Source: Arenibacter amylolyticus (GTDB taxonomy: Bacteria > Bacteroidota > Bacteroidia > Flavobacteriales > Flavobacteriaceae). From it: DNA of 64,000 nt. Position numbers and translations under genes: made by a program. The stretch covers positions 1 through 64,000 of the forward strand of contig NZ_MTAZ01000015.1 of the NCBI RefSeq assembly GCF_002150785.1. Direction: 5' to 3'. The notes beneath the pieces were generated by a model. The model saw only the letters and a program-made list of their open reading frames with translations, searched no databases and had not been told where the DNA came from. This document shows, in pieces, positions 1-64,000 of this stretch (positions are counted from its first letter, which is position 1; every line of letters begins with the position of its first letter).

Positions 1-123
1 TTTACCCTCTATTTACTACTTACACAGTTTATGGTCTAGTCCCCACTGGGCATTTATACCTAGTTTATTAAGTCTAAAGGAATTAGTTATTCCTTGGGTT
101 ATTAGATCACCTTATTATATATC

Positions 124-267
124 CTAATTTAAATTGTTTTCAAATTGGATGTTCTTATAATCAACAATCTGTAGAGACTTGGAATAACTCAATAAAAAAC
201 TCACTGTTTCCTGACTGGCTGTGGCAATCTTGCATTTATCTTGATTCTTAGAGTAAATTTTTTCCAT
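124..267 (-). CDS. 47-aa small protein following ECF sigma factor (copy A)
   Basis: An ATG-to-TAG frame of 47 codons lies on the minus strand exactly 72 bp after the stop of the sigma factor gene at 340-921. It is cysteine-poor (one Cys at residue 12), hydrophilic, with a central motif FLLSYSKSL (residues 24-32) and an ending NLN. A second 47-codon frame sits exactly 72 bp after the paralogous sigma gene (1455-1598). The two align without gaps, with 19 of 47 residues identical, including C12, K13, FLL, YSKSL and the terminal NLN. Conservation of length, spacing and motif is good evidence that this is a translated gene. No signal peptide or membrane segment is visible, so the product should be cytoplasmic. 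I know no named family. A role in modulating the co-transcribed sigma factor is inference from position only. Confidence 0.8.
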   Translation of the reverse strand: MEKIYSKNQDKCKIATASQETVSFLLSYSKSLQIVDYKNIQFENNLN

Positions 268-339
268 AAGATTATAGTATTGTTTGCATAGATAACGCCA
301 CTATATTGGAAATATTGCTCTAGTAGTTGAAAGTAATGC

Positions 340-921
340 TTAATTAGTTAAAACAATATTATTTTTCTCTATAATCTTTCTTAGGTTGATTAGGGCATAA
401 CGCATTCTACCTAATGCCGTATTAATGCTTACTCCGGTGTTTTCCGAAATTTCTTTAAAGCTCATATCCCTATAAATACGCATTAAAAGCACCTCTTTTT
501 GATCTTCTGGTAATTCTTCTATTAAACTAGTAAGATCGGAATCTATTTGTTCTTTTATTAGTCGCTTCTCTACATTTAACTCGTCATCCCCAAGAACCAA
601 AAAGATATTAAAATCATCTTTCCCCTCAAACATCGGCATTCTCTTGTTTCTTCTAAAGTGGTCTATCACCAGGTTGTGTGCAATTCTCATCACCCAAGGC
701 AAAAATTTACCCTCTTCGCTATAAGACCCCTTTTTTAAGGTCTTAATCACTTTAATAAAAGTATCCTGGAAAACATCTTCAGTAATTTCCTTGTCCAGAA
801 CCTTAGAGTAAATAAAGCTACTGATGCGTTGGTTATGTCGATTGATTAAAATCTCCAGGGCTTTTTCACTGCCGTTCATGTATTCTTTTACTAATACTGA
901 GTCATCTTTTTGCATTTCCAT
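340..921 (-). CDS. RNA polymerase sigma factor, ECF (sigma-70) family, copy A
   Basis: A 193-aa extracytoplasmic-function sigma factor, which would direct RNA polymerase to a specific promoter set. Region 2 is recognisable around residues 25-95 (FQDTFIKVIKTL and the WVMRIAHN segment). Region 4, with its helix-turn-helix, spans about residues 135-185 (ELPEDQKEVLLMRIYRDMSF, then GVSINTALGRMRYAL). It is gap-free and roughly 70% identical (by eye) to the sigma factor encoded at 1671-2252 on the same strand, so the two are a tandem duplication. No anti-sigma factor gene with a membrane segment is adjacent; instead a 47-aa protein gene follows. The divergence is largest in the linker between regions 2 and 4 (residues 95-130), so the two copies may differ in regulation more than in promoter choice. 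Confidence 0.93.
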   Translation of the reverse strand: MEMQKDDSVLVKEYMNGSEKALEILINRHNQRISSFIYSKVLDKEITEDVFQDTFIKVIKTLKKGSYSEEGKFLPWVMRIAHNLVIDHFRRNKRMPMFEGKDDFNIFLVLGDDELNVEKRLIKEQIDSDLTSLIEELPEDQKEVLLMRIYRDMSFKEISENTGVSINTALGRMRYALINLRKIIEKNNIVLTN

Positions 922-1454
922 ACATATTATTGTTTTTGGTTAAACTAGGTGCCTTCCTTTTCCGGTTGGACTTACATTGCTATGCTAACAGTTTTAAATG
1001 GCCTAGGGGGGATCGACCTAATAAACTAACAACATGATAAATGTATGTAAATGATGAAGTGGTGTGAAAAGTATGTTGTAAAACCAGCTTTTAGCGTGGT
1101 CAAACGTCGTTTTTGTGGATTTCAAGCTGTTTTTTTTATAAAAAAAGCAGTGATTAACCCCATTCATAAGCGTCTTAGTAACGACTACTCCTAATTAATG
1201 GAAAGTTATAGGAATGATAAGATACCGTGATTGAGGTACTGATAACACCCCACCTAATGAATTGTAATTGAAGGGTTGGAATACCCCTTTTCCTTTAGCA
1301 GCTTTAATTAGACACTAAGAAAGATAATGTGATAATGCAAGGGAACCATGGGAGAACTTTTCCTTAAACACTACCGCTCATTTTATAAAACCACCTCTTA
1401 GCTAACAGTTGTAGTCCTATACCTTTATAACCGTCAATAAAGAGGTAGTATAGC
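922..1454. other. Intergenic region between the two sigma modules
   Basis: About 530 bp with stops in all frames and no gene I can support. The part next to 921 should carry the promoter of sigma copy A, but I find no convincing TAnnTTTG element there. At 1127-1150 there is an almost pure T/A hairpin: CTG plus a T-run paired with an A-run plus CAG, about 11 bp with a two-base loop. Its stem is too A/T-rich to be a convincing terminator. Nothing else stands out. Confidence 0.5.
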
Positions 1455-1598
1455 CTAATTAAGATTTGGACCTGTTTTCTTATCCTCACCATCACCAGTG
1501 GTCAAGGATTTGGAGTAGTTTAATAGAAATGCAATTTTGGAAGGGGAAGTAACTACAAGCTTACAGCTATCCTTGGCGTCAACGTTATATTTCTCCAT
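1455..1598 (-). CDS. 47-aa small protein following ECF sigma factor (copy B)
   Basis: A 47-codon ATG-to-TAG frame exactly 72 bp downstream of the sigma factor gene at 1671-2252. It has the same length, orientation and spacing as the frame at 124-267 downstream of the other sigma factor. Shared features are an MEK start, Asp10, Cys12-Lys13, Ser18, FLLxYSKSL at residues 24-32, Asp36 and a terminal NLN. The segment after residue 32 has diverged strongly (acidic and glycine-rich here, aromatic in copy A), while the core and the C-terminal tripeptide are kept. The product is soluble and uncharacterised. Because the sigma factor and this gene were duplicated together and both remain open, they probably work as a unit; that is inference. 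Confidence 0.8.
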   Translation of the reverse strand: MEKYNVDAKDSCKLVVTSPSKIAFLLNYSKSLTTGDGEDKKTGPNLN

Positions 1599-1670
1599 AG
1601 GGCATGTCTTAGGGACACCAAAGGTATATTAAAATGATGGAGGCCTCCTATATTTCTGTTTTATAGTTTA

Positions 1671-2252
1671 TTAATTCGTTAAAACTATATTATACTTATC
1701 AATGAGTTTTCGCAGATTAATGAGTGCATAACGCATTCTACCTAGGGCTGTATTAATACTTACACCCGTATTTTCAGAGATTTCCTTAAAGCTCATATCC
1801 TTAAAGATACGCATCTCCAGGACCTCTAACTGCTCTACCGGCAACTCCTTAATAATTACCTTTAGCTCTGCGTCTATCTGGTCCTTAATCCATTGTCGCT
1901 CAACGTTTAATCCCTCATCTCTAATTACGGAAAACAGATTATAATCGTTATTGGTTTCAAATTTAGGCATCCTCTGGCTCTTCCGATAATAATCTATAAT
2001 GAGGTTATGCGATATTCTCATGACCCAAGGCAAAAATTTACCCTCTTCATTATACTTACCTCTTTTTAAAGTCTTTATAACCTTTATAAAGGTGTCCTGA
2101 AAAATATCTTCCGTGATTTCCCTATCCTGAACTTTGGAGTAGATAAAGCTACTAAGGCGTTTATTGTGTCGGTTGATTAATATTTCCAGTGAGCTTTCGT
2201 CTCCCTGCATATATTTTTTTACCAATACCGAGTCATCAATCAATAGTTCCAT
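1671..2252 (-). CDS. RNA polymerase sigma factor, ECF (sigma-70) family, copy B
   Basis: A 193-aa ECF sigma factor, the same length as the paralogue at 340-921. Region 2 carries EITEDIFQDTFIKVIKTL (about residues 45-62) and GKFLPWVMRISHN. Region 4 carries DMSFKEISENTGVSINTALG (about residues 152-171). The C-terminal 45 residues are almost identical to copy A, including the recognition helix, which suggests overlapping -35 recognition. No transmembrane anti-sigma gene is adjacent; a 47-codon gene follows 72 bp downstream. The gene is divergent from uvrA at 2545. Assignment to the ECF class is secure. The regulon and inducing signal cannot be read from the sequence. Confidence 0.93.
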   Translation of the reverse strand: MELLIDDSVLVKKYMQGDESSLEILINRHNKRLSSFIYSKVQDREITEDIFQDTFIKVIKTLKRGKYNEEGKFLPWVMRISHNLIIDYYRKSQRMPKFETNNDYNLFSVIRDEGLNVERQWIKDQIDAELKVIIKELPVEQLEVLEMRIFKDMSFKEISENTGVSINTALGRMRYALINLRKLIDKYNIVLTN

Positions 2253-2519
2253 ACCAATTACTTTTATTTAGATCAATAAGTGTGTCGCCCTTTGTGATAA
2301 AAGGTGAAAGGACAACATAAATTATTTATAAAAAGTAATTGTGTTACGTATAGGCTATTTAGGGTTTGTTGAAGACCAAATATATAAAAAATTAAATATA
2401 TCCCCGATGTTTTTCTACCAAGTAACCTTTCTAAGGGGTCATCTTATGGCTACCATCCTTTATAAGGTCTAGAAAGGCATGGAATTCCAGGAACATTAGC
2501 GAATAATTTGCACATATTG

Positions 2520-2527
2520 TATCTTTG
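2520..2527 (+). promoter_or_regulatory. -7 promoter element of uvrA
   Basis: TATCTTTG matches the Bacteroidota TAnnTTTG -7 consensus and ends 17 bp before the uvrA ATG, implying a leader of only about ten bases. No good -33 TTTG/TTG element is seen at the usual spacing, so strength is uncertain. Confidence 0.5.
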
Positions 2528-2544
2528 CGGCCTTAAAGAATCGT

Positions 2545-5331
2545 ATGACCTCTATAAAAGATATCAATCCAAAGCACAACATCATTATCAAGGGAGCCAA
2601 GCTCCACAATTTAAAGAATATCGATGTAGTAATCCCCAGGAATAAATTAGTGGTCGTTACCGGACTATCTGGATCGGGAAAGTCTAGTTTAGCATTTGAT
2701 ACCTTATATGCAGAGGGCCAGCGTAGATATGTAGAGAGTCTTTCCTCCTATGCCAGGCAGTTCTTAGGTAGATTGGATAAACCCAAGGTAGATTATATTA
2801 AGGGAATTGCCCCAGCCATTGCTATAGAGCAAAAGGTAAACTCTACCAACCCTAGGTCTACCGTAGGGACTACCACCGAAATCTATGACTATTTAAAATT
2901 ATTATTTGCCAGAATTGGAAAGACCTTCTCCCCTATTTCTGGAAAAGAGGTAAAGAAACATACGGTAACAGATGTTATAGAACATGTAAAAACCTATGAG
3001 GAAGGTACAAAACTACTTTTACTGGCACCTATAAAAATTAGTAAGGACAGAGACCCCATAAAATCGCTTCAGCTATTCTCCAAGCAGGGATTTGCAAGGA
3101 TTTTATATAAAGGAGAGGTAATTAGGATTGAGGAAGATTTAAAAGATATAGGTCCAGAATTTGATTTAGTAGTGGATCGGATCATCTATAAGGATGAGGA
3201 AGATTTTTACAATAGATTGGGCAATGCCATAGACACCGCTTTCTTTGAAGGCAAAGGGTCCTGCGCCATTCAAGAGCTGTCTACCGGTCATAGGACCAAT
3301 TTCAGTAATAAATTTGAGTTGGACGGAATGACCTTCCTAGATCCAAACGTTCATCTATTTAGCTTTAATAACCCCTATGGCGCCTGTCCCACCTGTGAAG
3401 GATATGGCGATGTAATTGGTATAGACGAAGAGTTGGTGGTTCCCAATACGGCTCTTTCCGTTTTTGAAAATGCTATCTATCCGTGGCGTGGGGAACGTAT
3501 GGGTCAGCACAGAGATCAATTGGTAAACACCGCCTATAAATTCGATTTTCCCATCCATAAGCCATGGTATCAACTAAGTCAGGAGCAAAAAGATCTAGTA
3601 TGGGAAGGCAATAGTTATTTTACAGGACTGAATCGTTTTTTCGAAAAACTGGAAGAGAAGAGCTATAAGATTCAAAATAGGGTAATGTTATCCAGATATA
3701 GGGGTAAAACCCGATGTGCTACCTGTAAGGGCAAACGTCTTAGAAAGGAGGCAGATTATGTAAAAATAGCGGATAAATCCATTTCGGATTTAGTAGACCT
3801 GCCCATTGGGAAATTGATCTATTTTTTCCAAGAACTTCAATTAAATGCCAAGGATGAAAAGATTGCCTCTAGGTTGCTAAAGGAAATAAACAGCAGGTTG
3901 GGGTTCTTAGATAACGTGGGACTAAGCTATTTAACCCTGAACCGAAAGTCTAACACCCTCTCCGGTGGGGAAAGTCAGCGTATTAACTTGGCTACCTCCC
4001 TGGGAAGTAGCTTGGTAGGGTCTATGTATATCTTGGACGAACCTAGTATTGGACTTCACCCTAGGGATACAGAAAACCTTATAGAGGTCTTAAAAGCCTT
4101 GCGCGATTTGGGCAATACCGTTATAGTGGTAGAGCACGATGAGGATATAATGAAAGCTGCAGACCAGGTAATCGATATTGGTCCTAAAGCAGGTACCCAT
4201 GGTGGTGAGGTAGTTGCACAGGGAACTCTAGAAGAAATATGCAAATCCAATTCACTTACTGCCGCCTACCTGAATGGCAGCAAGGAAATTGCCATTCCAC
4301 AGAAACGACGGTCCTTCAATAATTTTATTGAGATTACAGGCGCACGAGAAAATAACCTAAAGAATATAGATGTTACTTTTCCCCTTAACGTGCTAACAGT
4401 TATTACCGGAGTTTCCGGAAGCGGTAAAAGTACATTGGTGAAACGCCTCCTATACCCCCTAGTACTTAAGGAAATAGGCGGGTTTGGAGAAAAAGCGGGA
4501 CAGTTTACCAGTATCAAAGGAGATTTTGAGACGCTTAAGAACGTAGAATATGTAGACCAAAACCCTATAGGACGCTCTTCCCGTTCCAATCCGGTTACCT
4601 ACATTAAGGCCTATGATGATATTCGCAACCTATTTTCGTCCCAAAAGCTTAGTAAGCTAAGAGGATATCAACCCAAACATTTCTCCTTTAACGTAGAAGG
4701 CGGACGATGTGAAAAGTGCAAGGGGGAAGGCGAAATTACGGTAGAAATGCAATTTATGGCCGATGTGCATTTGGTATGTGAAACCTGTAACGGTAAAAGA
4801 TTTAAAAAGGAAGTCTTGGAGGTGAAACTGGCAGATGCTAATATCGATGATGTTCTTAATATGACCATTGATGATGCCATCCACTTTTTCGAAGAAAACA
4901 ATCAGTCTAGAATAGTTACCAAACTAAAACCCCTACAAGATGTTGGCTTGGGCTACGTTACCCTAGGGCAGTCCTCCTCTACCCTTTCCGGTGGAGAAGC
5001 CCAACGTATTAAGCTTGCCTCCTTTCTTGTAAAAGGGACTACCAAGGACAAAGCCCTTTTTATATTTGATGAACCAACCACAGGTCTCCATTTTCACGAT
5101 ATAAAGAAGTTATTGAAATCTTTTGATGCCTTACTCTCCAAAGGGCATTCTATTGTGGTTATAGAACATAATATAGATTTGATAAAGTGTGCCGACTATA
5201 TTATTGATTTAGGACCAGAAGGCGGAGAAAAAGGCGGTCATTTAATTACCCAAGGAGTACCCGAACTGGTTGCCGAGAACAAAACGTCCTATACCGCCAA
5301 GTATTTAAAAGAAAAATTAGATAGCCAATAA
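2545..5331 (+). CDS. uvrA: Excinuclease ABC subunit A (UvrA)
   Basis: UvrA, the damage-recognition ATPase of nucleotide excision repair, which works as a dimer with UvrB in the cytoplasm. The 928 aa contain two ABC modules. Walker A motifs are GLSGSGKSS at about residue 40 and GVSGSGKST at about 622. Signature motifs LSGGESQR (about 472) and LSGGEAQR (about 814) are followed by ILDEPSIGLH and IFDEPTTGLH. The C-terminal zinc module is complete (CEKC and CETC, separated by about 20 residues). In the first zinc module only the second pair, CPTC at about 281-284, is present: the expected first CxxC pair, near residues 248-255, reads NFSNKF. CATC is the only pair of the middle cysteine motif. Length is typical of UvrA. 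The gene stands alone, divergent from the sigma modules, with a -7 element 17 bp before the ATG. Confidence 0.97.
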   Translation: MTSIKDINPKHNIIIKGAKLHNLKNIDVVIPRNKLVVVTGLSGSGKSSLAFDTLYAEGQRRYVESLSSYARQFLGRLDKPKVDYIKGIAPAIAIEQKVNSTNPRSTVGTTTEIYDYLKLLFARIGKTFSPISGKEVKKHTVTDVIEHVKTYEEGTKLLLLAPIKISKDRDPIKSLQLFSKQGFARILYKGEVIRIEEDLKDIGPEFDLVVDRIIYKDEEDFYNRLGNAIDTAFFEGKGSCAIQELSTGHRTNFSNKFELDGMTFLDPNVHLFSFNNPYGACPTCEGYGDVIGIDEELVVPNTALSVFENAIYPWRGERMGQHRDQLVNTAYKFDFPIHKPWYQLSQEQKDLVWEGNSYFTGLNRFFEKLEEKSYKIQNRVMLSRYRGKTRCATCKGKRLRKEADYVKIADKSISDLVDLPIGKLIYFFQELQLNAKDEKIASRLLKEINSRLGFLDNVGLSYLTLNRKSNTLSGGESQRINLATSLGSSLVGSMYILDEPSIGLHPRDTENLIEVLKALRDLGNTVIVVEHDEDIMKAADQVIDIGPKAGTHGGEVVAQGTLEEICKSNSLTAAYLNGSKEIAIPQKRRSFNNFIEITGARENNLKNIDVTFPLNVLTVITGVSGSGKSTLVKRLLYPLVLKEIGGFGEKAGQFTSIKGDFETLKNVEYVDQNPIGRSSRSNPVTYIKAYDDIRNLFSSQKLSKLRGYQPKHFSFNVEGGRCEKCKGEGEITVEMQFMADVHLVCETCNGKRFKKEVLEVKLADANIDDVLNMTIDDAIHFFEENNQSRIVTKLKPLQDVGLGYVTLGQSSSTLSGGEAQRIKLASFLVKGTTKDKALFIFDEPTTGLHFHDIKKLLKSFDALLSKGHSIVVIEHNIDLIKCADYIIDLGPEGGEKGGHLITQGVPELVAENKTSYTAKYLKEKLDSQ

Positions 5332-5488
5332 TCAACTTAAATACCCTGAATACAACTCTAGAAAACCATGAAAAATAAGTTTGCCTAGGCCCAAAATAGT
5401 ATGTTTTCAGGTTTTTATTAAGGGGCTCAGCAATTCACTGTAAAAATAACACCTTGACTTACAGGCAACTATAACAACCTCTCAATGT

Positions 5489-5504
5489 TTGGCATGTTGT
5501 TTGG
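5489..5504 (+). promoter_or_regulatory. Possible sigma-54-type promoter
   Basis: TTGGCATGTTGTTTGG resembles the -24/-12 sigma-54 promoter layout: TGGCA, five bases, then TTG, with the -12 C replaced by G. The predicted start would fall about 40 bp before the ATG at 5555. No TAnnTTTG element competes. Single-site matches like this are weak evidence. Confidence 0.35.
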
Positions 5505-5554
5505 TATATATCAGGCAGAGCAAATAATTGCTCCCGATATTAAAACCTTATATC

Positions 5555-6919
5555 ATGAGAAACATACTACTTCTTTTTTCAGCACTTCTTTTTAGTTCTG
5601 CCGGTACGATGGCGTCCGTTAATGAAGAGAAGGTTTCAACTTATCACAGTTACAGGAACAACGACTCCTTTATATTTGTTGAAAATGGCATCACCTTTTC
5701 GGTATATCCGGATGGGGAATTCGATTTTTATATCGACAAAAGAGTTGGGGTTAATGCCAACGTAAGTTTTGGGCATACCAATATCACGTTTAATTCTGGA
5801 TATGATTATAGCCCCTATATCCAATACGACGATTATGGAGCAATAATTCAAATAGAAAACGTTCCCGTCTATTACGATTACTACGGTAGAGTTATCCAAA
5901 TAGGAAATGTAGATATCCAATACCGCAATGGTAGGGTTAGAAGAGTGGGCGGTTTATATGTGTATTACAACAACCGAGGTCATTATAGCCACCATAGTGG
6001 ATACATCAATGTCTATAATCGTCATTATGTATACAGACCTTTCCACAGGTATTTTGCAAGGCCTATTGTTGGGTTCCATATGGTGTATCATGAGCCTTAT
6101 AGAAGGTACTATACCCCAATTAGATATACCTATTACAAGCCCTATCGTCATAATTACAGAAAATCTTATGCCAAGGTAGGTCATTATTACAAGCCCAATA
6201 AGAAGTACGACAAAAGACGATCTGTTTATAGGAACGACAAACGTGTGGCGGTGAGAAGCAATGATTATAGGAGTCAGGCCAACCATAGATCTAACCGCAC
6301 CGTGAACAATAGAAACAATGGGTTAAGAAATAACCTGGGAAGTTCCAGAGGCGCCTCTGCCCGATCTAGCGACAATGGAAACAGGTCTGTCACTAGAAGC
6401 ACAACGAGCAGATCTAACCACAGAGGGAACGGAACGGTAAATAAAAGCACCAGCATTCGTTCTAACAATAACGGGAATAGATCGGTAACCAGAAGTACTA
6501 CAAGTCGTTCTAACAACAATGGGAATAGAACGGTAAATAGAACTACCACGGTTAAGAACAATACAAAGAAAGGCCAAAGCAGCATCGGTAGAAGTACTAC
6601 TGTGAGATCTAATGGCAAAGGAAACAGTTCTGTAACTAGGAGCACCACCGTTCAAAGGAATTCTGGTACAAGAAGTGATGTAAATAAGCGTAGGCCTTCA
6701 GTTCGCGAGCAACGTAGCACCTCCCCTTCCCGCTCCACTGCGGTAAGAGGAACTACTAGCAAACGAAGCAACAATAGCGATACGGTTAAAAAATCGACAA
6801 GCACCCGCTCTAAAGTTAGTCGTGGAAATACCCGATCCAATTCGGTAGGAAAGGCCCCTTCCAGATCGGTTAGAAAATCGACTACAGCAAGTACAAGAAC
6901 TAGAAGTTCTAGACAGTAA
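5555..6919 (+). CDS. Secreted basic repeat protein, uncharacterised
   Basis: A 454-residue exported protein. I chose the ATG at 5555 because it begins a clean signal peptide (MRNILLLFSALLFSSAGTMA); an in-frame TTG at 5528 would add nine residues ahead of it. Residues 20-130 are rich in Asp, Tyr and Gly and include short repeats around 'YDDYGAIIQIENV' and 'YYGRVIQIGNV', which may form beta structure. Residues 130-220 are Tyr/His/Arg-rich. From about residue 225 to the end the protein is low-complexity Ser/Arg/Thr/Asn, strongly basic, with six tandem 16-17-residue units at about 271-368. No enzymatic motif is visible. The basic tail suggests binding of a polyanion such as surface polysaccharide, DNA or LPS, but this is inference. 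The gene is monocistronic, with a convergent terminator after it. Confidence 0.85.
   Translation: MRNILLLFSALLFSSAGTMASVNEEKVSTYHSYRNNDSFIFVENGITFSVYPDGEFDFYIDKRVGVNANVSFGHTNITFNSGYDYSPYIQYDDYGAIIQIENVPVYYDYYGRVIQIGNVDIQYRNGRVRRVGGLYVYYNNRGHYSHHSGYINVYNRHYVYRPFHRYFARPIVGFHMVYHEPYRRYYTPIRYTYYKPYRHNYRKSYAKVGHYYKPNKKYDKRRSVYRNDKRVAVRSNDYRSQANHRSNRTVNNRNNGLRNNLGSSRGASARSSDNGNRSVTRSTTSRSNHRGNGTVNKSTSIRSNNNGNRSVTRSTTSRSNNNGNRTVNRTTTVKNNTKKGQSSIGRSTTVRSNGKGNSSVTRSTTVQRNSGTRSDVNKRRPSVREQRSTSPSRSTAVRGTTSKRSNNSDTVKKSTSTRSKVSRGNTRSNSVGKAPSRSVRKSTTASTRTRSSRQ
6365..6658 (+). repeat. Six tandem 48-51-bp coding repeats
   Basis: Within the basic tail of the secreted protein, six consecutive units of 16 or 17 codons follow the pattern SNNNGNRSVTRSTTSR. 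Units 1, 3 and 4 are closest; units 2, 5 and 6 are diverged (for example HRGNGTVNKSTSIR). The DNA units are also similar, so the array could expand or contract by slippage or recombination. Confidence 0.75.
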
Positions 6920-6950
6920 TAAAGATAGTTTTTTAGGTTGGTTAGTTGTT

Positions 6951-6986
6951 AAGCCTCGTAGCGAGTTAGTTCCTACGGGGCTTTTT
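6951..6986. terminator. Bidirectional intrinsic terminator
   Basis: AAGCCTCGTAG pairs with CTACGGGGCTT (one G-T wobble), followed by a T-run. It sits between the convergent basic-repeat protein gene and the flippase gene and can serve both. Confidence 0.7.
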
Positions 6987-6994
6987 ATTTCTTA

Positions 6995-8461
6995 TTACCT
7001 ACCCGATATTTTAGCCATGTATTTAGAAAGCACCCCGTAAACATCTTCGGATATTTTAAAACGGTACAAGACAAACAAATAAATGGCAATGATAAGCATA
7101 CTTTTTAGTCCTATATTTATCACTGCATGAAAGGGGAATTCTATCCAGTAAAATGCCAAGGCTATGGATACCATCAGGATAAATACCTTAATTGTTTCCC
7201 TGGTGATAGGATGCATACGGAATTTAGTCTTCACGTAACCTAATTTTATGGAGTTATAGGTGAAAAATGCCAAGAAACTAGCAATAGCCGCTCCATCCAA
7301 TCCAAATTTTGGAATCAGCCATAAATTCAAAAGAATAGTCAGTATAGCCAAGAACACCCCCATCAGTAACAAGGCCTTGTAATAATCGGAATTATAAAGA
7401 ATTGCATTATTGTTGCCTAAAACAGCATCATACACTTTAGCCAATCCTAGAATAACCACAATTAGATATCCCTCGCGATAATTATCTGGTAAAAAGTCAT
7501 AGAGGTCATGTAGATTCAGAATAATCAACAGAAATAAAAGCCCAGAAACAATAAATAAAGTGAGGGAACTTTTTTGATACAGCCTTTTTAAGCCTGTCAT
7601 ATCTTTTTTATGCAGCATTTCTGCAGTTAAGGGATACGTAATATTGTGCATAGACCTTGCGGGAACCGCAATAGTAACGGCAATAAAACCTGCAACACTA
7701 TAATAGGCAACGTTTTCAATTTCTATAAACTGATTAATCATTACCTTATCTACTTCCAGCAACACAATGGCGGCCGAACCTCCCAAAATAATCAAGGCAC
7801 TATAGCTCACCATGGCTTTGGTATTGGTAGGAAGTTTAAAATTCAGTTTTAATTGCTGTAGTTTAAACGCATACACCATCATAATCAATGTCCTTAACAG
7901 ATACTGGAGCACTAGGGCATTTAAAAAAGCCATCACCGAGATTACCTCCGCATACACCAAAAGTAAGAGCAAGGTCACTACAACACGACTAAATACTTCC
8001 TTCATAAAATTCCCAAAAACCGATCTCATTTTCACCTTGGCCCAGGCGTAGAACACCTCAAAATATGCCATTGCCATCCCTATTAGAAAAATATGCCATA
8101 CATAGCCCTTAACCACCGGATTCTCTTGGGATAAAAAGTTTCCTATAGCCTCATTAGCGACCTGTGAAATTATCGCTAAGGGAAGGATCAATACCAAGGG
8201 AAGGAGAACCATGAGGGTTAAAAAGGAATCCCTATTTTTCCCTTCTCGGAATCCTGCAAAATATTTTACAAGGGTATTAGGCACTCCAAATGCCATTAAA
8301 GGCATTAATACCGCTGAGGCCGATAAGATGACGTTTACAAGGCCATAATATTCATCTGTTAAGAAACGGGTATAGAGAAACAATAGGTTAATAGCCCCAA
8401 TTACAAAGCCAAAGTAGGTGATCAGGGTATTTTTCAAAGATTGTTTTAAAACTATTCCCAT
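6995..8461 (-). CDS. Polysaccharide flippase (Wzx/MATE-like, oligosaccharide flippase family)
   Basis: A 488-aa polytopic inner-membrane protein with about 12-14 predicted hydrophobic segments spread over its whole length, as in lipid-linked oligosaccharide flippases. Its start overlaps the end of the upstream glycosyltransferase gene by 10 bp, so the two are translationally coupled. It is the last gene of the four-gene minus-strand operon DUF4834-YfhO-glycosyltransferase-flippase. By family it would move an undecaprenyl-linked glycan across the inner membrane; the particular glycan cannot be read from sequence. The N-terminal block (about 1-60) and the charged loop region before GLKRLYQKSS match the family pattern. 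Strand end coincides with a terminator at 6951-6986. Confidence 0.87.
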   Translation of the reverse strand: MGIVLKQSLKNTLITYFGFVIGAINLLFLYTRFLTDEYYGLVNVILSASAVLMPLMAFGVPNTLVKYFAGFREGKNRDSFLTLMVLLPLVLILPLAIISQVANEAIGNFLSQENPVVKGYVWHIFLIGMAMAYFEVFYAWAKVKMRSVFGNFMKEVFSRVVVTLLLLLVYAEVISVMAFLNALVLQYLLRTLIMMVYAFKLQQLKLNFKLPTNTKAMVSYSALIILGGSAAIVLLEVDKVMINQFIEIENVAYYSVAGFIAVTIAVPARSMHNITYPLTAEMLHKKDMTGLKRLYQKSSLTLFIVSGLLFLLIILNLHDLYDFLPDNYREGYLIVVILGLAKVYDAVLGNNNAILYNSDYYKALLLMGVFLAILTILLNLWLIPKFGLDGAAIASFLAFFTYNSIKLGYVKTKFRMHPITRETIKVFILMVSIALAFYWIEFPFHAVINIGLKSMLIIAIYLFVLYRFKISEDVYGVLSKYMAKISGR

Positions 8462-9735
8462 TGCGTTATATACTTGGCCAGTTTTTCGGTAAGTGCCTTC
8501 CTGTGATATTCCTCCGTATTGGAATTTGGCAAAGACAATTTCTCATTTTTATATGCTAAAAACCACTGCCACAAGGTATCCTTAATTTCTTCAAATTGAT
8601 GATATTCAAAAGATTTTCCCGAATTTGAGGTTTCAATTATGGAGGCTACTTCCCAATTCTTAGGGCCTACTCCTAGGATAGGCCGTTTAGCTGACATATA
8701 CTCGAACACCTTTCCGGGAATAATCCCCCTTGTTTCTTTGGCATCTATTTCCAGCAATAATAGAATTTGCGATCTTCTTTGTAATTCTAGGGCTTCCCCA
8801 TGTGAAAGATAGCCAGGTAACTCTAAATACGGTTCTAGCCCAAAAGATTGGATACTTGTCAAGACTTCCTTGCTTACCACTCCAGCAAGTTGGAGCCGAA
8901 AATGCTGCCTAAACTCCTGATTTTCCTTCACTAGCTGGGATAGCGCTTCCCAGAGATGTAGCGGATTTCTTCCGGAAAGCAAGGAGCCAATATGGGAGAT
9001 GGTAAAACTAGTATCCAACGCCACCGCTGCCCCCTCATACGTGTCGTACCCATTGGTTATTACGGTAATGGGCTTTGGGGTCCATTGGGAAAACTCGGCC
9101 TTGGTAGTGTTGCTGGTAACTACAATCTTATCGGCCTCATTTAAAACCAACTGCTCCAATTTTTTATGCTTCCTTTTAGAAGAGGCCGTAAGCATCAACT
9201 TATCATGATACCCTATTGATGTCCAGGGATCCCTAAAATCTGCTATCCATTGTACTTGGGTGCGTTTTTTTAATTGCTGCCCTATTAAATGTACACTGTG
9301 TGGTGGACCGGTGGTAATAATGGTTTTTATATTTTCCTTTTCAATTAACCCCGACAAAAAAGAAACGGAGGGTTTCACCCAAAATTTCCTGGCATCAGGT
9401 ATAAAAAGATTGCCCCGTATCCATAGGAGGATTTTTTCTATGCGGGTCTGGTCCTTGGTTGTTATAATACCCGAGCTGATCTGCTGGGTCTTTTTTTTGG
9501 AAAATATACGTGCCAGCCCATAAGGCTCAAAAATTTTCTTTTTATAAACCTTCACTCCTTCTGGAATTCCATGGGTAAACGTAGTATCCGTAATGGGATA
9601 GTTAGGGTTTTCTGGGGCGTAGACTATTGGCTGTACATTAAACTGGGGAAGGTACTTTACAAATTTTAACCAACGCTGTACGCCAGGCCCCCCTGCAGGG
9701 GGCCAATAATATGTAATGATAAGTACTTTTTGCAT
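8452..9735 (-). CDS. Glycosyltransferase (GT4-like, GT-B fold)
   Basis: A 427-aa cytoplasmic or membrane-associated glycosyltransferase. The N-terminus starts with a beta strand and a glycine-rich loop (MQKVLIITYYWPPAGGPGVQR) typical of GT4 acceptor domains. The C-terminal half holds the donor-site region (GIIPGKVFEYMSAKRPILGV, about residues 335-354), where the first Glu of the EX7E-like motif falls in KVFEYMSAKRP. A probable sugar-nucleotide donor is used to build a surface glycan. The start codon shares its A with the stop of the YfhO gene (TAATG), and the 3' end overlaps the flippase start by 10 bp. This tight packing argues that the three proteins act in one envelope-glycan process. Confidence 0.85.
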   Translation of the reverse strand: MQKVLIITYYWPPAGGPGVQRWLKFVKYLPQFNVQPIVYAPENPNYPITDTTFTHGIPEGVKVYKKKIFEPYGLARIFSKKKTQQISSGIITTKDQTRIEKILLWIRGNLFIPDARKFWVKPSVSFLSGLIEKENIKTIITTGPPHSVHLIGQQLKKRTQVQWIADFRDPWTSIGYHDKLMLTASSKRKHKKLEQLVLNEADKIVVTSNTTKAEFSQWTPKPITVITNGYDTYEGAAVALDTSFTISHIGSLLSGRNPLHLWEALSQLVKENQEFRQHFRLQLAGVVSKEVLTSIQSFGLEPYLELPGYLSHGEALELQRRSQILLLLEIDAKETRGIIPGKVFEYMSAKRPILGVGPKNWEVASIIETSNSGKSFEYHQFEEIKDTLWQWFLAYKNEKLSLPNSNTEEYHRKALTEKLAKYITQWE

Positions 9736-12167
9736 TAGTTGGTGGTCTTATTTCCCGATTTCCTAAAGCCGTAGCCCACACCAAAAAATAAAATCAATCC
9801 CAGAATTATAGTGGTGGCCATGGTAATTTTGGATCCTATTTCTACAATTTCCGGCTCAAACTTAAACTCAATAGTATGAATACCAGCCGGGACTTGCAGG
9901 GCTCTTAGCACATAATTCACCCTAAAATGCTCCATTGGTTGTCCGTCTATATAGGCATTCCACCCATGTGGATAGTACATTTCCGAGAAAACCGCCATGC
10001 CTTCCTCGCTATTTTCCGAACTATAGGTTAAGTGATTGGGGCTATAATCTGTCAGCTTTATATTGGCTATAGAATCTACCTTAAATTCCTGCTTTCCAAC
10101 CTCAAACTTAGCACTATTAACCACCGCTCTACGCTTTGTATTCAAGGTATCCAAGGCCAAAATCTCCTCATTGGCATTTTGCACCGGTATCAACCGATCT
10201 ATGAACCATGCATTGCCATTGGCATCTGGGTTAAGGGCGGGATAGCTTCTGCCCTCCTCATCCTGTTGCACCACATATTTTACGTTAAGCATGCTTAGGA
10301 TCCCTACTTTCCCTTTATAAATGTGGAATTTAAACAGATCTTCCAAGCCCGCAGGTTTTGCAGCATGGTAACCACCTATGGATTGATGGAAATAGGAAGT
10401 CCTTGCTCCATTGATTCCCTCATTGGGATCAAAGACCCTAAATATACCAGGATCTTGGGCTATTTGTTTATCAAATTCTGTTTGCTGAAAGGGTTCGGAC
10501 ATCCTACGTTTCCCCACAAAATGTGATTCGTTTACGTAGCGTTTTGCCACCCCAACCAAATCGGATACTATTAAAACCCCAAGAAGCACCATCACGATCT
10601 GATGCTTTATTTTTCCTTTTAAGAAAAACCAGAGTACCAAAGCTGCCAATCCAATATAGATTAGGGATCTGAAAATATCGGAGCTATACACAGCCTTTCG
10701 GTCGGCTTTTATTAGAGCTAGAATATCATCTCCGTAATACTGCCTAAGAGTTTCATCACTTTGACCTGTAAAAGTGAAAAAACCTTTTATTAGGAACAAA
10801 AAGATTCCCAGACCTACCGTTATAAAAACAGCCGATTTCAACGCCTTTAATTTTTTAGGCGCCTCTACTTTTGTGTTAAAGAGTGCTGCAAGTGATAAAA
10901 TTGCCAATACAGGCGCACATAGTTCCAAGATTACCTGGATAGAGGAAACGGCTCTAAATTTATTATAAAGTGGAAAATAATCGATCATAAAATCGGTTAG
11001 CAATCCAAAATTCTTACCCCAAGAAAGAAGCAGTGCCATTAGGGTTCCTCCCAATAGCCACCATTTTACCTTGCCACGAACCAAAAACAACCCCAAAACG
11101 AAAAGAAAAAACACCACTGCCCCAATATAAGCAGGTGCAGCCACTATGGGTTGATCTCCCCAATACAAAGGCAGGGCTTTTGAAAAATCTAAGGCTTTGG
11201 ATCTAGGGATCCCGTTTTCCGTTAAATAGCTATAGGTTTTGGAGCTGGCTCCAAGGTCCTCACTATTAGAGCCTCCAAAGAGTCGAGGTACAAAAAGGTT
11301 TAGAGATTCTGCAATACCATAGCTGTATTGAGTAATATAATCCCGATCTAGTCCAGCACCTTTTGCAACAGGATTCCCTTGGGCATCTATAGTAAGTTCT
11401 GAGGCACCCCTGGTACTCCAGTCGGCATATTCCTTTGTGGCCAGTAGGCTGGTTGCATTTGCGGCAACCCCCAAGAAAACGGCTACTAAAAGTAGGCCTA
11501 CCGATTTCCCAAAGTGGGCTAATTGTTTTTGTTTAATGGCATCCCATAAATATACCCCGCCTAGAATCAGTACCAGCAACATAAAATAATAGGTCATTTG
11601 GTAGTGATTGGCCCCCACTTCCAGCGCCATGGCAATAGCGGTCAGCAAAAAACCCCATAGGTACTTTTTCCTAAAAACCAGAATAATTCCACCTAAAAGC
11701 ATGGGCATATACCCAATGGCGTGAGCTTTTGCATTATGGCCTACCCCTAGAATTATAATCATATAGGTAGAAAACCCAAACGCTAGAGCGCCCAAAACAG
11801 CAAGTTTATAATCTATTTTAAGACAACATAATAATATATAGAAGCCAATGAGGTAGATAAACAAATAGTCTGCTGGCCTGGGTAGAAATCGAATGATTCG
11901 ATCCAGTTTTTTTATATAATCGTGCGGATAATACGCCCCTAATTGATAGGTGGGCATCCCTCCAAAAGCACTATTAGTCCAATAAGGCTCTTCCCCGGTT
12001 TTTTTTCTAAAATCATTCTGTTCCTTTGCCATTCCGGTAAACTGGACAATATCGGACTGTTCTATTACCTTTCCCTGTAAAACGGGATGGAAATAGGCAA
12101 GGGCTACAATGATAAAAAATACGGTGACAAAAAAATGGATAAAAAAGGCGCTAAGACCGTTTCTCAT
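9735..12167 (-). CDS. YfhO family membrane protein
   Basis: An 810-aa integral membrane protein of the YfhO family (DUF6311/GT-C-like superfamily). About a dozen hydrophobic helices fill residues 10-540, followed by a soluble C-terminal domain. That domain has the family-typical segment around MYYPHGWNAYIDGQP and HFRVNYVLRALQVPAG (about residues 720-760), and the protein ends with a last helix. Family members such as Bacillus YfhO are linked to glycosylation of envelope polymers, which fits with the coupled glycosyltransferase and flippase genes. GT-C enzymes usually use polyprenyl-phosphate sugar donors; here that is inference. The gene lies 20 bp after the DUF4834 gene and overlaps the glycosyltransferase start by one base. 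Confidence 0.88.
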   Translation of the reverse strand: MRNGLSAFFIHFFVTVFFIIVALAYFHPVLQGKVIEQSDIVQFTGMAKEQNDFRKKTGEEPYWTNSAFGGMPTYQLGAYYPHDYIKKLDRIIRFLPRPADYLFIYLIGFYILLCCLKIDYKLAVLGALAFGFSTYMIIILGVGHNAKAHAIGYMPMLLGGIILVFRKKYLWGFLLTAIAMALEVGANHYQMTYYFMLLVLILGGVYLWDAIKQKQLAHFGKSVGLLLVAVFLGVAANATSLLATKEYADWSTRGASELTIDAQGNPVAKGAGLDRDYITQYSYGIAESLNLFVPRLFGGSNSEDLGASSKTYSYLTENGIPRSKALDFSKALPLYWGDQPIVAAPAYIGAVVFFLFVLGLFLVRGKVKWWLLGGTLMALLLSWGKNFGLLTDFMIDYFPLYNKFRAVSSIQVILELCAPVLAILSLAALFNTKVEAPKKLKALKSAVFITVGLGIFLFLIKGFFTFTGQSDETLRQYYGDDILALIKADRKAVYSSDIFRSLIYIGLAALVLWFFLKGKIKHQIVMVLLGVLIVSDLVGVAKRYVNESHFVGKRRMSEPFQQTEFDKQIAQDPGIFRVFDPNEGINGARTSYFHQSIGGYHAAKPAGLEDLFKFHIYKGKVGILSMLNVKYVVQQDEEGRSYPALNPDANGNAWFIDRLIPVQNANEEILALDTLNTKRRAVVNSAKFEVGKQEFKVDSIANIKLTDYSPNHLTYSSENSEEGMAVFSEMYYPHGWNAYIDGQPMEHFRVNYVLRALQVPAGIHTIEFKFEPEIVEIGSKITMATTIILGLILFFGVGYGFRKSGNKTTN

Positions 12168-12187
12168 GGCTAGTTAATGGTAAATGG

Positions 12188-12448
12188 TTATTCAATTTCC
12201 TCAAAATCGATATACTCGCCGACTTTATTGGATGATTTGCGTTTATTCTTTGGTTTCTTCTCAATTATAACATCCCCTACTTGGGACTCTTCCTGTTGAT
12301 TTTGGCTGGAAAAACCTTCAAATTTCTCCCTAAAATGCTTTTCTGTTTTCTTTGCGGCATACCTAAGCAGCATGGGCCCCAACCATTTCGCCAAAAATTT
12401 AAGCGAATAGTAAACCAAGAGTATAATTAGTATGGTTTTCAATAACAT
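12188..12448 (-). CDS. DUF4834 family small membrane protein
   Basis: An 86-aa protein with one N-terminal hydrophobic segment (residues 2-20) followed by a charged tail with a basic middle (KKPKNKRKSSNK) and acidic end. This matches the DUF4834 family found in Flavobacteriia. It is the first gene of the glycan operon, 20 bp ahead of the YfhO gene. Its function is unknown; membrane anchoring with a cytoplasmic tail is inferred. A TAnnTTTG -7 element lies 21 bp before its ATG. Confidence 0.8.
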   Translation of the reverse strand: MLLKTILIILLVYYSLKFLAKWLGPMLLRYAAKKTEKHFREKFEGFSSQNQQEESQVGDVIIEKKPKNKRKSSNKVGEYIDFEEIE

Positions 12449-12469
12449 AATTGTTAACTAATTTTATAT

Positions 12470-12477
12470 CAAAAATA
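12470..12477 (-). promoter_or_regulatory. -7 element of the DUF4834-flippase operon
   Basis: On the minus strand this reads TATTTTTG, a full match to TAnnTTTG, 21 bp before the ATG at 12448. A TTTG lies 25 bp further upstream, longer than usual spacing. Confidence 0.5.
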
Positions 12478-12536
12478 CAATTATAGCGTTGTATTAATTA
12501 GTCAAATGTCTTAAAATAATAATAAATAAAGCACCT

Positions 12537-13550
12537 ATGGGATATTATGTTTCCAAGAAGCACGTAAATCTGCTGATAATGATTGTCTTATTTTCCCTTC
12601 CTTGGTTGGGATATTCACAATACACCGATATCATCAACTCTAACAGGCCGGGTTTATCGGTAAGTGCCTATGCAGTGGGAACCAATGTGCTACAAGCAGA
12701 AGTTGGTATTGGAATAGAGCAAAGGGATCATTCCAGATTGGCTACGGAGTCTAACATACTTGGAACCGATATTTCTTTGCGCTATGGACTTATATTTGAA
12801 ACCTTGGAGATAATTTACGAGGGAACTTTTGATCACCAAAACAAAACGCAGCTGAATACAGGGGTGACTATCACCAATTCTGATTTTTCCAGAAACCGAC
12901 TTGGCCTTAAGTTTTTAATTTTCGACCCCTTTAAAGATCCAGAGCGCAATAAGCCTAACCTATACAGTTGGAGAGCCAATAATAAATTTTTGCTTAAGAA
13001 CCTTATTCCTGCTATCTCCGTGTATGCAGGAGCCAATTTTGTTTTTGGGGACAACCCTTATTATCGCAACGAAGACATCGTATCCCCACGAGTAATGGTG
13101 GCCACACAAAGTACAGTGCACCCTAGATGGGTATTAATATCCAACATAGCCTATGACCGAATAGGAACGGAGTTTCCTGAGTGGAATTACACCTTATCAC
13201 TCTCCCATACCCTTAAAAACCCCAAGTGGAGTATATTCTTGGAGAATCAAGGTATTAAAAGTGATCGGTATGCAGATGCTTTGCTCCGTACTGGGGTAGC
13301 CCATTTATTGGGTGAGAATTTTCAGGTGGATTTTAATGTTGGAGCTAGTTATAAGGATACACCAAGTAGGCTGTTTGGTGCTGTAGGCATGTCTTATAGA
13401 ATAGATATGCACCAGGATAAACCAATCGCAATAGAGAGTCAAAATCCACAAGGAGGCGGCGGTCCCATTAACAAAAACTCCATGTTAAAGAAGAATAGGA
13501 AAAACAACAGAAAAGCCAAGAAACAAAGCTCTAGTGAAATAGATTTTTAA
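12537..13550 (+). CDS. Outer-membrane transporter-like beta-barrel protein
   Basis: A 337-aa exported protein. A hydrophobic N-terminus (about residues 12-28, ending GYSQ) looks like a signal peptide, and the rest alternates in the way of beta-barrel strands, resembling the flavobacterial proteins annotated 'transporter' (phenol MetA-pathway-like fold). After the last strand (about residue 295) comes a Gly-rich linker and a strongly basic tail rich in Lys/Arg/Asn, which is unusual for a barrel and may face the periplasm. The gene is divergent from the DUF4834 operon with 88 bp between starts. The substrate is unknown, and assignment to a pore rather than a structural protein is uncertain. Confidence 0.65.
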   Translation: MGYYVSKKHVNLLIMIVLFSLPWLGYSQYTDIINSNRPGLSVSAYAVGTNVLQAEVGIGIEQRDHSRLATESNILGTDISLRYGLIFETLEIIYEGTFDHQNKTQLNTGVTITNSDFSRNRLGLKFLIFDPFKDPERNKPNLYSWRANNKFLLKNLIPAISVYAGANFVFGDNPYYRNEDIVSPRVMVATQSTVHPRWVLISNIAYDRIGTEFPEWNYTLSLSHTLKNPKWSIFLENQGIKSDRYADALLRTGVAHLLGENFQVDFNVGASYKDTPSRLFGAVGMSYRIDMHQDKPIAIESQNPQGGGGPINKNSMLKKNRKNNRKAKKQSSSEIDF

Positions 13551-13617
13551 CAAAAACTTCCATCCACTTTTTCCTGTTGGATAATATCCCTAATATTGAA
13601 CATACAAACGCAAAAGT

Positions 13618-14736
13618 ATGGTCACGCTAAAAGAAGTAAAAAATAAATCTGAATTAAAAGAGTTCGTTAAGTTTCCATTTTCACTCTATAAAGACTCCCC
13701 CTATTGGGTGCCTCCTATAATTAAGGATGAATTGGAATCTTTTGATAAAACCAAAAATCCAGTTTTTAAGGATGCCGAGGCTTGGTTTTTCTTAGCATAT
13801 AAAGACAATAAGATTGTGGGCCGTGTGGCAGCCATTGTCAATGGCATAGAAATAAACCATCAGAACGTAAAGAAAATGCGATTTGGTTGGTTCGATTTTA
13901 TAGATGATTACGAGGTGAGCGAGGCCATGTTTAACAAGGTGGCAGAGATAGGTAAAGAGCATAAGTTAGCGTACATGGAAGGACCAGTTGGATTTTCCAA
14001 TATGGACAAGGTAGGAGTACTTACCGAAGGTTTTGACCATATAGGTACTATGATTACCTGGTACAACTACCCCTATTATGCCAAACATTTTGAACGTTTT
14101 GGGTTTGTTAAGGAAAAAGGATACATAGAGAGTATATTCCCTTTTAGCAATGCCGATCCTAAGTTCTTTAAAAAGGCCAATACCTTGGTAAAAAAACGGT
14201 ATGGGGTAAAAGAGCTCAATTTTACCACTACCAAGGAGGTAATGCCCATGGTAGATCAGATGTTCGATCTCTTCAATGAGACCTACGCAAAACTCTCCTC
14301 TTTTGTTCCCATGACCGATATTCAAAAGAAATACTATAAGGAAAAATATATCTCTTTTATAAACCCAGAATACATTAAGTTTGTTTTGGATAAAGACGAT
14401 AAGCTCATTGCATTTGGGATTGTGATGCCTTCTTTTTCTAAAGCATTACAAAAAGCAAATGGAAAATTATTTCCCTTTGGTTGGTACCACCTGCTAAACG
14501 CAAAGAGAAATAGCAAGGAGGTGATTTTTTACCTTATTGGTGTTCATCCTGAGTACCAGAATAAGGGAGTTACGGCTGTCATCTTTAACGAATACCATAA
14601 AACCTTCTCGGAAAAAGGAATTAAAACCTGTGTACGTACCCCAGAATTGGAAGAAAATACCGCTATCCAGCAATTATGGAAGCATTTTGATCCTAAAATT
14701 CACAAGAGGAGAAATACGTATCGGAAGGATCTGTAA
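13618..14736 (+). CDS. GNAT-fold acyltransferase-like protein
   Basis: A 372-aa cytoplasmic protein of a large GNAT-like family seen in Bacteroidota, sometimes mislabelled GTP cyclohydrolase. Recognisable features are the N-terminal FVKFPFSLYKDSPYWVPP block (about residues 17-34), the central MEGPVGFSNMDKVGVLTEGF segment (about 119-138), and a GNAT-type acyl-CoA/ACP-binding loop in VHPEYQNKGVTAV (about 310-322). The family has two GNAT-like halves. Some members of this broad group acylate amino lipids, and the gene lies convergent to the sulfonolipid gene pair at 15448-17859. N-acylation of capnine is therefore a candidate role, but I cannot show it from sequence. No catalytic residues can be named with confidence. 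Confidence 0.72.
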   Translation: MVTLKEVKNKSELKEFVKFPFSLYKDSPYWVPPIIKDELESFDKTKNPVFKDAEAWFFLAYKDNKIVGRVAAIVNGIEINHQNVKKMRFGWFDFIDDYEVSEAMFNKVAEIGKEHKLAYMEGPVGFSNMDKVGVLTEGFDHIGTMITWYNYPYYAKHFERFGFVKEKGYIESIFPFSNADPKFFKKANTLVKKRYGVKELNFTTTKEVMPMVDQMFDLFNETYAKLSSFVPMTDIQKKYYKEKYISFINPEYIKFVLDKDDKLIAFGIVMPSFSKALQKANGKLFPFGWYHLLNAKRNSKEVIFYLIGVHPEYQNKGVTAVIFNEYHKTFSEKGIKTCVRTPELEENTAIQQLWKHFDPKIHKRRNTYRKDL

Positions 14737-14968
14737 GAAGGTGGGATAGTATTGAGTATAGAGTACAAAGTATTATGGACTGGGTCCCTCCCTCGGGCAA
14801 GCACGAGAACAAGAACTTTAGCTAACATAAGTTTGGGTATCTTTATAGAAATAAGGAATCTGCAATTTAAATGGCTAAACCATTACTACTCAATAATCAG
14901 GATACTATATAGTTGTGTGGCCTTAGTCCACGCGAAGCGAAAATCCTTATCCGCAGAGGACCGAGAAG

Positions 14969-15047
14969 TAAATGCAACGATTTGCATTTATAGCGAGGGG
15001 CCAGTTGGCGCGCTGGCTCCTCTATTCAAAGGTACACCGTACCTTTG
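14969..15047. repeat. Three consecutive perfect or near-perfect hairpins
   Basis: Hairpin 1: TAAATGCAA (14969-14977) pairs with TTGCATTTA (14982-14990) around a 4-base loop. Hairpin 2: GAGGGGCCAG (14995-15004) pairs with CTGGCTCCTC (15013-15022), one wobble, 8-base loop. Hairpin 3: CAAAGGTAC (15027-15035) pairs with GTACCTTTG (15039-15047), 3-base loop. The stems are separated by only 4 bases each, and none is followed by a T-run, so they do not look like terminators. Confidence 0.85.
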
Positions 15048-15071
15048 TCTCTATGCCCTGGACAAGCAATG

Positions 15072-15211
15072 AAATCGGAGATTCACGAAAACCATTAAAA
15101 ATTAAATAAAAACCACTTGAGCTAAACCGACGAAGGAGGTTCATGAATACCATTGAAGTTAAAAATAGAAATGCATGAACTAAATCGGAGATTCACGAAA
15201 ACCATTAAAAA
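15072..15211 (+). repeat. Degenerate direct repeats, about 55/110-bp period
   Basis: AAATCGGAGATTCACGAAAA plus CCATTAAAAA occurs identically at 15072-15101 and 15182-15211, exactly 110 bp apart. A diverged, longer middle copy (AAACCGACGAAGGAGGTTCA and on, ending TTAAAAA) lies at 15124-15165. The copies are thus spaced 52 and 58 bp. Copies 2 and 3 are also preceded by a similar CTAAA. No open frame runs through them. Confidence 0.75.
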
Positions 15212-15395
15212 ACAAACAACAATTCTTGCGTAAAATAAAAAGGAATTTGGTTGATTGGAAAGGTATAGAATAACTGGTATAAGGAAAGCAGGTCCTGCTC
15301 AAATCAACATTAGCATTTAACCAAAACACAACAATTAGTCATGATCCGTGAACACCTTTTAAGGTTGTAAACTCTAGAAAATAGTTCTTAAATAA

Positions 15396-15427
15396 GAAAG
15401 CCAACGCTGTTGCTAGCGTTGGCTTTC
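15396..15427. terminator. Intrinsic terminator after the acyltransferase gene
   Basis: GAAAGCCAACGCT pairs perfectly with AGCGTTGGCTTTC (13 bp, 6-base loop) 20 bp after the stop of the minus-strand gene at 15448. On the minus strand it is followed by a T-rich stretch. Confidence 0.85.
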
Positions 15428-15447
15428 TATTAGTATCAAAACATCCA

Positions 15448-16707
15448 TTATTCTCCCATTGCAGCAGAAACTGCAGCGGACAATCTTTTGTAGGTTCCGT
15501 TCTGTAGTCGCTCTCTAATTACGGAAAACGCCTCTAGAGTTTCGGAAACATCCTCCAAGGTATGGGTAGCGGTAGGAATCATTCTTAAGAGAATCAATCC
15601 CTTTGGAATAACGGGGTATACAACAATGGAACAGAATATTCCAAAGTTCTCCCTTAAGTCCTTCACCAAGGCCATTGCCTCTGGAATACTTCCATTTAGG
15701 TATACTGGTGTTACACAGCTACTAGTAGTTCCAATATCGAACCCTCTATCTTTAAGGCCGTTTTGCAATGCATTTACGTTCTCCCAAAGTTTCGCTTTCA
15801 ACTCTGGTTGTGTCCGTAACATATCCAGTCGCTTCAAAGCTCCTTTCACATAAATCATAGGCAATGATTTAGCGAACATCTGCGAACGAAGGTTGTATTT
15901 TAAATAGTCAATAATTTCGGCATCGGCAGCTAAGAAAGCACCAATACCAGCCATAGATTTAGCAAAGGTGGCAAAATATACATCAATACCGTCTTGCACC
16001 CCCTGCTCTTCTCCGGCTCCTGCTCCTGTAGCTCCCAAGGTACCAAAACCGTGTGCATCGTCTACAAATAACCTAAAGTTATATTTTTCTTTCAGCGCTA
16101 CAATTTCTTTCAATTTCCCTTGTTCGCCCCTCATACCAAAAACACCTTCAGAAATCACCAAGATTCCTCCTCCGGTCTGTTCGGCCATTTTAACAGCGCG
16201 CTCCAAGTTCTTCTCTAAGCTATCCATATCGTTGTGCTTAAAGGTAAAACGCTTACCCATATGCAAACGAACACCATCTATAATACAGGCGTGTGAATCT
16301 ACATCATATACAATAATATCGTCTTTGGATACTAAGGCATCAATGGCCGAAACCATTCCTTGGTAACCAAAATTTAAAAGATAGGCAGCTTCTTTCTGTA
16401 CAAATTGGGCTAACTCTTTCTCTAATTGCTCGTGAAATTCGGTATGTCCGCTCATCATCCTTGCTCCCATTGGGAAAGCAGCACCATATTCCAAGGCAGC
16501 CTCGCCATCTACTTTCTTCACTTCTGGCAAGTTAGCAAGGCCTAAATAATCATTAATACTCCAAGTAATTACCTCTTTCCCTTGGAACTTCATCCTATTG
16601 GAGATGGGGCCTTCCAATTTTGGAAAAACAAAATACCCCTCAGCTTGAGAAGCCCATTTTCCCAATGGTCCCTTATCTTCAATAATCCTGTCAAATAAAT
16701 CTCTCAT
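15448..16707 (-). CDS. PLP-dependent alpha-oxoamine synthase, probable cysteate C-fatty-acyltransferase (CapB-type)
   Basis: A 419-aa fold-type I PLP enzyme of the alpha-oxoamine synthase family (serine palmitoyltransferase, 2-amino-3-ketobutyrate CoA ligase). Visible are the substrate loop SINDYLGLANLP (about residues 50-61), the MGARMMSGHTEFH segment (about 77-89), DDAHGFGTLG (about 217-226) and the Schiff-base lysine K250 in FAKSMAGIG. The adjacent upstream gene encodes a cystathionine-beta-synthase-like enzyme. In characterised capnine (sulfonolipid) synthesis, a CBS-like cysteate synthase supplies cysteate, and an oxoamine synthase of this type condenses it with a fatty acyl thioester. 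The pairing is therefore the main argument for CapB over serine palmitoyltransferase. The third enzyme, a dehydrocapnine reductase, is not in the window. Confidence 0.85.
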   Translation of the reverse strand: MRDLFDRIIEDKGPLGKWASQAEGYFVFPKLEGPISNRMKFQGKEVITWSINDYLGLANLPEVKKVDGEAALEYGAAFPMGARMMSGHTEFHEQLEKELAQFVQKEAAYLLNFGYQGMVSAIDALVSKDDIIVYDVDSHACIIDGVRLHMGKRFTFKHNDMDSLEKNLERAVKMAEQTGGGILVISEGVFGMRGEQGKLKEIVALKEKYNFRLFVDDAHGFGTLGATGAGAGEEQGVQDGIDVYFATFAKSMAGIGAFLAADAEIIDYLKYNLRSQMFAKSLPMIYVKGALKRLDMLRTQPELKAKLWENVNALQNGLKDRGFDIGTTSSCVTPVYLNGSIPEAMALVKDLRENFGIFCSIVVYPVIPKGLILLRMIPTATHTLEDVSETLEAFSVIRERLQNGTYKRLSAAVSAAMGE

Positions 16708-16769
16708 CTAGATCGGTTTGATTGTTAATACAATAGTATGTTTTTTTAACAAGCATTTATAACCTAAAA

Positions 16770-16791
16770 GCAACGACTGAGCTGTCGTTGC
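16770..16791 (-). terminator. Hairpin between the two sulfonolipid genes, possible attenuator
   Basis: GCAACGAC and GTCGTTGC form an 8-bp perfect stem with a 6-base loop in the 111-bp gap. On the minus strand it is followed by TTTTAGG. It may partially terminate after the upstream gene or protect its mRNA end. Confidence 0.55.
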
Positions 16792-16818
16792 CCCTTGGTT
16801 ATTAAAACTACATACCTT

Positions 16819-17859
16819 TTATTTTATAAACTCAATTTTTTGTGGCTCTTCAAACTTTTTGGAGTCGAAAAAACCTTGGTCGGCCATCCATTGGTCGCTA
16901 TAAATTTTACTCATATATCTGGAACCGTGATCAGGAAAAATAACTACCACATTGCTATTTTCATCAAATTCCCCTAATTCGTCCAATTGCTTTACCGCTT
17001 GTAAAACAGCACCACTGGTATAGCCTACAAAAAGACCTTCGGTTTTGGAAATCTCTCGTGCCGTGTGTGCACTTTCCTCATCCGTGACTTTTATAAACTC
17101 ATCAATTACTTTAAAATTGGTAGCAGTAGGAATTAAATTTTTTCCTAAGCCCTCAATTCGGTAGGGGTAAATTTCCTTATTGTCTAACTCCCCTGTTTCG
17201 TGATATTTTTTTAATACAGATCCATAAGCATCCACTCCGATAACTCGGACTTCCGGATTTTTCTCTTTTAGGTATTTGGCAGTACCAGAAATAGTACCTC
17301 CTGTACCGCTACAAGCTATAAAGTGGGTGATTTGCCCCTTAGTCTGTTCCCAAATTTCGGGACCGGTACTATGGTAGTGGGCATCTGCGTTAAGCTCATT
17401 AAAATATTGATTAATATATATGGAGCCTTCTGTTTCCTCATGTAATCTCTTTGCCACCTCATAGTAAGACCTTGGGTCATCTGCACTTACGTGAGCCGGA
17501 CAAACATATACTTTAGCTCCCATGGAGCGTAGCATGTCTATTTTATCCTTGGAAGATTTGGAGCTCACCGCCAAAATACAGTCATACCCCTTAATAATAC
17601 TGATCATAGCGATACTAAAACCGGTATTACCTGAGGTTGTCTCAATAATGGTGCTTCCTTCCTTTAAAATCCCCCTTCGTTCTGCCTCCTCAATAATGTG
17701 TATAGCGGTACGATCCTTGGCGGAGTGCCCAGGATTAAAGCCTTCTACCTTGGCATAAAAGTTACCAGTTAGAGATTCAGCTACTTTGTTTAGTTTGATT
17801 AATGGGGTGTTTCCTATAAGTTCTAGGACGTTGTTATAAGCATTTATCTTATGTTCCAT
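16819..17859 (-). CDS. CBS-like PLP enzyme, probable cysteate synthase (CapA-type)
   Basis: A 346-aa fold-type II PLP enzyme in the cysteine synthase/cystathionine beta-synthase family. It carries NTPLIKLNK (residues 17-25), the PLP lysine K48 in [12 protein letters not shown], the substrate loop TTSGNTGFS (about 74-82), and the phosphate-binding GTGGTISG (about 180-187). There are no C-terminal CBS-pair domains. Ordinary cysteine synthase has a shorter C-terminus and a different GxxxG environment. Position next to an oxoamine synthase gene fits the cysteate synthase of capnine biosynthesis, which makes cysteate from O-phosphoserine or a related donor and sulfite. Without that neighbour, 'PLP-dependent cysteine synthase family protein' would be the safe name. 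The donor and nucleophile cannot be read from sequence. Confidence 0.85.
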
Positions 17860-17923
17860 AGATATTTTCTAGGGTTTGGGCCTATTGACTTAGTAATTAT
17901 TTGTCAATATATATGGCACAAAA

Positions 17924-20002
17924 TTAACCTTTTTTTTCGATTATTGATTTATTTTGCTCCAAATCTATTAAAAACGCATATTCTTTTGCGACCTCCCGTA
18001 GGGATTCAAAACGCCCCGAAGCCCCGCCATGACCAGCATCCATATTGATATTGAAGAGTAATAAATTGTTGTCTTTCTTTTGCTCCCTAATTTTAGCCAC
18101 CCATTTAGCAGGCTCAAAATACTGCACCTGCGAATCGTGTAACCCTGTGGTAACCAGCATATTGGGATATTCTTTAGGTGCTACATTGTCGTAGGGGGAA
18201 TAACTTTTAATATATTCATAATACTCTTTATCATTGGGGTTTCCCCATTCATCGTACTCCCCTGTAGTGAGCGGTATAGACTCGTCTAACATGGTGGTTA
18301 ACACATCTACGAAGGGTACTGCTGCAATGACTCCATTATAGAGTTCTGGTGCCATATTTACCACTGCACCCATTAAAAGTCCGCCTGCAGACCCTCCCAT
18401 TGCATATAGATGGGCCGGACTGGTAAATTTTTGTTCTATTAGGTATTTAGAACAGTCCACAAAATCTGTAAAAGTGTTCTTCTTATTTAATAGTCGCCCC
18501 TCTTCATACCATTTTCTTCCAAGGTACTCCCCTCCTCTAACATGGGAAATGGCATAAATAAACCCTCTATCCAATAAGCTTAACCGTACTGTGGAAAAAT
18601 AGGGATCTATGGTATAACCATAGGCACCGTAGGCATATTGTAATAACGGACTGTTACCATCTAGCTCCGTATCTTTATGATACACCAAGGAAATGGGAAC
18701 CTTAACGCCATCTCTAGCCGTAGCCCAAATTCGTTGCGATACATAATTTTCTTTATTGAAAGTACCTCCCAACACCTCCTGTTCTTTTTTTATTACGCCT
18801 TCTTTGGTGCGCATATTAAAATCTATAACGGAGCTTGGTGTAGTCATGGAATTATAACCATATCTAACTATTTCGGTATCAAAATCTGGATTTGTCCCTA
18901 CATAAGCAGTGTAGGTTTCGTCCTTAAAGGGTAAATAATAGCTATCACTACCATCCCAACGAACAATTTTAATCAGATTTAAGCCATTTTTTCGTTCAGA
19001 AAGAACGTAGTAATCCTTAAACATCTCAATATCCTCTATGAGCACCTCATCGCGGTGAGGAATAAACTCTTGCCAGTACTTAGACTCCGTTTGTGTTTCC
19101 GAGGTCTTCATCACCTTAAAATTGGTGGCATCATCCTTATTGGTAAGGATATAGAAATCATTCTGGTAATGGGCAAGGGTATACTCTACTCCTCTTACCC
19201 TTTTGGAGAAAATTTGAAAATCGCCACTCGGATTATCGGCATTTAAAATCTGATATTCCGAAGTTAGTGTACTGGAAGAGCCAATAACAATAAACTTCCT
19301 CGATTTTGTTTTGTAAACAAAGGTGGTAAAGGTTTCGTCCGCTTCATGGAAGACCAACTTGTCCTCCTCTGTGGGCGTTCCAAGCACATGTTTGTAAATA
19401 TTATTAGATCGCAGGGTTACCGGATCTTTCTTGGTGTAATAAATGGTTTTATTATCATTTGCCCATACGGCACTTCCGGTAGTGTTTTCTATTTTATCAG
19501 AAAATAACTCCCCTGTTTCTAAGTCCTTAAAATGCAAGGTATACTGCCTTCTAGAGACAGTATCTATACCAAAAACGGCCAATTTATTATTGGGACTAAC
19601 CGAAAGACCACCTAGATTAAAGTAGTCATAACCTTGGGCCATCAGGTTGCAATCTACCATAATTTCTTCTGGAGCGTCCTCCATTTGATACCTACGGGTA
19701 AAAATAGGATACTCCTTCCCCACCTCAAAACGCGTGGCATACCAATATCCGTTGTATTTATAGGGCACCGAGGAGTCGTCTTCCTTAATACGGGATTTCA
19801 TCTCCTGGAACAACTCCTCCTTTAGGTCGTTGGTATGTGCGGTAAGCGATTCGTAATAATCATTTTCCTGCTCTAGATACGCAATAACCTCTGGGTCTTC
19901 CCTATCGTTTAACCAATAATAGGGATCTACTCTGGTATCCTCGTGCGCCTTTAATAGTTTAGGCTGTTTCTTTAATTTTGGAGGAAGTAATTGCTGCTGC
20001 AT
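17924..20002 (-). CDS. S9 family peptidase, oligopeptidase B-like
   Basis: A 692-aa prolyl-oligopeptidase family serine peptidase. An N-terminal beta-propeller domain (about residues 70-410) precedes the alpha/beta-hydrolase domain. The nucleophile is the Ser in GGSAGG (about residue 537), with Asp in LHDSQV (about 621) and His in DAGHGG (about 655) completing the triad. The pattern GAYGYT (about 465) and SHVRGGEYLG (about 499) fit oligopeptidase B, which cuts short peptides after basic residues. No signal peptide is visible, so the enzyme is probably cytoplasmic. It is a single-gene unit with its own TAnnTTTG element (20027-20034); it stops 64 bp before the ATG of the cysteate synthase gene on the same strand. 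Confidence 0.92.
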   Translation of the reverse strand: MQQQLLPPKLKKQPKLLKAHEDTRVDPYYWLNDREDPEVIAYLEQENDYYESLTAHTNDLKEELFQEMKSRIKEDDSSVPYKYNGYWYATRFEVGKEYPIFTRRYQMEDAPEEIMVDCNLMAQGYDYFNLGGLSVSPNNKLAVFGIDTVSRRQYTLHFKDLETGELFSDKIENTTGSAVWANDNKTIYYTKKDPVTLRSNNIYKHVLGTPTEEDKLVFHEADETFTTFVYKTKSRKFIVIGSSSTLTSEYQILNADNPSGDFQIFSKRVRGVEYTLAHYQNDFYILTNKDDATNFKVMKTSETQTESKYWQEFIPHRDEVLIEDIEMFKDYYVLSERKNGLNLIKIVRWDGSDSYYLPFKDETYTAYVGTNPDFDTEIVRYGYNSMTTPSSVIDFNMRTKEGVIKKEQEVLGGTFNKENYVSQRIWATARDGVKVPISLVYHKDTELDGNSPLLQYAYGAYGYTIDPYFSTVRLSLLDRGFIYAISHVRGGEYLGRKWYEEGRLLNKKNTFTDFVDCSKYLIEQKFTSPAHLYAMGGSAGGLLMGAVVNMAPELYNGVIAAVPFVDVLTTMLDESIPLTTGEYDEWGNPNDKEYYEYIKSYSPYDNVAPKEYPNMLVTTGLHDSQVQYFEPAKWVAKIREQKKDNNLLLFNINMDAGHGGASGRFESLREVAKEYAFLIDLEQNKSIIEKKG

Positions 20003-20026
20003 AGAAATTTATTTCTAAAGAATGGG

Positions 20027-20034
20027 CAAAAGTA
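20027..20034 (-). promoter_or_regulatory. -7 element of the S9 peptidase gene
   Basis: On the minus strand this reads TACTTTTG, a full match to TAnnTTTG, 24 bp before the ATG at 20002. A TTTG lies 24 bp further upstream. Confidence 0.5.
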
Positions 20035-20229
20035 ATATTTAAATACATCCCATAAGCCCAAACTAATATTAAAATTCACTAGCTCATTATAACATAAGTA
20101 TAAATTCTTGTACTATAAATGAGACATATAGATATAGAGAAGGCCCAATCAATGCCTAGCTGCAGTTCCTTTAGGCAGCATATTAGTGGGATGGACCACG
20201 CTTTGAGGCTAAAATTGAAATCAATTTAC

Positions 20230-20237
20230 TACTTTTG
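20230..20237 (+). promoter_or_regulatory. -7 element of the YbaB gene
   Basis: TACTTTTG matches TAnnTTTG and lies 27 bp before the ATG at 20265, with TTTG at 20202-20205 as a distant -33 candidate. Confidence 0.5.
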
Positions 20238-20264
20238 AATCCTGTAAACTTAAAATAGAAGACT

Positions 20265-20591
20265 ATGTTTGGAGATATGATGGGTATGATGGGAAAACTT
20301 AAAGAAGCCCAAGAAAAAGTACAGCGCACTAAAGAGCGACTCAATACGGTACTTATAGATGAGCAGTCTGCAGACGGCTTGTTAAAAGTAAGCATAACTG
20401 CCAATAGAACTATTAAGGCTATTGAAGTGGATGACAGTCTTTTGGAAGACAAGGAGCAATTGGAAGATTATTTAATACTAACCCTAAACAAAGCCATTGA
20501 AAAGGCTACTAAGATCAATGAAAACGAATTGGCAGCCGTTGCAAAAGAGGGAATGCCCAATATCCCTGGAATGGATGCTTTTCTTAAATAG
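20265..20591 (+). CDS. YbaB/EbfC family nucleoid-associated protein
   Basis: A 108-aa small cytoplasmic DNA-binding protein. The N-terminal helix [20 protein letters not shown] and the central beta strand block around [19 protein letters not shown] are typical of YbaB/EbfC, homodimers that bind DNA with modest sequence preference and organise the nucleoid. In many bacteria the gene lies by recR or dnaX; here it stands between an S9 peptidase gene and a thioredoxin gene, so the usual neighbour is missing. Length is normal. It starts at ATG 20265 with a -7 element 27 bp upstream. Confidence 0.92.
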
Positions 20592-20631
20592 GAGGTATAT
20601 TTCCATATACCTTCCTTTAAACTAACCTAGG

Positions 20632-21081
20632 TTGAAACCAATCCTGCTTTTATTACTCTTGCCCCTTTATCTCTCTGGGCAGAGCAACGCCAAAACAGAC
20701 AGTCCTAAATGGCATACCAATTATGTGGAAGCCCTTGGGCTAGCCCAAGATTATAATAAGGACCTGCTGATGTATTTTACGGGTAGTGATTGGTGTGCTC
20801 CCTGTCGCGCCCTAAAGAAATCTGTGCTAGACACGGAGGAATTTTCCATCTTAGCAAAGGACTATGTCTTACTCTATATAGATATACCCCGGAAAAAGGA
20901 CAAAATTAGCCCAGAGGAGATGGAGCAGAATTTGGAATTACTCTCGCGCTTTAACCAAAAGGGAATCTTCCCTTTTATGAGCCTAATACAGTCCAATGAG
21001 AAAGAAAAGGCTACTATTTCGGGCTTCGGCAGCAAAAGTGATAAAGGGCGTTATCTGAAATTTCTACAAAAACACCGTTAA
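20632..21081 (+). CDS. Exported thioredoxin family protein
   Basis: A 149-aa protein with a signal peptide (MKPILLLLLLPLYLSGQ) and a thioredoxin fold. The redox motif is WCAPC, with cysteines 55 and 58. It follows the YbaB gene by 40 bp and may be co-transcribed. The start is TTG at 20632: no ATG or GTG lies upstream in frame within the intergenic stretch, and this codon begins the signal peptide directly. The periplasmic role would be disulfide reduction or exchange. It lacks TlpA's usual longer insertion, so it belongs with DUF255/thioredoxin_7-like small proteins. The substrate is unknown. Confidence 0.82.
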   Translation: MKPILLLLLLPLYLSGQSNAKTDSPKWHTNYVEALGLAQDYNKDLLMYFTGSDWCAPCRALKKSVLDTEEFSILAKDYVLLYIDIPRKKDKISPEEMEQNLELLSRFNQKGIFPFMSLIQSNEKEKATISGFGSKSDKGRYLKFLQKHR

Positions 21082-21137
21082 GATTACATTCAGCTGGGCT
21101 ACCTACCATAAGCTACCGCTATTTTTTGGCCGATCAC

Positions 21138-21767
21138 CTAGATAACAAGGACCTCATTTTGGGTTGTGACATAGATAATATCCCCCTTTTTGGGAGTAAT
21201 AAGAAACTTTCCCGTAAAGGCACCAAATGCGGGAAGGGTAAGCTGTTTCGGTTGTCTATGAAAGCAGGGAACGTTTAGGGTTTGTTTTCCCAAGCCACGT
21301 AGTTTTATTCCCGGATGAATATGGCCCGAAATAGTAAAAACCCCATCTCTTTCCGCTGGATGATGGGTAAGAAGAAAATTATTGATGAGCAATTCTTCCT
21401 TTATCTGGATACCCAAATCAGTAAACTTAGAAGGAGTTATAATATCGTGATTGCCTTTGACAAGTATTATTTGGGCAGTCTGATCGTTTACCCACTCTTC
21501 AAAAAAGCGCCATTCCTTATTTAGAGTACTGTGAAAGAGGTCTCCTAGAAAGCAGATTCTCGCAGGTTTAAACCAAGAAACCACCTGATTTAACCGCTCA
21601 AAATTACTTTTAATGGCCAATGGGGGCACCGCACTGCCAAATTTTCTAAAATGGGATATTTTCCCCAGGTGAACATCGGCTATTAGGACCATGTTTTGGT
21701 CCTTCCAATATAATGCCCCACTGGGGTGGAGCGTAAATAGGGTGTCCCTGATAGTAATTTCCATCAA
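21138..21767 (-). CDS. pdeM: Ligase-associated DNA damage response endonuclease PdeM
   Basis: A 209-aa calcineurin-type metallophosphoesterase. Metal-binding motifs are visible in order: DVHLGK (D31, H33), GDLFHS (about 75), GNHD (about 103) and GHIHPG (about 150). It is the last gene of a four-gene minus-strand cluster (exonuclease, ligase, helicase, phosphoesterase) in which earlier genes overlap by 4 bp. It begins 25 bp after the helicase stop. In this conserved cluster, the enzyme is a Mn-dependent DNA nuclease/phosphodiesterase that processes DNA ends. No signal peptide is present, so it acts on intracellular DNA. Confidence 0.9.
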   Translation of the reverse strand: MMEITIRDTLFTLHPSGALYWKDQNMVLIADVHLGKISHFRKFGSAVPPLAIKSNFERLNQVVSWFKPARICFLGDLFHSTLNKEWRFFEEWVNDQTAQIILVKGNHDIITPSKFTDLGIQIKEELLINNFLLTHHPAERDGVFTISGHIHPGIKLRGLGKQTLNVPCFHRQPKQLTLPAFGAFTGKFLITPKKGDIIYVTTQNEVLVI

Positions 21768-21792
21768 CAGCGTTGCGATTAGGGTTATAAAA

Positions 21793-24315
21793 TTACGATT
21801 TTTCCAAGTGTAATAACATGCGCTTAATTCGATCCGCCAATTTTTCGGAAGAAAGTTTCTCCCTTAATCTATCGGTAATAATCGGAAATGAAAAAGGGGT
21901 TGGCTTGGTACAGGTTTTCCAAATTATAGTCTGCTTTTCAATTCGTTGCAGGGCCAATTGCAATCGCCCTTCCTCCAATTGATGCTCAAAAGTTTCCGTA
22001 TAAGCCTGTTTCAACAATAGATTATCTGGTTCATAATCATTAAACACACTAAAGAGCAGCTGGGCACTGGATTGCAAGTGCTTACTTTTTACCAATTTAT
22101 TAGGGAAGCCGGTAAACACCAAACCTGCTATGACAGCGATATCCCTAAATTTGCGTCGGGCCATCTCGGTAGCATTAAGACTTTTCTCCAAGTCACTTTT
22201 TACAAATCTACTGGAAAACAGCTCATTATCTAACACCTGCTGCATGTCCAACTCCTGATCGGAGAGGAGTTCAAATCCGTAATCATTAAATGCAATAGAG
22301 AAGGTAATAGAGGATAAAAGACTGATGCGATACGCTAATAAACTCCCCATGGCCTCATGTACAAATCTTCCTTCAAAGGGATAAAATACATTGTGATACC
22401 CTTCCCTGGTCTTAAAGGTTTCTATCAAAAGTTGCTTTGGCCCCGGGACGATACTTTCTTTTACCTGTCTTTTAAAAATCGGTATTAAGGACCTGAGCTC
22501 CCTGGATAGCCCATGTTTTCCCTGTTTTTTGGTTTCACCATTATTCTCCGAATAATTATGTTGGTCGCTATTCAACAGTTCTGCCACCGCATAGAGCTCT
22601 TCCCTTAGCAGCTGGCTCATTTCCGAAGACAGGCTCATCCTTCCTCCCATCCAACTAGGGACAATGGAGGAGCGCTCCTTGCTTTTTTTAACCAGAACCT
22701 GCATGTTCTTCACTCTAAAAAGTTCTAAATTTCGGCCCGCAAAGGTAAATACATCTCCCGGTTTTAGTTTGGATATAAACCACTCTTCTATGGAACCAAT
22801 ATAGCCTCCTTTTAAGAATTTCACCGTTAATACTGCATCGCTTACTATGGTTCCTATTTGCAATCGATGCCTCATAGCCACTCCCCTATTATTTGTTTTA
22901 TACCGCCCGTCTTCTTCAATCTCCACTTTTTTAAATTCGTCATAGGCCTGAAGGCTCTGGCTTCCCAGGGTAATAAAATTTAAGATCCACCCCAGCTGTT
23001 CAGGCGTTAGGGATCTATAACAAAATGTAGTAGTGACTTCCCGGTATATTTCCTTTGGATAAAATCCGTCCGACACTGCCAAGGTGGTTAAATATTGCAC
23101 TAAAACATCGTAACTATTTAGATAGGGAATTCTCTCTTCTACCTTTTGCGACTTTACCGCTTTTTGAAGTGCTGACGCTTCTATTAATTCCATAGCATGA
23201 GTAGGTAGAAAGTAAATTACACTTTCTTTCCCCGGTTGATGTCCACTACGTCCTGCCCGTTGTAAAAAACGTGCAACCCCTTTGGGTCCACCAATTTGGA
23301 CAATGGTCTCTACCGGAGCAAAGTCTACCCCTAAATCTAGACTGGAAGTACAGACCACTGCCTTTAAAGTTGCCTCGCGGATGGCATTTTCTACCCACTT
23401 TCTGGTTTCTTTGTTGATACTACCATGGTGCATGGCCATTTCCCCTGCTAGCTCTGGGTGTTTATCCAGAATTCTTTGAAACCAAATTTCACATTGGGAA
23501 CGGGTATTGGTAAATAACAAGGTAGTCTTGCTGCTTTTTATGATAGGAATTACCTCTTCCAATAAATGTAGTCCCAAATGCCCACGCCAAGGGAATAGCT
23601 CCATTTTTTTGGGAATAATGGATTTAACCCTGATCTTTTTATTGATTTTAGCCTTGATCAACACCGAATTTTGAAAGGATTCGGATCCTGGCCCCAACAA
23701 AACTTCCCTAGCCTGGTCCAAGTTTCCGATGGTAGCAGAAATACCCCAAATACGTAATTTTGGGGCCACGGTTTTAATTCTGGAAAGTGCCAGTTCCATT
23801 TGTACCCCTCTTTTACTTCCCAGTAATTCGTGCCATTCATCTGTAACCACTGCTGCCAAGGAATTCATTTTTTTATCATACCCCTTGGAGGACAACAATA
23901 GCTGTAGACTCTCTGGAGTAGTGATCAATAAATTAGGTAATCGCCTATTTTGTGCAGCACGTTCCTTTTTACTGGTATCCCCGGTTCTAATTCCAACCGT
24001 GAAGGGAACCCCAATATCATCTACAAACCGCTGTGTAGCATTCTTTATCTCTACGGATAATGCCCGCAAGGGGGTCACCCAAATTGCCCATACGCCTTTA
24101 TGGGTTTGAGTTTTATAGTTGGGATGCTCCCTTATATAATCAAGAACAATAGGTACCCAAAGGGCATAGGTCTTTCCACTACCCGTAGGAGCATTCAACA
24201 AACCATTCTTGCCCTGCAAATAAGCATCCCATGCCTGTTTCTGAAAAGGAAAAGGTTTCCAATCTTGGTTCTTAAACCAATTATCAGCAATACGGTACAA
24301 GTTTTTTTTATTCAT
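21793..24315 (-). CDS. Ligase-associated DEXH-box DNA helicase (Lhr-type)
   Basis: An 840-aa superfamily-2 helicase of the Lhr-core type. Motif I is APTGSGKT (about residues 42-49), motif II is DEWH (about 158), motif III is SATIGN (about 193), and the motif VI arginines are in QRAGRSGHQPG (about 350-360). The C-terminal half carries the winged-helix and beta-barrel region typical of Lhr-core. Lhr-core enzymes move 3' to 5' on single-stranded DNA and unwind DNA/RNA or DNA/DNA. The gene overlaps the ligase gene stop by 4 bp (ATGA) and is part of the exonuclease-ligase-helicase-PdeM cluster. It is distinct from full-length Lhr (about 1500 aa), which has an extra C-terminal domain. Confidence 0.93.
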   Translation of the reverse strand: MNKKNLYRIADNWFKNQDWKPFPFQKQAWDAYLQGKNGLLNAPTGSGKTYALWVPIVLDYIREHPNYKTQTHKGVWAIWVTPLRALSVEIKNATQRFVDDIGVPFTVGIRTGDTSKKERAAQNRRLPNLLITTPESLQLLLSSKGYDKKMNSLAAVVTDEWHELLGSKRGVQMELALSRIKTVAPKLRIWGISATIGNLDQAREVLLGPGSESFQNSVLIKAKINKKIRVKSIIPKKMELFPWRGHLGLHLLEEVIPIIKSSKTTLLFTNTRSQCEIWFQRILDKHPELAGEMAMHHGSINKETRKWVENAIREATLKAVVCTSSLDLGVDFAPVETIVQIGGPKGVARFLQRAGRSGHQPGKESVIYFLPTHAMELIEASALQKAVKSQKVEERIPYLNSYDVLVQYLTTLAVSDGFYPKEIYREVTTTFCYRSLTPEQLGWILNFITLGSQSLQAYDEFKKVEIEEDGRYKTNNRGVAMRHRLQIGTIVSDAVLTVKFLKGGYIGSIEEWFISKLKPGDVFTFAGRNLELFRVKNMQVLVKKSKERSSIVPSWMGGRMSLSSEMSQLLREELYAVAELLNSDQHNYSENNGETKKQGKHGLSRELRSLIPIFKRQVKESIVPGPKQLLIETFKTREGYHNVFYPFEGRFVHEAMGSLLAYRISLLSSITFSIAFNDYGFELLSDQELDMQQVLDNELFSSRFVKSDLEKSLNATEMARRKFRDIAVIAGLVFTGFPNKLVKSKHLQSSAQLLFSVFNDYEPDNLLLKQAYTETFEHQLEEGRLQLALQRIEKQTIIWKTCTKPTPFSFPIITDRLREKLSSEKLADRIKRMLLHLEKS

Positions 24316-25919
24316 GATAGGTTCGGAATGGGAATCATCTTTTTTAAATCTTCCAAGGTATTGGCTTCTTCGGCCTTTTTATCTTGGCGCCATCTAACTA
24401 TTCTAGGAAACCGTGTTGCCACTCCGCTTTTATGTCGTTTGGAAAGCGCCACCCCTTCAAAGGCTATTTCAAAAACCAACTGTGGGGTAACGCTACGAAC
24501 TGGTCCAAAACGTTCTAGGGTGTTCCTTTTAATCCACGCATCCACTTTTCTAAATTCGGCATCCGTTAGGCCAGAGTACGCTTTTGCAAAAGTGACCAAT
24601 TCCCCCAATTCTTTATCCCAGAGAGCAAAGGTGTAGTCTGTAAACAAATTGGTTCTCCTGCCATGTCCACGCATGGCATAGGTAAGCACTGCATCTATGC
24701 GTAGTGGGTCTACTTTCCACTTCCACCAGTCCCCTTTTTTACGCCCCACCCTGTAGGTGGCCGACTTCCTTTTTAGCATGAGGCCCTCACTCCTATTTTC
24801 ACGCGCTTTAGATCTTTCAGCAGCTACCTCCTTCCAATTCTTTACCTGGCTTATTTCCGAAAGATGAATAGGCAGCTCCCCTATCCCATCAATATTCCAT
24901 AATCCCTCTAACAATTTCCTGCGTTTCTCCAAGGGTGAATTTCGGATATCTTTTCCCTGCCATTCCAATAAGTCATAGGCCTTTATTATCACAGGAGTGT
25001 CATTCAATAGTTTTTTAGTGACGTTTTTTCTACCGATACGGGTCTGCAAGTCATTGAACGAACCAATATTCCCCCTGGGAAAAGCCAAGATCTCCCCATC
25101 TAGCACCGTACCGTTGGGAATGATGCCGGGCATTGGGTGAAATTCTGGGTATTTATCCGTTACCAATTCCTCACCCCTACTCCAAACAAAGACTTCGTGA
25201 TTCCTAACTATTATTTGGGCACGGATTCCGTCCCATTTATGTTCTATAAACCAATCTGAAACCTCACCTAGATCCTCTACCACCCCTTCCAAGGGATAGG
25301 CCAGGTAGAAGGGATAGGGTTTGGAGACAAGGTCTGTCTCCCTTTGTTCAATTACAAGATTATAAAATGTTGTAGTACTTGGGTCCCAGTTTCCCATTAA
25401 GCGATAGGCCAGCACATCTTCCTCTATATTCGTAGCTACGGATAATGCCCGAGTCATTAATTTCCGACTGATTCCTATCCTTAGGCTTCCTGTTATGAGT
25501 TTGGTGAAGATGAACCGCTCATAATACGGTAGCTTGGACCAGTTATCCAACAAATATTCCTTTTTCTCTTGTTCGCTCCAGTTTTTAAGCGCTATAATAT
25601 CCTCCACAAAGCGGGATAAACTTTTTTCGTTCTTCTCATGAGAAGCAGGGATAATCAAGGCTATGGTTTCGGCTAAATCTCCGACAATATGATAAGAGTC
25701 TTCAAACAGCCACAGGGGGATGTCTGCCAATTGGGCCGCCCAACTTCTAATCAGCGTAGTATTTACAGGTCTAGGCGGACGCCTATGGGAAAGAATAGCA
25801 ATAGCCCACACCTTATCGGAATCTGGGGCGACTTTAAAATAATCTATCAAAGCCGCTACCTTGGCAGTAGTTTTATTAGTGCTGTCTAATTTCCGTATTA
25901 GGCTGGCAAATAATTTCAT
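24312..25919 (-). CDS. ATP-dependent DNA ligase
   Basis: A 535-aa ATP-dependent ligase. The adenylation lysine is K228 in EHKWDGIR (motif I, KxDG). Motif IIIa/IV appear around EILAF and EGLMLKR, and motif V is KWKVDP. An N-terminal DNA-binding domain fills residues 1-200, and the C-terminal OB-fold lies beyond residue 420. Bacteria normally use an NAD-dependent ligase for replication; ATP-dependent ones like this serve repair. The gene overlaps the helicase (4 bp) and exonuclease (4 bp) genes, so all are translated as a unit. This is the ligase of the conserved Lhr-exonuclease-PdeM repair cluster. Confidence 0.93.
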   Translation of the reverse strand: MKLFASLIRKLDSTNKTTAKVAALIDYFKVAPDSDKVWAIAILSHRRPPRPVNTTLIRSWAAQLADIPLWLFEDSYHIVGDLAETIALIIPASHEKNEKSLSRFVEDIIALKNWSEQEKKEYLLDNWSKLPYYERFIFTKLITGSLRIGISRKLMTRALSVATNIEEDVLAYRLMGNWDPSTTTFYNLVIEQRETDLVSKPYPFYLAYPLEGVVEDLGEVSDWFIEHKWDGIRAQIIVRNHEVFVWSRGEELVTDKYPEFHPMPGIIPNGTVLDGEILAFPRGNIGSFNDLQTRIGRKNVTKKLLNDTPVIIKAYDLLEWQGKDIRNSPLEKRRKLLEGLWNIDGIGELPIHLSEISQVKNWKEVAAERSKARENRSEGLMLKRKSATYRVGRKKGDWWKWKVDPLRIDAVLTYAMRGHGRRTNLFTDYTFALWDKELGELVTFAKAYSGLTDAEFRKVDAWIKRNTLERFGPVRSVTPQLVFEIAFEGVALSKRHKSGVATRFPRIVRWRQDKKAEEANTLEDLKKMIPIPNLS

Positions 25920-26941
25920 GGCATTTCCTCCTCCTCTTTTGCTTTGTTCAACTCTTCTAGCTCACCTGTAAACTGCGTCTGTTCTGTTCTAGCATCATAC
26001 CCTTGCTCCCTTAGGTATCGGGAAAATATCTCCGTATAGCCATGGGTAGCAATGATCTTATTGGCGCCGGTACTTTTTATGGCAGTTAACAATCCCTCCC
26101 AATCACAATGATCGGAAAGCACAAATCCTTTATCGATGGCCCTTCTACGGCGGGCACCCCTAAAGGCCATCCATCCACTTGCCGAGGCAGTTACGAAGGG
26201 AACCATTTTTCGTATCCATGAGCTTCCATGAGCACTAGGGGGCGCCAGGACTAAACTTCCCAATAGGTCCTTTTTCTTTGTTTCCCTAGTAATTAGAGTG
26301 GTAGGTGGGAACGCTACTTGATCCCTTAGCACTTCTGTCATATTCTCTATGGCACCATGGGTATAAATGTTGCCAATGGAGGAATCTAAATGTTTTAACA
26401 AGCGCTGCGCCTTGCCCAAGGAATATGCAAATAAGACAGACGTTTTGCCTTCTTCCCTATTTACGGCCCACCATTGGTTTATATCTTGAAAAACTTCTTC
26501 TTGTGGCAACCATTTAAAAGGAGGAATACCAAAGGTACATTCGGTAATAAAAGCATGGCATTTTACTGGTTGAAAGGGGGTAGACACCCCATCGTTTTCA
26601 AGTTTATAATCCCCAGAAAAAACCCAAACCTCTCCCTTATGTGCTACCCTTACCTGGGAACTACCTATAATATGTCCGGCTGGATGTAGGGAAAAAGAAA
26701 CATTGTTCACCACAAACTTTTCATTGTATTCCACCCCCCGGACATTAATATCCCCTAACCGATGTTTAATAATAGGAACATTGTTATGGTGGGTAATGTA
26801 TTCCTTATTCCCCCACCGGCTATGATCTGCATGTCCGTGGGTGATTATGGCCCGGTCTACAGGTTTCCAAGGGTCTAGATATACGTCGGCTTTTTTACAA
26901 TAAAGGCCTTTTTCATTAAATTGGAGTAAGGGTGTTTCCAT
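25916..26941 (-). CDS. Ligase-associated DNA damage response exonuclease (beta-CASP MBL fold)
   Basis: A 341-aa metallo-beta-lactamase fold nuclease of the SNM1/Pso2-like beta-CASP group. The metal motif THGHADH begins at residue 34, and later conserved positions are present in AGHIIGSSQV (about 88-97), FSGDYK (about 109-114) and LSDHCDW (about 276-282). It is the first gene of the four-gene repair cluster. The stop overlaps the ligase start by 4 bp. In the characterised cluster this enzyme is a DNA exonuclease that prepares ends for ligation. It lacks a signal peptide. The promoter of the operon should lie in 26942-27115, but no clean TAnnTTTG element is visible there. Confidence 0.9.
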   Translation of the reverse strand: METPLLQFNEKGLYCKKADVYLDPWKPVDRAIITHGHADHSRWGNKEYITHHNNVPIIKHRLGDINVRGVEYNEKFVVNNVSFSLHPAGHIIGSSQVRVAHKGEVWVFSGDYKLENDGVSTPFQPVKCHAFITECTFGIPPFKWLPQEEVFQDINQWWAVNREEGKTSVLFAYSLGKAQRLLKHLDSSIGNIYTHGAIENMTEVLRDQVAFPPTTLITRETKKKDLLGSLVLAPPSAHGSSWIRKMVPFVTASASGWMAFRGARRRRAIDKGFVLSDHCDWEGLLTAIKSTGANKIIATHGYTEIFSRYLREQGYDARTEQTQFTGELEELNKAKEEEEMP

Positions 26942-27115
26942 AGGTTCTCTAAAGTTATTGGAAATACCTGTAACAGTGTTTTTTATCCGTTTAAACCTTA
27001 ACCCAATACCAAACTAAAGTACATAAAACACCTTCTTGGAAAGGATAGCTACAAAAAGTCTAGGATGACCTTCATTAACATATTTTATGTAACTTTAGAA
27101 AAAGACATGTAGCCA

Positions 27116-27436
27116 ATGATACAGATAAGAAAAGAGTCGGACCACACCTATACCTTTAATGTACAGTCCAAAGAAGGACAGACCCTTTTACACAGCGTTC
27201 CCTTTAACGATAAGCACCTAATGGAGCAAACCATAGCGAGATTAAAGGAGTGGAGCAATCGTCATGCTTCCTTTGAGCGAAAGACCAATTACAATGGGAA
27301 ATTCTTTTTCCTCTTTAATGACAATGATGGCAAGCTTATTGGCAACTCCCTGTTCTACAGTTCGGAGGCGGGGATGGAAAATGGAATTAAAAACCTTAAG
27401 AACATAATTTCCAACTTACCAGACCCCCAACCCTAA
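27116..27436 (+). CDS. DUF1508 (YegP-like) family protein
   Basis: A 106-aa protein with two approximate repeats of the DUF1508 domain. Each repeat has an aromatic-rich strand pair (for example YTFNVQSKEGQTLLHS and KFFFLFNDNDGKLIGNS) followed by a helix. The protein has no signal peptide or membrane segment and is thus probably cytoplasmic. YegP-like proteins are uncharacterised, though often stress-related. The gene is divergent from the ligase-associated operon with 174 bp between starts, and convergent to the threonine aldolase gene (3 bp gap), so it stands alone. Confidence 0.8.
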   Translation: MIQIRKESDHTYTFNVQSKEGQTLLHSVPFNDKHLMEQTIARLKEWSNRHASFERKTNYNGKFFFLFNDNDGKLIGNSLFYSSEAGMENGIKNLKNIISNLPDPQP

Positions 27437-27439
27437 TTT

Positions 27440-28462
27440 TTATAGTCGCGGTAGTATTTTCATAAACTCTTTGTGCATAGCATCGGTATAATCCAAATGC
27501 GTAACAATTCGAAGTTTACCCTGTCCCATACCGATGAGTTGAACGTGGTGTTTTTTTAAACTTTCCATGAAGTCTTCTATACTTCTTTGCTCTTCATCAA
27601 TCTCGAAAATAACAATATTCGTTTCTGTAGGAGCCACTTTTTTAATATAGGGTATAGACTGTAACAAACTGCTAATTTCCTTGGCTTTTGCATGATCTTC
27701 TTCCAATCTTTCCCTGTGATTGTCCAAGGCATAAATTCCGGCTGCCGCTAAAAATCCGGCTTGTCTCATGCCTCCTCCAAAAATCTTTCTTATCCTAAGG
27801 GCCCTATTAATAGACTCCTTATCCCCAAGGAGCACAGAGCCCACGGGACATCCTAATCCTTTGCTGAGACATACACTGATGGTATGGAACAGCTCCCCAT
27901 ATTGTTGGGTAGTTTCATTTTTGGCGACCAGTGCATTCCATAAACGAGCACCATCCAAATGATACTTAAGGGAATGCCGATCGCACACCTCTCGTATAGC
28001 TTTTAACTCCTTAAAGTCCCAACAGGCACCGCCACCCTTATTGGTGGTATTTTCTATGGAAACCAGGGTAGTAAGGGGACTATGATAGAAGTCTGGGGGA
28101 TTTATAGACGCCTCCACCTGTGTGGCCGTCATCATTCCCCTATGTCCGTCTACTAATTTACAGGATACGCCACTGTTAAAACTAACCCCTCCCCCTTCGT
28201 AATTAAAGATATGGGCATATTTATCGCAGATTAATTGTTCGCCAGGCTGGGTATGTAGCTTTATTGCCGTTTGGTTGGCCATGGTGCCACTAGGAAAGAA
28301 TAAAGCAGCCTCCATTCCAAACATTTCGGCTATTTTTTCCTCTAAATGGTTTACACTGGGATCTTCTTTAAATACATCGTCCCCCACTTGGGCAGACATC
28401 ATTGCTTTTAGCATTCCAGGCGTAGGCTTGGTAACAGTATCACTGATTAGGTTGATTTTCAT
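27440..28462 (-). CDS. Threonine aldolase (GntG/LtaE-type)
   Basis: A 340-aa fold-type I PLP enzyme that cleaves L-threonine or L-allo-threonine to glycine and acetaldehyde. The Schiff-base lysine is K201 in CLSKGLGCPVGS, which is the classic motif. Other conserved features are FFPSGTMANQTA (about residues 55-66), CDKYAHIFNYEGG (about 79-91) and HLDGARLWNA (about 168-177). Length is typical. The gene follows the metalloprotease gene (28492) on the same strand by 29 bp and may be co-transcribed. The stereospecificity cannot be read from the sequence. Confidence 0.92.
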   Translation of the reverse strand: MKINLISDTVTKPTPGMLKAMMSAQVGDDVFKEDPSVNHLEEKIAEMFGMEAALFFPSGTMANQTAIKLHTQPGEQLICDKYAHIFNYEGGGVSFNSGVSCKLVDGHRGMMTATQVEASINPPDFYHSPLTTLVSIENTTNKGGGACWDFKELKAIREVCDRHSLKYHLDGARLWNALVAKNETTQQYGELFHTISVCLSKGLGCPVGSVLLGDKESINRALRIRKIFGGGMRQAGFLAAAGIYALDNHRERLEEDHAKAKEISSLLQSIPYIKKVAPTETNIVIFEIDEEQRSIEDFMESLKKHHVQLIGMGQGKLRIVTHLDYTDAMHKEFMKILPRL

Positions 28463-28491
28463 AAGAGTTGTAATGACATTTAAATAGCGTA

Positions 28492-30894
28492 CTAATGAAA
28501 CTGGATGCAGTCCATTCCTATTGGAGAACCATCCGGAATTACTGGGGATGGAAATATCTCAAATAGTTCTGGATGCTTATAGAATCCATCGATCCTTCTT
28601 ACCATCTCCTGGGCGTTGGGATCGCTATTGCCAGCTAAGCTTGCTTTAATTTCCTCTAATTTCCGATTGGCGATTGCATTTACCTGAGGGTGCACCGACC
28701 TATGAGTCGCCAAATTCATTATATGGTAAAGCACCCTATAGTTAATATTCTGTTGAACTTGATTGAGGTAAGAATCCCTGTGCTGTTTTCCTATAGTGGC
28801 GGCAATGGTTGACGCTAACACCTCACCCAGCCCAAGGTCACTATCCTTAAGGCTTTTTTGCACTATTAATCTAGAAGCTCTTTCCGGATTCAAAAGCAGT
28901 TCTAAGGTATGGTTGGCAGCTGTTTCCGGAGCAGATAAGGCATCAAAAGTAACCCCTGTACGGCCTTTGAAAGACTCTCGGGTACGTCCGTAACCCATGC
29001 TTCTAGGTGGAAATAGCGCTAATTTATCCTTAGGGATGGCTATTTCATCTGCATCCAAGGTTATTAGCAAGGTATTTAACGCTTCTTCCTGCACCCTTTT
29101 ATCAATAGTTTTAACCGTGGTCTGTTCGTCACCTTTTACCGTATAATTATAATCCATCCCCCCAATAAGCTTGGAAACGGCCTCTATTTGGTATCTATGA
29201 AAGAAATATAGCGGCACAAAAACATCTTCCAAAACCGAGTTAGGTTCATCTGTTCTAATATTATCAATAGAAAAATTAGAAATGGCCACTTTTCTTATTT
29301 TCAGAAGATTTTCTAATTCCTTGGTTACATTGTCTCCATTGTCCCAAAGGTGGGCATAAGCATGCGCTCCTCCCATTGCCCTAGCATCCCTATCCGAAAT
29401 AAAACGCAGCCCCTTCTTATGACCCTCCCTAAGTATTTCTTTTAAGGCTTCCCCTTCCTCCTCTGGTGATAGTTGGGAATATGCGTAGGCCACTGTAAGC
29501 TTATCCCATTCTCCTATTCCGGTGTCATAAGCATTGGAGAAATCTACTTTACCCCGTTTAAGTGTTACGGCAGGATGCGGATAATCCATCACCGATGTTC
29601 TACCACTAGCGCTGGCAGCAAAATTATGGGCAAAACCCAAGGTATGTCCTATCTCGTGGGCAGCAAGTTGTCTAATACGGGCCAAGGCCATCTCCAACAT
29701 CGGGTCATGATTAGTATCGTCTTTGGCAAAAGGTTTATCCATTAAGGCTTGTGCAATTAGGAAATCTTGCCTAATCCTTAAACTTCCCAAACTAACATGC
29801 CCCTTTAAAATCTCACCTGTCCTTGGGTCCTTAATACTACTACCATAGCTCCACCCCCTTGTAGATCTGTGTACCCATTGTATTACATTATACCTTACAT
29901 CCATAGGATCTACTTCTGCTGGTAGCATTTTCACTTGAAAAGCATCCTTAAAACCAATGGCCTCAAAGGCCTCATTCCACCAAGAAGCACCCTCCAGTAA
30001 AGCCGTACGCACTGGTTCTGGGGTACCGTTATCCAAGTAGTAAACTATTGGCTCTACGGCCTCGCTCACCTTGGCCTCAGGGTCCTTTTTTATTAACCGA
30101 TGTCTGGGGATATATCGCTTAAGTATAGGTTCTTGAATTGGGGTGGCATAATCGTAATAACTGAAAGCGTAAGATCCAGATCCAGGGTGAAAAACCCTTT
30201 TCTGAAAATTATTATCCGGTAATTGGATAAAGGAATGATGCTGGGAAACGGTCACTAAAGAAGAATTGGGGGCAACGGAACGTATATGACTTCCCTGTGC
30301 CTCCCCACTAAAAGTTAATAGTACATCGAATTCAATATTTTTAGGAAACGCTTTGGTGCGTTCCAAATTCATTGCACTTTTGGATTTATCTAGGCTATAC
30401 GACCCCTGATTGGCATTTTTTAACCGTTTTACCACGCCATGCACATCCTGCATTAAAAAATCCGTTAAATCTATGGTATATGTTCCGTTATCCTCTTCCT
30501 CTATTTTAAAACCATAAAGAACGGATTTTGCAAAGGCCTGCTTCACCGATTTTTTTTCCAAATCATTATCGGTTAGTGCTCTAAATTTTAGGTTAGGCTG
30601 CACCAAAAGTAATTTATTGCCTGCCTTTTTAAAGTACACCACCTGCTCGCCTCCCAACTGCCCACGGTCTAGGCCAATATCATTACTTCCAATCCCACTA
30701 CTAAGGGAGTAAACATAAAGAAATTCTTTATCGAGTTCTGCCACCTCTAAATAGACCTTGTCATTATTTTGGTCGTATAAAAAGTTGAACAAACCATTAA
30801 ATTCCGTGAAATTCTTCCTGTTTTCTTGAATTTGAGCCTCGGCGCCCAAACATCCGATAAACAATGCAAAGCAAACTAAAATTAGGTGTTTCAT
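28492..30894 (-). CDS. Secreted zinc metalloprotease (DUF5117/DUF4953 type)
   Basis: An 800-aa exported protease. The signal peptide is MKHLILVCFALFIGCLGAEA. The active site HEIGHTLGFAHN (about residues 415-426) is a complete HExxHxxGxxH zincin motif of metzincin type, with Met-turn candidates in the SVMDYPHP segment about ten residues further. An N-terminal DUF5118/5117-like region (about 20-370) precedes the peptidase domain, and a C-terminal domain of about 300 residues follows. It is likely periplasmic or outer-membrane-associated. Threonine aldolase (27440-28462) follows by 29 bp. The substrate is unknown; family membership is secure. Confidence 0.9.
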   Translation of the reverse strand: MKHLILVCFALFIGCLGAEAQIQENRKNFTEFNGLFNFLYDQNNDKVYLEVAELDKEFLYVYSLSSGIGSNDIGLDRGQLGGEQVVYFKKAGNKLLLVQPNLKFRALTDNDLEKKSVKQAFAKSVLYGFKIEEEDNGTYTIDLTDFLMQDVHGVVKRLKNANQGSYSLDKSKSAMNLERTKAFPKNIEFDVLLTFSGEAQGSHIRSVAPNSSLVTVSQHHSFIQLPDNNFQKRVFHPGSGSYAFSYYDYATPIQEPILKRYIPRHRLIKKDPEAKVSEAVEPIVYYLDNGTPEPVRTALLEGASWWNEAFEAIGFKDAFQVKMLPAEVDPMDVRYNVIQWVHRSTRGWSYGSSIKDPRTGEILKGHVSLGSLRIRQDFLIAQALMDKPFAKDDTNHDPMLEMALARIRQLAAHEIGHTLGFAHNFAASASGRTSVMDYPHPAVTLKRGKVDFSNAYDTGIGEWDKLTVAYAYSQLSPEEEGEALKEILREGHKKGLRFISDRDARAMGGAHAYAHLWDNGDNVTKELENLLKIRKVAISNFSIDNIRTDEPNSVLEDVFVPLYFFHRYQIEAVSKLIGGMDYNYTVKGDEQTTVKTIDKRVQEEALNTLLITLDADEIAIPKDKLALFPPRSMGYGRTRESFKGRTGVTFDALSAPETAANHTLELLLNPERASRLIVQKSLKDSDLGLGEVLASTIAATIGKQHRDSYLNQVQQNINYRVLYHIMNLATHRSVHPQVNAIANRKLEEIKASLAGNSDPNAQEMVRRIDGFYKHPELFEIFPSPVIPDGSPIGMDCIQFH

Positions 30895-30932
30895 TATTCT
30901 CTCTATTGAAATTTTAAATTTATATAAAATAG

Positions 30933-30963
30933 ATTGTACAACCGTACTTAAGTTCTATTTTTG
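30933..30963 (+). promoter_or_regulatory. Promoter of prfB
   Basis: ATTG at 30933-30936, 19 bases, then TATTTTTG at 30956-30963 match the -33/-7 layout of flavobacterial promoters, 17 bp before the ATG at 30981. Confidence 0.65.
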
Positions 30964-30980
30964 TTAAAAATGAGAAAAAT

Positions 30981-32079
30981 ATGATAAACACAGACCATTA
31001 TAAGAGTCTTATGGATCGCCTTGGTGCGTTAAGGAGGTATCTTTGACATAGATGCCAAGCTTATTGAAATAGAGAACGAGCAAGAAAAAACCATGGCGCC
31101 GGACTTTTGGGATCATCCGCAAGAAGCCCAGGCTCATTTAAAATTGATTCAATCCAAAAAACAATGGGTAGACGAATATAATCGGGCGAAAAGTTTGATA
31201 AATGATTTGGAGGTGTTTTTGGAGTTTGTCAAGGAAGGTGAAATGTCCCAAGAGGAAGTGGATGAGCACTACGAAAGGACCTTGGAGGCCTTGGAGAAAT
31301 TAGAATTCAAAAATATGCTTTCCTCCGAAGGGGATGAGCTATCTGCCGTTATACAAATTACCTCTGGTGCCGGGGGAACGGAAAGTTGTGATTGGGCTGC
31401 CATGCTTATGCGTATGTATATGATGTGGAGTGAAAAACACGGCTATAAAATAAGGGAACTCAATTACCAGGAGGGTGATGTTGCAGGGATAAAGACTGTG
31501 ACTTTGGAAATAGACGGCGACTATGCATTTGGATGGCTAAAAGGAGAAAATGGGGTTCATAGGTTGGTCCGTATTTCGCCTTTTGACAGTAATGCTAAAA
31601 GACACACCTCTTTTGCATCTGTTTACGTATACCCAATGGTAGACGAAAGTATAGAGGTAGACGTGAATCCGGCTGATATAGAAATTACCACAGCCAGATC
31701 TAGCGGTGCAGGAGGTCAGCATGTAAACAAGGTAGAAACTAAAGTGCAGTTGGTTCACAAGCCTACGGGGATCCAAATTTCCTGTTCAGATTCTCGTTCG
31801 CAACACGATAACAGAGCTACCGCCCTTAACATGCTTAAATCCCAGTTATATGAGATAGAACTGCGTAAGAAAATGGAAGCCCGACAGGAAATTGAATCGT
31901 CAAAGATGAAAATTGAATGGGGATCCCAGATTCGTAATTACGTAATGCACCCTTATAAATTAGTTAAGGATGTGCGTACCGGCGAGGAAACTGGTAATGT
32001 TGATGCAGTTATGGATGGGGATATAGATCGCTTCCTCAAGGCTTATTTAATGCTAATGGGCCAAAAAGATGATGATTAA
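30981..32079 (+). CDS. prfB: Peptide chain release factor 2, programmed +1 frameshift
   Basis: RF2 recognises UAA and UGA and releases the nascent chain. The gene is not a single frame. Codons from ATG 30981 run to CTT 31041-31043 followed by TGA 31044-31046. The sequence AGGAGG, TAT, CTT, TGAC is the standard RF2 recoding site: the ribosome slips +1 on CTT so that GAC (31045-31047) is read. The full CDS is join(30981..31043, 31045..32079), 365 aa. The SPF-type tripeptide lies in [13 protein letters not shown] and the catalytic GGQ in [14 protein letters not shown]. Reading only from the internal ATG at 31093 would drop 37 residues that belong to domain 1. The SD-like hexamer lies 3 bases before the slippery CTT, as in E. 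coli. Confidence 0.97.
31032..31047 (+). promoter_or_regulatory. RF2 recoding element (SD-like stimulator, CUU-UGA-C)
   Basis: AGGAGGTATCTTTGAC holds the SD-like AGGAGG, spacer TAT, slippery CTT and the UGA-C stop. Low RF2 lets the ribosome slip +1, so the element is autoregulatory. It is a rare strong SD match in a genome whose gene starts lack one. Confidence 0.93.
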
Positions 32080-32147
32080 CACTATTCCTTATTTAGCTAA
32101 TTTATAAAACAAGGACCTGAACCATTAATTTTTAAACTTGATAAATT

Positions 32148-32489
32148 ATGATTAAGATATATCACAACCCCAGATGCAGTAAGTCTAGGCAAGGGGTTGC
32201 CATCCTCACAGAATCGGGGAAAGATTTTGAGATTGTAAGGTATCTGGAAGACATTCCTACCAAACAGGAGTTGAGTGCCATCATTAATACACTAGGGATT
32301 ACTCCCAAGGAACTGATACGCACCAACGAGAAGATTTGGAAGGAAAAATATAAGGATAAGGAACTTAACGATGATGAATTACTATCAGCTATGGTAGAAA
32401 ATCCAAAATTGATAGAGCGCCCCATTGTAATAACCCAAAATAAAGGGGTGGTGGGTAGACCTCCAGAAAAAATAAAGGAGCTGCTTTAA
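32148..32489 (+). CDS. arsC: ArsC/Spx-family arsenate reductase-like protein
   Basis: A 113-aa thioredoxin-fold protein of the ArsC (glutaredoxin-coupled) family. The redox cysteine is Cys10 in NPRCSKSRQG. The ArsC-type arginines are in NPRC, IERPIVI (about residue 92) and GRPPEKI (about 105), which favours arsenate reductase over Spx or YffB. No other arsenic gene (arsB, arsR, acr3) is nearby, so activity on arsenate is not supported by context. The 3' end of the reading frame forms part of the following terminator hairpin. It lies 68 bp after prfB. Confidence 0.8.
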   Translation: MIKIYHNPRCSKSRQGVAILTESGKDFEIVRYLEDIPTKQELSAIINTLGITPKELIRTNEKIWKEKYKDKELNDDELLSAMVENPKLIERPIVITQNKGVVGRPPEKIKELL

Positions 32490-32503
32490 GCAGCTCCATC
32501 TTT
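32477..32503 (+). terminator. Intrinsic terminator overlapping the arsC stop
   Basis: GGAGCTGC (32477-32484) pairs with GCAGCTCC (32490-32497), followed by a short T-run. The TAA stop is in the loop and stem, so the terminator overlaps the coding end. Confidence 0.75.
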
Positions 32504-32664
32504 TTAATGAGTAACCAATTCACCCATTAAACACACCCTTAAACCTAGATATATTCTTTCTTGGAGATGAGGTCTAGTTTTGCTTTCAATCGATTTAACA
32601 TACTTTTAACCCTCAACGGTTAAACCTTCAATTAATTTTAGACTCTTACTAAGCAGTTAACGTT

Positions 32665-33144
32665 ATGAACACAAACAAAAGTTTTTTACTGAGCATTTTA
32701 TTTGGGCTCCTCTCATTTCCGTTTTTAAGTGCGCAATACGGATATGGTTACGGCAGTGGCTACGGATATGGAAGACAACGAAATACGATTCCCCAGGCGA
32801 CGGAAAAACCAAAGGAACCTGAGAATTTAACGGCAGAACAAATTGTAGATGCCGAAATGCCTTCCATTACGGAGAAATTGAGCCTTAATGGATTTGAGGA
32901 AGCCGTGGTAAGCTCTATCCTAAAAAAATATCTGCAAGAGCGTATAGAGATGCAGATCTTGAAATTGCCCCCAGAGAAAATGAGGGAAGGAATGGAAAGA
33001 ATTACCAAGAACCAGGATGAAGAGCTTAGAGCAGGCCTCCCTTTAGACAAATACGAGGCGTTTGTAGCCCTTCAGGAAAATGGTTTTAAAAAAGTAAAAG
33101 AAAAAAAGAGGCGTAAAAAAAGAAAGAAAAAATCAAATAACTAA
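32665..33144 (+). CDS. Exported small protein preceding the TonB receptor
   Basis: A 159-aa protein with a signal peptide (residues 1-23, ending LSAQ). A Tyr/Gly stretch (YGYGYGSGYGYG, about 25-36) follows, then a helical charged region and a Lys/Arg-rich C-terminus (KEKKRRKKRKKKSNN). No family is recognised; the helical region slightly resembles periplasmic Spy-like or anti-sigma-type helical folds, but I would not name it so. The stop at 33144 is one base before the ATG of the TonB receptor at 33146. The two are thus translationally coupled and the small protein may help deliver or regulate the receptor. Confidence 0.72.
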   Translation: MNTNKSFLLSILFGLLSFPFLSAQYGYGYGSGYGYGRQRNTIPQATEKPKEPENLTAEQIVDAEMPSITEKLSLNGFEEAVVSSILKKYLQERIEMQILKLPPEKMREGMERITKNQDEELRAGLPLDKYEAFVALQENGFKKVKEKKRRKKRKKKSNN

Positions 33145-33145
33145 T

Positions 33146-35659
33146 ATGAGAAAACTACTTCCGGTAACTTTATTACTTTTAGCATTAACTGCTTATTCAC
33201 AAGGCCCCAAAGAACCCCAAAGACCAGTAAATATTACCGGTACTGTCATTGATGAGGAAACCCAGGAACCCTTAGAATACGCAACCTTGGTTTTACAGAA
33301 TGTTAACAATCCATCGCAAATTACAGGGGGAATTACAGATGCCTCCGGAAAGTTTGATGTAGAGGCAGCTCCCGGTAATTACAACCTCAGTATAGAATAC
33401 ATCTCCTACAGATCATTTAAAGTAGATAATTACAGTTTAAGATCCCCTTCGGACCTTGGTGTTATCCAATTGAGTTTGGATGTAGCGCAATTATCAGAAG
33501 TGGAAGTAGTGGGTGAACGCACAACCGTTGAACTACGATTAGATAAGAAGGTTTATAATGTAGGGTCTGACCTAACCGTTAGGGGAGGTTCCGTAACCGA
33601 TGTTTTAGACAATGTACCTTCTGTCTCCGTAGATGTGGAGGGCAACATAAGCTTACGTGGCAACGAAAGCGTTCGTATATTGATCAACGGCAAGCCTTCT
33701 GCCCTCTCTGGCTTAAGTCCGGAGGCATTGCAGCAATTACCTTCCGATGCTATTGAAAGGGTGGAGGTAATCACCAACCCCTCTGCGCGCTATGACGCCG
33801 AAGGTACCGCAGGTATTTTGAACATTATACTGAAGCAAAGCAAAACTGCCGGACTCAATGGGTCTGTGAATGTTTATGCAGGTCATCCGGATAATTATGG
33901 TGGAGCGGTAAGTCTAAACCTTAGAAGGGATAACTTTAATATTTTCACCAATACAACCTACCGCTATAGAAGTGGACCAGGAAATGCTTTGTTTCAACAA
34001 GAGAACTTTGACAGTAATGGGAATACCTTAAGTTTTCAGGATGAGATTAGGGATTACCAGCGAAAGGATAAAAGCTTTAATACCAATATAGGGTTCGAAT
34101 TGTTTTTGGACGAAACTAGCAGTATTACCAACTCTTTCGTATTTGGAAAATCGAACGGAGACAATACCGTAAACGTAGATTTCTTCAATTTTGACGCCGA
34201 TAGAAATCCCACTATCAGAAGGAATAGATTTACGGTAGAGGACGAATTTGAGGAAGAGGTTAAGTACTCACTAAACTACCAGAAGAAATTTAATGACGAC
34301 GGTCACGAACTTAAGTTCGACTACCAGTATTCTAAAGGGGTTGATGATGAGAATTCCCTTATATCGGAAATAATCCTGGGAGACAATATAGATTTGGATA
34401 CCGAAAGAACCATTGATGCCCAAACACAGGTTTCACAATTGCTTCAAATGGATTATGTACTCCCGTTTGGGAAGGACAATCAATCTCAATTTGAATTTGG
34501 TTATCGCGGTACTTTCAACAACAACAATACAGATTTCGATTTTGGATTATTGCAGCCGGATGGTAGCTTTAGCAATGACCCCAACTTTACCAACGAATTA
34601 AACTATAAGGAATATATAAACGCTGCCTACACACAGTTAGGAACCAAAATTAACAAATTCAGTATTTTGGCTGGACTACGGGTGGAAGCTTCCGATATAG
34701 AAATAGAATTGGTAAACAGCAATGATGTTACCAATAAAGACTATGTAAACTGGTTCCCATCCGTATTTTTTGGATATGAATTTTCTGAGACCGAACAAGT
34801 CACATTGAGCTATAGTAAGAGGCTAAGAAGGCCATGGTCTAGGTTTATAAATCCTTTCCCCAGTAGGTCTAGTAACACAAACCTATTTCAGGGTAATCCA
34901 GATTTAGACCCCACCTTTACAGATGCCTATGATCTAGGGTATTTAAAACGATGGAATAAAATGTCCTTTACCACTTCTGGGTATTTCAACAGATCTACAG
35001 GGGTATTCCAATTTGTTGCTAGGGAAACGGGCGATTTTGTATCCATAGAAAATCCCGATGACCCCAATAACCCAATTATAGTTCCGGTACAGGTGCGTAG
35101 TCCTATTAACTTAGCAACCGAAGATAGGTATGGAATGGAGTTTACCACTACATACACCCCGAAAAGAAACTGGAGGTTATCTTTAAACTTAAATGCCTAC
35201 CAAAGGGATTTAGAAGGAAACTATACTTATGTAAATAGCAAGAACGAAACTATTGTTCAAAATTTTGACGCCAATAACTTTGAATGGTTCACTAGATTTA
35301 GTGCCAAATTACCATTGCCAGGGAAAATTGATTTTCAGACCAATGTCTTTTACAGAGGTCCATCCAAGGATGCGCAGAGCACCAGAAAAGGCATGTTGAG
35401 CTCCGGTTTGGCGTTGAGCAAGGACATCCTTAAAGACAAAGGCTCCATCTCCCTAAACGTGAGTGATATTTTTAACTCCAGAATGCGTAAAAGCGAAACT
35501 AGGACAGAAAATGTATTCACCTATAGTGAGTTCCAATGGAGAGAAAGACAAATAACACTGTCCTTCCAGTATCGATTTAATCAGCCTCAAAACCAAAGAT
35601 CTAGAGACAATAGACCCGGAATGAACGGGGGTGGTGAAGAAATGGATTTTGAAGGATAA
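33146..35659 (+). CDS. TonB-dependent outer-membrane receptor (OMP_b-brl_3 type)
   Basis: An 837-aa outer-membrane protein. A signal peptide (residues 1-19) precedes a carboxypeptidase-regulatory-like domain (about 28-115, GTVIDEETQEPLEYATLVLQ). A plug domain follows (about 125-240, RILINGKPSALSGLSPEALQ), then a beta-barrel to the end. The last residues are acidic and Gly-rich (GGGEEMDFEG), unlike the usual C-terminal aromatic, which is common in Bacteroidota receptors of this group. No SusD-like partner is next to it. The substrate is unknown. The gene is coupled to the small exported protein gene upstream and is followed by two strong hairpins. Confidence 0.9.
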   Translation: MRKLLPVTLLLLALTAYSQGPKEPQRPVNITGTVIDEETQEPLEYATLVLQNVNNPSQITGGITDASGKFDVEAAPGNYNLSIEYISYRSFKVDNYSLRSPSDLGVIQLSLDVAQLSEVEVVGERTTVELRLDKKVYNVGSDLTVRGGSVTDVLDNVPSVSVDVEGNISLRGNESVRILINGKPSALSGLSPEALQQLPSDAIERVEVITNPSARYDAEGTAGILNIILKQSKTAGLNGSVNVYAGHPDNYGGAVSLNLRRDNFNIFTNTTYRYRSGPGNALFQQENFDSNGNTLSFQDEIRDYQRKDKSFNTNIGFELFLDETSSITNSFVFGKSNGDNTVNVDFFNFDADRNPTIRRNRFTVEDEFEEEVKYSLNYQKKFNDDGHELKFDYQYSKGVDDENSLISEIILGDNIDLDTERTIDAQTQVSQLLQMDYVLPFGKDNQSQFEFGYRGTFNNNNTDFDFGLLQPDGSFSNDPNFTNELNYKEYINAAYTQLGTKINKFSILAGLRVEASDIEIELVNSNDVTNKDYVNWFPSVFFGYEFSETEQVTLSYSKRLRRPWSRFINPFPSRSSNTNLFQGNPDLDPTFTDAYDLGYLKRWNKMSFTTSGYFNRSTGVFQFVARETGDFVSIENPDDPNNPIIVPVQVRSPINLATEDRYGMEFTTTYTPKRNWRLSLNLNAYQRDLEGNYTYVNSKNETIVQNFDANNFEWFTRFSAKLPLPGKIDFQTNVFYRGPSKDAQSTRKGMLSSGLALSKDILKDKGSISLNVSDIFNSRMRKSETRTENVFTYSEFQWRERQITLSFQYRFNQPQNQRSRDNRPGMNGGGEEMDFEG

Positions 35660-35690
35660 GCTAACCTGGATCCTTTAACTCTTACAGTAT

Positions 35691-35729
35691 AAAAAACCTG
35701 TGAAGCTTAAAAGTTTCACAGGTTTTTTT
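35691..35729 (+). terminator. Intrinsic terminator after the TonB receptor gene
   Basis: AAAACCTGTGAA pairs with TTTCACAGGTTTT around a short loop, then a T-run. It is the strongest terminator of the region. Confidence 0.85.
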
Positions 35730-35990
35730 ATGGCAGCTATTAACCAGCTTCCTAGTTTATTATGAGATCAGTTTTGGGCTGGTTTTAAGTGAGTATTGAG
35801 CTAACCTATCTGTTAGAGGTAATCACCTATTAAGAACACTACAAGGCAGTTATAGAACATAAGTGCATTAGCAGTGAGCAAGGGAGACCTTGGCGCCCTC
35901 ATTACAACAAACCACTACCTATATAAGGAAAGTTTCTAGGGGGTATTATAGAAGGGGATAGGGTAATACGGACGATGTTGAAAAGCAACA
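35730..35990. other. Intergenic spacer
   Basis: About 260 bp between two terminator hairpins. No open frame of interest, promoter or repeat is seen. Confidence 0.5.
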
Positions 35991-36022
35991 AAAAAAGGGA
36001 ACCGACTGGTTCCCTTTTTTTT
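35991..36022. terminator. Bidirectional terminator before the 57-aa membrane protein gene
   Basis: AAAAAAGGGAACC pairs with GGTTCCCTTTTTT around GACT (13 bp). T-runs on both strands. It serves the minus-strand gene ending at 36045. Confidence 0.8.
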
Positions 36023-36044
36023 AAAAGTTTGTACACTATATATA

Positions 36045-36218
36045 TTATTCTTCGCGTTGCGCTTTCTTTGCTTCGCGTTTCTCTTTTAAAGCTTCAATAA
36101 TAGACCCTCCAATCCAGTAGGGAATTACAAAGGTCATAAGGAAAATCATCAACCAAAAACCTGTTAATAAAATGGCTGCAAAAGCTAAAAACCCTAAATA
36201 TTGGTCAAATTCAAACAT
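36045..36218 (-). CDS. 57-aa small membrane protein
   Basis: A 57-codon ATG-to-TAA frame on the minus strand. Residues 8-37 form one or two hydrophobic segments (starting LGFLAFAAILLTGFWLMI), followed by a charged helix ending KAQREE. No signal peptidase site is evident, so it probably stays in the inner membrane. A promoter reads TTG, 21 bases, TATATTTG on the minus strand, and its -7 ends 28 bp before the ATG. A terminator follows 22 bp after the stop. Promoter plus terminator support a real gene. I do not recognise the family. It lies alone between the TonB receptor and the symporter. Confidence 0.75.
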   Translation of the reverse strand: MFEFDQYLGFLAFAAILLTGFWLMIFLMTFVIPYWIGGSIIEALKEKREAKKAQREE

Positions 36219-36246
36219 GATGGATATGTGTTTAGATATAACGCTA

Positions 36247-36278
36247 CAAATATATCAAAATCTATATGATTATAGCAA
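36247..36278 (-). promoter_or_regulatory. Promoter of the 57-aa membrane protein
   Basis: On the minus strand TTG (36278-36276), 21 bases, then TATATTTG (36254-36247) fits the Bacteroidota consensus. Confidence 0.6.
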
Positions 36279-36385
36279 GAGTGATTCAAAAATTATTTAA
36301 GATAGATTAACTATTCTTGCCTATTCTGGTAGGCGATGTTGCTGCAGTGCTACCTTTCTTTGGAATTCTTAGCCAGCAAGACAAA

Positions 36386-36417
36386 ATAGGGCCTTAAAGA
36401 ACATAGAATAGCCCTAT
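36386..36417 (-). terminator. Terminator overlapping the symporter stop
   Basis: On the minus strand ATAGGGC pairs with GCCCTAT across an 18-base loop and is followed by TTTTG. The stop codon lies in the first arm. Confidence 0.5.
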
Positions 36418-37733
36418 GCATTATTCTTATTTCTCATTTTATAAGTATCGTCCCAATCCCTAATCTTTGGATCTCCTAATTTACCTACGGATTTAGCCAC
36501 TATCATGGAAACGGCGGCATCGCCAGTTACATTAACTACTGTTCTACACATATCCAGAGGTCTATCTACCGCAAAAATAAGGGCTAAACCAGCTTCAGGA
36601 ATACCCGCTTGTGCCAATACGATTACCAACATCACCATTCCAGCACCTGGAACCGCTGCACTTCCAATAGAAGCCAAGGTAGCGGTAGCAATAATTCCTA
36701 ACTGGGCGGTAAAGCTTAGATCCATCCCAAAGGCCTGCGCAATAAACACGGCTGCAACGGCTTGGTAGAGGCTAGTCCCATCCATATTAATGGTTGCACC
36801 AATAGGCAACACAAAACTGGTTACCTCTTCCTCTACGCCCAAATGCTCCTCTACCCGCTCCATGGTAACCGGCAGGGTAGCCGCACTAGAGCTGGTGGAA
36901 AAGGCCAAAAGCTGTGCCGGCGATATTCCCGATATAAAAAAGGAAGGAGTACGCTTGGTTACTATATAAACCACTGAGACATACACTCCAATCATCAGAA
37001 TGAGTCCAATAATGATACAGATTGCATACCACCCCAATGCCTTAAACAGGTCTAAACTAGGTGCTTCTACCACTAAGGCGGCCAATAGTGCAAAAACACC
37101 GTAGGGGGCCGCTAGCATAATAAGGTCTATCAGCTTGAGGATTACCTCATTAAATCCGTCAAAAAACTTTTTTACTGGGGCCGATTTTTCTTCCGGAATC
37201 AAAATTAATCCTATCCCGAAAAAAATGGCGAAAAAGATAACTTGCAGCATATTGCCATTGTCACTGGCTGCGTTGAATATATTACTCGGCACTAAATCTT
37301 CCAGAGCCTGTAAGGGTCCAGCCTCCCTTTGTTGTTGGGCTTGTTGAATCTTGGAATCTGCATCCCCACTATAATTCGCTACCAGTTCGTTGCGGGTATC
37401 CTCGCTGATAGAGGCTCCAGGTTTTATTATATTAACCATGGTAAGTCCGATAGACACGGCTATTACCGTTGAAACAACATAAATACTGATGGTTCTACCG
37501 CCCATTTTGGACAGTTTGGAGATATCCTTTAAATCGGATACGCCCTTGATTAGAGAAGCCAAGATTAGCGGAACTGCTATGAGCTTTAAAGAATTGATGA
37601 AAATATTACCGAAGGGCTTAATCCAATCTGATACCAATTTAGGTCCCCATTCAAATTGAACCATTGCCAGAGCGAAAAGTACTCCAACGACCATTCCCAA
37701 TAAAATTTGCCAATGCAACTCCAATTTTCTCAT
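36414..37733 (-). CDS. Dicarboxylate/amino acid:cation symporter (DAACS family)
   Basis: A 439-aa inner-membrane symporter of the DAACS (GltP/DctA) family. It has eight hydrophobic segments plus two re-entrant loops. The serine-rich HP1 motif is FSTSSSAATLPVTMERVEE (about residues 278-296). The TM7 motif is NMDGTSLYQAV (about 312-322), and the HP2 region is PGAGMVM (about 364-370). These bind aspartate, glutamate or C4-dicarboxylates together with Na+ or H+. The specific substrate cannot be read from sequence. The gene stands alone with its own terminator at the stop codon. Confidence 0.92.
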   Translation of the reverse strand: MRKLELHWQILLGMVVGVLFALAMVQFEWGPKLVSDWIKPFGNIFINSLKLIAVPLILASLIKGVSDLKDISKLSKMGGRTISIYVVSTVIAVSIGLTMVNIIKPGASISEDTRNELVANYSGDADSKIQQAQQQREAGPLQALEDLVPSNIFNAASDNGNMLQVIFFAIFFGIGLILIPEEKSAPVKKFFDGFNEVILKLIDLIMLAAPYGVFALLAALVVEAPSLDLFKALGWYAICIIIGLILMIGVYVSVVYIVTKRTPSFFISGISPAQLLAFSTSSSAATLPVTMERVEEHLGVEEEVTSFVLPIGATINMDGTSLYQAVAAVFIAQAFGMDLSFTAQLGIIATATLASIGSAAVPGAGMVMLVIVLAQAGIPEAGLALIFAVDRPLDMCRTVVNVTGDAAVSMIVAKSVGKLGDPKIRDWDDTYKMRNKNNA

Positions 37734-37797
37734 AAAAAAAGCCGATTTAGGTTGGAAAGATACTATAATGAATTACAAAGCACCAAAAAATAAGGAG

Positions 37798-38862
37798 TTA
37801 TAATTTTATAGTCCGATTAAGCAACGAAAAGTCAGCCATCACCAACGCCGCCATGGCCTCTACAATGGGTACTGCACGTGGCACTACACAGGGATCGTGC
37901 CTACCTTTACCTTGTGTGGTCACTTTATTCCCCTCTTTGTCTATGGTTTCATATGCTTGGATTACCGTTGCTACCGGTTTAAAGGCAATATTAAAGTAGA
38001 TATCCATTCCGTTGCTAATACCTCCCTGAATACCTCCACTATAATTGGTCTTGGTGCTCCCGTCCGTATTAAACTGGTCGTTATGCTCACTTCCTTTCAT
38101 TTTTACCCCCTCAAAACCACTGCCGTACTCAAATCCTTTTACAGCATTAATAGATAACATCGCCTTCCCTAAGTCGGCATGGAGCTTATCAAAAACCGGT
38201 TCCCCGAGACCTACGGGAACATTTTGTATCACACAGCTAATTACGCCCCCAATGGTATCTCCCTGCTTTTTTATTTGCTTGATATAATCTTCCATTCTTG
38301 CCGCGGTTTCCTGATCCGGGCAACGTACGGGGTTAGACTCTATTAAATTGAAGTCCAATTCCTGATAGGATTTATCCAGTTTTAATTCGCCCACTTGAGA
38401 AACGTAGGCGTGGATCTTCATATCCCCAAGAAACTGTTTGGCAATGGCACCAGCCACTACCCTACTGGCTGTTTCCCTAGCAGAACTCCTTCCTCCACCA
38501 CGATAGTCTCTAAAACCATATTTTTGGTCGTACACATAGTCGGCATGTGAAGGTCGGTAACTATCTTTTATATGTGAATAGTCTTTGGATTTTTGATTGG
38601 TGTTATGAATGGCAAAGCCAATGGGGGTTCCTGTAGTCTTCCCTTCAAACAAACCGGAATAGAACTCCACTGTATCGGGCTCTTTACGTTGGGTAACTAT
38701 GGCCGACTGCCCTGGCTTACGTCTATTTAAATCTACTTGAATAGCCTCCAAGTCCAATTCAATACCTGCTGGACAACCATCTAGAACGCCACCTATAGCT
38801 ACGCCATGAGATTCTCCAAAAGTTGTCAATTTAAAAAGAGTGCCAAAAGTATTTCCTGCCAT
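37798..38862 (-). CDS. aroC: Chorismate synthase
   Basis: A 354-aa FMN-dependent lyase that converts EPSP to chorismate, the last step of the shikimate pathway. Motifs include [19 protein letters not shown] (residues 12-30), [14 protein letters not shown] (about 103-116) and [20 protein letters not shown] (about 323-342), all diagnostic for AroC. Length is typical. The gene is a single unit with a TAnnTTTG element (38921-38928) 58 bp upstream of the ATG. No other aro gene is adjacent. Confidence 0.97.
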
Positions 38863-38920
38863 ATCCTGTGTAAAGCTATTTGTTTTTATTACTTATAGGC
38901 CCTGCGTGGGCATAAACATC

Positions 38921-38928
38921 CAAAGGTA
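38921..38928 (-). promoter_or_regulatory. -7 element of aroC
   Basis: On the minus strand this reads TACCTTTG, a full TAnnTTTG match, 58 bp before the ATG. No -33 element is evident. Confidence 0.45.
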
Positions 38929-39037
38929 AATCTTAAAAAAGAGATAGAAAAATGGATGTTGCCCTTATTGACCTAAAATACTAATTATATAAATTTCCTT
39001 CTTATTTATTATGAATCCTGTTTCCCTTACCCAACAT

Positions 39038-41938
39038 CTAGTCCAGTAAGGCCTCCTTAATAATACTAATGGGGTGCAATGCCTTTCTTTTGGTTCCGTC
39101 ATAGATCTGATGCCTACAACTAGTTCCATTAGCCGCAATGATTACCTCTTCGCTAGTTTTACGCACTGCAGGGAACAGCTTTAGCTCTCCTACCTGCATA
39201 CTTACCTCATAGTGTTCCTTTTCGTAACCAAAAGAACCAGCCATACCACAACATCCGGAATTAATAATGGAAACGCTATAATTCTCGGGTAGGTTCAGTA
39301 AATCAAAGGTTACTTTCTGGTTAGAGATAGACTTCTGATGACAATGGTTATGTATTTTAACCGTTCTCTTTTCGGAGGTAAACGCACTGGCGGTCAACAC
39401 CCCTTTCGATATCTCCTGGGCTAAGAACTCTTCTATGAGATAGGCGTTTTTGGCAATAGCCTCCATCTTTTCACTATTAATCCCAAAGCGCTTATACTCA
39501 TCCCTAAAAGTTAAAATGGCTGAAGGTTCTAGTCCCAATACGGGAAGTCCTTGATTTGCAAACTCTATTAAATGCGCTACATTTTTTACGGCCAGTTCTT
39601 TTGCCTGCTTTAAAAATCCTTTAGAAATAAAGGTACGGCCACTCTCCGCTAGGAAAAGTTGCACTTCATATCCTAGTCGGGTAAGGACTTCAATGGCGTC
39701 CTTGCCCAAATCCACATCCAAAAATTGGGTGAACTCATCTATATAAAGGACTACTTTAGATTTGGTTTTGGGATTCTTTGCTTGCGATGCTTGCAGCAAG
39801 GCGCCAAAATCTACTTTATGCACTTTGGGCAGACTTCTTTCTGCTGCTACCCCCAAAGATTTTTTCAACAACCCTCCAAATATCTTGGAATCATAGATCG
39901 CATTGGTGAGTCCGGCAATAGTACTCCCCATCCTATTGAGGGCCGTATTATAGGCAAACAGTTTTGCACGTAGCGGATATCCATTCTCTTCCTGATATTG
40001 ATAGAGAAATTCTGCCTTTAGGGTGGCCACATCTACGTTACTAGGACATTCACTGGAACAAGCCTTACAACTTAGGCATAAGTCAAACACCTCTTTTAAT
40101 TCGGCATTATCAAACTTATTGGGCTTCTCCGAAGTGGTCAGGAATTCGCGCAAGGCATTGGCCCGACCTCTCGTGGTGTCTTTTTCGTTCTTGGTGGCAT
40201 GGTAACTGGGGCACATGGCACCTGGCATGTGGTGGGTTTTTCTACAATCCCCACTACCATTACATTTTTCGGCCGCTTTCAATATCCCCTCACTGTCCGA
40301 GAAATCCATTAGCGTCTCAATCTCCGGTTCTTCCCTATCTACTTCGTATCGCAGGGACTCATCCATAGGATAAGCATCCACGATTTTACCGGGATTGAAT
40401 ATATTTTTGGGATCAAAATAACTTTTTACGCGCTTTAATAGTTCGTAGTTTTTATCACCGATCATCAGAGGGATAAACTCGGCGCGAACTATACCATCTC
40501 CATGTTCCCCGCTAAAAGATCCTTTGTATTTTTTGGTGAGTTTAGCCACATCCGTAGTAATGGACCTAAAAAGGACCACATCTTCAGACTTCTTAAGGTT
40601 CAGGATAGGCCTAAGGTGTAATTCACCAGCCCCTGCGTGTGCATAATACACCGCCTCTTGGTCATAGTCCTTCATTATTTGGGAGAACTCCCCAATAAAA
40701 TCCTTAAGATCTTCCAAGGCTACGGCAGTATCCTCTATACAGGCCACTGCCTTGCGGTCTCCCACAATATTCCCCAATAGCCCTAGACCCGCCTTTCTCA
40801 GTTCTATGGCTTTGTTAATATCATCATTTTTCAATACTGGATGTGCATAGCTTCGTCCAGCATTTGATATGGTTTTTAGTAATTGTTGCAACTGTAGCTC
40901 CAAATCCTCCTCAGTATCGGACTTCACCTCTAGCATTAAAAGTGCAGCGGGGTCCCCATCCACAAAAAAGCGATTTTCCAATTGGGTACGGTTGTTCTTG
41001 GTACAATCCAAAATAACCTTATCCATCATCTCACAGGTATGGAGGTTATGCGCCATAAGCGGGGCCACATCACTTAAACAATCCTCCAAGGTTTTATAAT
41101 GGGTAACCACCATGGCAGAAAGCTTAGGGGGTAAATCGTCCAATTGCAAGACTATTTCTGTAGTAAAAGCCAAAGTACCTTCGCTACCGCTCAATAGTTT
41201 ACAAAGATTTAACCCTTCACCTTCTTGCCCAAAAACATTGCTTTTAAGCAACTCATCTACGGCATATCCCGTGTTACGCCTATGAATTTGTGGTTTTGGG
41301 AATTCGGCTACTATTTCTGCCTGTATCTCCTTATCCATAAGCTCCTTATGAAGGTTTCGGTAAATATCCCCTTCCAAAGTTTCTAACTCCAACTTCCCTA
41401 AAAATGCATTTTGGGAGAGCGTGTTAAACGTTACCTTGCTCCCATCGGAAAGTAAGGTGGTCATGGACACTACCTTATCACGAGTTACCCCGTACTGTAT
41501 GGAGGTAGTACCTGAAGAGTTATTCCCTACCATTCCCCCTATCATACATCGATTGGAGGTAGAGGTATTAGGGCCAAAAAACAGGCCATAAGGCGCTAGG
41601 TACTGATTTAACTCGTCCCTAATTACTCCAGGTTGAACGGTAACCTGTTTCTTATCCGTATCCAACGATACAATTCCAGTAAGGTGTTTGGATACGTCTA
41701 CTACAATCCCCTCTCCTACACATTGGCCTGCCAAGGAAGTACCTGCTGTTCTGGGTATAAGGCCAATTTGATGTTCGTTGGCGAATAAAATCAACTTCTT
41801 AATATCGGCCTCATTTTTAGGGTAGGCAACGGCCATTGGCAACTTTCTATAAACCGAGGCATCTGTGGCATATAAAGTAGTTGTTAATTTATCTACAAAC
41901 AACTCCCCTTCTAATTGATCTTTTATATAATTTAGCAT
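39038..41938 (-). CDS. FAD-binding and Fe-S dehydrogenase (YdiJ/D-2-hydroxyacid type)
   Basis: A 966-aa fusion of a VAO-type FAD dehydrogenase (GlcD-like) and an Fe-S/CCG module (GlpC-like). The FAD domain shows PRTAGTSLAGQCVGEG (about residues 58-73). A C-terminal FAD-linked oxidase domain spans about 260-530. Fe-S ligation is suggested by a 4-Cys segment (CLSCKACSSECP, about 625). The CCG domain includes NHCHQKS and SGCCGMAG (about 860-910). The family oxidises D-lactate, D-2-hydroxyglutarate or similar and passes electrons to quinone or an Fe-S partner. YdiJ-like is the closest named group; substrate is not determined. The gene is divergent from the small outer-membrane protein gene at 42043, with 104 bp between starts. 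Confidence 0.88.
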   Translation of the reverse strand: MLNYIKDQLEGELFVDKLTTTLYATDASVYRKLPMAVAYPKNEADIKKLILFANEHQIGLIPRTAGTSLAGQCVGEGIVVDVSKHLTGIVSLDTDKKQVTVQPGVIRDELNQYLAPYGLFFGPNTSTSNRCMIGGMVGNNSSGTTSIQYGVTRDKVVSMTTLLSDGSKVTFNTLSQNAFLGKLELETLEGDIYRNLHKELMDKEIQAEIVAEFPKPQIHRRNTGYAVDELLKSNVFGQEGEGLNLCKLLSGSEGTLAFTTEIVLQLDDLPPKLSAMVVTHYKTLEDCLSDVAPLMAHNLHTCEMMDKVILDCTKNNRTQLENRFFVDGDPAALLMLEVKSDTEEDLELQLQQLLKTISNAGRSYAHPVLKNDDINKAIELRKAGLGLLGNIVGDRKAVACIEDTAVALEDLKDFIGEFSQIMKDYDQEAVYYAHAGAGELHLRPILNLKKSEDVVLFRSITTDVAKLTKKYKGSFSGEHGDGIVRAEFIPLMIGDKNYELLKRVKSYFDPKNIFNPGKIVDAYPMDESLRYEVDREEPEIETLMDFSDSEGILKAAEKCNGSGDCRKTHHMPGAMCPSYHATKNEKDTTRGRANALREFLTTSEKPNKFDNAELKEVFDLCLSCKACSSECPSNVDVATLKAEFLYQYQEENGYPLRAKLFAYNTALNRMGSTIAGLTNAIYDSKIFGGLLKKSLGVAAERSLPKVHKVDFGALLQASQAKNPKTKSKVVLYIDEFTQFLDVDLGKDAIEVLTRLGYEVQLFLAESGRTFISKGFLKQAKELAVKNVAHLIEFANQGLPVLGLEPSAILTFRDEYKRFGINSEKMEAIAKNAYLIEEFLAQEISKGVLTASAFTSEKRTVKIHNHCHQKSISNQKVTFDLLNLPENYSVSIINSGCCGMAGSFGYEKEHYEVSMQVGELKLFPAVRKTSEEVIIAANGTSCRHQIYDGTKRKALHPISIIKEALLD

Positions 41939-42042
41939 ACTTAAATAAAGCTCAAAACAATTTTGGCCACTAAAATAGGACTTTATTGTTTGACGGTGAG
42001 CATGAATTTTTCATTTTTAACTATACTCAAATTTAGAACTCC

Positions 42043-42552
42043 ATGAAAATCTTTAAATTATTTCTTTTGTTGGTGAGTTGCTCTTGGTACTCTCTTAGTG
42101 CGCAGGAAATATCGGATCATTCCATAGGTCTTCGTCTAGGGGATAGTGATGGTTTTGGTGCTGAGATTTCCTATCAAAAATCACTTTTCCAGTACAACAG
42201 ATTGGAAGCCAACCTAGGATGGCGGGATAGTCGCTATTTCAATGCCTTTAAAGTATCCGGACTCTACCAATGGATTTTTCCTATAGACGGGAACTTCAAC
42301 TGGTATTACGGTGCTGGTGGAGGTTTAGGTAGTGTAGATTTTGTTACTAGGACTGAAGGCGGCAAAGAGCCCTACACCCCAGATGGCGGACTCTTCATTT
42401 TTGCTGCTGGAGATATTGGTGTGGAGTACAATTTTGACATTCCCCTATTGATATCCTTAGATTTTAGACCAGAAATTGGCGTGTTGGGTTATAAGAATTT
42501 CTCCAACAACTTCGATTTCGATATAGCCTTGGGCATTCGCTACCAATTTTAA
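42043..42552 (+). CDS. Small outer-membrane beta-barrel protein, uncharacterised
   Basis: A 169-aa exported protein with a signal peptide (residues 1-20, SWYSLSAQE). The rest is alternating aromatic/glycine strands, including YQWIFPIDGNFNWYYGAGGG (about 75-94), ending in an aromatic residue (GIRYQF). The final Phe is the usual outer-membrane insertion signal. Size fits an eight-strand barrel (OmpA/OmpW-like fold). No function can be assigned. The gene is followed by a terminator and stands alone. Confidence 0.72.
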   Translation: MKIFKLFLLLVSCSWYSLSAQEISDHSIGLRLGDSDGFGAEISYQKSLFQYNRLEANLGWRDSRYFNAFKVSGLYQWIFPIDGNFNWYYGAGGGLGSVDFVTRTEGGKEPYTPDGGLFIFAAGDIGVEYNFDIPLLISLDFRPEIGVLGYKNFSNNFDFDIALGIRYQF

Positions 42553-42574
42553 TTGAAGAAGCAATCATCCACAT

Positions 42575-42617
42575 AAAAAAGCCAAAAGCACCAAGGGGTA
42601 CTTTTAGCTTTTTTTAT
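42575..42617 (+). terminator. Terminator after the small outer-membrane protein gene
   Basis: AAAAAAGCCAAAAGCACC pairs imperfectly with GGTACTTTTAGCTTTTTTT and ends in a T-run. Confidence 0.7.
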
Positions 42618-42664
42618 TTATCATATATATAAGTACATTTACCCCCCAATTAAAATTTTAAACA

Positions 42665-43795
42665 ATGAAGAAATTATTATTATCCCTTTCCGTAGTAGTC
42701 GGTCTGGTTGCTTGCAGCGATAAACAGGACGGCTATGTCTTAAACGGCTCGTTGTCTGGTGACGTTGCGGACGGTACCCAAGTATTTATACGGAAAATAA
42801 ACGAAAGCAATCAACCCTATGATATTGACTCTACCACTGTTAAAAATGGGAAGTTTAGTGTTAGCGGTGCTGCTAACTCCCCAGATTTAATCTATGTTTT
42901 TATAGATCAGGTACAGGGATATACGCCTCTAGTGGCCGAAAATGGGACCATTGAATTAACGGCCCACAAGGATAGCCTAAATTTTGCGGAGGTGAAGGGA
43001 ACAACTCAAAACGACATATTCTTTAAATATTTAGATGAGTCAAGAGCCATATCTGACAAGGCCATGTCCATTCAAAGAGATTTACAGCAGGCTAGCATGA
43101 ACAAGGAAGAAGCAACTATAAAGTCGCTTCAAGACGAGTTTGGCGAACTACAGGAAGAGTATAAGAAATTTGAATTACAGTTTATTAAGGATCATCCAAA
43201 CGGACTTATCTCTGCATTGTTAATAGACAAAGTTCTAAACGGAAGAATTATAGAGAGTTCGGAAGCTCAGGAAATGTATGATGCACTTACCTCAGAGATC
43301 AAGGAAACGGCTCCTGGCAAACAGCTTGCTAAAAGTTTGGCTGCGGCAAAAGCTAGGGAAGAAAAAGGCAAGAGCACAGCTATTGGTTCTGTAGCCCCAG
43401 ATTTTTCGGGACCTACCCCTGAAGGCGGTGAAATTTCCCTTAAGGAAGCTATGGGCAAGGTAACAATTATAGATTTCTGGGCCGCATGGTGCAAGCCTTG
43501 TAGGGTAGAAAATCCAAATGTAGTAAGGGTTTACAACAAGTACCACGAGAAAGGTTTAAATATCATTGGTGTTTCTTTAGACCGTAAGGAAGAAGATTGG
43601 AAGAAAGCCATTGCTGATGACAACCTAACTTGGAACCATATTTCTAGCTTGGATTACTTTGACGATGCCATTGCTAAGCTTTATAACGTAGATGCAATTC
43701 CTGCTACTTTCATCCTGGATGAAAATGGAGTGATTATTGCGAAAAACCTACGCGGTCCTGCTTTGGAAGAGAAGATTTCCGAGTTGCTTGATTAA
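42665..43795 (+). CDS. DUF4369-TlpA thioredoxin lipoprotein
   Basis: A 376-aa lipoprotein, with lipobox LVAC at residues 14-17 (signal peptide MKKLLLSLSVVVGLVA). An N-terminal DUF4369 domain (about 25-120) and a helical linker precede the TlpA/AhpC-TSA-like thioredoxin domain (about 240-376). The redox motif is WCKPC with cysteines near 276 and 279. It would act in the periplasm or on the outer membrane as a disulfide reductant. Such proteins are very common and multicopy in Flavobacteriia, so the partner cannot be inferred. A terminator follows at 43817. Confidence 0.9.
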   Translation: MKKLLLSLSVVVGLVACSDKQDGYVLNGSLSGDVADGTQVFIRKINESNQPYDIDSTTVKNGKFSVSGAANSPDLIYVFIDQVQGYTPLVAENGTIELTAHKDSLNFAEVKGTTQNDIFFKYLDESRAISDKAMSIQRDLQQASMNKEEATIKSLQDEFGELQEEYKKFELQFIKDHPNGLISALLIDKVLNGRIIESSEAQEMYDALTSEIKETAPGKQLAKSLAAAKAREEKGKSTAIGSVAPDFSGPTPEGGEISLKEAMGKVTIIDFWAAWCKPCRVENPNVVRVYNKYHEKGLNIIGVSLDRKEEDWKKAIADDNLTWNHISSLDYFDDAIAKLYNVDAIPATFILDENGVIIAKNLRGPALEEKISELLD

Positions 43796-43816
43796 GAATT
43801 TGTAGTATAAATAAGT

Positions 43817-43862
43817 AAGAGGTTTTTAACTCCCTTAAAAAGGAACTAAAGACCTCTTTTTA
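43817..43862. terminator. Bidirectional terminator between TlpA and rhomboid genes
   Basis: AAGAGGTTTTTAACTCC pairs imperfectly with GGAACTAAAGACCTCTT, then a T-run, between convergent genes. Confidence 0.75.
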
Positions 43863-43864
43863 TT

Positions 43865-44515
43865 TTAGAGCTTATCCAATTTTCCAAGCACAAAAAGAAT
43901 CAAAATGGGGATGGCCAATAAAATTACCACCCAGGTATCCGTAATAAACAGATCTGGCTTAAACAACAAAGTAGTTAGGAAGCCTCCAATAGCGCCTCCA
44001 AAATGTGCCGTATGCCCAATATTTCCCAACCTGGTTTTCATTCCGTATATGGAGTAGAACAAATAAAGTATCCCCAATACATAGGCAGGTAAAGGAATTG
44101 GAATAAACATAATTCCCAACCGCATTCCCGGCTCTAATAAGATAGCAGCGTAAAGAATACCAGTAACAGCCCCACTAGCACCCACGGCGCTATAATAAGG
44201 TTCTTTCTTATGGAAAAACAAGGCCAAAAGATTACCTGCCACAAGGCTAATGAAATATAGGATTAAAAATTTCCCTGGCCCAAACCAATCAATGACTACC
44301 GGAGCAAAGAAAAAAAGCGTAAACATATTGAAGAACAAATGGGAAAAGTCTACGTGCAAAAATCCTGAAGTTAACATCCTATCCTTCTGTCCTGCTTGTA
44401 TGGCCCCCACTCCAAACTTATAGCGTTCAAAAAAATGGGAGTCATTAAAACCCTTTAGGGAGGTTACTATGTTAATGCCAATGATGGCAATAGTAGCTAA
44501 ATGGATGTCATTCAT
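43865..44515 (-). CDS. Rhomboid family intramembrane serine protease
   Basis: A 216-aa six-helix membrane protein. The catalytic serine is S114 in GASGAVTG, and the catalytic histidine is H171 in GHTAHFGGAIGG, giving the Ser-His dyad of rhomboids. The HVDFSHLFFNMF segment (residues 54-65) gives the usual oxyanion-side His/Asn. The fold is complete. The substrate is unknown. The gene is divergent from the acyltransferase gene with 59 bp between start codons; each has its own TAnnTTTG element. Confidence 0.9.
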   Translation of the reverse strand: MNDIHLATIAIIGINIVTSLKGFNDSHFFERYKFGVGAIQAGQKDRMLTSGFLHVDFSHLFFNMFTLFFFAPVVIDWFGPGKFLILYFISLVAGNLLALFFHKKEPYYSAVGASGAVTGILYAAILLEPGMRLGIMFIPIPLPAYVLGILYLFYSIYGMKTRLGNIGHTAHFGGAIGGFLTTLLFKPDLFITDTWVVILLAIPILILFVLGKLDKL

Positions 44516-44528
44516 ATTTAAAATGGAT

Positions 44529-44536
44529 TATCTTTG
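44529..44536 (+). promoter_or_regulatory. -7 element of the acyltransferase gene
   Basis: TATCTTTG, a full TAnnTTTG match, 38 bp before the ATG at 44575. Confidence 0.5.
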
Positions 44537-44540
44537 ACGC

Positions 44541-44548
44541 CAAATATA
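44541..44548 (-). promoter_or_regulatory. -7 element of the rhomboid gene
   Basis: On the minus strand TATATTTG, 25 bp before the ATG at 44515. It lies only 4 bp from the opposing element, so the two promoters probably exclude one another sterically. Confidence 0.5.
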
Positions 44549-44574
44549 ATTATATTTAGCCTAATCCACTTTGC

Positions 44575-45462
44575 ATGCAGCTTCTTGTTTTTCTATTGGT
44601 TTATCCCATTCTTTGGATTATTTCCATCCTTCCATACCGACTCTTTTATGCGTTTTCCGATGTGGTTTTTTTTCTGGTCTACCATATAGCAGGATATCGC
44701 AAGCAGGTGGTATTAAACAACCTATCTCTTGTTTTCCCAAAAATGGACAGAAAGGAGCTCTTACAGATTAGAAAGGACTTCTACCACCATATGTGCGATA
44801 TGTTCTTGGAAATGGTGAAAACCATGACCATTTCCAAAAAAAAGGTAAAGCAACGATATCACGTTACCAATATAGAATTGCTACAGGAGATTTTGGCAGA
44901 GAAAAGTGTTTTAGCAGTGTGTTCCCATTATGCCAACTGGGAATGGAACGTTAGTATTAACAACTATATAGACGCAAAAGGGTACGCGGTATATCAAAAG
45001 ATAGGGAATCCTTATTTTGACCGATTGGTAAGAAAGATTAGAGCAAAATGGAACACAGTCCCTATTACCACCAGTGAAACCCCAAAAACTGTACTTTACA
45101 ACGAGCGAAAAGGAGTTAGAGCCATTTATGGTATGGTAAGCGACCAATCCCCACAAGCACACAGAGCCAACTATTGGAGTGAGTTTATGGGTATAAAAGT
45201 CCCCATCTACAACGGTGCGGAAGCGCTAGCTAGAAAACTAGACCTTGCAGTGGTGTTTTTAAAAGTATCAAAAGTAAAAAGGGGGTTTTACGAAGTAGAA
45301 GTTATCCCTATCACCCTATCTGGAAAAAATACCAGCGAGCACGAAATAACCGAACAGTTCCTAAAACTTACCGAAGAACAGATAAGGGAAAATCCGGCTT
45401 ACTACCTATGGACTCATAGAAGATGGAAGCACCGGGATAAGGTTCCTGCCCAGTTTAGCTAG
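44575..45462 (+). CDS. Lysophospholipid acyltransferase (lipid A biosynthesis acyltransferase, LpxL/HtrB-like)
   Basis: A 295-aa membrane-associated acyltransferase. An N-terminal hydrophobic anchor (residues 1-28) precedes the HX4E catalytic motif, with H118 and E123 in CSHYANWEW. This is the LpxL/LpxM type (a variant of HX4D). A second conserved block is GMVSDQSPQ (about 195-203), and a DRxR-like stretch occurs in the C-terminal half. It would add a fatty acid to lipid A or a related lipid at the inner membrane. The gene is divergent from the rhomboid gene. Confidence 0.88.
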   Translation: MQLLVFLLVYPILWIISILPYRLFYAFSDVVFFLVYHIAGYRKQVVLNNLSLVFPKMDRKELLQIRKDFYHHMCDMFLEMVKTMTISKKKVKQRYHVTNIELLQEILAEKSVLAVCSHYANWEWNVSINNYIDAKGYAVYQKIGNPYFDRLVRKIRAKWNTVPITTSETPKTVLYNERKGVRAIYGMVSDQSPQAHRANYWSEFMGIKVPIYNGAEALARKLDLAVVFLKVSKVKRGFYEVEVIPITLSGKNTSEHEITEQFLKLTEEQIRENPAYYLWTHRRWKHRDKVPAQFS

Positions 45463-45601
45463 TTACTTTTTTCCAGAAGCGAACAACTTAAAACAACTAG
45501 TAATTAGATAGTTATACATATCCTTTTTTTTTAATGGAAGCTCCCTAGGGAAACACCTTTAGGACCTTGGTGTGTATTCTACTGGGGACAACCCCTATCA
45601 C

Positions 45602-45790
45602 CTTTTTCCAACAACGTTTATTGACTATAATAAAAGAGGGGATGACGAAATAGGGAACCTTAGACTTAATAAAAATATTATTCTTTCTCCCTCCCACTAT
45701 AGTTTAAACCAAGCCTGATATCCGTTATGTATGAATACTAACTATTGCAACCCCTTGAATTTTTGGGATAAAATGTTTGGTATCTACATG
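45602..45790 (+). pseudogene. Remnant of a sterol desaturase/fatty-acid hydroxylase gene
   Basis: Three adjacent frames together give a recognisable C-terminal part of the fatty acid hydroxylase superfamily (PF04116-type). Frame 1 (45602-45715) reads to SPSHYSLNQA then TGA, aligning to the family's TPSHHxVHHA. Frame 2 (45717-45731) gives DIRYV. Frame 3 (from about 45734) gives NTNYCNPLNFWDKMFGIY, aligning to TNYGNxLxxWDKMFGTY. The order and spacing match a single ancestral gene interrupted by indels. The third His cluster is lost (HYSLNQ in place of HHxVHH), so the product cannot bind its di-iron centre. Upstream sequence (to about 45463) is too decayed to trace. It lies downstream of the acyltransferase gene on the same strand. 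Confidence 0.6.
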
Positions 45791-45991
45791 GAATTACTCG
45801 TTTTGCAAAATAGGGAAGCTTTATGGAGGTGTACATTAGGGTCTTTGTTGCTTTATTCCACAAGGCTGGAAGGGGCAAGGCTGGAAAACAAAATCATAAG
45901 CCCTTTATACCCCTTAGTTAGCGCCATACCGGGGCACACCAGACCGCCAAACTAATTCGCAATAATTACCTACAACAAAAGCTTTCCATAA

Positions 45992-46786
45992 CTAAGGAGT
46001 AAAGACCAGGGTAGCCATAACTATACAATGATCTGAAGCATAATTTTCACAAAGCACTTGGTAGTCTGTCACCTTCCACTTGGAGGGCAAATTGTACAAA
46101 ATATGGTCTATGCTAATACGTGGATTATCTGAAGGCCAGGTAGGCAAATTTGCCTCAGGTATATTTGGTTTGGTAAATTCTTTAAGCAGTAATTTTATAG
46201 ACTGGTCCTTAGTTTCGGCATTTAAATCCCCAGCCAGCACTGTAGGATAAGGGGATCCCTTAAGTTTTTCTACCAAGGCTTTTGCTTGCATTACCCTATC
46301 CGCAGCATCTTTTTGATGATCTAAATGAGTTGCAACAAATTGAATAATATTGCCTTGTGCGGTTTTCACTTTGGCAATTAGGGCCGCTCTAGGTTCAGAA
46401 TTTGGCAAATGGGGCAAGGCATAATTTTCTGTTTCTAGGAAACTATATTGAGAAAGTATTCCTTCGCCATATTCCCCTCCGTCATAATACATAGCACGCC
46501 CAAACAGGGAGGCCATTTGGGTTCTATATCCCAATTCAGTAGGCAGATCGTACGCTTTTGCTCTATTAGTCTTAAAATCTACCTCCTGTAGGGCAACCAA
46601 ATGAGGGTTATAACTGCGAATGACCCCTGCAAGGGTGTCTAAGTTAAAATCGTTTTTAACCGTTGCTCCATGAAGAATATTAAAACTCATTATCCTCAGG
46701 GTGTCCGTTTGTGCATTTACCTGACCAATAGCCACCAGCAACGCTCCACAAATAAATAGAAGTATTCTAGTTAGTTTTATCCTCAT
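45992..46786 (-). CDS. Exported endonuclease/exonuclease/phosphatase (EEP) family protein
   Basis: A 264-aa exported EEP-fold hydrolase. A signal peptide (residues 1-25, ending VNAQ) precedes the fold. Motifs seen in order are MSFNILHG (about 33-40), LQEVDF (about 65-70), GDLNAE (about 184-189) and SDHCIVMA (about 252-259). These provide the catalytic Asn, Glu, Asp and His. The substrate could be DNA, a sugar or inositol phosphate, or a phospholipid. Secretion argues against a DNA-repair role. It lies 92 bp downstream of glmM on the same strand with a terminator between. Confidence 0.85.
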   Translation of the reverse strand: MRIKLTRILLFICGALLVAIGQVNAQTDTLRIMSFNILHGATVKNDFNLDTLAGVIRSYNPHLVALQEVDFKTNRAKAYDLPTELGYRTQMASLFGRAMYYDGGEYGEGILSQYSFLETENYALPHLPNSEPRAALIAKVKTAQGNIIQFVATHLDHQKDAADRVMQAKALVEKLKGSPYPTVLAGDLNAETKDQSIKLLLKEFTKPNIPEANLPTWPSDNPRISIDHILYNLPSKWKVTDYQVLCENYASDHCIVMATLVFTP

Positions 46787-46812
46787 TTTAATCTTTTAAG
46801 AATTTAGGAGCA

Positions 46813-46849
46813 AAATAAAGGTGCTGGAGTAAACCAACACCTTTTATTT
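46813..46849 (-). terminator. Terminator between glmM and the EEP gene
   Basis: AAATAAAGGTG pairs with CACCTTTTATTT around a loop of about 15 bases, 30 bp after the glmM stop. Confidence 0.6.
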
Positions 46850-46878
46850 CACTACGGTATATTATATTATTAGGTCAC

Positions 46879-48267
46879 TTAAAGTCCCGCAACTTCTTTG
46901 ATTTCCCCTATGATCTTATCAGCAAGGGAATCCGCTTCGGGCTGACTCTTAGCTTCGGTGTAGATTCTAATAATGGGTTCGGTATTAGATTTTCGCAAAT
47001 GCACCCAATTCTCAGGAAAATCAATTTTAACTCCATCAATGGTGGAAATATCCTCTTCCTTATATTTCTCGGCCATAGCAGTTAAAATTCCATCAACATC
47101 CAATCCTGGGGTTAATTCAATCTTTTTCTTACTCATATAGTAACTTGGGTAACTGGCCCTAAGTTCACTTACCGTACCCCCTCTTTCTGCCATTAGCATC
47201 AAGAATAGTGCAGTCCCAACAAGGGAATCCCTTCCGTAATGACTCTCAGGATAGATAATACCGCCATTACCCTCACCACCAATTACGGCCTTGTTCTTTT
47301 TCATCAAAGAAACTACATTTACTTCCCCCACAGCGGAAGCCTCATAGGTACCCCCATGCTTTTCTGTAATATCTCGTAGGGCTCTACTAGACGATAGGTT
47401 AGAGACCGTATTACCCTTTGTTTTACTCAGCACATAATCTGCACAGGCAACTAGCGTATATTCTTCTCCAAACATCTCCCCTTCATTGGTAATAAATGCT
47501 AATCTATCTACATCTGGATCTACAACAACCCCAAAATCTGCTTTCTCCTTTACTACTAGGTCGCAAATATCCCCTAAATGTTCCTTTAGTGGCTCTGGGT
47601 TATGCGGAAAATGCCCTGTAGGTTCGCAATAAAGCTCTACCACCTCTACCCCTAACTCCCTTAAGAGTTTTGGTATGGCAATTCCTCCCGTAGAATTTAC
47701 ACCGTCTACCACCACTTTAAATTTAGCGGCTTTAATGACGTCTGCATCAACCAGGGAAAGATTTAAAACTTCGTCTATATGGATATCAATATAGGAATCG
47801 TTTCGGGTAATAGCCCCCAAGTCATCGACCCCTGCAAACTCAAACGCTTCTTCCTCTGCAATTTCCAATATCTTAGCACCTTGCTTGGCATCCAAAAACT
47901 CTCCCTTTTCATTTAACAGCTTAAGCGCGTTCCATTGCTTAGGATTGTGGCTCGCGGTAAGAATAATTCCGCCATCCGCATTTTCTAGGGGAACCGCTAT
48001 TTCTACGGTAGGAGTAGTAGAAAGATCTAAATCTACCACATCTATCCCCAGCCCTACCAGGGTAGATACCACTAAATTTTGGATCATTTCACCCGATAAT
48101 CGGGCATCCCTTCCTATCACTACCTTCAGCTTATCCTTTTTAGAATAGTCTTTTAACCAAATTCCGTAAGCAGCGGCAAATTTTACTGCGTCTATAGGTG
48201 TTAAATTGTCTCCAGGTTTTCCTCCGATGGTACCTCGGATTCCTGAAATGGATTTAATTAATGTCAT
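46879..48267 (-). CDS. glmM: Phosphoglucosamine mutase
   Basis: A 462-aa phosphohexomutase. The catalytic phosphoserine is S106 in TASHNPKQWNALK. The metal-binding loop DPDVDRLAF (about 240-248) and substrate loop GEGNGGIIYPESH (about 323-335) fit GlmM. It makes glucosamine-1-phosphate from glucosamine-6-phosphate for peptidoglycan and LPS. An in-frame ATG at 48291 would add 8 residues. I prefer the start at 48267 because a TATATTTG promoter element (48296-48289) lies 21 bp before it, and 48291 falls inside that element. The protein then begins MTLIKSISGIRG, as in relatives. Confidence 0.94.
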   Translation of the reverse strand: MTLIKSISGIRGTIGGKPGDNLTPIDAVKFAAAYGIWLKDYSKKDKLKVVIGRDARLSGEMIQNLVVSTLVGLGIDVVDLDLSTTPTVEIAVPLENADGGIILTASHNPKQWNALKLLNEKGEFLDAKQGAKILEIAEEEAFEFAGVDDLGAITRNDSYIDIHIDEVLNLSLVDADVIKAAKFKVVVDGVNSTGGIAIPKLLRELGVEVVELYCEPTGHFPHNPEPLKEHLGDICDLVVKEKADFGVVVDPDVDRLAFITNEGEMFGEEYTLVACADYVLSKTKGNTVSNLSSSRALRDITEKHGGTYEASAVGEVNVVSLMKKNKAVIGGEGNGGIIYPESHYGRDSLVGTALFLMLMAERGGTVSELRASYPSYYMSKKKIELTPGLDVDGILTAMAEKYKEEDISTIDGVKIDFPENWVHLRKSNTEPIIRIYTEAKSQPEADSLADKIIGEIKEVAGL

Positions 48268-48288
48268 TTTTACAAGTATAAGTTTATA

Positions 48289-48296
48289 CAAATATA
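48289..48296 (-). promoter_or_regulatory. -7 element of glmM, decides the start codon
   Basis: On the minus strand TATATTTG, 21 bp before the ATG at 48267. Transcription from it would begin past the upstream in-frame ATG at 48291, excluding that ATG as the start. Confidence 0.55.
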
Positions 48297-48363
48297 ATTG
48301 GTTAGGTTTAATTCTTATGGACCTATGTTGTAAATTCGTTCATTATAACTTTCTTTTGCTTAA

Positions 48364-48963
48364 ATGAATTTTTTAGCACATATATATCTCTCCCATAATG
48401 ATGACGAAATTACTATCGGAAATTTTATAGCCGACAGTATTCGGGGAAATAACTACAAACATTTGCCCCAAAGAGTTCAGCTGGGAATTGTGCTCCATAG
48501 ATCTATTGATAGTTTTACGGATGCCCATCCCATCTTTAGGAAGAGCACCAGACGTCTACACCCCCATTACAGTCACTATAGCGGGGTAATCGTGGACATT
48601 TATTACGATCACTTTTTGGCAAAAAACTGGGCGAATTATTCAGACGTTCCGCTTGCCGATTACACTGCAAATTTTTATAGTATTTTAGAGGATAATTACG
48701 AGATTTTACCTTTAAGAGTACGACGGATGATGCCACATATGATTACTGATGACTGGCTATTAAATTATTCCAAGCTAGCCGGTATAGACGCAGTTTTAAA
48801 AGGAATAAACCGTCGTACCCAGAATAAATCCAGAATGAATATGGCCATTGTGGACTTAAAGAAGCATTACGCCCAATTTGAAAACGAATTTACCGAATTT
48901 TTTTCGGAGCTAAAAGCCCATGCAAGGGAGGAATATATCTCCTTGACCAAAACAAAAATTTAA
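48364..48963 (+). CDS. Acyl carrier protein phosphodiesterase (AcpH-like)
   Basis: A 199-aa cytoplasmic hydrolase of the AcpH family, which removes the 4'-phosphopantetheine group from acyl carrier protein. The N-terminal MNFLAHIYLSHNDDEITIGN (residues 1-20) with the family His at H6, the NFIADSIRG block, and LHRSIDSFTDAHPIF (about 49-63) are characteristic. These contain Asp/His residues of an HD-like metal centre. Length is normal. It is divergent from glmM and 27 bp ahead of the gamma-glutamyltransferase gene, so the two may be co-transcribed. Confidence 0.9.
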   Translation: MNFLAHIYLSHNDDEITIGNFIADSIRGNNYKHLPQRVQLGIVLHRSIDSFTDAHPIFRKSTRRLHPHYSHYSGVIVDIYYDHFLAKNWANYSDVPLADYTANFYSILEDNYEILPLRVRRMMPHMITDDWLLNYSKLAGIDAVLKGINRRTQNKSRMNMAIVDLKKHYAQFENEFTEFFSELKAHAREEYISLTKTKI

Positions 48964-48990
48964 ATAAAGAAACATAACTATTTACCGTCT

Positions 48991-50679
48991 ATGAAACTAC
49001 ATCGAATTATTATCGTTTTACTATTCATTGCTTTCGTTTCCTGTAAAAAAAGTGTTCCCGCACCTACCGGATTGGTTACAGAGAAGGCCATGGTGGTATC
49101 TGCCCGTGAAGAAGCTTCCAAAATTGGATCGGATATTCTGGAAAAAGGAGGAAATGCTTTTGATGCAATGGTAGCTACAGAATTGGCACTTGCGGTAGCC
49201 TACCCTTTTGCAGGGAATATTGGTGGAGGCGGATTTATGGTGTATAGAATGTCCGACGGTGCATTTGGTGGACTAGACTATCGGGAAAAAGCCCCCTTAT
49301 CTGCACATAAGGACATGTATCTAGATTCTGTTGGGAATGTTATCCCTAATATGAGCACCTTAGGTGCCACGGCCGTGGGAGTGCCAGGGACGGTAGCTGG
49401 GGTAATGGCGGTACATACAAAATTTGGATCCCTGCCATTAAAGGATTTACTAGAGCCAGTTATCGCCTTAGCGGAAAGAGGGGTAGTAGTCACCAAAAAA
49501 CAAGAAGCCCGATTAGCGAGTTACCGGGATCTCTTTATTGAAGTAAATGGCGACAGCACCTTTTTTGCCCATCCTTTTAAACAAGGAGACACTATAAAGT
49601 ACAAGGCGTTGGCCAGCACCTTGAGAAAAATTGCAGAAGAAGGGAAAGACGGATTCTACAAGGGAGAGGTAGCCGAAAAACTAAGTGCTTTTATTCAAAG
49701 TAAGGGTGGCTTTATCACAATGGAAGATTTGGCCAGGTACGAAGCCAAGTGGAGAGATCCGCTTGCATTTACCTATAAAGATTTAAAAATCATCTCCATG
49801 AGTCCGCCCAGTAGTGGGGGTTTTACCATGCAGCAAATCCTAAAGATGATGGAGCCGTACGAAATCTCCAAGTTTGGCCATAATTCTGCCAAGACTATCC
49901 AGCTATTTACAGAGGCCTCCAGAAGGGCCTATGCCGATAGGAATTACCATTTGGGCGACCCAGATTTTGTAGAGATTCCCATGGCGGAATTATTGAGCGA
50001 TAGTTACTTACAGCAACGAATGGCTAATTTTACTTTTGAAAAGGCAACCAAATCCTCCGAAGTTTCCCATGGTGAGGTTGCTATCGTGGAAAGTGATGAG
50101 ACTACCCACTACTCCATTATAGATTCTTATGGCAATGCAGTTTCGGCAACCACTACCATAAATGGTGGCTATGGTTCCAAATTATTTTCCGATGAACTTG
50201 GGTTTTTCCTAAATAATGAAATGGACGATTTTAGTGCCAAACCAGGCGTTCCCAATATGTTTGGACTCATTGGTGCGGAGGCCAATAGCATTATGCCAGA
50301 AAAAAGAATGCTGAGTAGCATGACCCCTACTATTGTAGAAAAAGAAGGCAAGTTATGGATGGTAGTAGGCACCCCAGGCGGGTCTACCATAATTACTGCG
50401 GTGGCACAGACCATCCTTAATGGATACGAATTTAATATGGGCATGCAGGCCGCGGTAGACGCACCCCGATTTCATCACCAATGGATGCCAGATAATGTGG
50501 TTTTTGAACCTAACGGTTTCTCCCCAGATTTAGTGCAAGAACTAAAAGAAAAAGGATATATCATAAATGAAGAACGCACTCCAATTATTGGAAAAGTAGA
50601 TGCCATTATGGTATTGCCGGACGGTAGGTTAGAAGGTGGCGCAGACCATAGGGGCGATGATACCGCCGTAGGTTTTTAA
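48991..50679 (+). CDS. ggt: Gamma-glutamyltransferase, lipoprotein form
   Basis: A 562-aa Ntn hydrolase that transfers or hydrolyses the gamma-glutamyl group of glutathione and related peptides. The nucleophile and autoprocessing residue is T371 in ETTHYSI, followed by DSYGNAVSATTTINGGYGS. The oxyanion GG pair is in TPGGSTIITA (about 469). A lipobox, FVSC, ends at residue 19 (signal peptide MKLHRIIIVLLFIAFVS), so the enzyme is anchored to a membrane, whereas proteobacterial GGT is soluble in the periplasm. The gene lies 11 bp before the next uncharacterised gene. Confidence 0.93.
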   Translation: MKLHRIIIVLLFIAFVSCKKSVPAPTGLVTEKAMVVSAREEASKIGSDILEKGGNAFDAMVATELALAVAYPFAGNIGGGGFMVYRMSDGAFGGLDYREKAPLSAHKDMYLDSVGNVIPNMSTLGATAVGVPGTVAGVMAVHTKFGSLPLKDLLEPVIALAERGVVVTKKQEARLASYRDLFIEVNGDSTFFAHPFKQGDTIKYKALASTLRKIAEEGKDGFYKGEVAEKLSAFIQSKGGFITMEDLARYEAKWRDPLAFTYKDLKIISMSPPSSGGFTMQQILKMMEPYEISKFGHNSAKTIQLFTEASRRAYADRNYHLGDPDFVEIPMAELLSDSYLQQRMANFTFEKATKSSEVSHGEVAIVESDETTHYSIIDSYGNAVSATTTINGGYGSKLFSDELGFFLNNEMDDFSAKPGVPNMFGLIGAEANSIMPEKRMLSSMTPTIVEKEGKLWMVVGTPGGSTIITAVAQTILNGYEFNMGMQAAVDAPRFHHQWMPDNVVFEPNGFSPDLVQELKEKGYIINEERTPIIGKVDAIMVLPDGRLEGGADHRGDDTAVGF

Positions 50680-50690
50680 GAGATTTAAAA

Positions 50691-51395
50691 ATGATAAAGA
50701 AAATTGGAAAATGGGTTTTAGGCACTGTTCTATTATTATTGGTGGTGCTTGGAACCCTATTTGCTATTATGCACGAATCCCGACCCCATGGTATTGTTGG
50801 TACGGAAGCGGATGCCCTGGCCAATAAAATGCTCACGGCCCTAAATTATGAGGCCTACAAAAATACCCGTTTCTTAGAATGGTCCTTCGCCAATGACCGT
50901 CATCACTATATGTGGGATAAGGAACAGCATCAGGTAACTGTAAGATGGGAAGACTATACGGTAAACCTTCATTTAAAAGATACGAATTTTGGGGAGGTGC
51001 TGGAAAGTGGCAATACAATAGATGGATCCGAAATGGTGAAGATCCTGAAAAAGGCCCGTAAATATTTTAATAATGATTCTTTTTGGTTGGTGGCGCCCTA
51101 TAAGGTGTACGACCCAGGTACCCAACGAAGTCTGGTAACCCTAGACGACGGCACCCAAGGTCTTTTAGTTACTTACACTACTGGAGGGGATACCCCTGGG
51201 GATTCCTATTTATGGTTGTTGAACGGTGAAGGCATTCCACAAAGCTTTAAAATGTGGGTGAACATTATCCCCATCGGGGGATTGGAAGCCAGCTGGGAAG
51301 GTTGGCAGTTAACGGAAAGCGGTGCCTGGTTGCCCACTATCCATAAATTAGGTCCTATTAGCCTTGGCTTGGGCACCGTTAAGGGATACAACTAA
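50691..51395 (+). CDS. Uncharacterised membrane-anchored or exported protein
   Basis: A 234-aa protein with an N-terminal hydrophobic segment (residues 9-27) that looks like an uncleaved anchor rather than a signal peptide. The rest is a soluble, beta-rich domain with aromatic repeats (for example GGLEASWEGWQLTESGAW, about 203-220). It faces the periplasm. It starts 11 bp after the gamma-glutamyltransferase stop, so it is probably in the same operon. I do not recognise the family, and no catalytic motif is visible. Confidence 0.72.
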   Translation: MIKKIGKWVLGTVLLLLVVLGTLFAIMHESRPHGIVGTEADALANKMLTALNYEAYKNTRFLEWSFANDRHHYMWDKEQHQVTVRWEDYTVNLHLKDTNFGEVLESGNTIDGSEMVKILKKARKYFNNDSFWLVAPYKVYDPGTQRSLVTLDDGTQGLLVTYTTGGDTPGDSYLWLLNGEGIPQSFKMWVNIIPIGGLEASWEGWQLTESGAWLPTIHKLGPISLGLGTVKGYN

Positions 51396-51604
51396 AAAGT
51401 TAACCAACAAATATTGAAGCAATTGAGTCTTTGAAAGGATGAAAATATCCAAATTGTAGGAAAAAGGAAATTATCGTTCAGTGGTTACGTATGAAAATTA
51501 TAAAATTTAGGTTTTAGGATAAGAAATAGTGCATTTTATCCGTTATCTACGTAATTCATCCTATATTTAGCCACATTAATTCATCAATTTACATCATTTT
51601 TTAC

Positions 51605-52897
51605 ATGCTGCGCAGCAAAATAGTAATCCTTGGCTCTTTTTTAATACTTTCAATTTTTATCCTTGTTTCCATTGGTTTCTCCCTAAGGTCACACAAGAGC
51701 GACCAGGGCACTGGTGAATCGGCCCTAGCCGAAATTAAAGAGGAAGTAGACCCCTACGAGCTAAAGATGTATAGAATGCATCAGCGCGACTTGCAGATTG
51801 CATTAAAGGCTTATTTTGAAAAGGCGATTGCAGCGGGAGATATTGTAGGCGCAGGAGTGAGTATTGTAAAAGGGGACTCCATTGTAATTTCGGATGGATT
51901 TGGTAAACGGGAATTCAACCAAAAGGATAAGGTAAACGGTGAAACTGTATTTAGACTAGGATCCCTATCCAAAGGTTTTGCTGGTGTTTTGGCCGCTAAC
52001 CTAAAGAGTGAGGGCAAATTGGATTGGGAGGACAGGGTAAGTGATTTTATCCCTGCTTTCCGTTTAGGGGATAAGAACAATACCGATAGTATTACACTTG
52101 CCAATATATTGTCTCATACTTCTGGTACTCCCTATCATAGTTACACCAATCTTATTGAGGCCGGACTTCCACTAACCACCATAGCAGAACGATTTAAGGA
52201 CGTGGCTCCCATTAGCAAACCTGGTAGAATGTATAGTTACCAAAATGCCATGTTTGCCTTATGTGAGGAGATGGTATTACAGGCCACTGGTCAAGAATTA
52301 GCCAGCTGTTTAACCAATAGATTTTTTAAGCCCCTGGGGATGGATAATATCTCTATGGATTACGAAACCTTAGCGCATAGGGAAAATGTGGCCAAACCAC
52401 ATTCTAGAACCAGAAACGGATGGAGAACGTTAAGTCTTAATAAAAATTACTACAATGCAGTTTCAGCTGGGGGAATTAATGCCAGTGCCTTGGATATGGG
52501 AAAATGGATGCGTTTTTTATTGGGACACCACCCAGAATTAATGGACTATACTGCACTTCAGGAAACTTTCACCCCTTTTGTAGAGGTTGGAGGTAGCAGA
52601 AAGTATTACCATCGTTGGCCAGGACATTTAAAATCCTATTATGGTTTTGGATGGCGGATCCACACCTTTACCGAGGAGGAAAATATGACCGAAAAAACAG
52701 TTTGGCATCACGGTGGAAGCGTTAACAATTACCGGAATGAGATTGCGGTGTATCCACAAGACGATCTTGGCATTTGCGTACTCCTGAATAGTAATTCTAA
52801 ATTGGCAAGAAATGTTATTCCAGATTTATATCAGATTGTAAAAGAGGTATATAGCATTGCTCCTCCTATAATAGTTCAACAAAAAACCGAATCTTAA
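51605..52897 (+). CDS. Serine hydrolase, class C beta-lactamase/DD-peptidase family
   Basis: A 430-aa protein with an N-terminal membrane anchor (residues 6-25) and a beta-lactamase-like domain. The SxxK motif is S120-L-S-K123 in RLGSLSKGF. The YxN motif is in MYSYQNAMF (about 207-215). The third motif is HHGGSV (near residue 370). These make an acyl-serine hydrolase, either a penicillin-binding-like peptidase or an esterase. True AmpC-type resistance is unlikely, since the third motif is HxG rather than KTG. It is probably periplasmic and membrane-tethered. A terminator lies after it. Confidence 0.88.
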   Translation: MLRSKIVILGSFLILSIFILVSIGFSLRSHKSDQGTGESALAEIKEEVDPYELKMYRMHQRDLQIALKAYFEKAIAAGDIVGAGVSIVKGDSIVISDGFGKREFNQKDKVNGETVFRLGSLSKGFAGVLAANLKSEGKLDWEDRVSDFIPAFRLGDKNNTDSITLANILSHTSGTPYHSYTNLIEAGLPLTTIAERFKDVAPISKPGRMYSYQNAMFALCEEMVLQATGQELASCLTNRFFKPLGMDNISMDYETLAHRENVAKPHSRTRNGWRTLSLNKNYYNAVSAGGINASALDMGKWMRFLLGHHPELMDYTALQETFTPFVEVGGSRKYYHRWPGHLKSYYGFGWRIHTFTEEENMTEKTVWHHGGSVNNYRNEIAVYPQDDLGICVLLNSNSKLARNVIPDLYQIVKEVYSIAPPIIVQQKTES

Positions 52898-52993
52898 TTT
52901 ATACGAAGGGAGTATGTGGGCTTAATGCCATCCCCCCCACGAATAGAGTACGCCAATAGAAAAACATTTCGCTACTACTCTGGTAGCCAGCCA

Positions 52994-53030
52994 TAAAAAA
53001 AGGCTTTACCATCTTGGCAAAGCCTTTAAT
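52994..53030. terminator. Bidirectional terminator between serine hydrolase and USP genes
   Basis: AAAGGCTTTACC pairs imperfectly with GGCAAAGCCTTT around ATCTT, with A/T-runs on each side, between convergent genes. Confidence 0.75.
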
Positions 53031-53050
53031 CACACTATTTCTTTCTAAAT

Positions 53051-53929
53051 TTATTTAACCACCAACAAGGGCATCGTCCTATTCACCAACAATAGGTCAT
53101 TGGTAATACTTCCGATAAAGAGGGAAGTAATATTATTCCCTCCCCTAGCAGTCATCAGAATAATATCGAATTCCCCTTTCTCTGCCTCTCGTTCTATGAC
53201 CTCCACTACCGAGAGATCTTCCCTATCTATATTCTTAAATTCTACATCGTCCGAAAGTCGGTATTTTTTCTTGTACTGATTAAATCGGGCATGTAAATGA
53301 GAATGCGTTTTATCGTGGGCCTTTCTAGTATCAATATAGGGGAAGTAAAAAGACGGAATATTGTACACGTGAAGGGCTTGTATCTCCCCTTTATCACTAT
53401 GAACCAAACTTCTTGCGGCAGAAAAGGCTTTGGCCGAATTAGAACTAAAATCAATGGGCACCAAAACCTTTTGGAATCTATGTCTAGCATCCTCTGGCAC
53501 CAACAATAAATGAGTATTTAGCATACGAACCAATTTTTGTGGCAATGCCCCGGTACCTTGAAACTCGTCCTTATTCCCCAGTACCACTAGGTCTATATCG
53601 TACTCCTTGGCCATATGCCCTAAAATACTTTCCGTATAATTATCGGAAGTAATTACAACGGTATGGGCTGCGTTTCCTTTGTAATTTTCTTTTACAGAGC
53701 GCTCCAATTCGCGCTCTACGATATCTTCGACCGTGATATCGTCTTTTAGAAAATCTTCGTAAAGGTTATAAAGTTTGGACTGCTTTATATTATGGGTAAA
53801 ATATAAATGGTTTACTTTCCATACGGTAGTTAAATAACTTACATACTGAAGTAGAATTGGATCCATCCGCGTTAGATCCAGTGCTACCATAATATTTAAT
53901 TCGTTATCTAGATTTATATTCTTTGTCAT
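53051..53929 (-). CDS. Universal stress protein, two-domain
   Basis: A 292-aa protein with two UspA-like domains. Domain 1 (about 10-145) begins with LNIMVALDLTRMDP. Domain 2 (about 150-292) begins VLVPIDFSSNSAKAFSAARS. The nucleotide-binding pattern in domain 2 is degenerate, ending TARGGNNITSLFIGSITNDL, where a GxxG and a later GS are kept. Its ATG directly follows the stop of the BCCT transporter gene (TAA then ATG), so the two proteins are made together. In other bacteria USP domains sit with or fused to transporters, where they sense nucleotides or salt stress; here a role in regulating osmolyte import is inference. Confidence 0.85.
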   Translation of the reverse strand: MTKNINLDNELNIMVALDLTRMDPILLQYVSYLTTVWKVNHLYFTHNIKQSKLYNLYEDFLKDDITVEDIVERELERSVKENYKGNAAHTVVITSDNYTESILGHMAKEYDIDLVVLGNKDEFQGTGALPQKLVRMLNTHLLLVPEDARHRFQKVLVPIDFSSNSAKAFSAARSLVHSDKGEIQALHVYNIPSFYFPYIDTRKAHDKTHSHLHARFNQYKKKYRLSDDVEFKNIDREDLSVVEVIEREAEKGEFDIILMTARGGNNITSLFIGSITNDLLLVNRTMPLLVVK

Positions 53930-55588
53930 TTACTGCTTATTATCGGTTAATGTAGGTTCATTTTTTGTATTCTGGCTCCTAGCCTCACGTTCCTTATCTA
54001 CCAATTGAAGGATATTTTTTCTATAGGTTTCTCTTTCCAGTAGCTTCTGTTCCCGTTCGTTCTGTTCATAATCTTCCTTCATTCCGGAATGGAGCGAGAA
54101 GCACATCATTCCGAGTAAAATAGCAAAGGGGAGCCCAGAAATGGTGACCGCGGTCTGCAGTGCATTTAATCCACCTCCATACATTAGCACTCCGGCAATT
54201 ACTCCTGTGGCAACTGCCCAAATAACTCGTTGGAATGGAGGGGTCTTAAGTTTTCCACCAGAAGTAATACTATCTACCACCAAGGCACCGGAGTCCGCAG
54301 AGGTAATAATAAAGCTACTGATTAAAACTACCCCAAGTACTTTGAGTACCATAGCTAGAGGAAATTTATCGAAAAACACATACAAGGCAGTGGATATATT
54401 GTCGTTTACCGCGGCTATCATCGCTGTATCCCCTAGAAGAATATCGCGCATAGTAATTCCTCCAAAGGCACTAAACCAAAGAAATGTAACTAGAGCGGGA
54501 AGGATTAAGACACAAAGAATAAACTCCCTAATAGTTCTTCCCCTAGAAATCCGAGCAATAAAGGTACCTACAAATGGGGACCAGGAAATCCACCATCCCC
54601 AGTACATTATCGTTCTAGTTTTTTGCCAATCGGTACCTCTTAATGCTTCCGTCCAGGTAGCCATATCTACAAAATTGGTAAGGTAGCTACCTATATTCTG
54701 AATATAGGATTTAAGAATAAAAGTTGTTGGTCCCAATAGTAGCACTATGATAAAAATTGCCGAAGCTACTCTAACATTGAGTTTACTCAGCATTTGCACT
54801 CCTTTATTAACGCCACTAAATGCAGAAAGGGTGGCCGCAAGGGTTACTGCTACAATTATAATTATCTGATAGAACAAGGAACTCGGTATCCCAAATACAT
54901 GGGTTAATCCAGAGTTAATTTGCCCTACTCCAAAACCTATGGTAGTAGCCAGTCCAAACAAGGTAGTGATCACCGCCATAATATCTATGACGTCTCCCAT
55001 CCACCCATAAATCCTATTCCCCAAGAGGGGATAAAAAACGGAACGCAGGGTTAGCGGCATTTTTCTATTAAAGGTGAAATATGCAAGGGAAAGTCCCACT
55101 ACGGAGTATATGGCCCAACCGTGTATTCCATGATGCAAAAAAGAAAAGTTAATGGCTTCTTGCGCTATCAATGCTGGCTCTTCCCCCGCCAAACGTGGCG
55201 GATTCAAAAAATCGCGCACCGGATCGGCAATACTGAACAACACTAATCCGTTCCCTATACCCGCACTGAACAACATGGCGAACCAGGCCCAGATACTAAA
55301 TTCTGGTTTGGAATTTTTACCCCCTAACCGAATTTTCCCGAATTTGCCCAAGGCCATATACAAGCCAAATATAATAAACAGGTTTGCTGTTAGGGTGTAA
55401 ATCCACCCCCCGTGGGCCGACACGTAGCTTTGGGCTATTCCAAAGTAATAATCGGCTTCCTGTTGAAAGACAAGAGTAAAAATAATACTTCCTATTAACA
55501 CTAATGTAGCCCCGAGGAAGACCGTTTTATTGACGACTAATCCTAAAAACTTAGAGGATTTTTCTTTTCTAGAAACTTTTATTGGCAT
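53930..55588 (-). CDS. BCCT family transporter (betaine/carnitine/choline)
   Basis: A 552-aa inner-membrane transporter of the BCCT family, with twelve hydrophobic segments. The signature region is GWWISWSPFVGTFIARISRG (about 332-351), with conserved tryptophans and the FxA segment. It imports quaternary amines such as glycine betaine, carnitine or choline, using Na+ or H+. The N- and C-terminal ends are cytoplasmic and charged; the C-terminus (about 515-552) is rich in Glu and Arg, resembling the osmosensory tails of BetP-type members. The gene is coupled to a universal stress protein gene with no gap. The neighbouring 660 bp upstream hold no gene I can support. Confidence 0.93.
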   Translation of the reverse strand: MPIKVSRKEKSSKFLGLVVNKTVFLGATLVLIGSIIFTLVFQQEADYYFGIAQSYVSAHGGWIYTLTANLFIIFGLYMALGKFGKIRLGGKNSKPEFSIWAWFAMLFSAGIGNGLVLFSIADPVRDFLNPPRLAGEEPALIAQEAINFSFLHHGIHGWAIYSVVGLSLAYFTFNRKMPLTLRSVFYPLLGNRIYGWMGDVIDIMAVITTLFGLATTIGFGVGQINSGLTHVFGIPSSLFYQIIIIVAVTLAATLSAFSGVNKGVQMLSKLNVRVASAIFIIVLLLGPTTFILKSYIQNIGSYLTNFVDMATWTEALRGTDWQKTRTIMYWGWWISWSPFVGTFIARISRGRTIREFILCVLILPALVTFLWFSAFGGITMRDILLGDTAMIAAVNDNISTALYVFFDKFPLAMVLKVLGVVLISSFIITSADSGALVVDSITSGGKLKTPPFQRVIWAVATGVIAGVLMYGGGLNALQTAVTISGLPFAILLGMMCFSLHSGMKEDYEQNEREQKLLERETYRKNILQLVDKEREARSQNTKNEPTLTDNKQ

Positions 55589-56247
55589 ATTTTTTTATTG
55601 AATTAATAAAATAGATTATGTCCTTTCCTTTGTTTTAAAGAAGGGTTCTGAAAAAGCGTAAGTTTAATTTTATGTCTTGTGTTGATATCGGGTTTTGGAG
55701 GGATGATAGCCCGTAACACACTGCCTATCAGCAAAAAGTTTAGAAAAGAATTGATTGAATAGATAAATTGCTTCAGATCGACTGAAGAAAATAGATTGCA
55801 TAAAATTATATTTTCAAGATTGGTAAATTTTGGCATCGGGAAGTATACTAAATTAAGCTATATTTTCCAACTATGTTTTGGGGTTAGTTAACTACTTGCT
55901 TAGGTTATTAAAAATTTACCCTCCCGTTAATAGCAGGGGTATGAACCCCGTAAGAAGCCAGAACTTTCTTTGGGGTAAGAAGGTTGTCTAAAGCTTCTTT
56001 TAGGCGCTCGCTCTATAATGCTATCAACACGCTTCTACGGGTTGGCACCCCATATCCTATTAAGTGGCGCCCATTTCTAGTGATTACATAATTGGTACCA
56101 CATCAGTTTTCTACTATTTTCACTCTAAAAACGCCCTGCACCTTACATAAGAATCATATTTATCGTATAATTGAGGTTATCTACAAGCGACGGCTTTTAT
56201 GGTAGCCTGTCACTTGGAAGCTAAAACCCATACTAAATCTATTGCTT
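55589..56247. other. Intergenic region
   Basis: About 660 bp between divergent genes (BCCT transporter and P1 peptidase). It holds a small hairpin at about 55935-55952 (GGGGT/ACCCC) and a minus-strand run of 34 open codons (55908-56012) that I cannot assign. No promoter of either gene is clear, and no RNA gene is seen. Confidence 0.4.
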
Positions 56248-57375
56248 ATGAAACCTGTTGGAATTGTTGCTTTGGTCTTATTCCTAACATCCATTCATAC
56301 TTACTCCCAACAAAAAAGGACAAGGGATTACGGTATAGAGATTGGCGTTTTAAAAACGGGGAAATACAATGCTATTACCGATGTTGAGGGCGTTAGTGTT
56401 GGCCATACCACCCTTATTGTAGGCGATAGCGTTAGAACTGGGGTAACTGCCCTACTCCCCCATTCCGGTAACATTTTTCAATCTAAGGTGCCGGCCGCCA
56501 TCTATATAGGAAACGGCTTTGGTAAATTGGCTGGCTATAGTCAGGTTAAGGAACTAGGAAATATAGAAACCCCCATAATTTTAACCAACACCCTAAGTGT
56601 TCCTGTTGCCTCTGATGCGCTTATATCCTACACCTTGGACCGCAATAAAGAGGTGCATTCTGTAAACTCCATTGTTGGGGAAACTAATGATGGTTGGTTA
56701 AATGATATTCGAGGAAGGCATATTAAACAGCATCATGTTTTAAGCGCCATAGAAAATGCAAAATCTGGCCCCGTGGAGGAGGGAAATGTAGGTGCAGGAA
56801 CCGGGACTATCTGCTTTGGATTTAAGGGAGGTATTGGAACTTCCTCCAGGGTGATACCTAGCTCCCTTGGAGGTTACACCGTTGGAGTTTTGGTACAGTC
56901 CAATTTTGGTGGTGTGCTAGAAGTTAATGGTGTCCCCATTGCCAAGGAACTGAATACCGTACCAAAACACTATAATTACGATACTGATGGCTCCTGCATG
57001 ATTGTTATATTTACCGATGCTCCCTTAGATTCCAGGAATTTGGAGCGACTGGCGAAAAGGGCCATGTTAGGATTAGCAAAAACCGGAGGAATTGCCTCCA
57101 ATGGGAGTGGCGATTACATAATAGCAGTATCCACAGCCAAAGAAAATCTAATCCCTTATACCAGTGATACCCCTTTTAACCAGCCTAAGGTCCTTAGGAA
57201 TGATGCCATTACTCCACTGTTTATGGCCACCATAGAAGCAACAGAGGAGGCTATCATCAACTCCTTATTTGCAGCAGAGGGTATAAGCGGGATAAAGGGG
57301 AGACAAATAGAATCTCTTCCAATAGGTAAGGTTTTGGAGATTATGGATTCCTATAACAGAGTTAATAAGAAGTAA
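56248..57375 (+). CDS. P1 family peptidase (DmpA-like L-aminopeptidase/D-esterase)
   Basis: A 375-aa exported protein of the P1 (S58) Ntn-hydrolase family. It starts at ATG 56248; an in-frame TTG two codons upstream is less likely. The signal peptide (residues 1-20, ending TYSQ) indicates export. The autoprocessing region is FGFKGGIGTSSRV (about 191-203), with the nucleophile serine at about 199 or 200. N-terminal DVEGVSVGHTTLI (about 43-55) and the late GGIASNGSGDYIIA block (about 276-289) are family features. Members cleave N-terminal L- or D-amino acids. The RlmF gene begins 8 bp after this gene. Confidence 0.9.
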   Translation: MKPVGIVALVLFLTSIHTYSQQKRTRDYGIEIGVLKTGKYNAITDVEGVSVGHTTLIVGDSVRTGVTALLPHSGNIFQSKVPAAIYIGNGFGKLAGYSQVKELGNIETPIILTNTLSVPVASDALISYTLDRNKEVHSVNSIVGETNDGWLNDIRGRHIKQHHVLSAIENAKSGPVEEGNVGAGTGTICFGFKGGIGTSSRVIPSSLGGYTVGVLVQSNFGGVLEVNGVPIAKELNTVPKHYNYDTDGSCMIVIFTDAPLDSRNLERLAKRAMLGLAKTGGIASNGSGDYIIAVSTAKENLIPYTSDTPFNQPKVLRNDAITPLFMATIEATEEAIINSLFAAEGISGIKGRQIESLPIGKVLEIMDSYNRVNKK

Positions 57376-57383
57376 TTTTATCT

Positions 57384-58235
57384 ATGCATCCAAAAAATCC
57401 GTTCATATCAGATTACGATTTTGATAGATTGGTGGACAAACATCCCCCTTTAAAACAATTTGTTTTTATAAACGACTATGGAAACAAGACCATAAAATTT
57501 GGTGATAAAGAAGCGGTGAAGGCATTAAACACGGGCCTATTAAAAACCTATTATGGCCTTTCCTATTGGGATATTCCCCAAAACAACCTATGCCCCCCTA
57601 TCCCAGGGCGCTTGGATTACCTACTGTATATTTCCGACCTAATTCCCAAAAAGCAACTCCGTTTGTTGGATATAGGTACCGGTGCCAATCTTATTTATCC
57701 AATTTTAGGCTGTCGCCATTTTAACTGGGAATGTACCGGAAGCGAGGTAAACCTAGACTCCCTAAAAAACGCCCAAGCCATTATTGCGAAAAACACAGTA
57801 TTAGAAAATATAGAACTACGCCACCAACCCTTTAAAAATAAGATATTGGAGAATCTGGTACTTCCCGAAGATTATTTTGATGTGGTGGTCTGCAATCCCC
57901 CATTTTTTAAGAATAAGACAGAAGCTATACGGCGTAACCAACGAAAAGTCAATAATCTTGGTCTAAGGGAAGCGGATTCTCAAAACTTTGGAGGCCTCTC
58001 CAATGAATTGTGGTACAAGGGCGGGGAAACCGCATTTATCAAGAAAATGGCCGCCGAAAGTATCCTTTACAAGGACCAGATACAATGGTTTACCTCCTTG
58101 GTCTCCCAAAAAGAAAACTTAAAAGACATAAAAAGAGCTGTCAATAAAACCGCCCCTATCACTGTTAGGGTTATTAATATGGATCAAGGCAATAAAAAAA
58201 GTAGGTTTATAGCGTGGAGCTTCCAAGTCCAATAA
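57384..58235 (+). CDS. rlmF: 23S rRNA (adenine(1618)-N(6))-methyltransferase RlmF
   Basis: A 283-aa SAM-dependent methyltransferase that modifies A1618 of 23S rRNA. The N-terminal region (HPKNPFISDYDFDRLVDKHP, residues 2-21) is typical of RlmF. SAM-binding motif I is LDIGTGANLIYPILG (about 94-108). The catalytic motif IV is NPPFF (about 170-174), as expected for N6-adenine methyltransferases. The gene starts 8 bp after the P1 peptidase gene and is likely transcribed with it, without an obvious functional link. Confidence 0.93.
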   Translation: MHPKNPFISDYDFDRLVDKHPPLKQFVFINDYGNKTIKFGDKEAVKALNTGLLKTYYGLSYWDIPQNNLCPPIPGRLDYLLYISDLIPKKQLRLLDIGTGANLIYPILGCRHFNWECTGSEVNLDSLKNAQAIIAKNTVLENIELRHQPFKNKILENLVLPEDYFDVVVCNPPFFKNKTEAIRRNQRKVNNLGLREADSQNFGGLSNELWYKGGETAFIKKMAAESILYKDQIQWFTSLVSQKENLKDIKRAVNKTAPITVRVINMDQGNKKSRFIAWSFQVQ

Positions 58236-58383
58236 TCCTTGGTTACAAAAAAAAATAAAACGGAATAAGCCAGCTTATTACTAACCCCCTACCCTATGGT
58301 AACAAAAAGGGGAAATTACCCCATATTCCTGGACGGTGGTTTTAAGGAAGCTCCTTTCAATACCATTTAATATTTATTGCCAA

Positions 58384-58896
58384 TTATTTTTTCGCGCTTG
58401 CTGCTTCATAATACTCCCTATGTAATGCCTTAATTCTTTCTAACAACTTACCACTTGCCGGGCCTTTCACCTGAATATTGGGTACAATATCTTGAATGGG
58501 GTGAAAATGAATGGGAGCGGCAGGTGCATCTATTTCCGAAAGCCATTCTTTAAGTTGTTTTGCGGAGCTTAAGTAAACAACACCGCCCAGACCAACCCAA
58601 CCGTGTGCTGCAGCACACATGGGGCAATGCTCCCCACTGGTATACATCCAAGTCTGTTTGCGATCTTCGGGAGATAAATTATCTGCCGCCCAGTGGGCCA
58701 GTTCAATCTCGGGATGCGCCAAATTGTTTAATTCGTTCACCCTATTACGGGCTGAGGCAATTACCTCGTTATTTTTATTTACTAAGAGCGACCCAAAGGG
58801 TTTATCCCCCGCTTTTACTGCTTCTTCGGCCAGGGCCAAGCACTGAGCCAGATGTTTTAAATCGATTTCCGATAGGGTTGAATCTGTGTTATTCAT
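58384..58896 (-). CDS. Nucleoside deaminase (cytidine/deoxycytidylate deaminase family)
   Basis: A 170-aa zinc-dependent deaminase. The zinc and catalytic motif reads HPEIELA (H-x-E, with His about residue 61 and Glu 63), and the second motif is HCPMC (about 90-94) in the PCxxC position. The proline after His replaces the more usual Ala, which other members of this group share. The substrate may be guanine, adenosine or cytosine; length and the HPE form suit the guanine or purine deaminase branch, but this is uncertain. It stands alone. Confidence 0.85.
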   Translation of the reverse strand: MNNTDSTLSEIDLKHLAQCLALAEEAVKAGDKPFGSLLVNKNNEVIASARNRVNELNNLAHPEIELAHWAADNLSPEDRKQTWMYTSGEHCPMCAAAHGWVGLGGVVYLSSAKQLKEWLSEIDAPAAPIHFHPIQDIVPNIQVKGPASGKLLERIKALHREYYEAASAKK

Positions 58897-59365
58897 TTAT
58901 AATCGTTTCTAATTATTACTTCTGTTATCCTAATGACCTTGAAATGGTCCCAGAGGAAGCTACATAATTTCTTGCGAATCTGCCAATCTTTTGGTTTTCC
59001 ATGAAACCTTCTAAATAGTCACCATAGGTTAGACTCCTATTTGGTATAGGTTCTTATTACTGGAGGACAGGAATGCTTTGGTATTGAACCCAGTATAATA
59101 AGAAAATCCTGAGGAAGGTTGTCTCCGGAAAGCAAACGATAAATTTCCCGAATAAGTTAAGGGCGTTTGTAATGAGTAGAAGAGGCTCAACAAGGATTCT
59201 TTTAGCAGTACCGGCAATTGACTAAGAGGCAGTAACAGGGAAACAACTTAGCGATACGCCATTGTTTTGGTAATCCTGACTAGGTGAGCATTCTGTTCCA
59301 TTACACTTAGTACTAATTTTAAAGCCTAGAAACGGCTTTTACTTACTGCTTTTTAAGGTAGAAAA
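58897..59365. other. Intergenic region, possible decayed gene on minus strand
   Basis: About 470 bp. On the minus strand two overlapping open runs (roughly 59215-59334, and 59029-59247 in another frame) have protein-like codon choice, but neither has a start with a plausible promoter, and I recognise no family. The region could be a frameshifted remnant or noise. No other feature is visible. Confidence 0.35.
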
Positions 59366-59401
59366 TCCTATTGCCCCGATGTGTAGGTCTGGGCAATAGG
59401 A
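59366..59401 (-). terminator. Intrinsic terminator after the DUF4494 gene
   Basis: TCCTATTGCCC (59366-59376) pairs perfectly with GGGCAATAGGA (59391-59401) around a 14-base loop, 21 bp after the minus-strand stop. Confidence 0.65.
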
Positions 59402-59422
59402 AGTATATTTTTATTGGTATTC

Positions 59423-59941
59423 CTAAACAGTTTCTTCTTCTATCTGTGCTTCTTCCTCTTCTTGTTCGGACTTTTCTATAACCTTAAATTTTTCTAGCTG
59501 CTCTTCTTCGCCTGTAAAATAGGGAAACACATCTAAAATTGGAGACTCTGTAATCGCAGGAATGGAATAGTCGCCCGTAGTTCCTCTCATTGCGGTAATG
59601 GTATTATCGTAGGCTTCTTTTACGTCATTAGCCTGTACCAGCATGTATAAATTGGTCTTTCGTTCCTTGCCACTTTCTTCATCAAAAGCAATTAGGGAAA
59701 CCTTGGATTTAAACCAACGATCTGAATTTTCATAGGGATGGACTTCCGAGAAATTAGCGACCTTAATATTGGTAATTAGAAACTCCTCACTAGTTAAAGT
59801 GGCCATTTCCTCATTTATTCTTGTTTCTGCTTCTGTATAGGAGATAGCATCCAGGAGGTAGGTCTCTGTGGTTACCTTTTGTTCTCCAGTTTCGTGTGTT
59901 TTTCTGTATTTAACTTTGCATTCGTACCAAGTTACACTCAT
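59423..59941 (-). CDS. DUF4494 family protein
   Basis: A 172-aa cytoplasmic protein of the Bacteroidota-restricted DUF4494 family. The start MSVTWYECKVKYRKTHETGE and the central region around YLLDAISYTEAETRI are characteristic. The C-terminus is strongly acidic (EKSEQEEEEAQIEEETV). No catalytic motif is visible and the function is unknown. It is a single gene, with a TAnnTTTG element about 20 bp before its start and a terminator after its stop. Confidence 0.85.
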   Translation of the reverse strand: MSVTWYECKVKYRKTHETGEQKVTTETYLLDAISYTEAETRINEEMATLTSEEFLITNIKVANFSEVHPYENSDRWFKSKVSLIAFDEESGKERKTNLYMLVQANDVKEAYDNTITAMRGTTGDYSIPAITESPILDVFPYFTGEEEQLEKFKVIEKSEQEEEEAQIEEETV

Positions 59942-59960
59942 AATATTATTTTTAGGTTGC

Positions 59961-59968
59961 CAAATATA
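59961..59968 (-). promoter_or_regulatory. -7 element of the DUF4494 gene
   Basis: On the minus strand TATATTTG, a full TAnnTTTG match, 19 bp before the ATG at 59941. Confidence 0.5.
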
Positions 59969-60383
59969 TATGTTATAAAAGTGATATAAGGAAAAAGCCA
60001 GAATAGATATTCACAATATGGTAAGCGTATGCAACCATGCCCTATAGCTCCCCTTTTTCCGTTAGAATTCTACGAGTGCTATTCCTTCAATTCCCCTTAA
60101 AATGTTTTTCAGGGAGACCTTACCGGAACCTATCCTTATTATATGTTCTATCCTGGGTAACCCCTAAATTGGGGGAACAACAATCACATTTACTGGGCTA
60201 CCTTCATAAGTATTAATTGCTTAAGTTCCCATCAACAGAAGTCCAAATTAGTAGCTCTCGGAAATGATTAAGATAAACTGAAGTCCTCCCAACGCCGAAT
60301 ACTTTTATCACCGACCCATAAAAAAATAAGGAAAACGTTCATTATTTACTTACCTTTAAAACTCTAAAAAACCATAGTTCAGA
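59969..60383. other. Intergenic region
   Basis: About 415 bp with no supportable gene. It contains a small CCCC/GGGG hairpin near 60160. The promoter of the response regulator operon should lie at its right end, where TACCTTTA (near 60348) is one base off consensus. Confidence 0.4.
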
Positions 60384-60836
60384 ATGACAGCTAGCCACCC
60401 TCTAATTTTACTTGCCGATGATGATGAGGACGACTGCATGTTTTTTAAAGATGCCTTGGAGGAACTTTCCCTCCCTGTCTGTCTTAAAACCTTGAGCAAT
60501 GGGGTGGAATTAATGAATTATCTTAAGGGTTTGGAAACCGACTTTCCAAAGGTGCTTTTTCTGGACTTAAACATGCCTCGGAAAACAGGTTTTGAATGCC
60601 TTTCCGAAATAAAGCACTGCGACAAATTAAGACATTTACCAGTGGTAATTTTCACTACCTCCAACAATCCTACGGTTATTAATAAATTGTTTGCGGAAGG
60701 CGCAGATTTCTTTATTCGAAAACCTGCCAGCTTCACCAACCTCAAAACTGTGATTAATAAGGTGGTAACATTACTTGACTCAAACAATGGGTTGCCACCA
60801 AAAAAAGACACTTTTCTTATTAAACCAGAAAATTAA
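60384..60836 (+). CDS. Response regulator, single receiver domain (Rcp1-like)
   Basis: A 150-aa protein consisting of a receiver domain only. The acidic pocket is D12-D13-D14 in LADDDEDD, the phosphorylation site is D61 in LFLDLNMPRK, and the switch residues are T91 and K113 (IRKPAS). There is no DNA-binding output domain, so it acts by protein contact or as a phosphate sink. Length and sequence suit the Rcp1/CheY-like group often paired with PAS or phytochrome-like kinases. The next gene, a PAS histidine kinase, begins 6 bp after its stop, so the two form a likely cognate pair. Confidence 0.92.
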   Translation: MTASHPLILLADDDEDDCMFFKDALEELSLPVCLKTLSNGVELMNYLKGLETDFPKVLFLDLNMPRKTGFECLSEIKHCDKLRHLPVVIFTTSNNPTVINKLFAEGADFFIRKPASFTNLKTVINKVVTLLDSNNGLPPKKDTFLIKPEN

Positions 60837-60842
60837 AACGCT

Positions 60843-62930
60843 ATGAATAAACCCCATAAAGCAAACGGAATCCCCTTCCTCAGTGCTGGAGGCGATATGG
60901 GAGCACATATAAGCGCAATGGCATGGGAGGAAACTTCCTTGGGACCTATCACTGAGTGGCCCACAAGCTTACGCACAACACTTAGTTTAATTTTACACGC
61001 TTCCTTACCCATGTGTTGTTTTTGGGGAGGAGAACAAATTTGCTTTTATAACGATGCGTTTCGGCTTCACTTGGAAGGAAATGAAAAACAGCCCGTTATC
61101 GGAAAAAAGGGAAGTGAGGCTTGGCCAGAAATTTGGGACTTTTTAGAACCAAAGATAAATAAGGTATTAGACACAGCTAAACCCATCACTACGTACAATC
61201 AACAATTATCTTTTAATCAAAAGCCTGGCAAGAAAGGCATCTATAAAACCTTCTGTTGTAGCGCTGTGTTCAATGATGAGGGCGAGGTGGCAGGCGTTCT
61301 ACTTACATTTACAGAAACCACCAAGCACGATAAGGCCCAACAACGACTTGAGGAAAGCGAACGAAAATTCAAAATACTCGCAGACGCTATGCCCGAGTTT
61401 ATTTGGCTAACAGACCCAGAAGGGAATATAAACTACTTTAACCGGTCTGTTTACAACTATTCTGGACTAGGTCCGGAGCAACTAGAGAACAGAGGCTGGT
61501 TGCAAGTGGTACATCCAGATGACCGGGAAGAGAATATAAGACTCTGGGAAAAGGCTATTGAAACGGGGCAAGATTTTTTGTTTGAGCATCGTTTTAAACG
61601 GCATGACGGTGTATACCGCTGGCAACTAACTAGGGCAAAACCTCAAAGAAACCAAAGCGGGGAAATACTAATGTGGGTTGGAATCAGCACGGATATTCAA
61701 GACCAAAAAATGTTTACCTACGAACTGGAGAAACAGGTAAGGGAACGAACTTCGGAGCTACTCCAATTAAACGAGTCCCTAAAAAAAGGCGAACAACGCT
61801 ATCATTTAATGGTAGAGGAAGTACAGGACTATGCCATCCTATATCTCAATAGACATGGGATTGTAGAGAATTGGAACACAGGAGCAGAAAAAATTAAAGG
61901 GTATAAGGCTGATGAGATTATTGGTAAAAGCTTTTCAAATTTTTATACCGAAGAGGACCGGAAAAACGGCCTTCCACAAAAACTATTGAAAAGAGCCATT
62001 AAAAATGATCGGGCGGTACAGGAAGGGTGGCGCGTAAGGAAGGATAAGACCTTGTTTTGGGCAAGTGTGGTGATCACCGCAGTGCATGGACAAAACAATG
62101 AGGTAATAGGGTTTTCTAAGGTTACGCGCGACTTAACCGCAAAGAAGGAGGCCGATGATGCCTTAAAAGAAAAAAAGATTGAGCTAGAACAAAAAAACAA
62201 TGAACTTCAGGAGCTGAATAAAGAGCTTCAATCCTTTGCATATATCGCTAGCCATGATCTTCAGGAACCACTAAGAAAAATTCAGACCTTTACATCGCGA
62301 ATTGCTGAAAAGGAAGGACATGTACTTTCTAATTATGGTAAAGATCTTTTTGCCCGTATGCGACTTTCAGCAGAACGCATGCAAACACTTATTGAAGATT
62401 TGCTTGCCTACTCTAGAACGCATAATCAGGAAGGGGAGTTGAAAAAAACATCCCTCAGAAATATTGTTGCACAAGTAGAGGAAGATCTCGCCGAAGAGTT
62501 GTTAAAAAAGGAGGCAGTAATAGACTTCCAATCAAATTACGAGCTGCTTATTATTCCCTTTCAAATAAAACAACTCTTCCACAATTTGATTACCAATTCC
62601 TTAAAATTCTCCAAGCCTAGTGTCCCCTTACGAATAACCATAGATACTGAAGTGGTTGCAGGAAGTGCTATTGAAAATAAATCCCTGTTAAACCACAAAA
62701 ACTACTGTCGTATATCTGTTTCCGATAACGGAATAGGATTTGACCAACAATACAGCAAAAAGATTTTTGAGCTTTTCCAACGACTCCATGGGAAGTCAGA
62801 GTATCCGGGTACTGGAATTGGACTTGCCATTATTAAGAGAATAGTGGAAAATCACCACGGCGTAATAACAGCTACCGGAGAATTGGGTGTAGGGGCAACT
62901 TTTTATATTTATCTACCAGTGGAATCTTAA
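60843..62930 (+). CDS. Soluble PAS-domain sensor histidine kinase
   Basis: A 695-aa cytoplasmic kinase without transmembrane segments. Domains in order: an N-terminal PAS-like domain (about 25-155), a PAS/PAC pair (about 165-300, with NYFNRSVYNYSGLGPEQ), a third PAS (about 315-445, IVENWNTGAEKIKGYKADEI), a coiled coil (about 440-470), HisKA with the phospho-acceptor H471 in SHDLQEPLRK, then HATPase. The N box is NLITNSLKFSK, G1 is DNGIGFD and G2 is GTGIGLA. It senses an intracellular signal such as redox, light or a small molecule; no cofactor-binding cysteine or histidine is clear. Its partner is the upstream response regulator. Confidence 0.93.
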   Translation: MNKPHKANGIPFLSAGGDMGAHISAMAWEETSLGPITEWPTSLRTTLSLILHASLPMCCFWGGEQICFYNDAFRLHLEGNEKQPVIGKKGSEAWPEIWDFLEPKINKVLDTAKPITTYNQQLSFNQKPGKKGIYKTFCCSAVFNDEGEVAGVLLTFTETTKHDKAQQRLEESERKFKILADAMPEFIWLTDPEGNINYFNRSVYNYSGLGPEQLENRGWLQVVHPDDREENIRLWEKAIETGQDFLFEHRFKRHDGVYRWQLTRAKPQRNQSGEILMWVGISTDIQDQKMFTYELEKQVRERTSELLQLNESLKKGEQRYHLMVEEVQDYAILYLNRHGIVENWNTGAEKIKGYKADEIIGKSFSNFYTEEDRKNGLPQKLLKRAIKNDRAVQEGWRVRKDKTLFWASVVITAVHGQNNEVIGFSKVTRDLTAKKEADDALKEKKIELEQKNNELQELNKELQSFAYIASHDLQEPLRKIQTFTSRIAEKEGHVLSNYGKDLFARMRLSAERMQTLIEDLLAYSRTHNQEGELKKTSLRNIVAQVEEDLAEELLKKEAVIDFQSNYELLIIPFQIKQLFHNLITNSLKFSKPSVPLRITIDTEVVAGSAIENKSLLNHKNYCRISVSDNGIGFDQQYSKKIFELFQRLHGKSEYPGTGIGLAIIKRIVENHHGVITATGELGVGATFYIYLPVES

Positions 62931-62967
62931 ACACCTAACATCCTTAATCCAAACTATTTAATTTTAC

Positions 62968-63004
62968 AAATAGGAAGCCATTTTAAAAAGTACGCTTCCT
63001 ATTT
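62968..63004. terminator. Bidirectional terminator between kinase and pncB
   Basis: AAATAGGAAGC pairs with GCTTCCTATTT (11 bp) around a 15-base loop, between convergent genes. Confidence 0.7.
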
Positions 63005-63133
63005 GCTAAATCGTTACAACCTGCTATATAGGTAGTGGTTAGCTTCTCATCTTTGCCATTTAGGGGTAAGGAAGATACCAAAAATCTATGGTATGCATGG
63101 ATACGAACTTCTTTTCCATGTATTTCACGGTCA

Positions 63134-64000
63134 CTATTTATTGCTTTTGATATTTAGCAATAAGGAATCTCTCAATTCAATTAAGGAATTACTCAAACCT
63201 ACCTTGTAAACATGGGGAAACTCAAATCTTTTATGTTCGTCCGATAACTGGGAAACCCTATGCTTTCTATACTCGGAGATTTCACTCACCTGTAGTTCTG
63301 GAATCAATACATTTCCATTTTCAACTACTTTTGAAGTCAAAACCTCACTCTTTAATCCGGCAATTACAGATTGCTTATCAGGATATTGGGGGTGATAAAT
63401 AGTGTGTATATCCGATACCTTTTCTTCTGCCAATACAATAGCATCTGCATACAATTTATCTTCATCGGTGTAATACCTCGCAATCTTTTTCTTTCCTGGA
63501 AGTGTCAACTTATATACATCTTCAGACAGTTTTATAGTGGGTCTCTTGTTTACCTGACTAAGCTTATAGACTCCGTCTAAAGCTCCATCTTTTTGACCGG
63601 TAATAAGACTGGTACCCACCCCAAAACCGTCCAATTTAGCTCCCTGATCTATGAGGCTTTTAATGATATATTCGTCCAACTGGTTAGACGCAATAATTTT
63701 CACCTCTTTCAATCCGGCATCATCCAATAGCTGCCTAGCTTTTTTGGATAAGTAGGCCAAGTCTCCGCTATCTAATCTAATGGCTGCTAGTTGCTCTCCT
63801 TTTTCAGCCATTTCTTTGGCAACAATAATAGCATTGGGAACGCCACTTTTTAGCGTGTGATACGTATCAACCAACAATACACAGTTTTTGGGTCTGGTCT
63901 CTGCATATACCCTAAAGGCCGTTAGCTCATCTTCAAAACTTTGCACCCAGGAATGTGCTTGTGTCCCGGAAGCCTCCAGTCCGTATAAATGAGCACTAAG
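63134..64000 (-). CDS. pncB: Nicotinate phosphoribosyltransferase (C-terminal part)
   Basis: The gene runs off the right edge of the window; 288 C-terminal codons are visible and the first in-frame codon lies at position 64000. NAPRTase forms nicotinate mononucleotide from nicotinate and PRPP in the NAD salvage pathway. The first visible residues (ASGTQAHSWVQSFEDE) contain the family's GTxAHSW motif. Later are RLDSGDL (about residue 95 of the visible part), IIASNQLDEY, and FGVGTSLITG, which bind the ribosyl-phosphate. A start at 63946 is wrong: that GTG is an internal Val in an uninterrupted frame. The neighbours do not suggest an operon. Confidence 0.93.
   Translation of the reverse strand, partial: LSAHLYGLEASGTQAHSWVQSFEDELTAFRVYAETRPKNCVLLVDTYHTLKSGVPNAIIVAKEMAEKGEQLAAIRLDSGDLAYLSKKARQLLDDAGLKEVKIIASNQLDEYIIKSLIDQGAKLDGFGVGTSLITGQKDGALDGVYKLSQVNKRPTIKLSEDVYKLTLPGKKKIARYYTDEDKLYADAIVLAEEKVSDIHTIYHPQYPDKQSVIAGLKSEVLTSKVVENGNVLIPELQVSEISEYRKHRVSQLSDEHKRFEFPHVYKVGLSNSLIELRDSLLLNIKSNK

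Follow-up and report, generated by a model that had tools for sequence, protein, structure and literature searches.

A conserved small protein encoded behind a probable SigP-type ECF sigma factor in Arenibacter amylolyticus, probably a miniaturised anti-sigma domain

We analysed a 64,000-nucleotide stretch of Arenibacter amylolyticus DNA (hereafter the window), which carries a tandem duplication of a two-gene module. In this module, an ECF sigma factor, probably the orthologue of SigP, is followed by the gene for a soluble small protein that appears to be a miniaturised relative of anti-sigma domains. On balance, and with little certainty to spare, we read the pair as a negative feedback module, in which the product of the second gene limits the activity of the sigma factor encoded by the first. 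The conservation of the small protein, its chain of homology to anti-sigma domains and a promoter-like element in front of its gene were all found by sequence analysis, and from them we infer the use of the promoter, the binding of the sigma factor and its inhibition.

The duplicated module and the conservation of its small protein

Both copies of the module lie on the minus strand. The leading copy B consists of sigma factor B (193 aa, 1671..2252), a 72-bp gap (gap B, 1599..1670) and small protein B (47 aa, 1455..1598), while the trailing copy A consists of sigma factor A (193 aa, 340..921), with Sigma70 regions 2 and 4, a gap of the same 72 bp (gap A, 268..339) and small protein A (47 aa, 124..267). 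Small protein A is a short form of its family, with the conserved helix segment ETVSFLLSYSKSL and a C-terminal NLN; small protein B belongs to the same family and has a more divergent tail. An earlier note, made from the letters alone, had described two sigma factor genes of equal length and about 70% identity, each followed at 72 bp by a 47-codon ORF. The coordinates bear this out, and the two sigma proteins proved to be 73% identical. Both scored above the Pfam cut-offs for PF04542, PF08281 and PF04545, as required of an ECF sigma factor. The alignment of the small proteins given in the same note was also correct: it is free of gaps, 19 of 47 residues are identical, and FLLxYSKSL, C12-K13 and NLN are common to both proteins.

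Upstream of the module is the divergent gene uvrA (2545..5331, plus strand), which we regard as context outside the module and which occupies the same place in most of the Flavobacteriaceae loci looked at. As position 1 of the window is the contig end, the neighbour downstream of small ORF A is out of view. The absence of an adjacent membrane anti-sigma gene, pointed out in the earlier note, thus holds upstream, where uvrA is found, and the downstream side lies beyond the contig end.

We found that the small ORF is neither a chance ORF nor a local one. A profile built from the two sequences matched 41 of 60 relatives, the 17 other genomes from the genus all being among them, and no small-ORF row of that search contained an internal stop. 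A 31-sequence profile then gave matches in 170 of 296 genomes of the order and in 59 of 395 genomes of the phylum; both profiles were built on short forms, and longer forms were missed. Among 18 copies of the copy-A small ORF from the genus (141 of 153 pairs usable), the median dN/dS was 0.127 and the maximum 0.346; the sigma gene had a median of 0.019 in the same genus comparison (131 of 153 pairs usable). Judged by these ratios, the small protein is under purifying selection. In related genomes the frame is preserved downstream of the orthologous sigma gene, which is what the search proposed in the earlier note was to reveal, and a dN/dS near 1, named there as a refutation, was not seen, the values being far below 1. 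The note had further argued for selection on frame, length and spacing together. The part concerning the small ORF stands, since the ORF is kept at a low dN/dS. The part concerning the exact 72-bp spacing does not, and we rejected this spacing as a selected feature: the gap measures 70–74 bp in most near relatives and 39–164 bp over all short forms. The reading frame of the small ORF relative to the sigma gene also varies among relatives.

The adjacency of the two genes was then followed in 126 fetched loci (L001–L126), which together held 152 matches to the small protein. A same-strand sigma gene lay directly upstream of 126 of these matches. The loci are not independent, being related and in several cases taken from one genome, and one of them (L103) is a 50-base filler stretch. 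Twenty of the 26 remaining matches were located no more than 370 nt from the end of their locus, beside a complete pair, and we interpret them as belonging to tandem pairs, their own sigma gene having been cut off; the match in L094 looks like chance, and the other five are treated below. The flanking genes differ from lineage to lineage (uvrA, nth and a peroxiredoxin gene in Flavobacteriaceae, metK and a nucleotidase gene in family f5, recQ in L040), and the sigma gene and the small gene stay together despite these different flanks. Neither of the two 47-aa proteins matched an entry of Pfam or NCBIfam, which rules out a known small-protein family from these collections, and the viral contigs searched contained no relative.

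A probable SigP orthologue and its spread in the class Bacteroidia

Searching this genome with the sigma profile returned the two copies at 1.4e-98 and 2.6e-95, followed by the third best match at 1.4e-20. The sigma factor is probably the SigP orthologue. This assignment rests on its length of 193 aa, its distribution in the class and published notes, without a comparison with PGN_0274 itself. SigP (PGN_0274) of Porphyromonas gingivalis is likewise an ECF sigma factor of 193 aa, according to the accessible parts of the literature on SigP (PMC4800418, PMC7323717, PMC10951265). One of them, a survey of the type IX secretion system (T9SS), presents in its accessible part an alignment of SigP homologues from 177 taxa (PMC7323717), and a single SigP homologue is reported for F. 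johnsoniae in the available text of another (PMC10951265).

An orthologue of the sigma factor at E 1e-60 or better was present in 169 of the 198 class genomes sampled. A. amylolyticus had two such matches, and the other 168 positive genomes had one each. Downstream of the sigma gene, we inspected 84 class loci, of which 24 came from a separate sigma search and 60 were chosen by hand from the 169 positive genomes, with one to three per family; five loci with weaker sigma matches (L151–L155) were left out, as were class sites without a listed position. When profiles from which the tested family had been held out were used, the small gene was found in 54 of the 84 loci and in 34 of 48 families, and the same profiles gave none in 84 on the opposite strand. 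Beyond the Flavobacteriales, the protein occurs in longer versions in a large part of the class. The seeds of the profiles had been picked by eye from the same loci, and leaving out the tested family was the guard against this. A profile of the Flavobacteriales short forms alone ranked the class ORFs first, with the best antisense match at E 0.18. The 30 loci without the small gene included all seven in family f18 and all three in family f19.

We also searched for the sigma gene in 26 genomes, three in which the small gene is displaced and 23 listed as having no small-gene match (others of this kind exist). The sigma gene was missing as well from 12 of these 23. Behind the sigma gene of the other 11, inspection by eye revealed a small ORF that the profile had missed in seven genomes, a doubtful one in two and none in two. 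The small gene stands away from a present sigma gene in G118, G055, G332 and G367, the small-gene matches in G332 (E 0.0014) and G367 (E 0.004) being weak, and in G077 another gene lies between the two. Such separated small genes fit a protein that acts in trans.

In the sigma tree, Arenibacter copy B groups with the first copies of other genera, apart from copy A, with a support of 0.83; the matching grouping of all copy-A sigma genes had a support below 0.8. Because the copy-B clade extends across several genera, the duplication is older than the genus, and a recent duplication within the genus was rejected.

A chain of homology from the small protein to anti-sigma domains

The relatives of the small protein come in several forms: short (44–50 aa), medium (55–86 aa), long (72–81 aa), a form of 90 aa in family f8, and a membrane type of 173–174 aa. 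The last was found in family f70 and carries a hydrophobic stretch, its membrane segment being judged by eye in L193 and L242. With exceptions, these forms share an M-x-K-x-x-T/S start and the helix P(S/K)xxTIxxILNYSKxL.

We compared the profiles of the forms under uniform settings, with 50 column shuffles for each comparison, and give the best shuffle in brackets. The short form was connected to the medium form with a score of 61.7 (shuffles up to 14.3), the medium form to the long form with 52.8 (20.5) and to the f8 form with 40.6 (13.3), the f8 form to the long form with 115.0 (17.0), and the long form to the membrane form with 69.2 (13.3). The long form in turn scored 43.4 (14.2) against the N-terminal domain of anti-sigma factors named as such by NCBI, and the long, f8 and membrane forms together scored 47.5 (15.3) against a wider anti-sigma set. 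Short and long forms compared directly reached 30.0 (15.3), over only about 20 columns. No signal was obtained when the short form was compared directly with the f8 form (9.0), the membrane form (7.5) or the anti-sigma domains (7.2), and the medium form scored 12.7 against the anti-sigma domains, below its own shuffles (14.0). As the short form shows no direct anti-sigma signal, the 47-aa protein is tied to anti-sigma factors only transitively, by way of the chain.

The chain is also supported by gene position, since the f8 and short forms occupy the same place, between the sigma gene and nth. The 90-aa f8 forms, which come from the same order, combine the domain, the helix and a VLN or ILN end in one protein. 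On the basis of this series of profiles from short through long to anti-sigma, we regard a miniaturised anti-sigma domain as the probable identity of the 47-aa protein. From its spread, the long form is inferred to be ancestral.

The curated cut-offs for anti-sigma factors and zf-HC2 were reached by no form that we scored. The best result was that of the membrane form L242 against the anti-sigma entry NF052375, whose E of 5.4e-8 stayed below the cut-off. Among solved structures, the long-form profile found no anti-sigma factor and only weak unrelated matches (best E 0.027), and the sigma profile gave 26 matches, all of them to other sigma factors. Structure prediction of a read-through chain of sigma factor, gap and small protein yielded no usable complex (pLDDT 63.6, pTM 0.43). 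A helix was predicted at residues 19–31 of the small protein with a pLDDT of about 50–60, and the contacts were too uncertain to use.

In the solved complexes of class I anti-sigma domains (ASDI), according to the accessible part of one account, helices 1–3 bind sigma4 and helix 4 binds sigma2 (PMC7406223). The small protein has one ASDI property, being encoded beside an ECF sigma factor, and lacks another, the three-helix bundle, as the short form keeps only the segment that matches the last ASDI helix. Without helices 1–3, the short form may not inhibit.

This leaves room for the main rival to negative feedback, in which the small protein is a positive partner and, with the helix left to it, keeps the sigma factor stable or passes it on, for example to PorX. 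The bundle missing from the short form is the one that blocks sigma4, and in P. gingivalis, as far as the available part of the source goes, SigP binds PorX and is barely detectable without it (PMC4800418); a receiver-PglZ protein resembling PorX is encoded in the present genome. In addition, 143 of 165 small proteins and all 31 aligned short forms end in Asn, as if a partner read the C-terminus. Nevertheless, the homologous long and membrane forms resemble ordinary anti-sigma factors, and a promoter of its own behind the sigma gene suggests feedback. We therefore regard a positive role as doubtful, though it deserves to be kept in mind.

A promoter-like element in the gap and the proposed feedback

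Gap A contains the sequence CAATAT-N14-CGTTA (293..317, minus strand), 25 nt before the ATG of small gene A. In its general form, CAATAW-N14-CGTTW, this element lies about 28 nt before the small gene. We scanned 158 gaps of at least 30 nt each with the loose pattern nA(A/T)TAW-N13..15-CGTTW and found it in 111, with about 1.25 expected from shuffled gaps; the strict AATAW-N14-CGTTA occurred in 68 gaps, with about 0.09 expected. The element lay 19–44 nt before the small-gene ATG in 106 of the 111 cases (median 28, interquartile range 26–31), and its distance from the sigma stop codon ranged from 0 to 245 nt. The other five matches, at 52–171 nt from the ATG, may be chance. Elements occurred at 8.53 per kb in the gaps versus 0.062 per kb elsewhere in the same loci, a difference of more than 100-fold. 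The remaining 47 gaps did not match, although near-variants, CGTTG for example, were present in a number of them. Gap B of the window lacks a CGTTW element, as do the gaps of copy B in A. certesii (L032) and A. latericius (L033).

Judging from its letters, the element resembles an ECF promoter whose −10 box is of the CGT type. In Flavobacterium psychrophilum, the accessible part of one study reports SM6 promoters with a CGT-type box before type IX secretion genes (PMC9723704). The gap element is like SM6 in the CGT box; the −35 region and the spacing of SM6 were not compared. Over the whole genome, we counted 14 exact matches to the element versus five in a reversed control, and no type IX secretion gene was recognised by eye behind any of the 14. 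Given so few genome matches, none of them before a recognised secretion gene, it remains to be demonstrated that the sigma factor reads the element.

Copy A keeps the element behind its sigma gene, and copy B keeps a leader with an inverted repeat. The distal arm of the repeat reads AATTACTTTT on the minus strand (2331..2340), and the proximal arm, just before the ATG of sigma B, reads AAAAGTAATT on the same strand (2256..2265). The repeat was not seen before sigma A. RNAalifold found no consensus on the sigma-gene leader. The repeat had 90.0% paired cells and three pairs changed on both sides, a number that shuffles reached in 69 of 500 cases, and it is equally compatible with a protein-binding palindrome or an RNA.

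A promoter of this kind could also mean that the small protein is only a member of the regulon, which is activated by the sigma factor and has its target elsewhere, for instance in the secretion machinery. The promoter-like element is indeed a very constant part of the gap, and in a few genomes the small gene has moved off from the sigma gene. However, the homology chain to anti-sigma domains and the long-term adjacency to one sigma factor point to that sigma factor as the target, and we think this explanation unlikely. That the conserved object is a non-coding RNA or a 3′ end, with the ORF incidental, is hardly tenable: gap A is well conserved within the genus (median conservation 0.79 versus 0.61 for the third codon positions of sigma), and F. 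psychrophilum has the conserved putative regulatory RNA Rfp11 with an ECF-type promoter (PMC9723704), which may or may not correspond to the small gene, but the low dN/dS, the lack of internal stops and the protein homology to longer forms all speak against it, as does the absence of any Rfam match over positions 1–3000 of the window, by which a known RNA element was ruled out.

We thus return to negative feedback, whose steps are inferred. The sigma factor would transcribe the small gene from the CAATAW-N14-CGTTW element. The small protein would then bind sigma region 2 through the helix that matches helix 4 of class I anti-sigma domains, and would limit sigma activity, closing a negative feedback. 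After the tandem duplication seen here, the trailing copy A would have retained the element and the leading copy B the ancestral sigma leader. The earlier note suggested that the small protein might serve the sigma factor as a partner, regulate it or be controlled by it. This suggestion is supported by the anti-sigma homology chain and the ECF-promoter-like element, in the absence of data on binding or on an effect on transcription.

A wider proposal is possible and should be taken as tentative. In most lineages of the class, SigP-like sigma factors, which lack a named anti-sigma gene, may have a long-standing feedback protein, namely a membrane anti-sigma factor reduced to one sigma2-binding helix and a conserved C-terminal tail, whose gene has a dedicated promoter that depends on the sigma factor. 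The tail would signal release or degradation and in this way set the output of type IX secretion.

The sigma factor is widespread in a very large bacterial class and probably controls type IX secretion. A class I anti-sigma neighbour is reported for only 6% of the ECF sigma factors of Bacteroidetes, and the regulation of the rest is left open in the accessible part of that work (PMC7406223). For one of these sigma factors, a direct and testable answer would come from a tiny, conserved partner that has a promoter of its own. If derived from anti-sigma factors, it would illustrate the extent to which such a domain can be reduced. The overlooked small protein could act as an intrinsic brake on a pathway with a probable link to protein secretion, and offers a small handle on secretion, possibly also gliding, in laboratory flavobacteria. 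We found no description of it in the open-licence literature of PubMed Central, outside which most subscription papers lie; our queries were partly on other subjects.

Among known systems, the SigP system with PorX/PorY is similar in having a 193-aa ECF sigma factor, and a PorX-like protein is encoded here too. The difference lies behind the sigma gene: downstream anti-sigma candidates are named for four other ECF genes of P. gingivalis, and none is named for sigP in the accessible part of the source (PMC7712824). The class I anti-sigma factors (RseA, ChrR, RsiW, RskA) are encoded beside the ECF sigma factor under their control, and the small gene too lies beside an ECF sigma gene. Alignments of the long relatives with anti-sigma factors named by NCBI extend over the whole domain, and the helix retained in the small protein matches the last ASDI helix, which binds sigma2 in the complexes described in the available part of PMC7406223. 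Unlike these factors, the short form lacks both the three-helix bundle and a membrane segment, is only 44–50 residues long and ends in a C-terminal Asn. The class II anti-sigma factor CnrY, so far as the same partial account describes it, is a short segment that holds an ECF sigma factor by helices, which resembles what is inferred for the small protein, and differs in using two helices, which wrap both sigma2 and sigma4 (PMC7406223).

Inverted repeat in the sigma-gene leader

On the minus strand of the window, an inverted repeat, ATTACTTTT...AAAAGTAAT (2256-2340), was found in the leader of the ECF sigma factor gene, ending immediately 5' of the ATG. The repeat also occurs in the sigma-gene leaders of relatives; across 22 sequences, 90% of cells were paired, and three pairs displayed changes on both sides. 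RNAalifold returned no consensus for the sigma-gene leader. Judged from sequence, the repeat may be either an operator palindrome or an RNA stem.

Promoter-like element across the genome

We searched the whole genome for exact CAATAW-N14-CGTTW sites, the ECF-promoter-like element in the gap before the small-protein gene, and obtained 14 (loci L298-L311), versus 5 in the reversed control. Some of the 14 are located upstream of ORFs, including one 5' of an ORF for a 57-aa membrane-like protein (L311) and one 5' of an ORF for a 304-aa protein (L302). It is possible that these sites constitute a small regulon.

Variation around the sigma gene

The sigma/small-gene module lies at the extreme end of contig C10 (window position 1), and because it ends the contig, the convergent nth gene expected there is outside view. 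For L132 (genome G332) and L091, a transposase-like ORF, identified by eye, is located directly 3' of the sigma gene, and the small gene adjoins nth approximately 1.5 Mb away.

In two loci of family f70 (L193 and L242), the product of the gene 3' of sigma is 173-174 aa long and, as judged by eye, contains a hydrophobic segment of membrane type. From its sequence, this protein is apparently an ordinary anti-sigma factor.

Possible counterpart in Flavobacterium psychrophilum

Rfp11 of F. psychrophilum is described as a putative regulatory RNA that is conserved and has a promoter of the ECF type (SM6) (PMC9723704). Rfp11 could be the transcript of a small gene like the present one.
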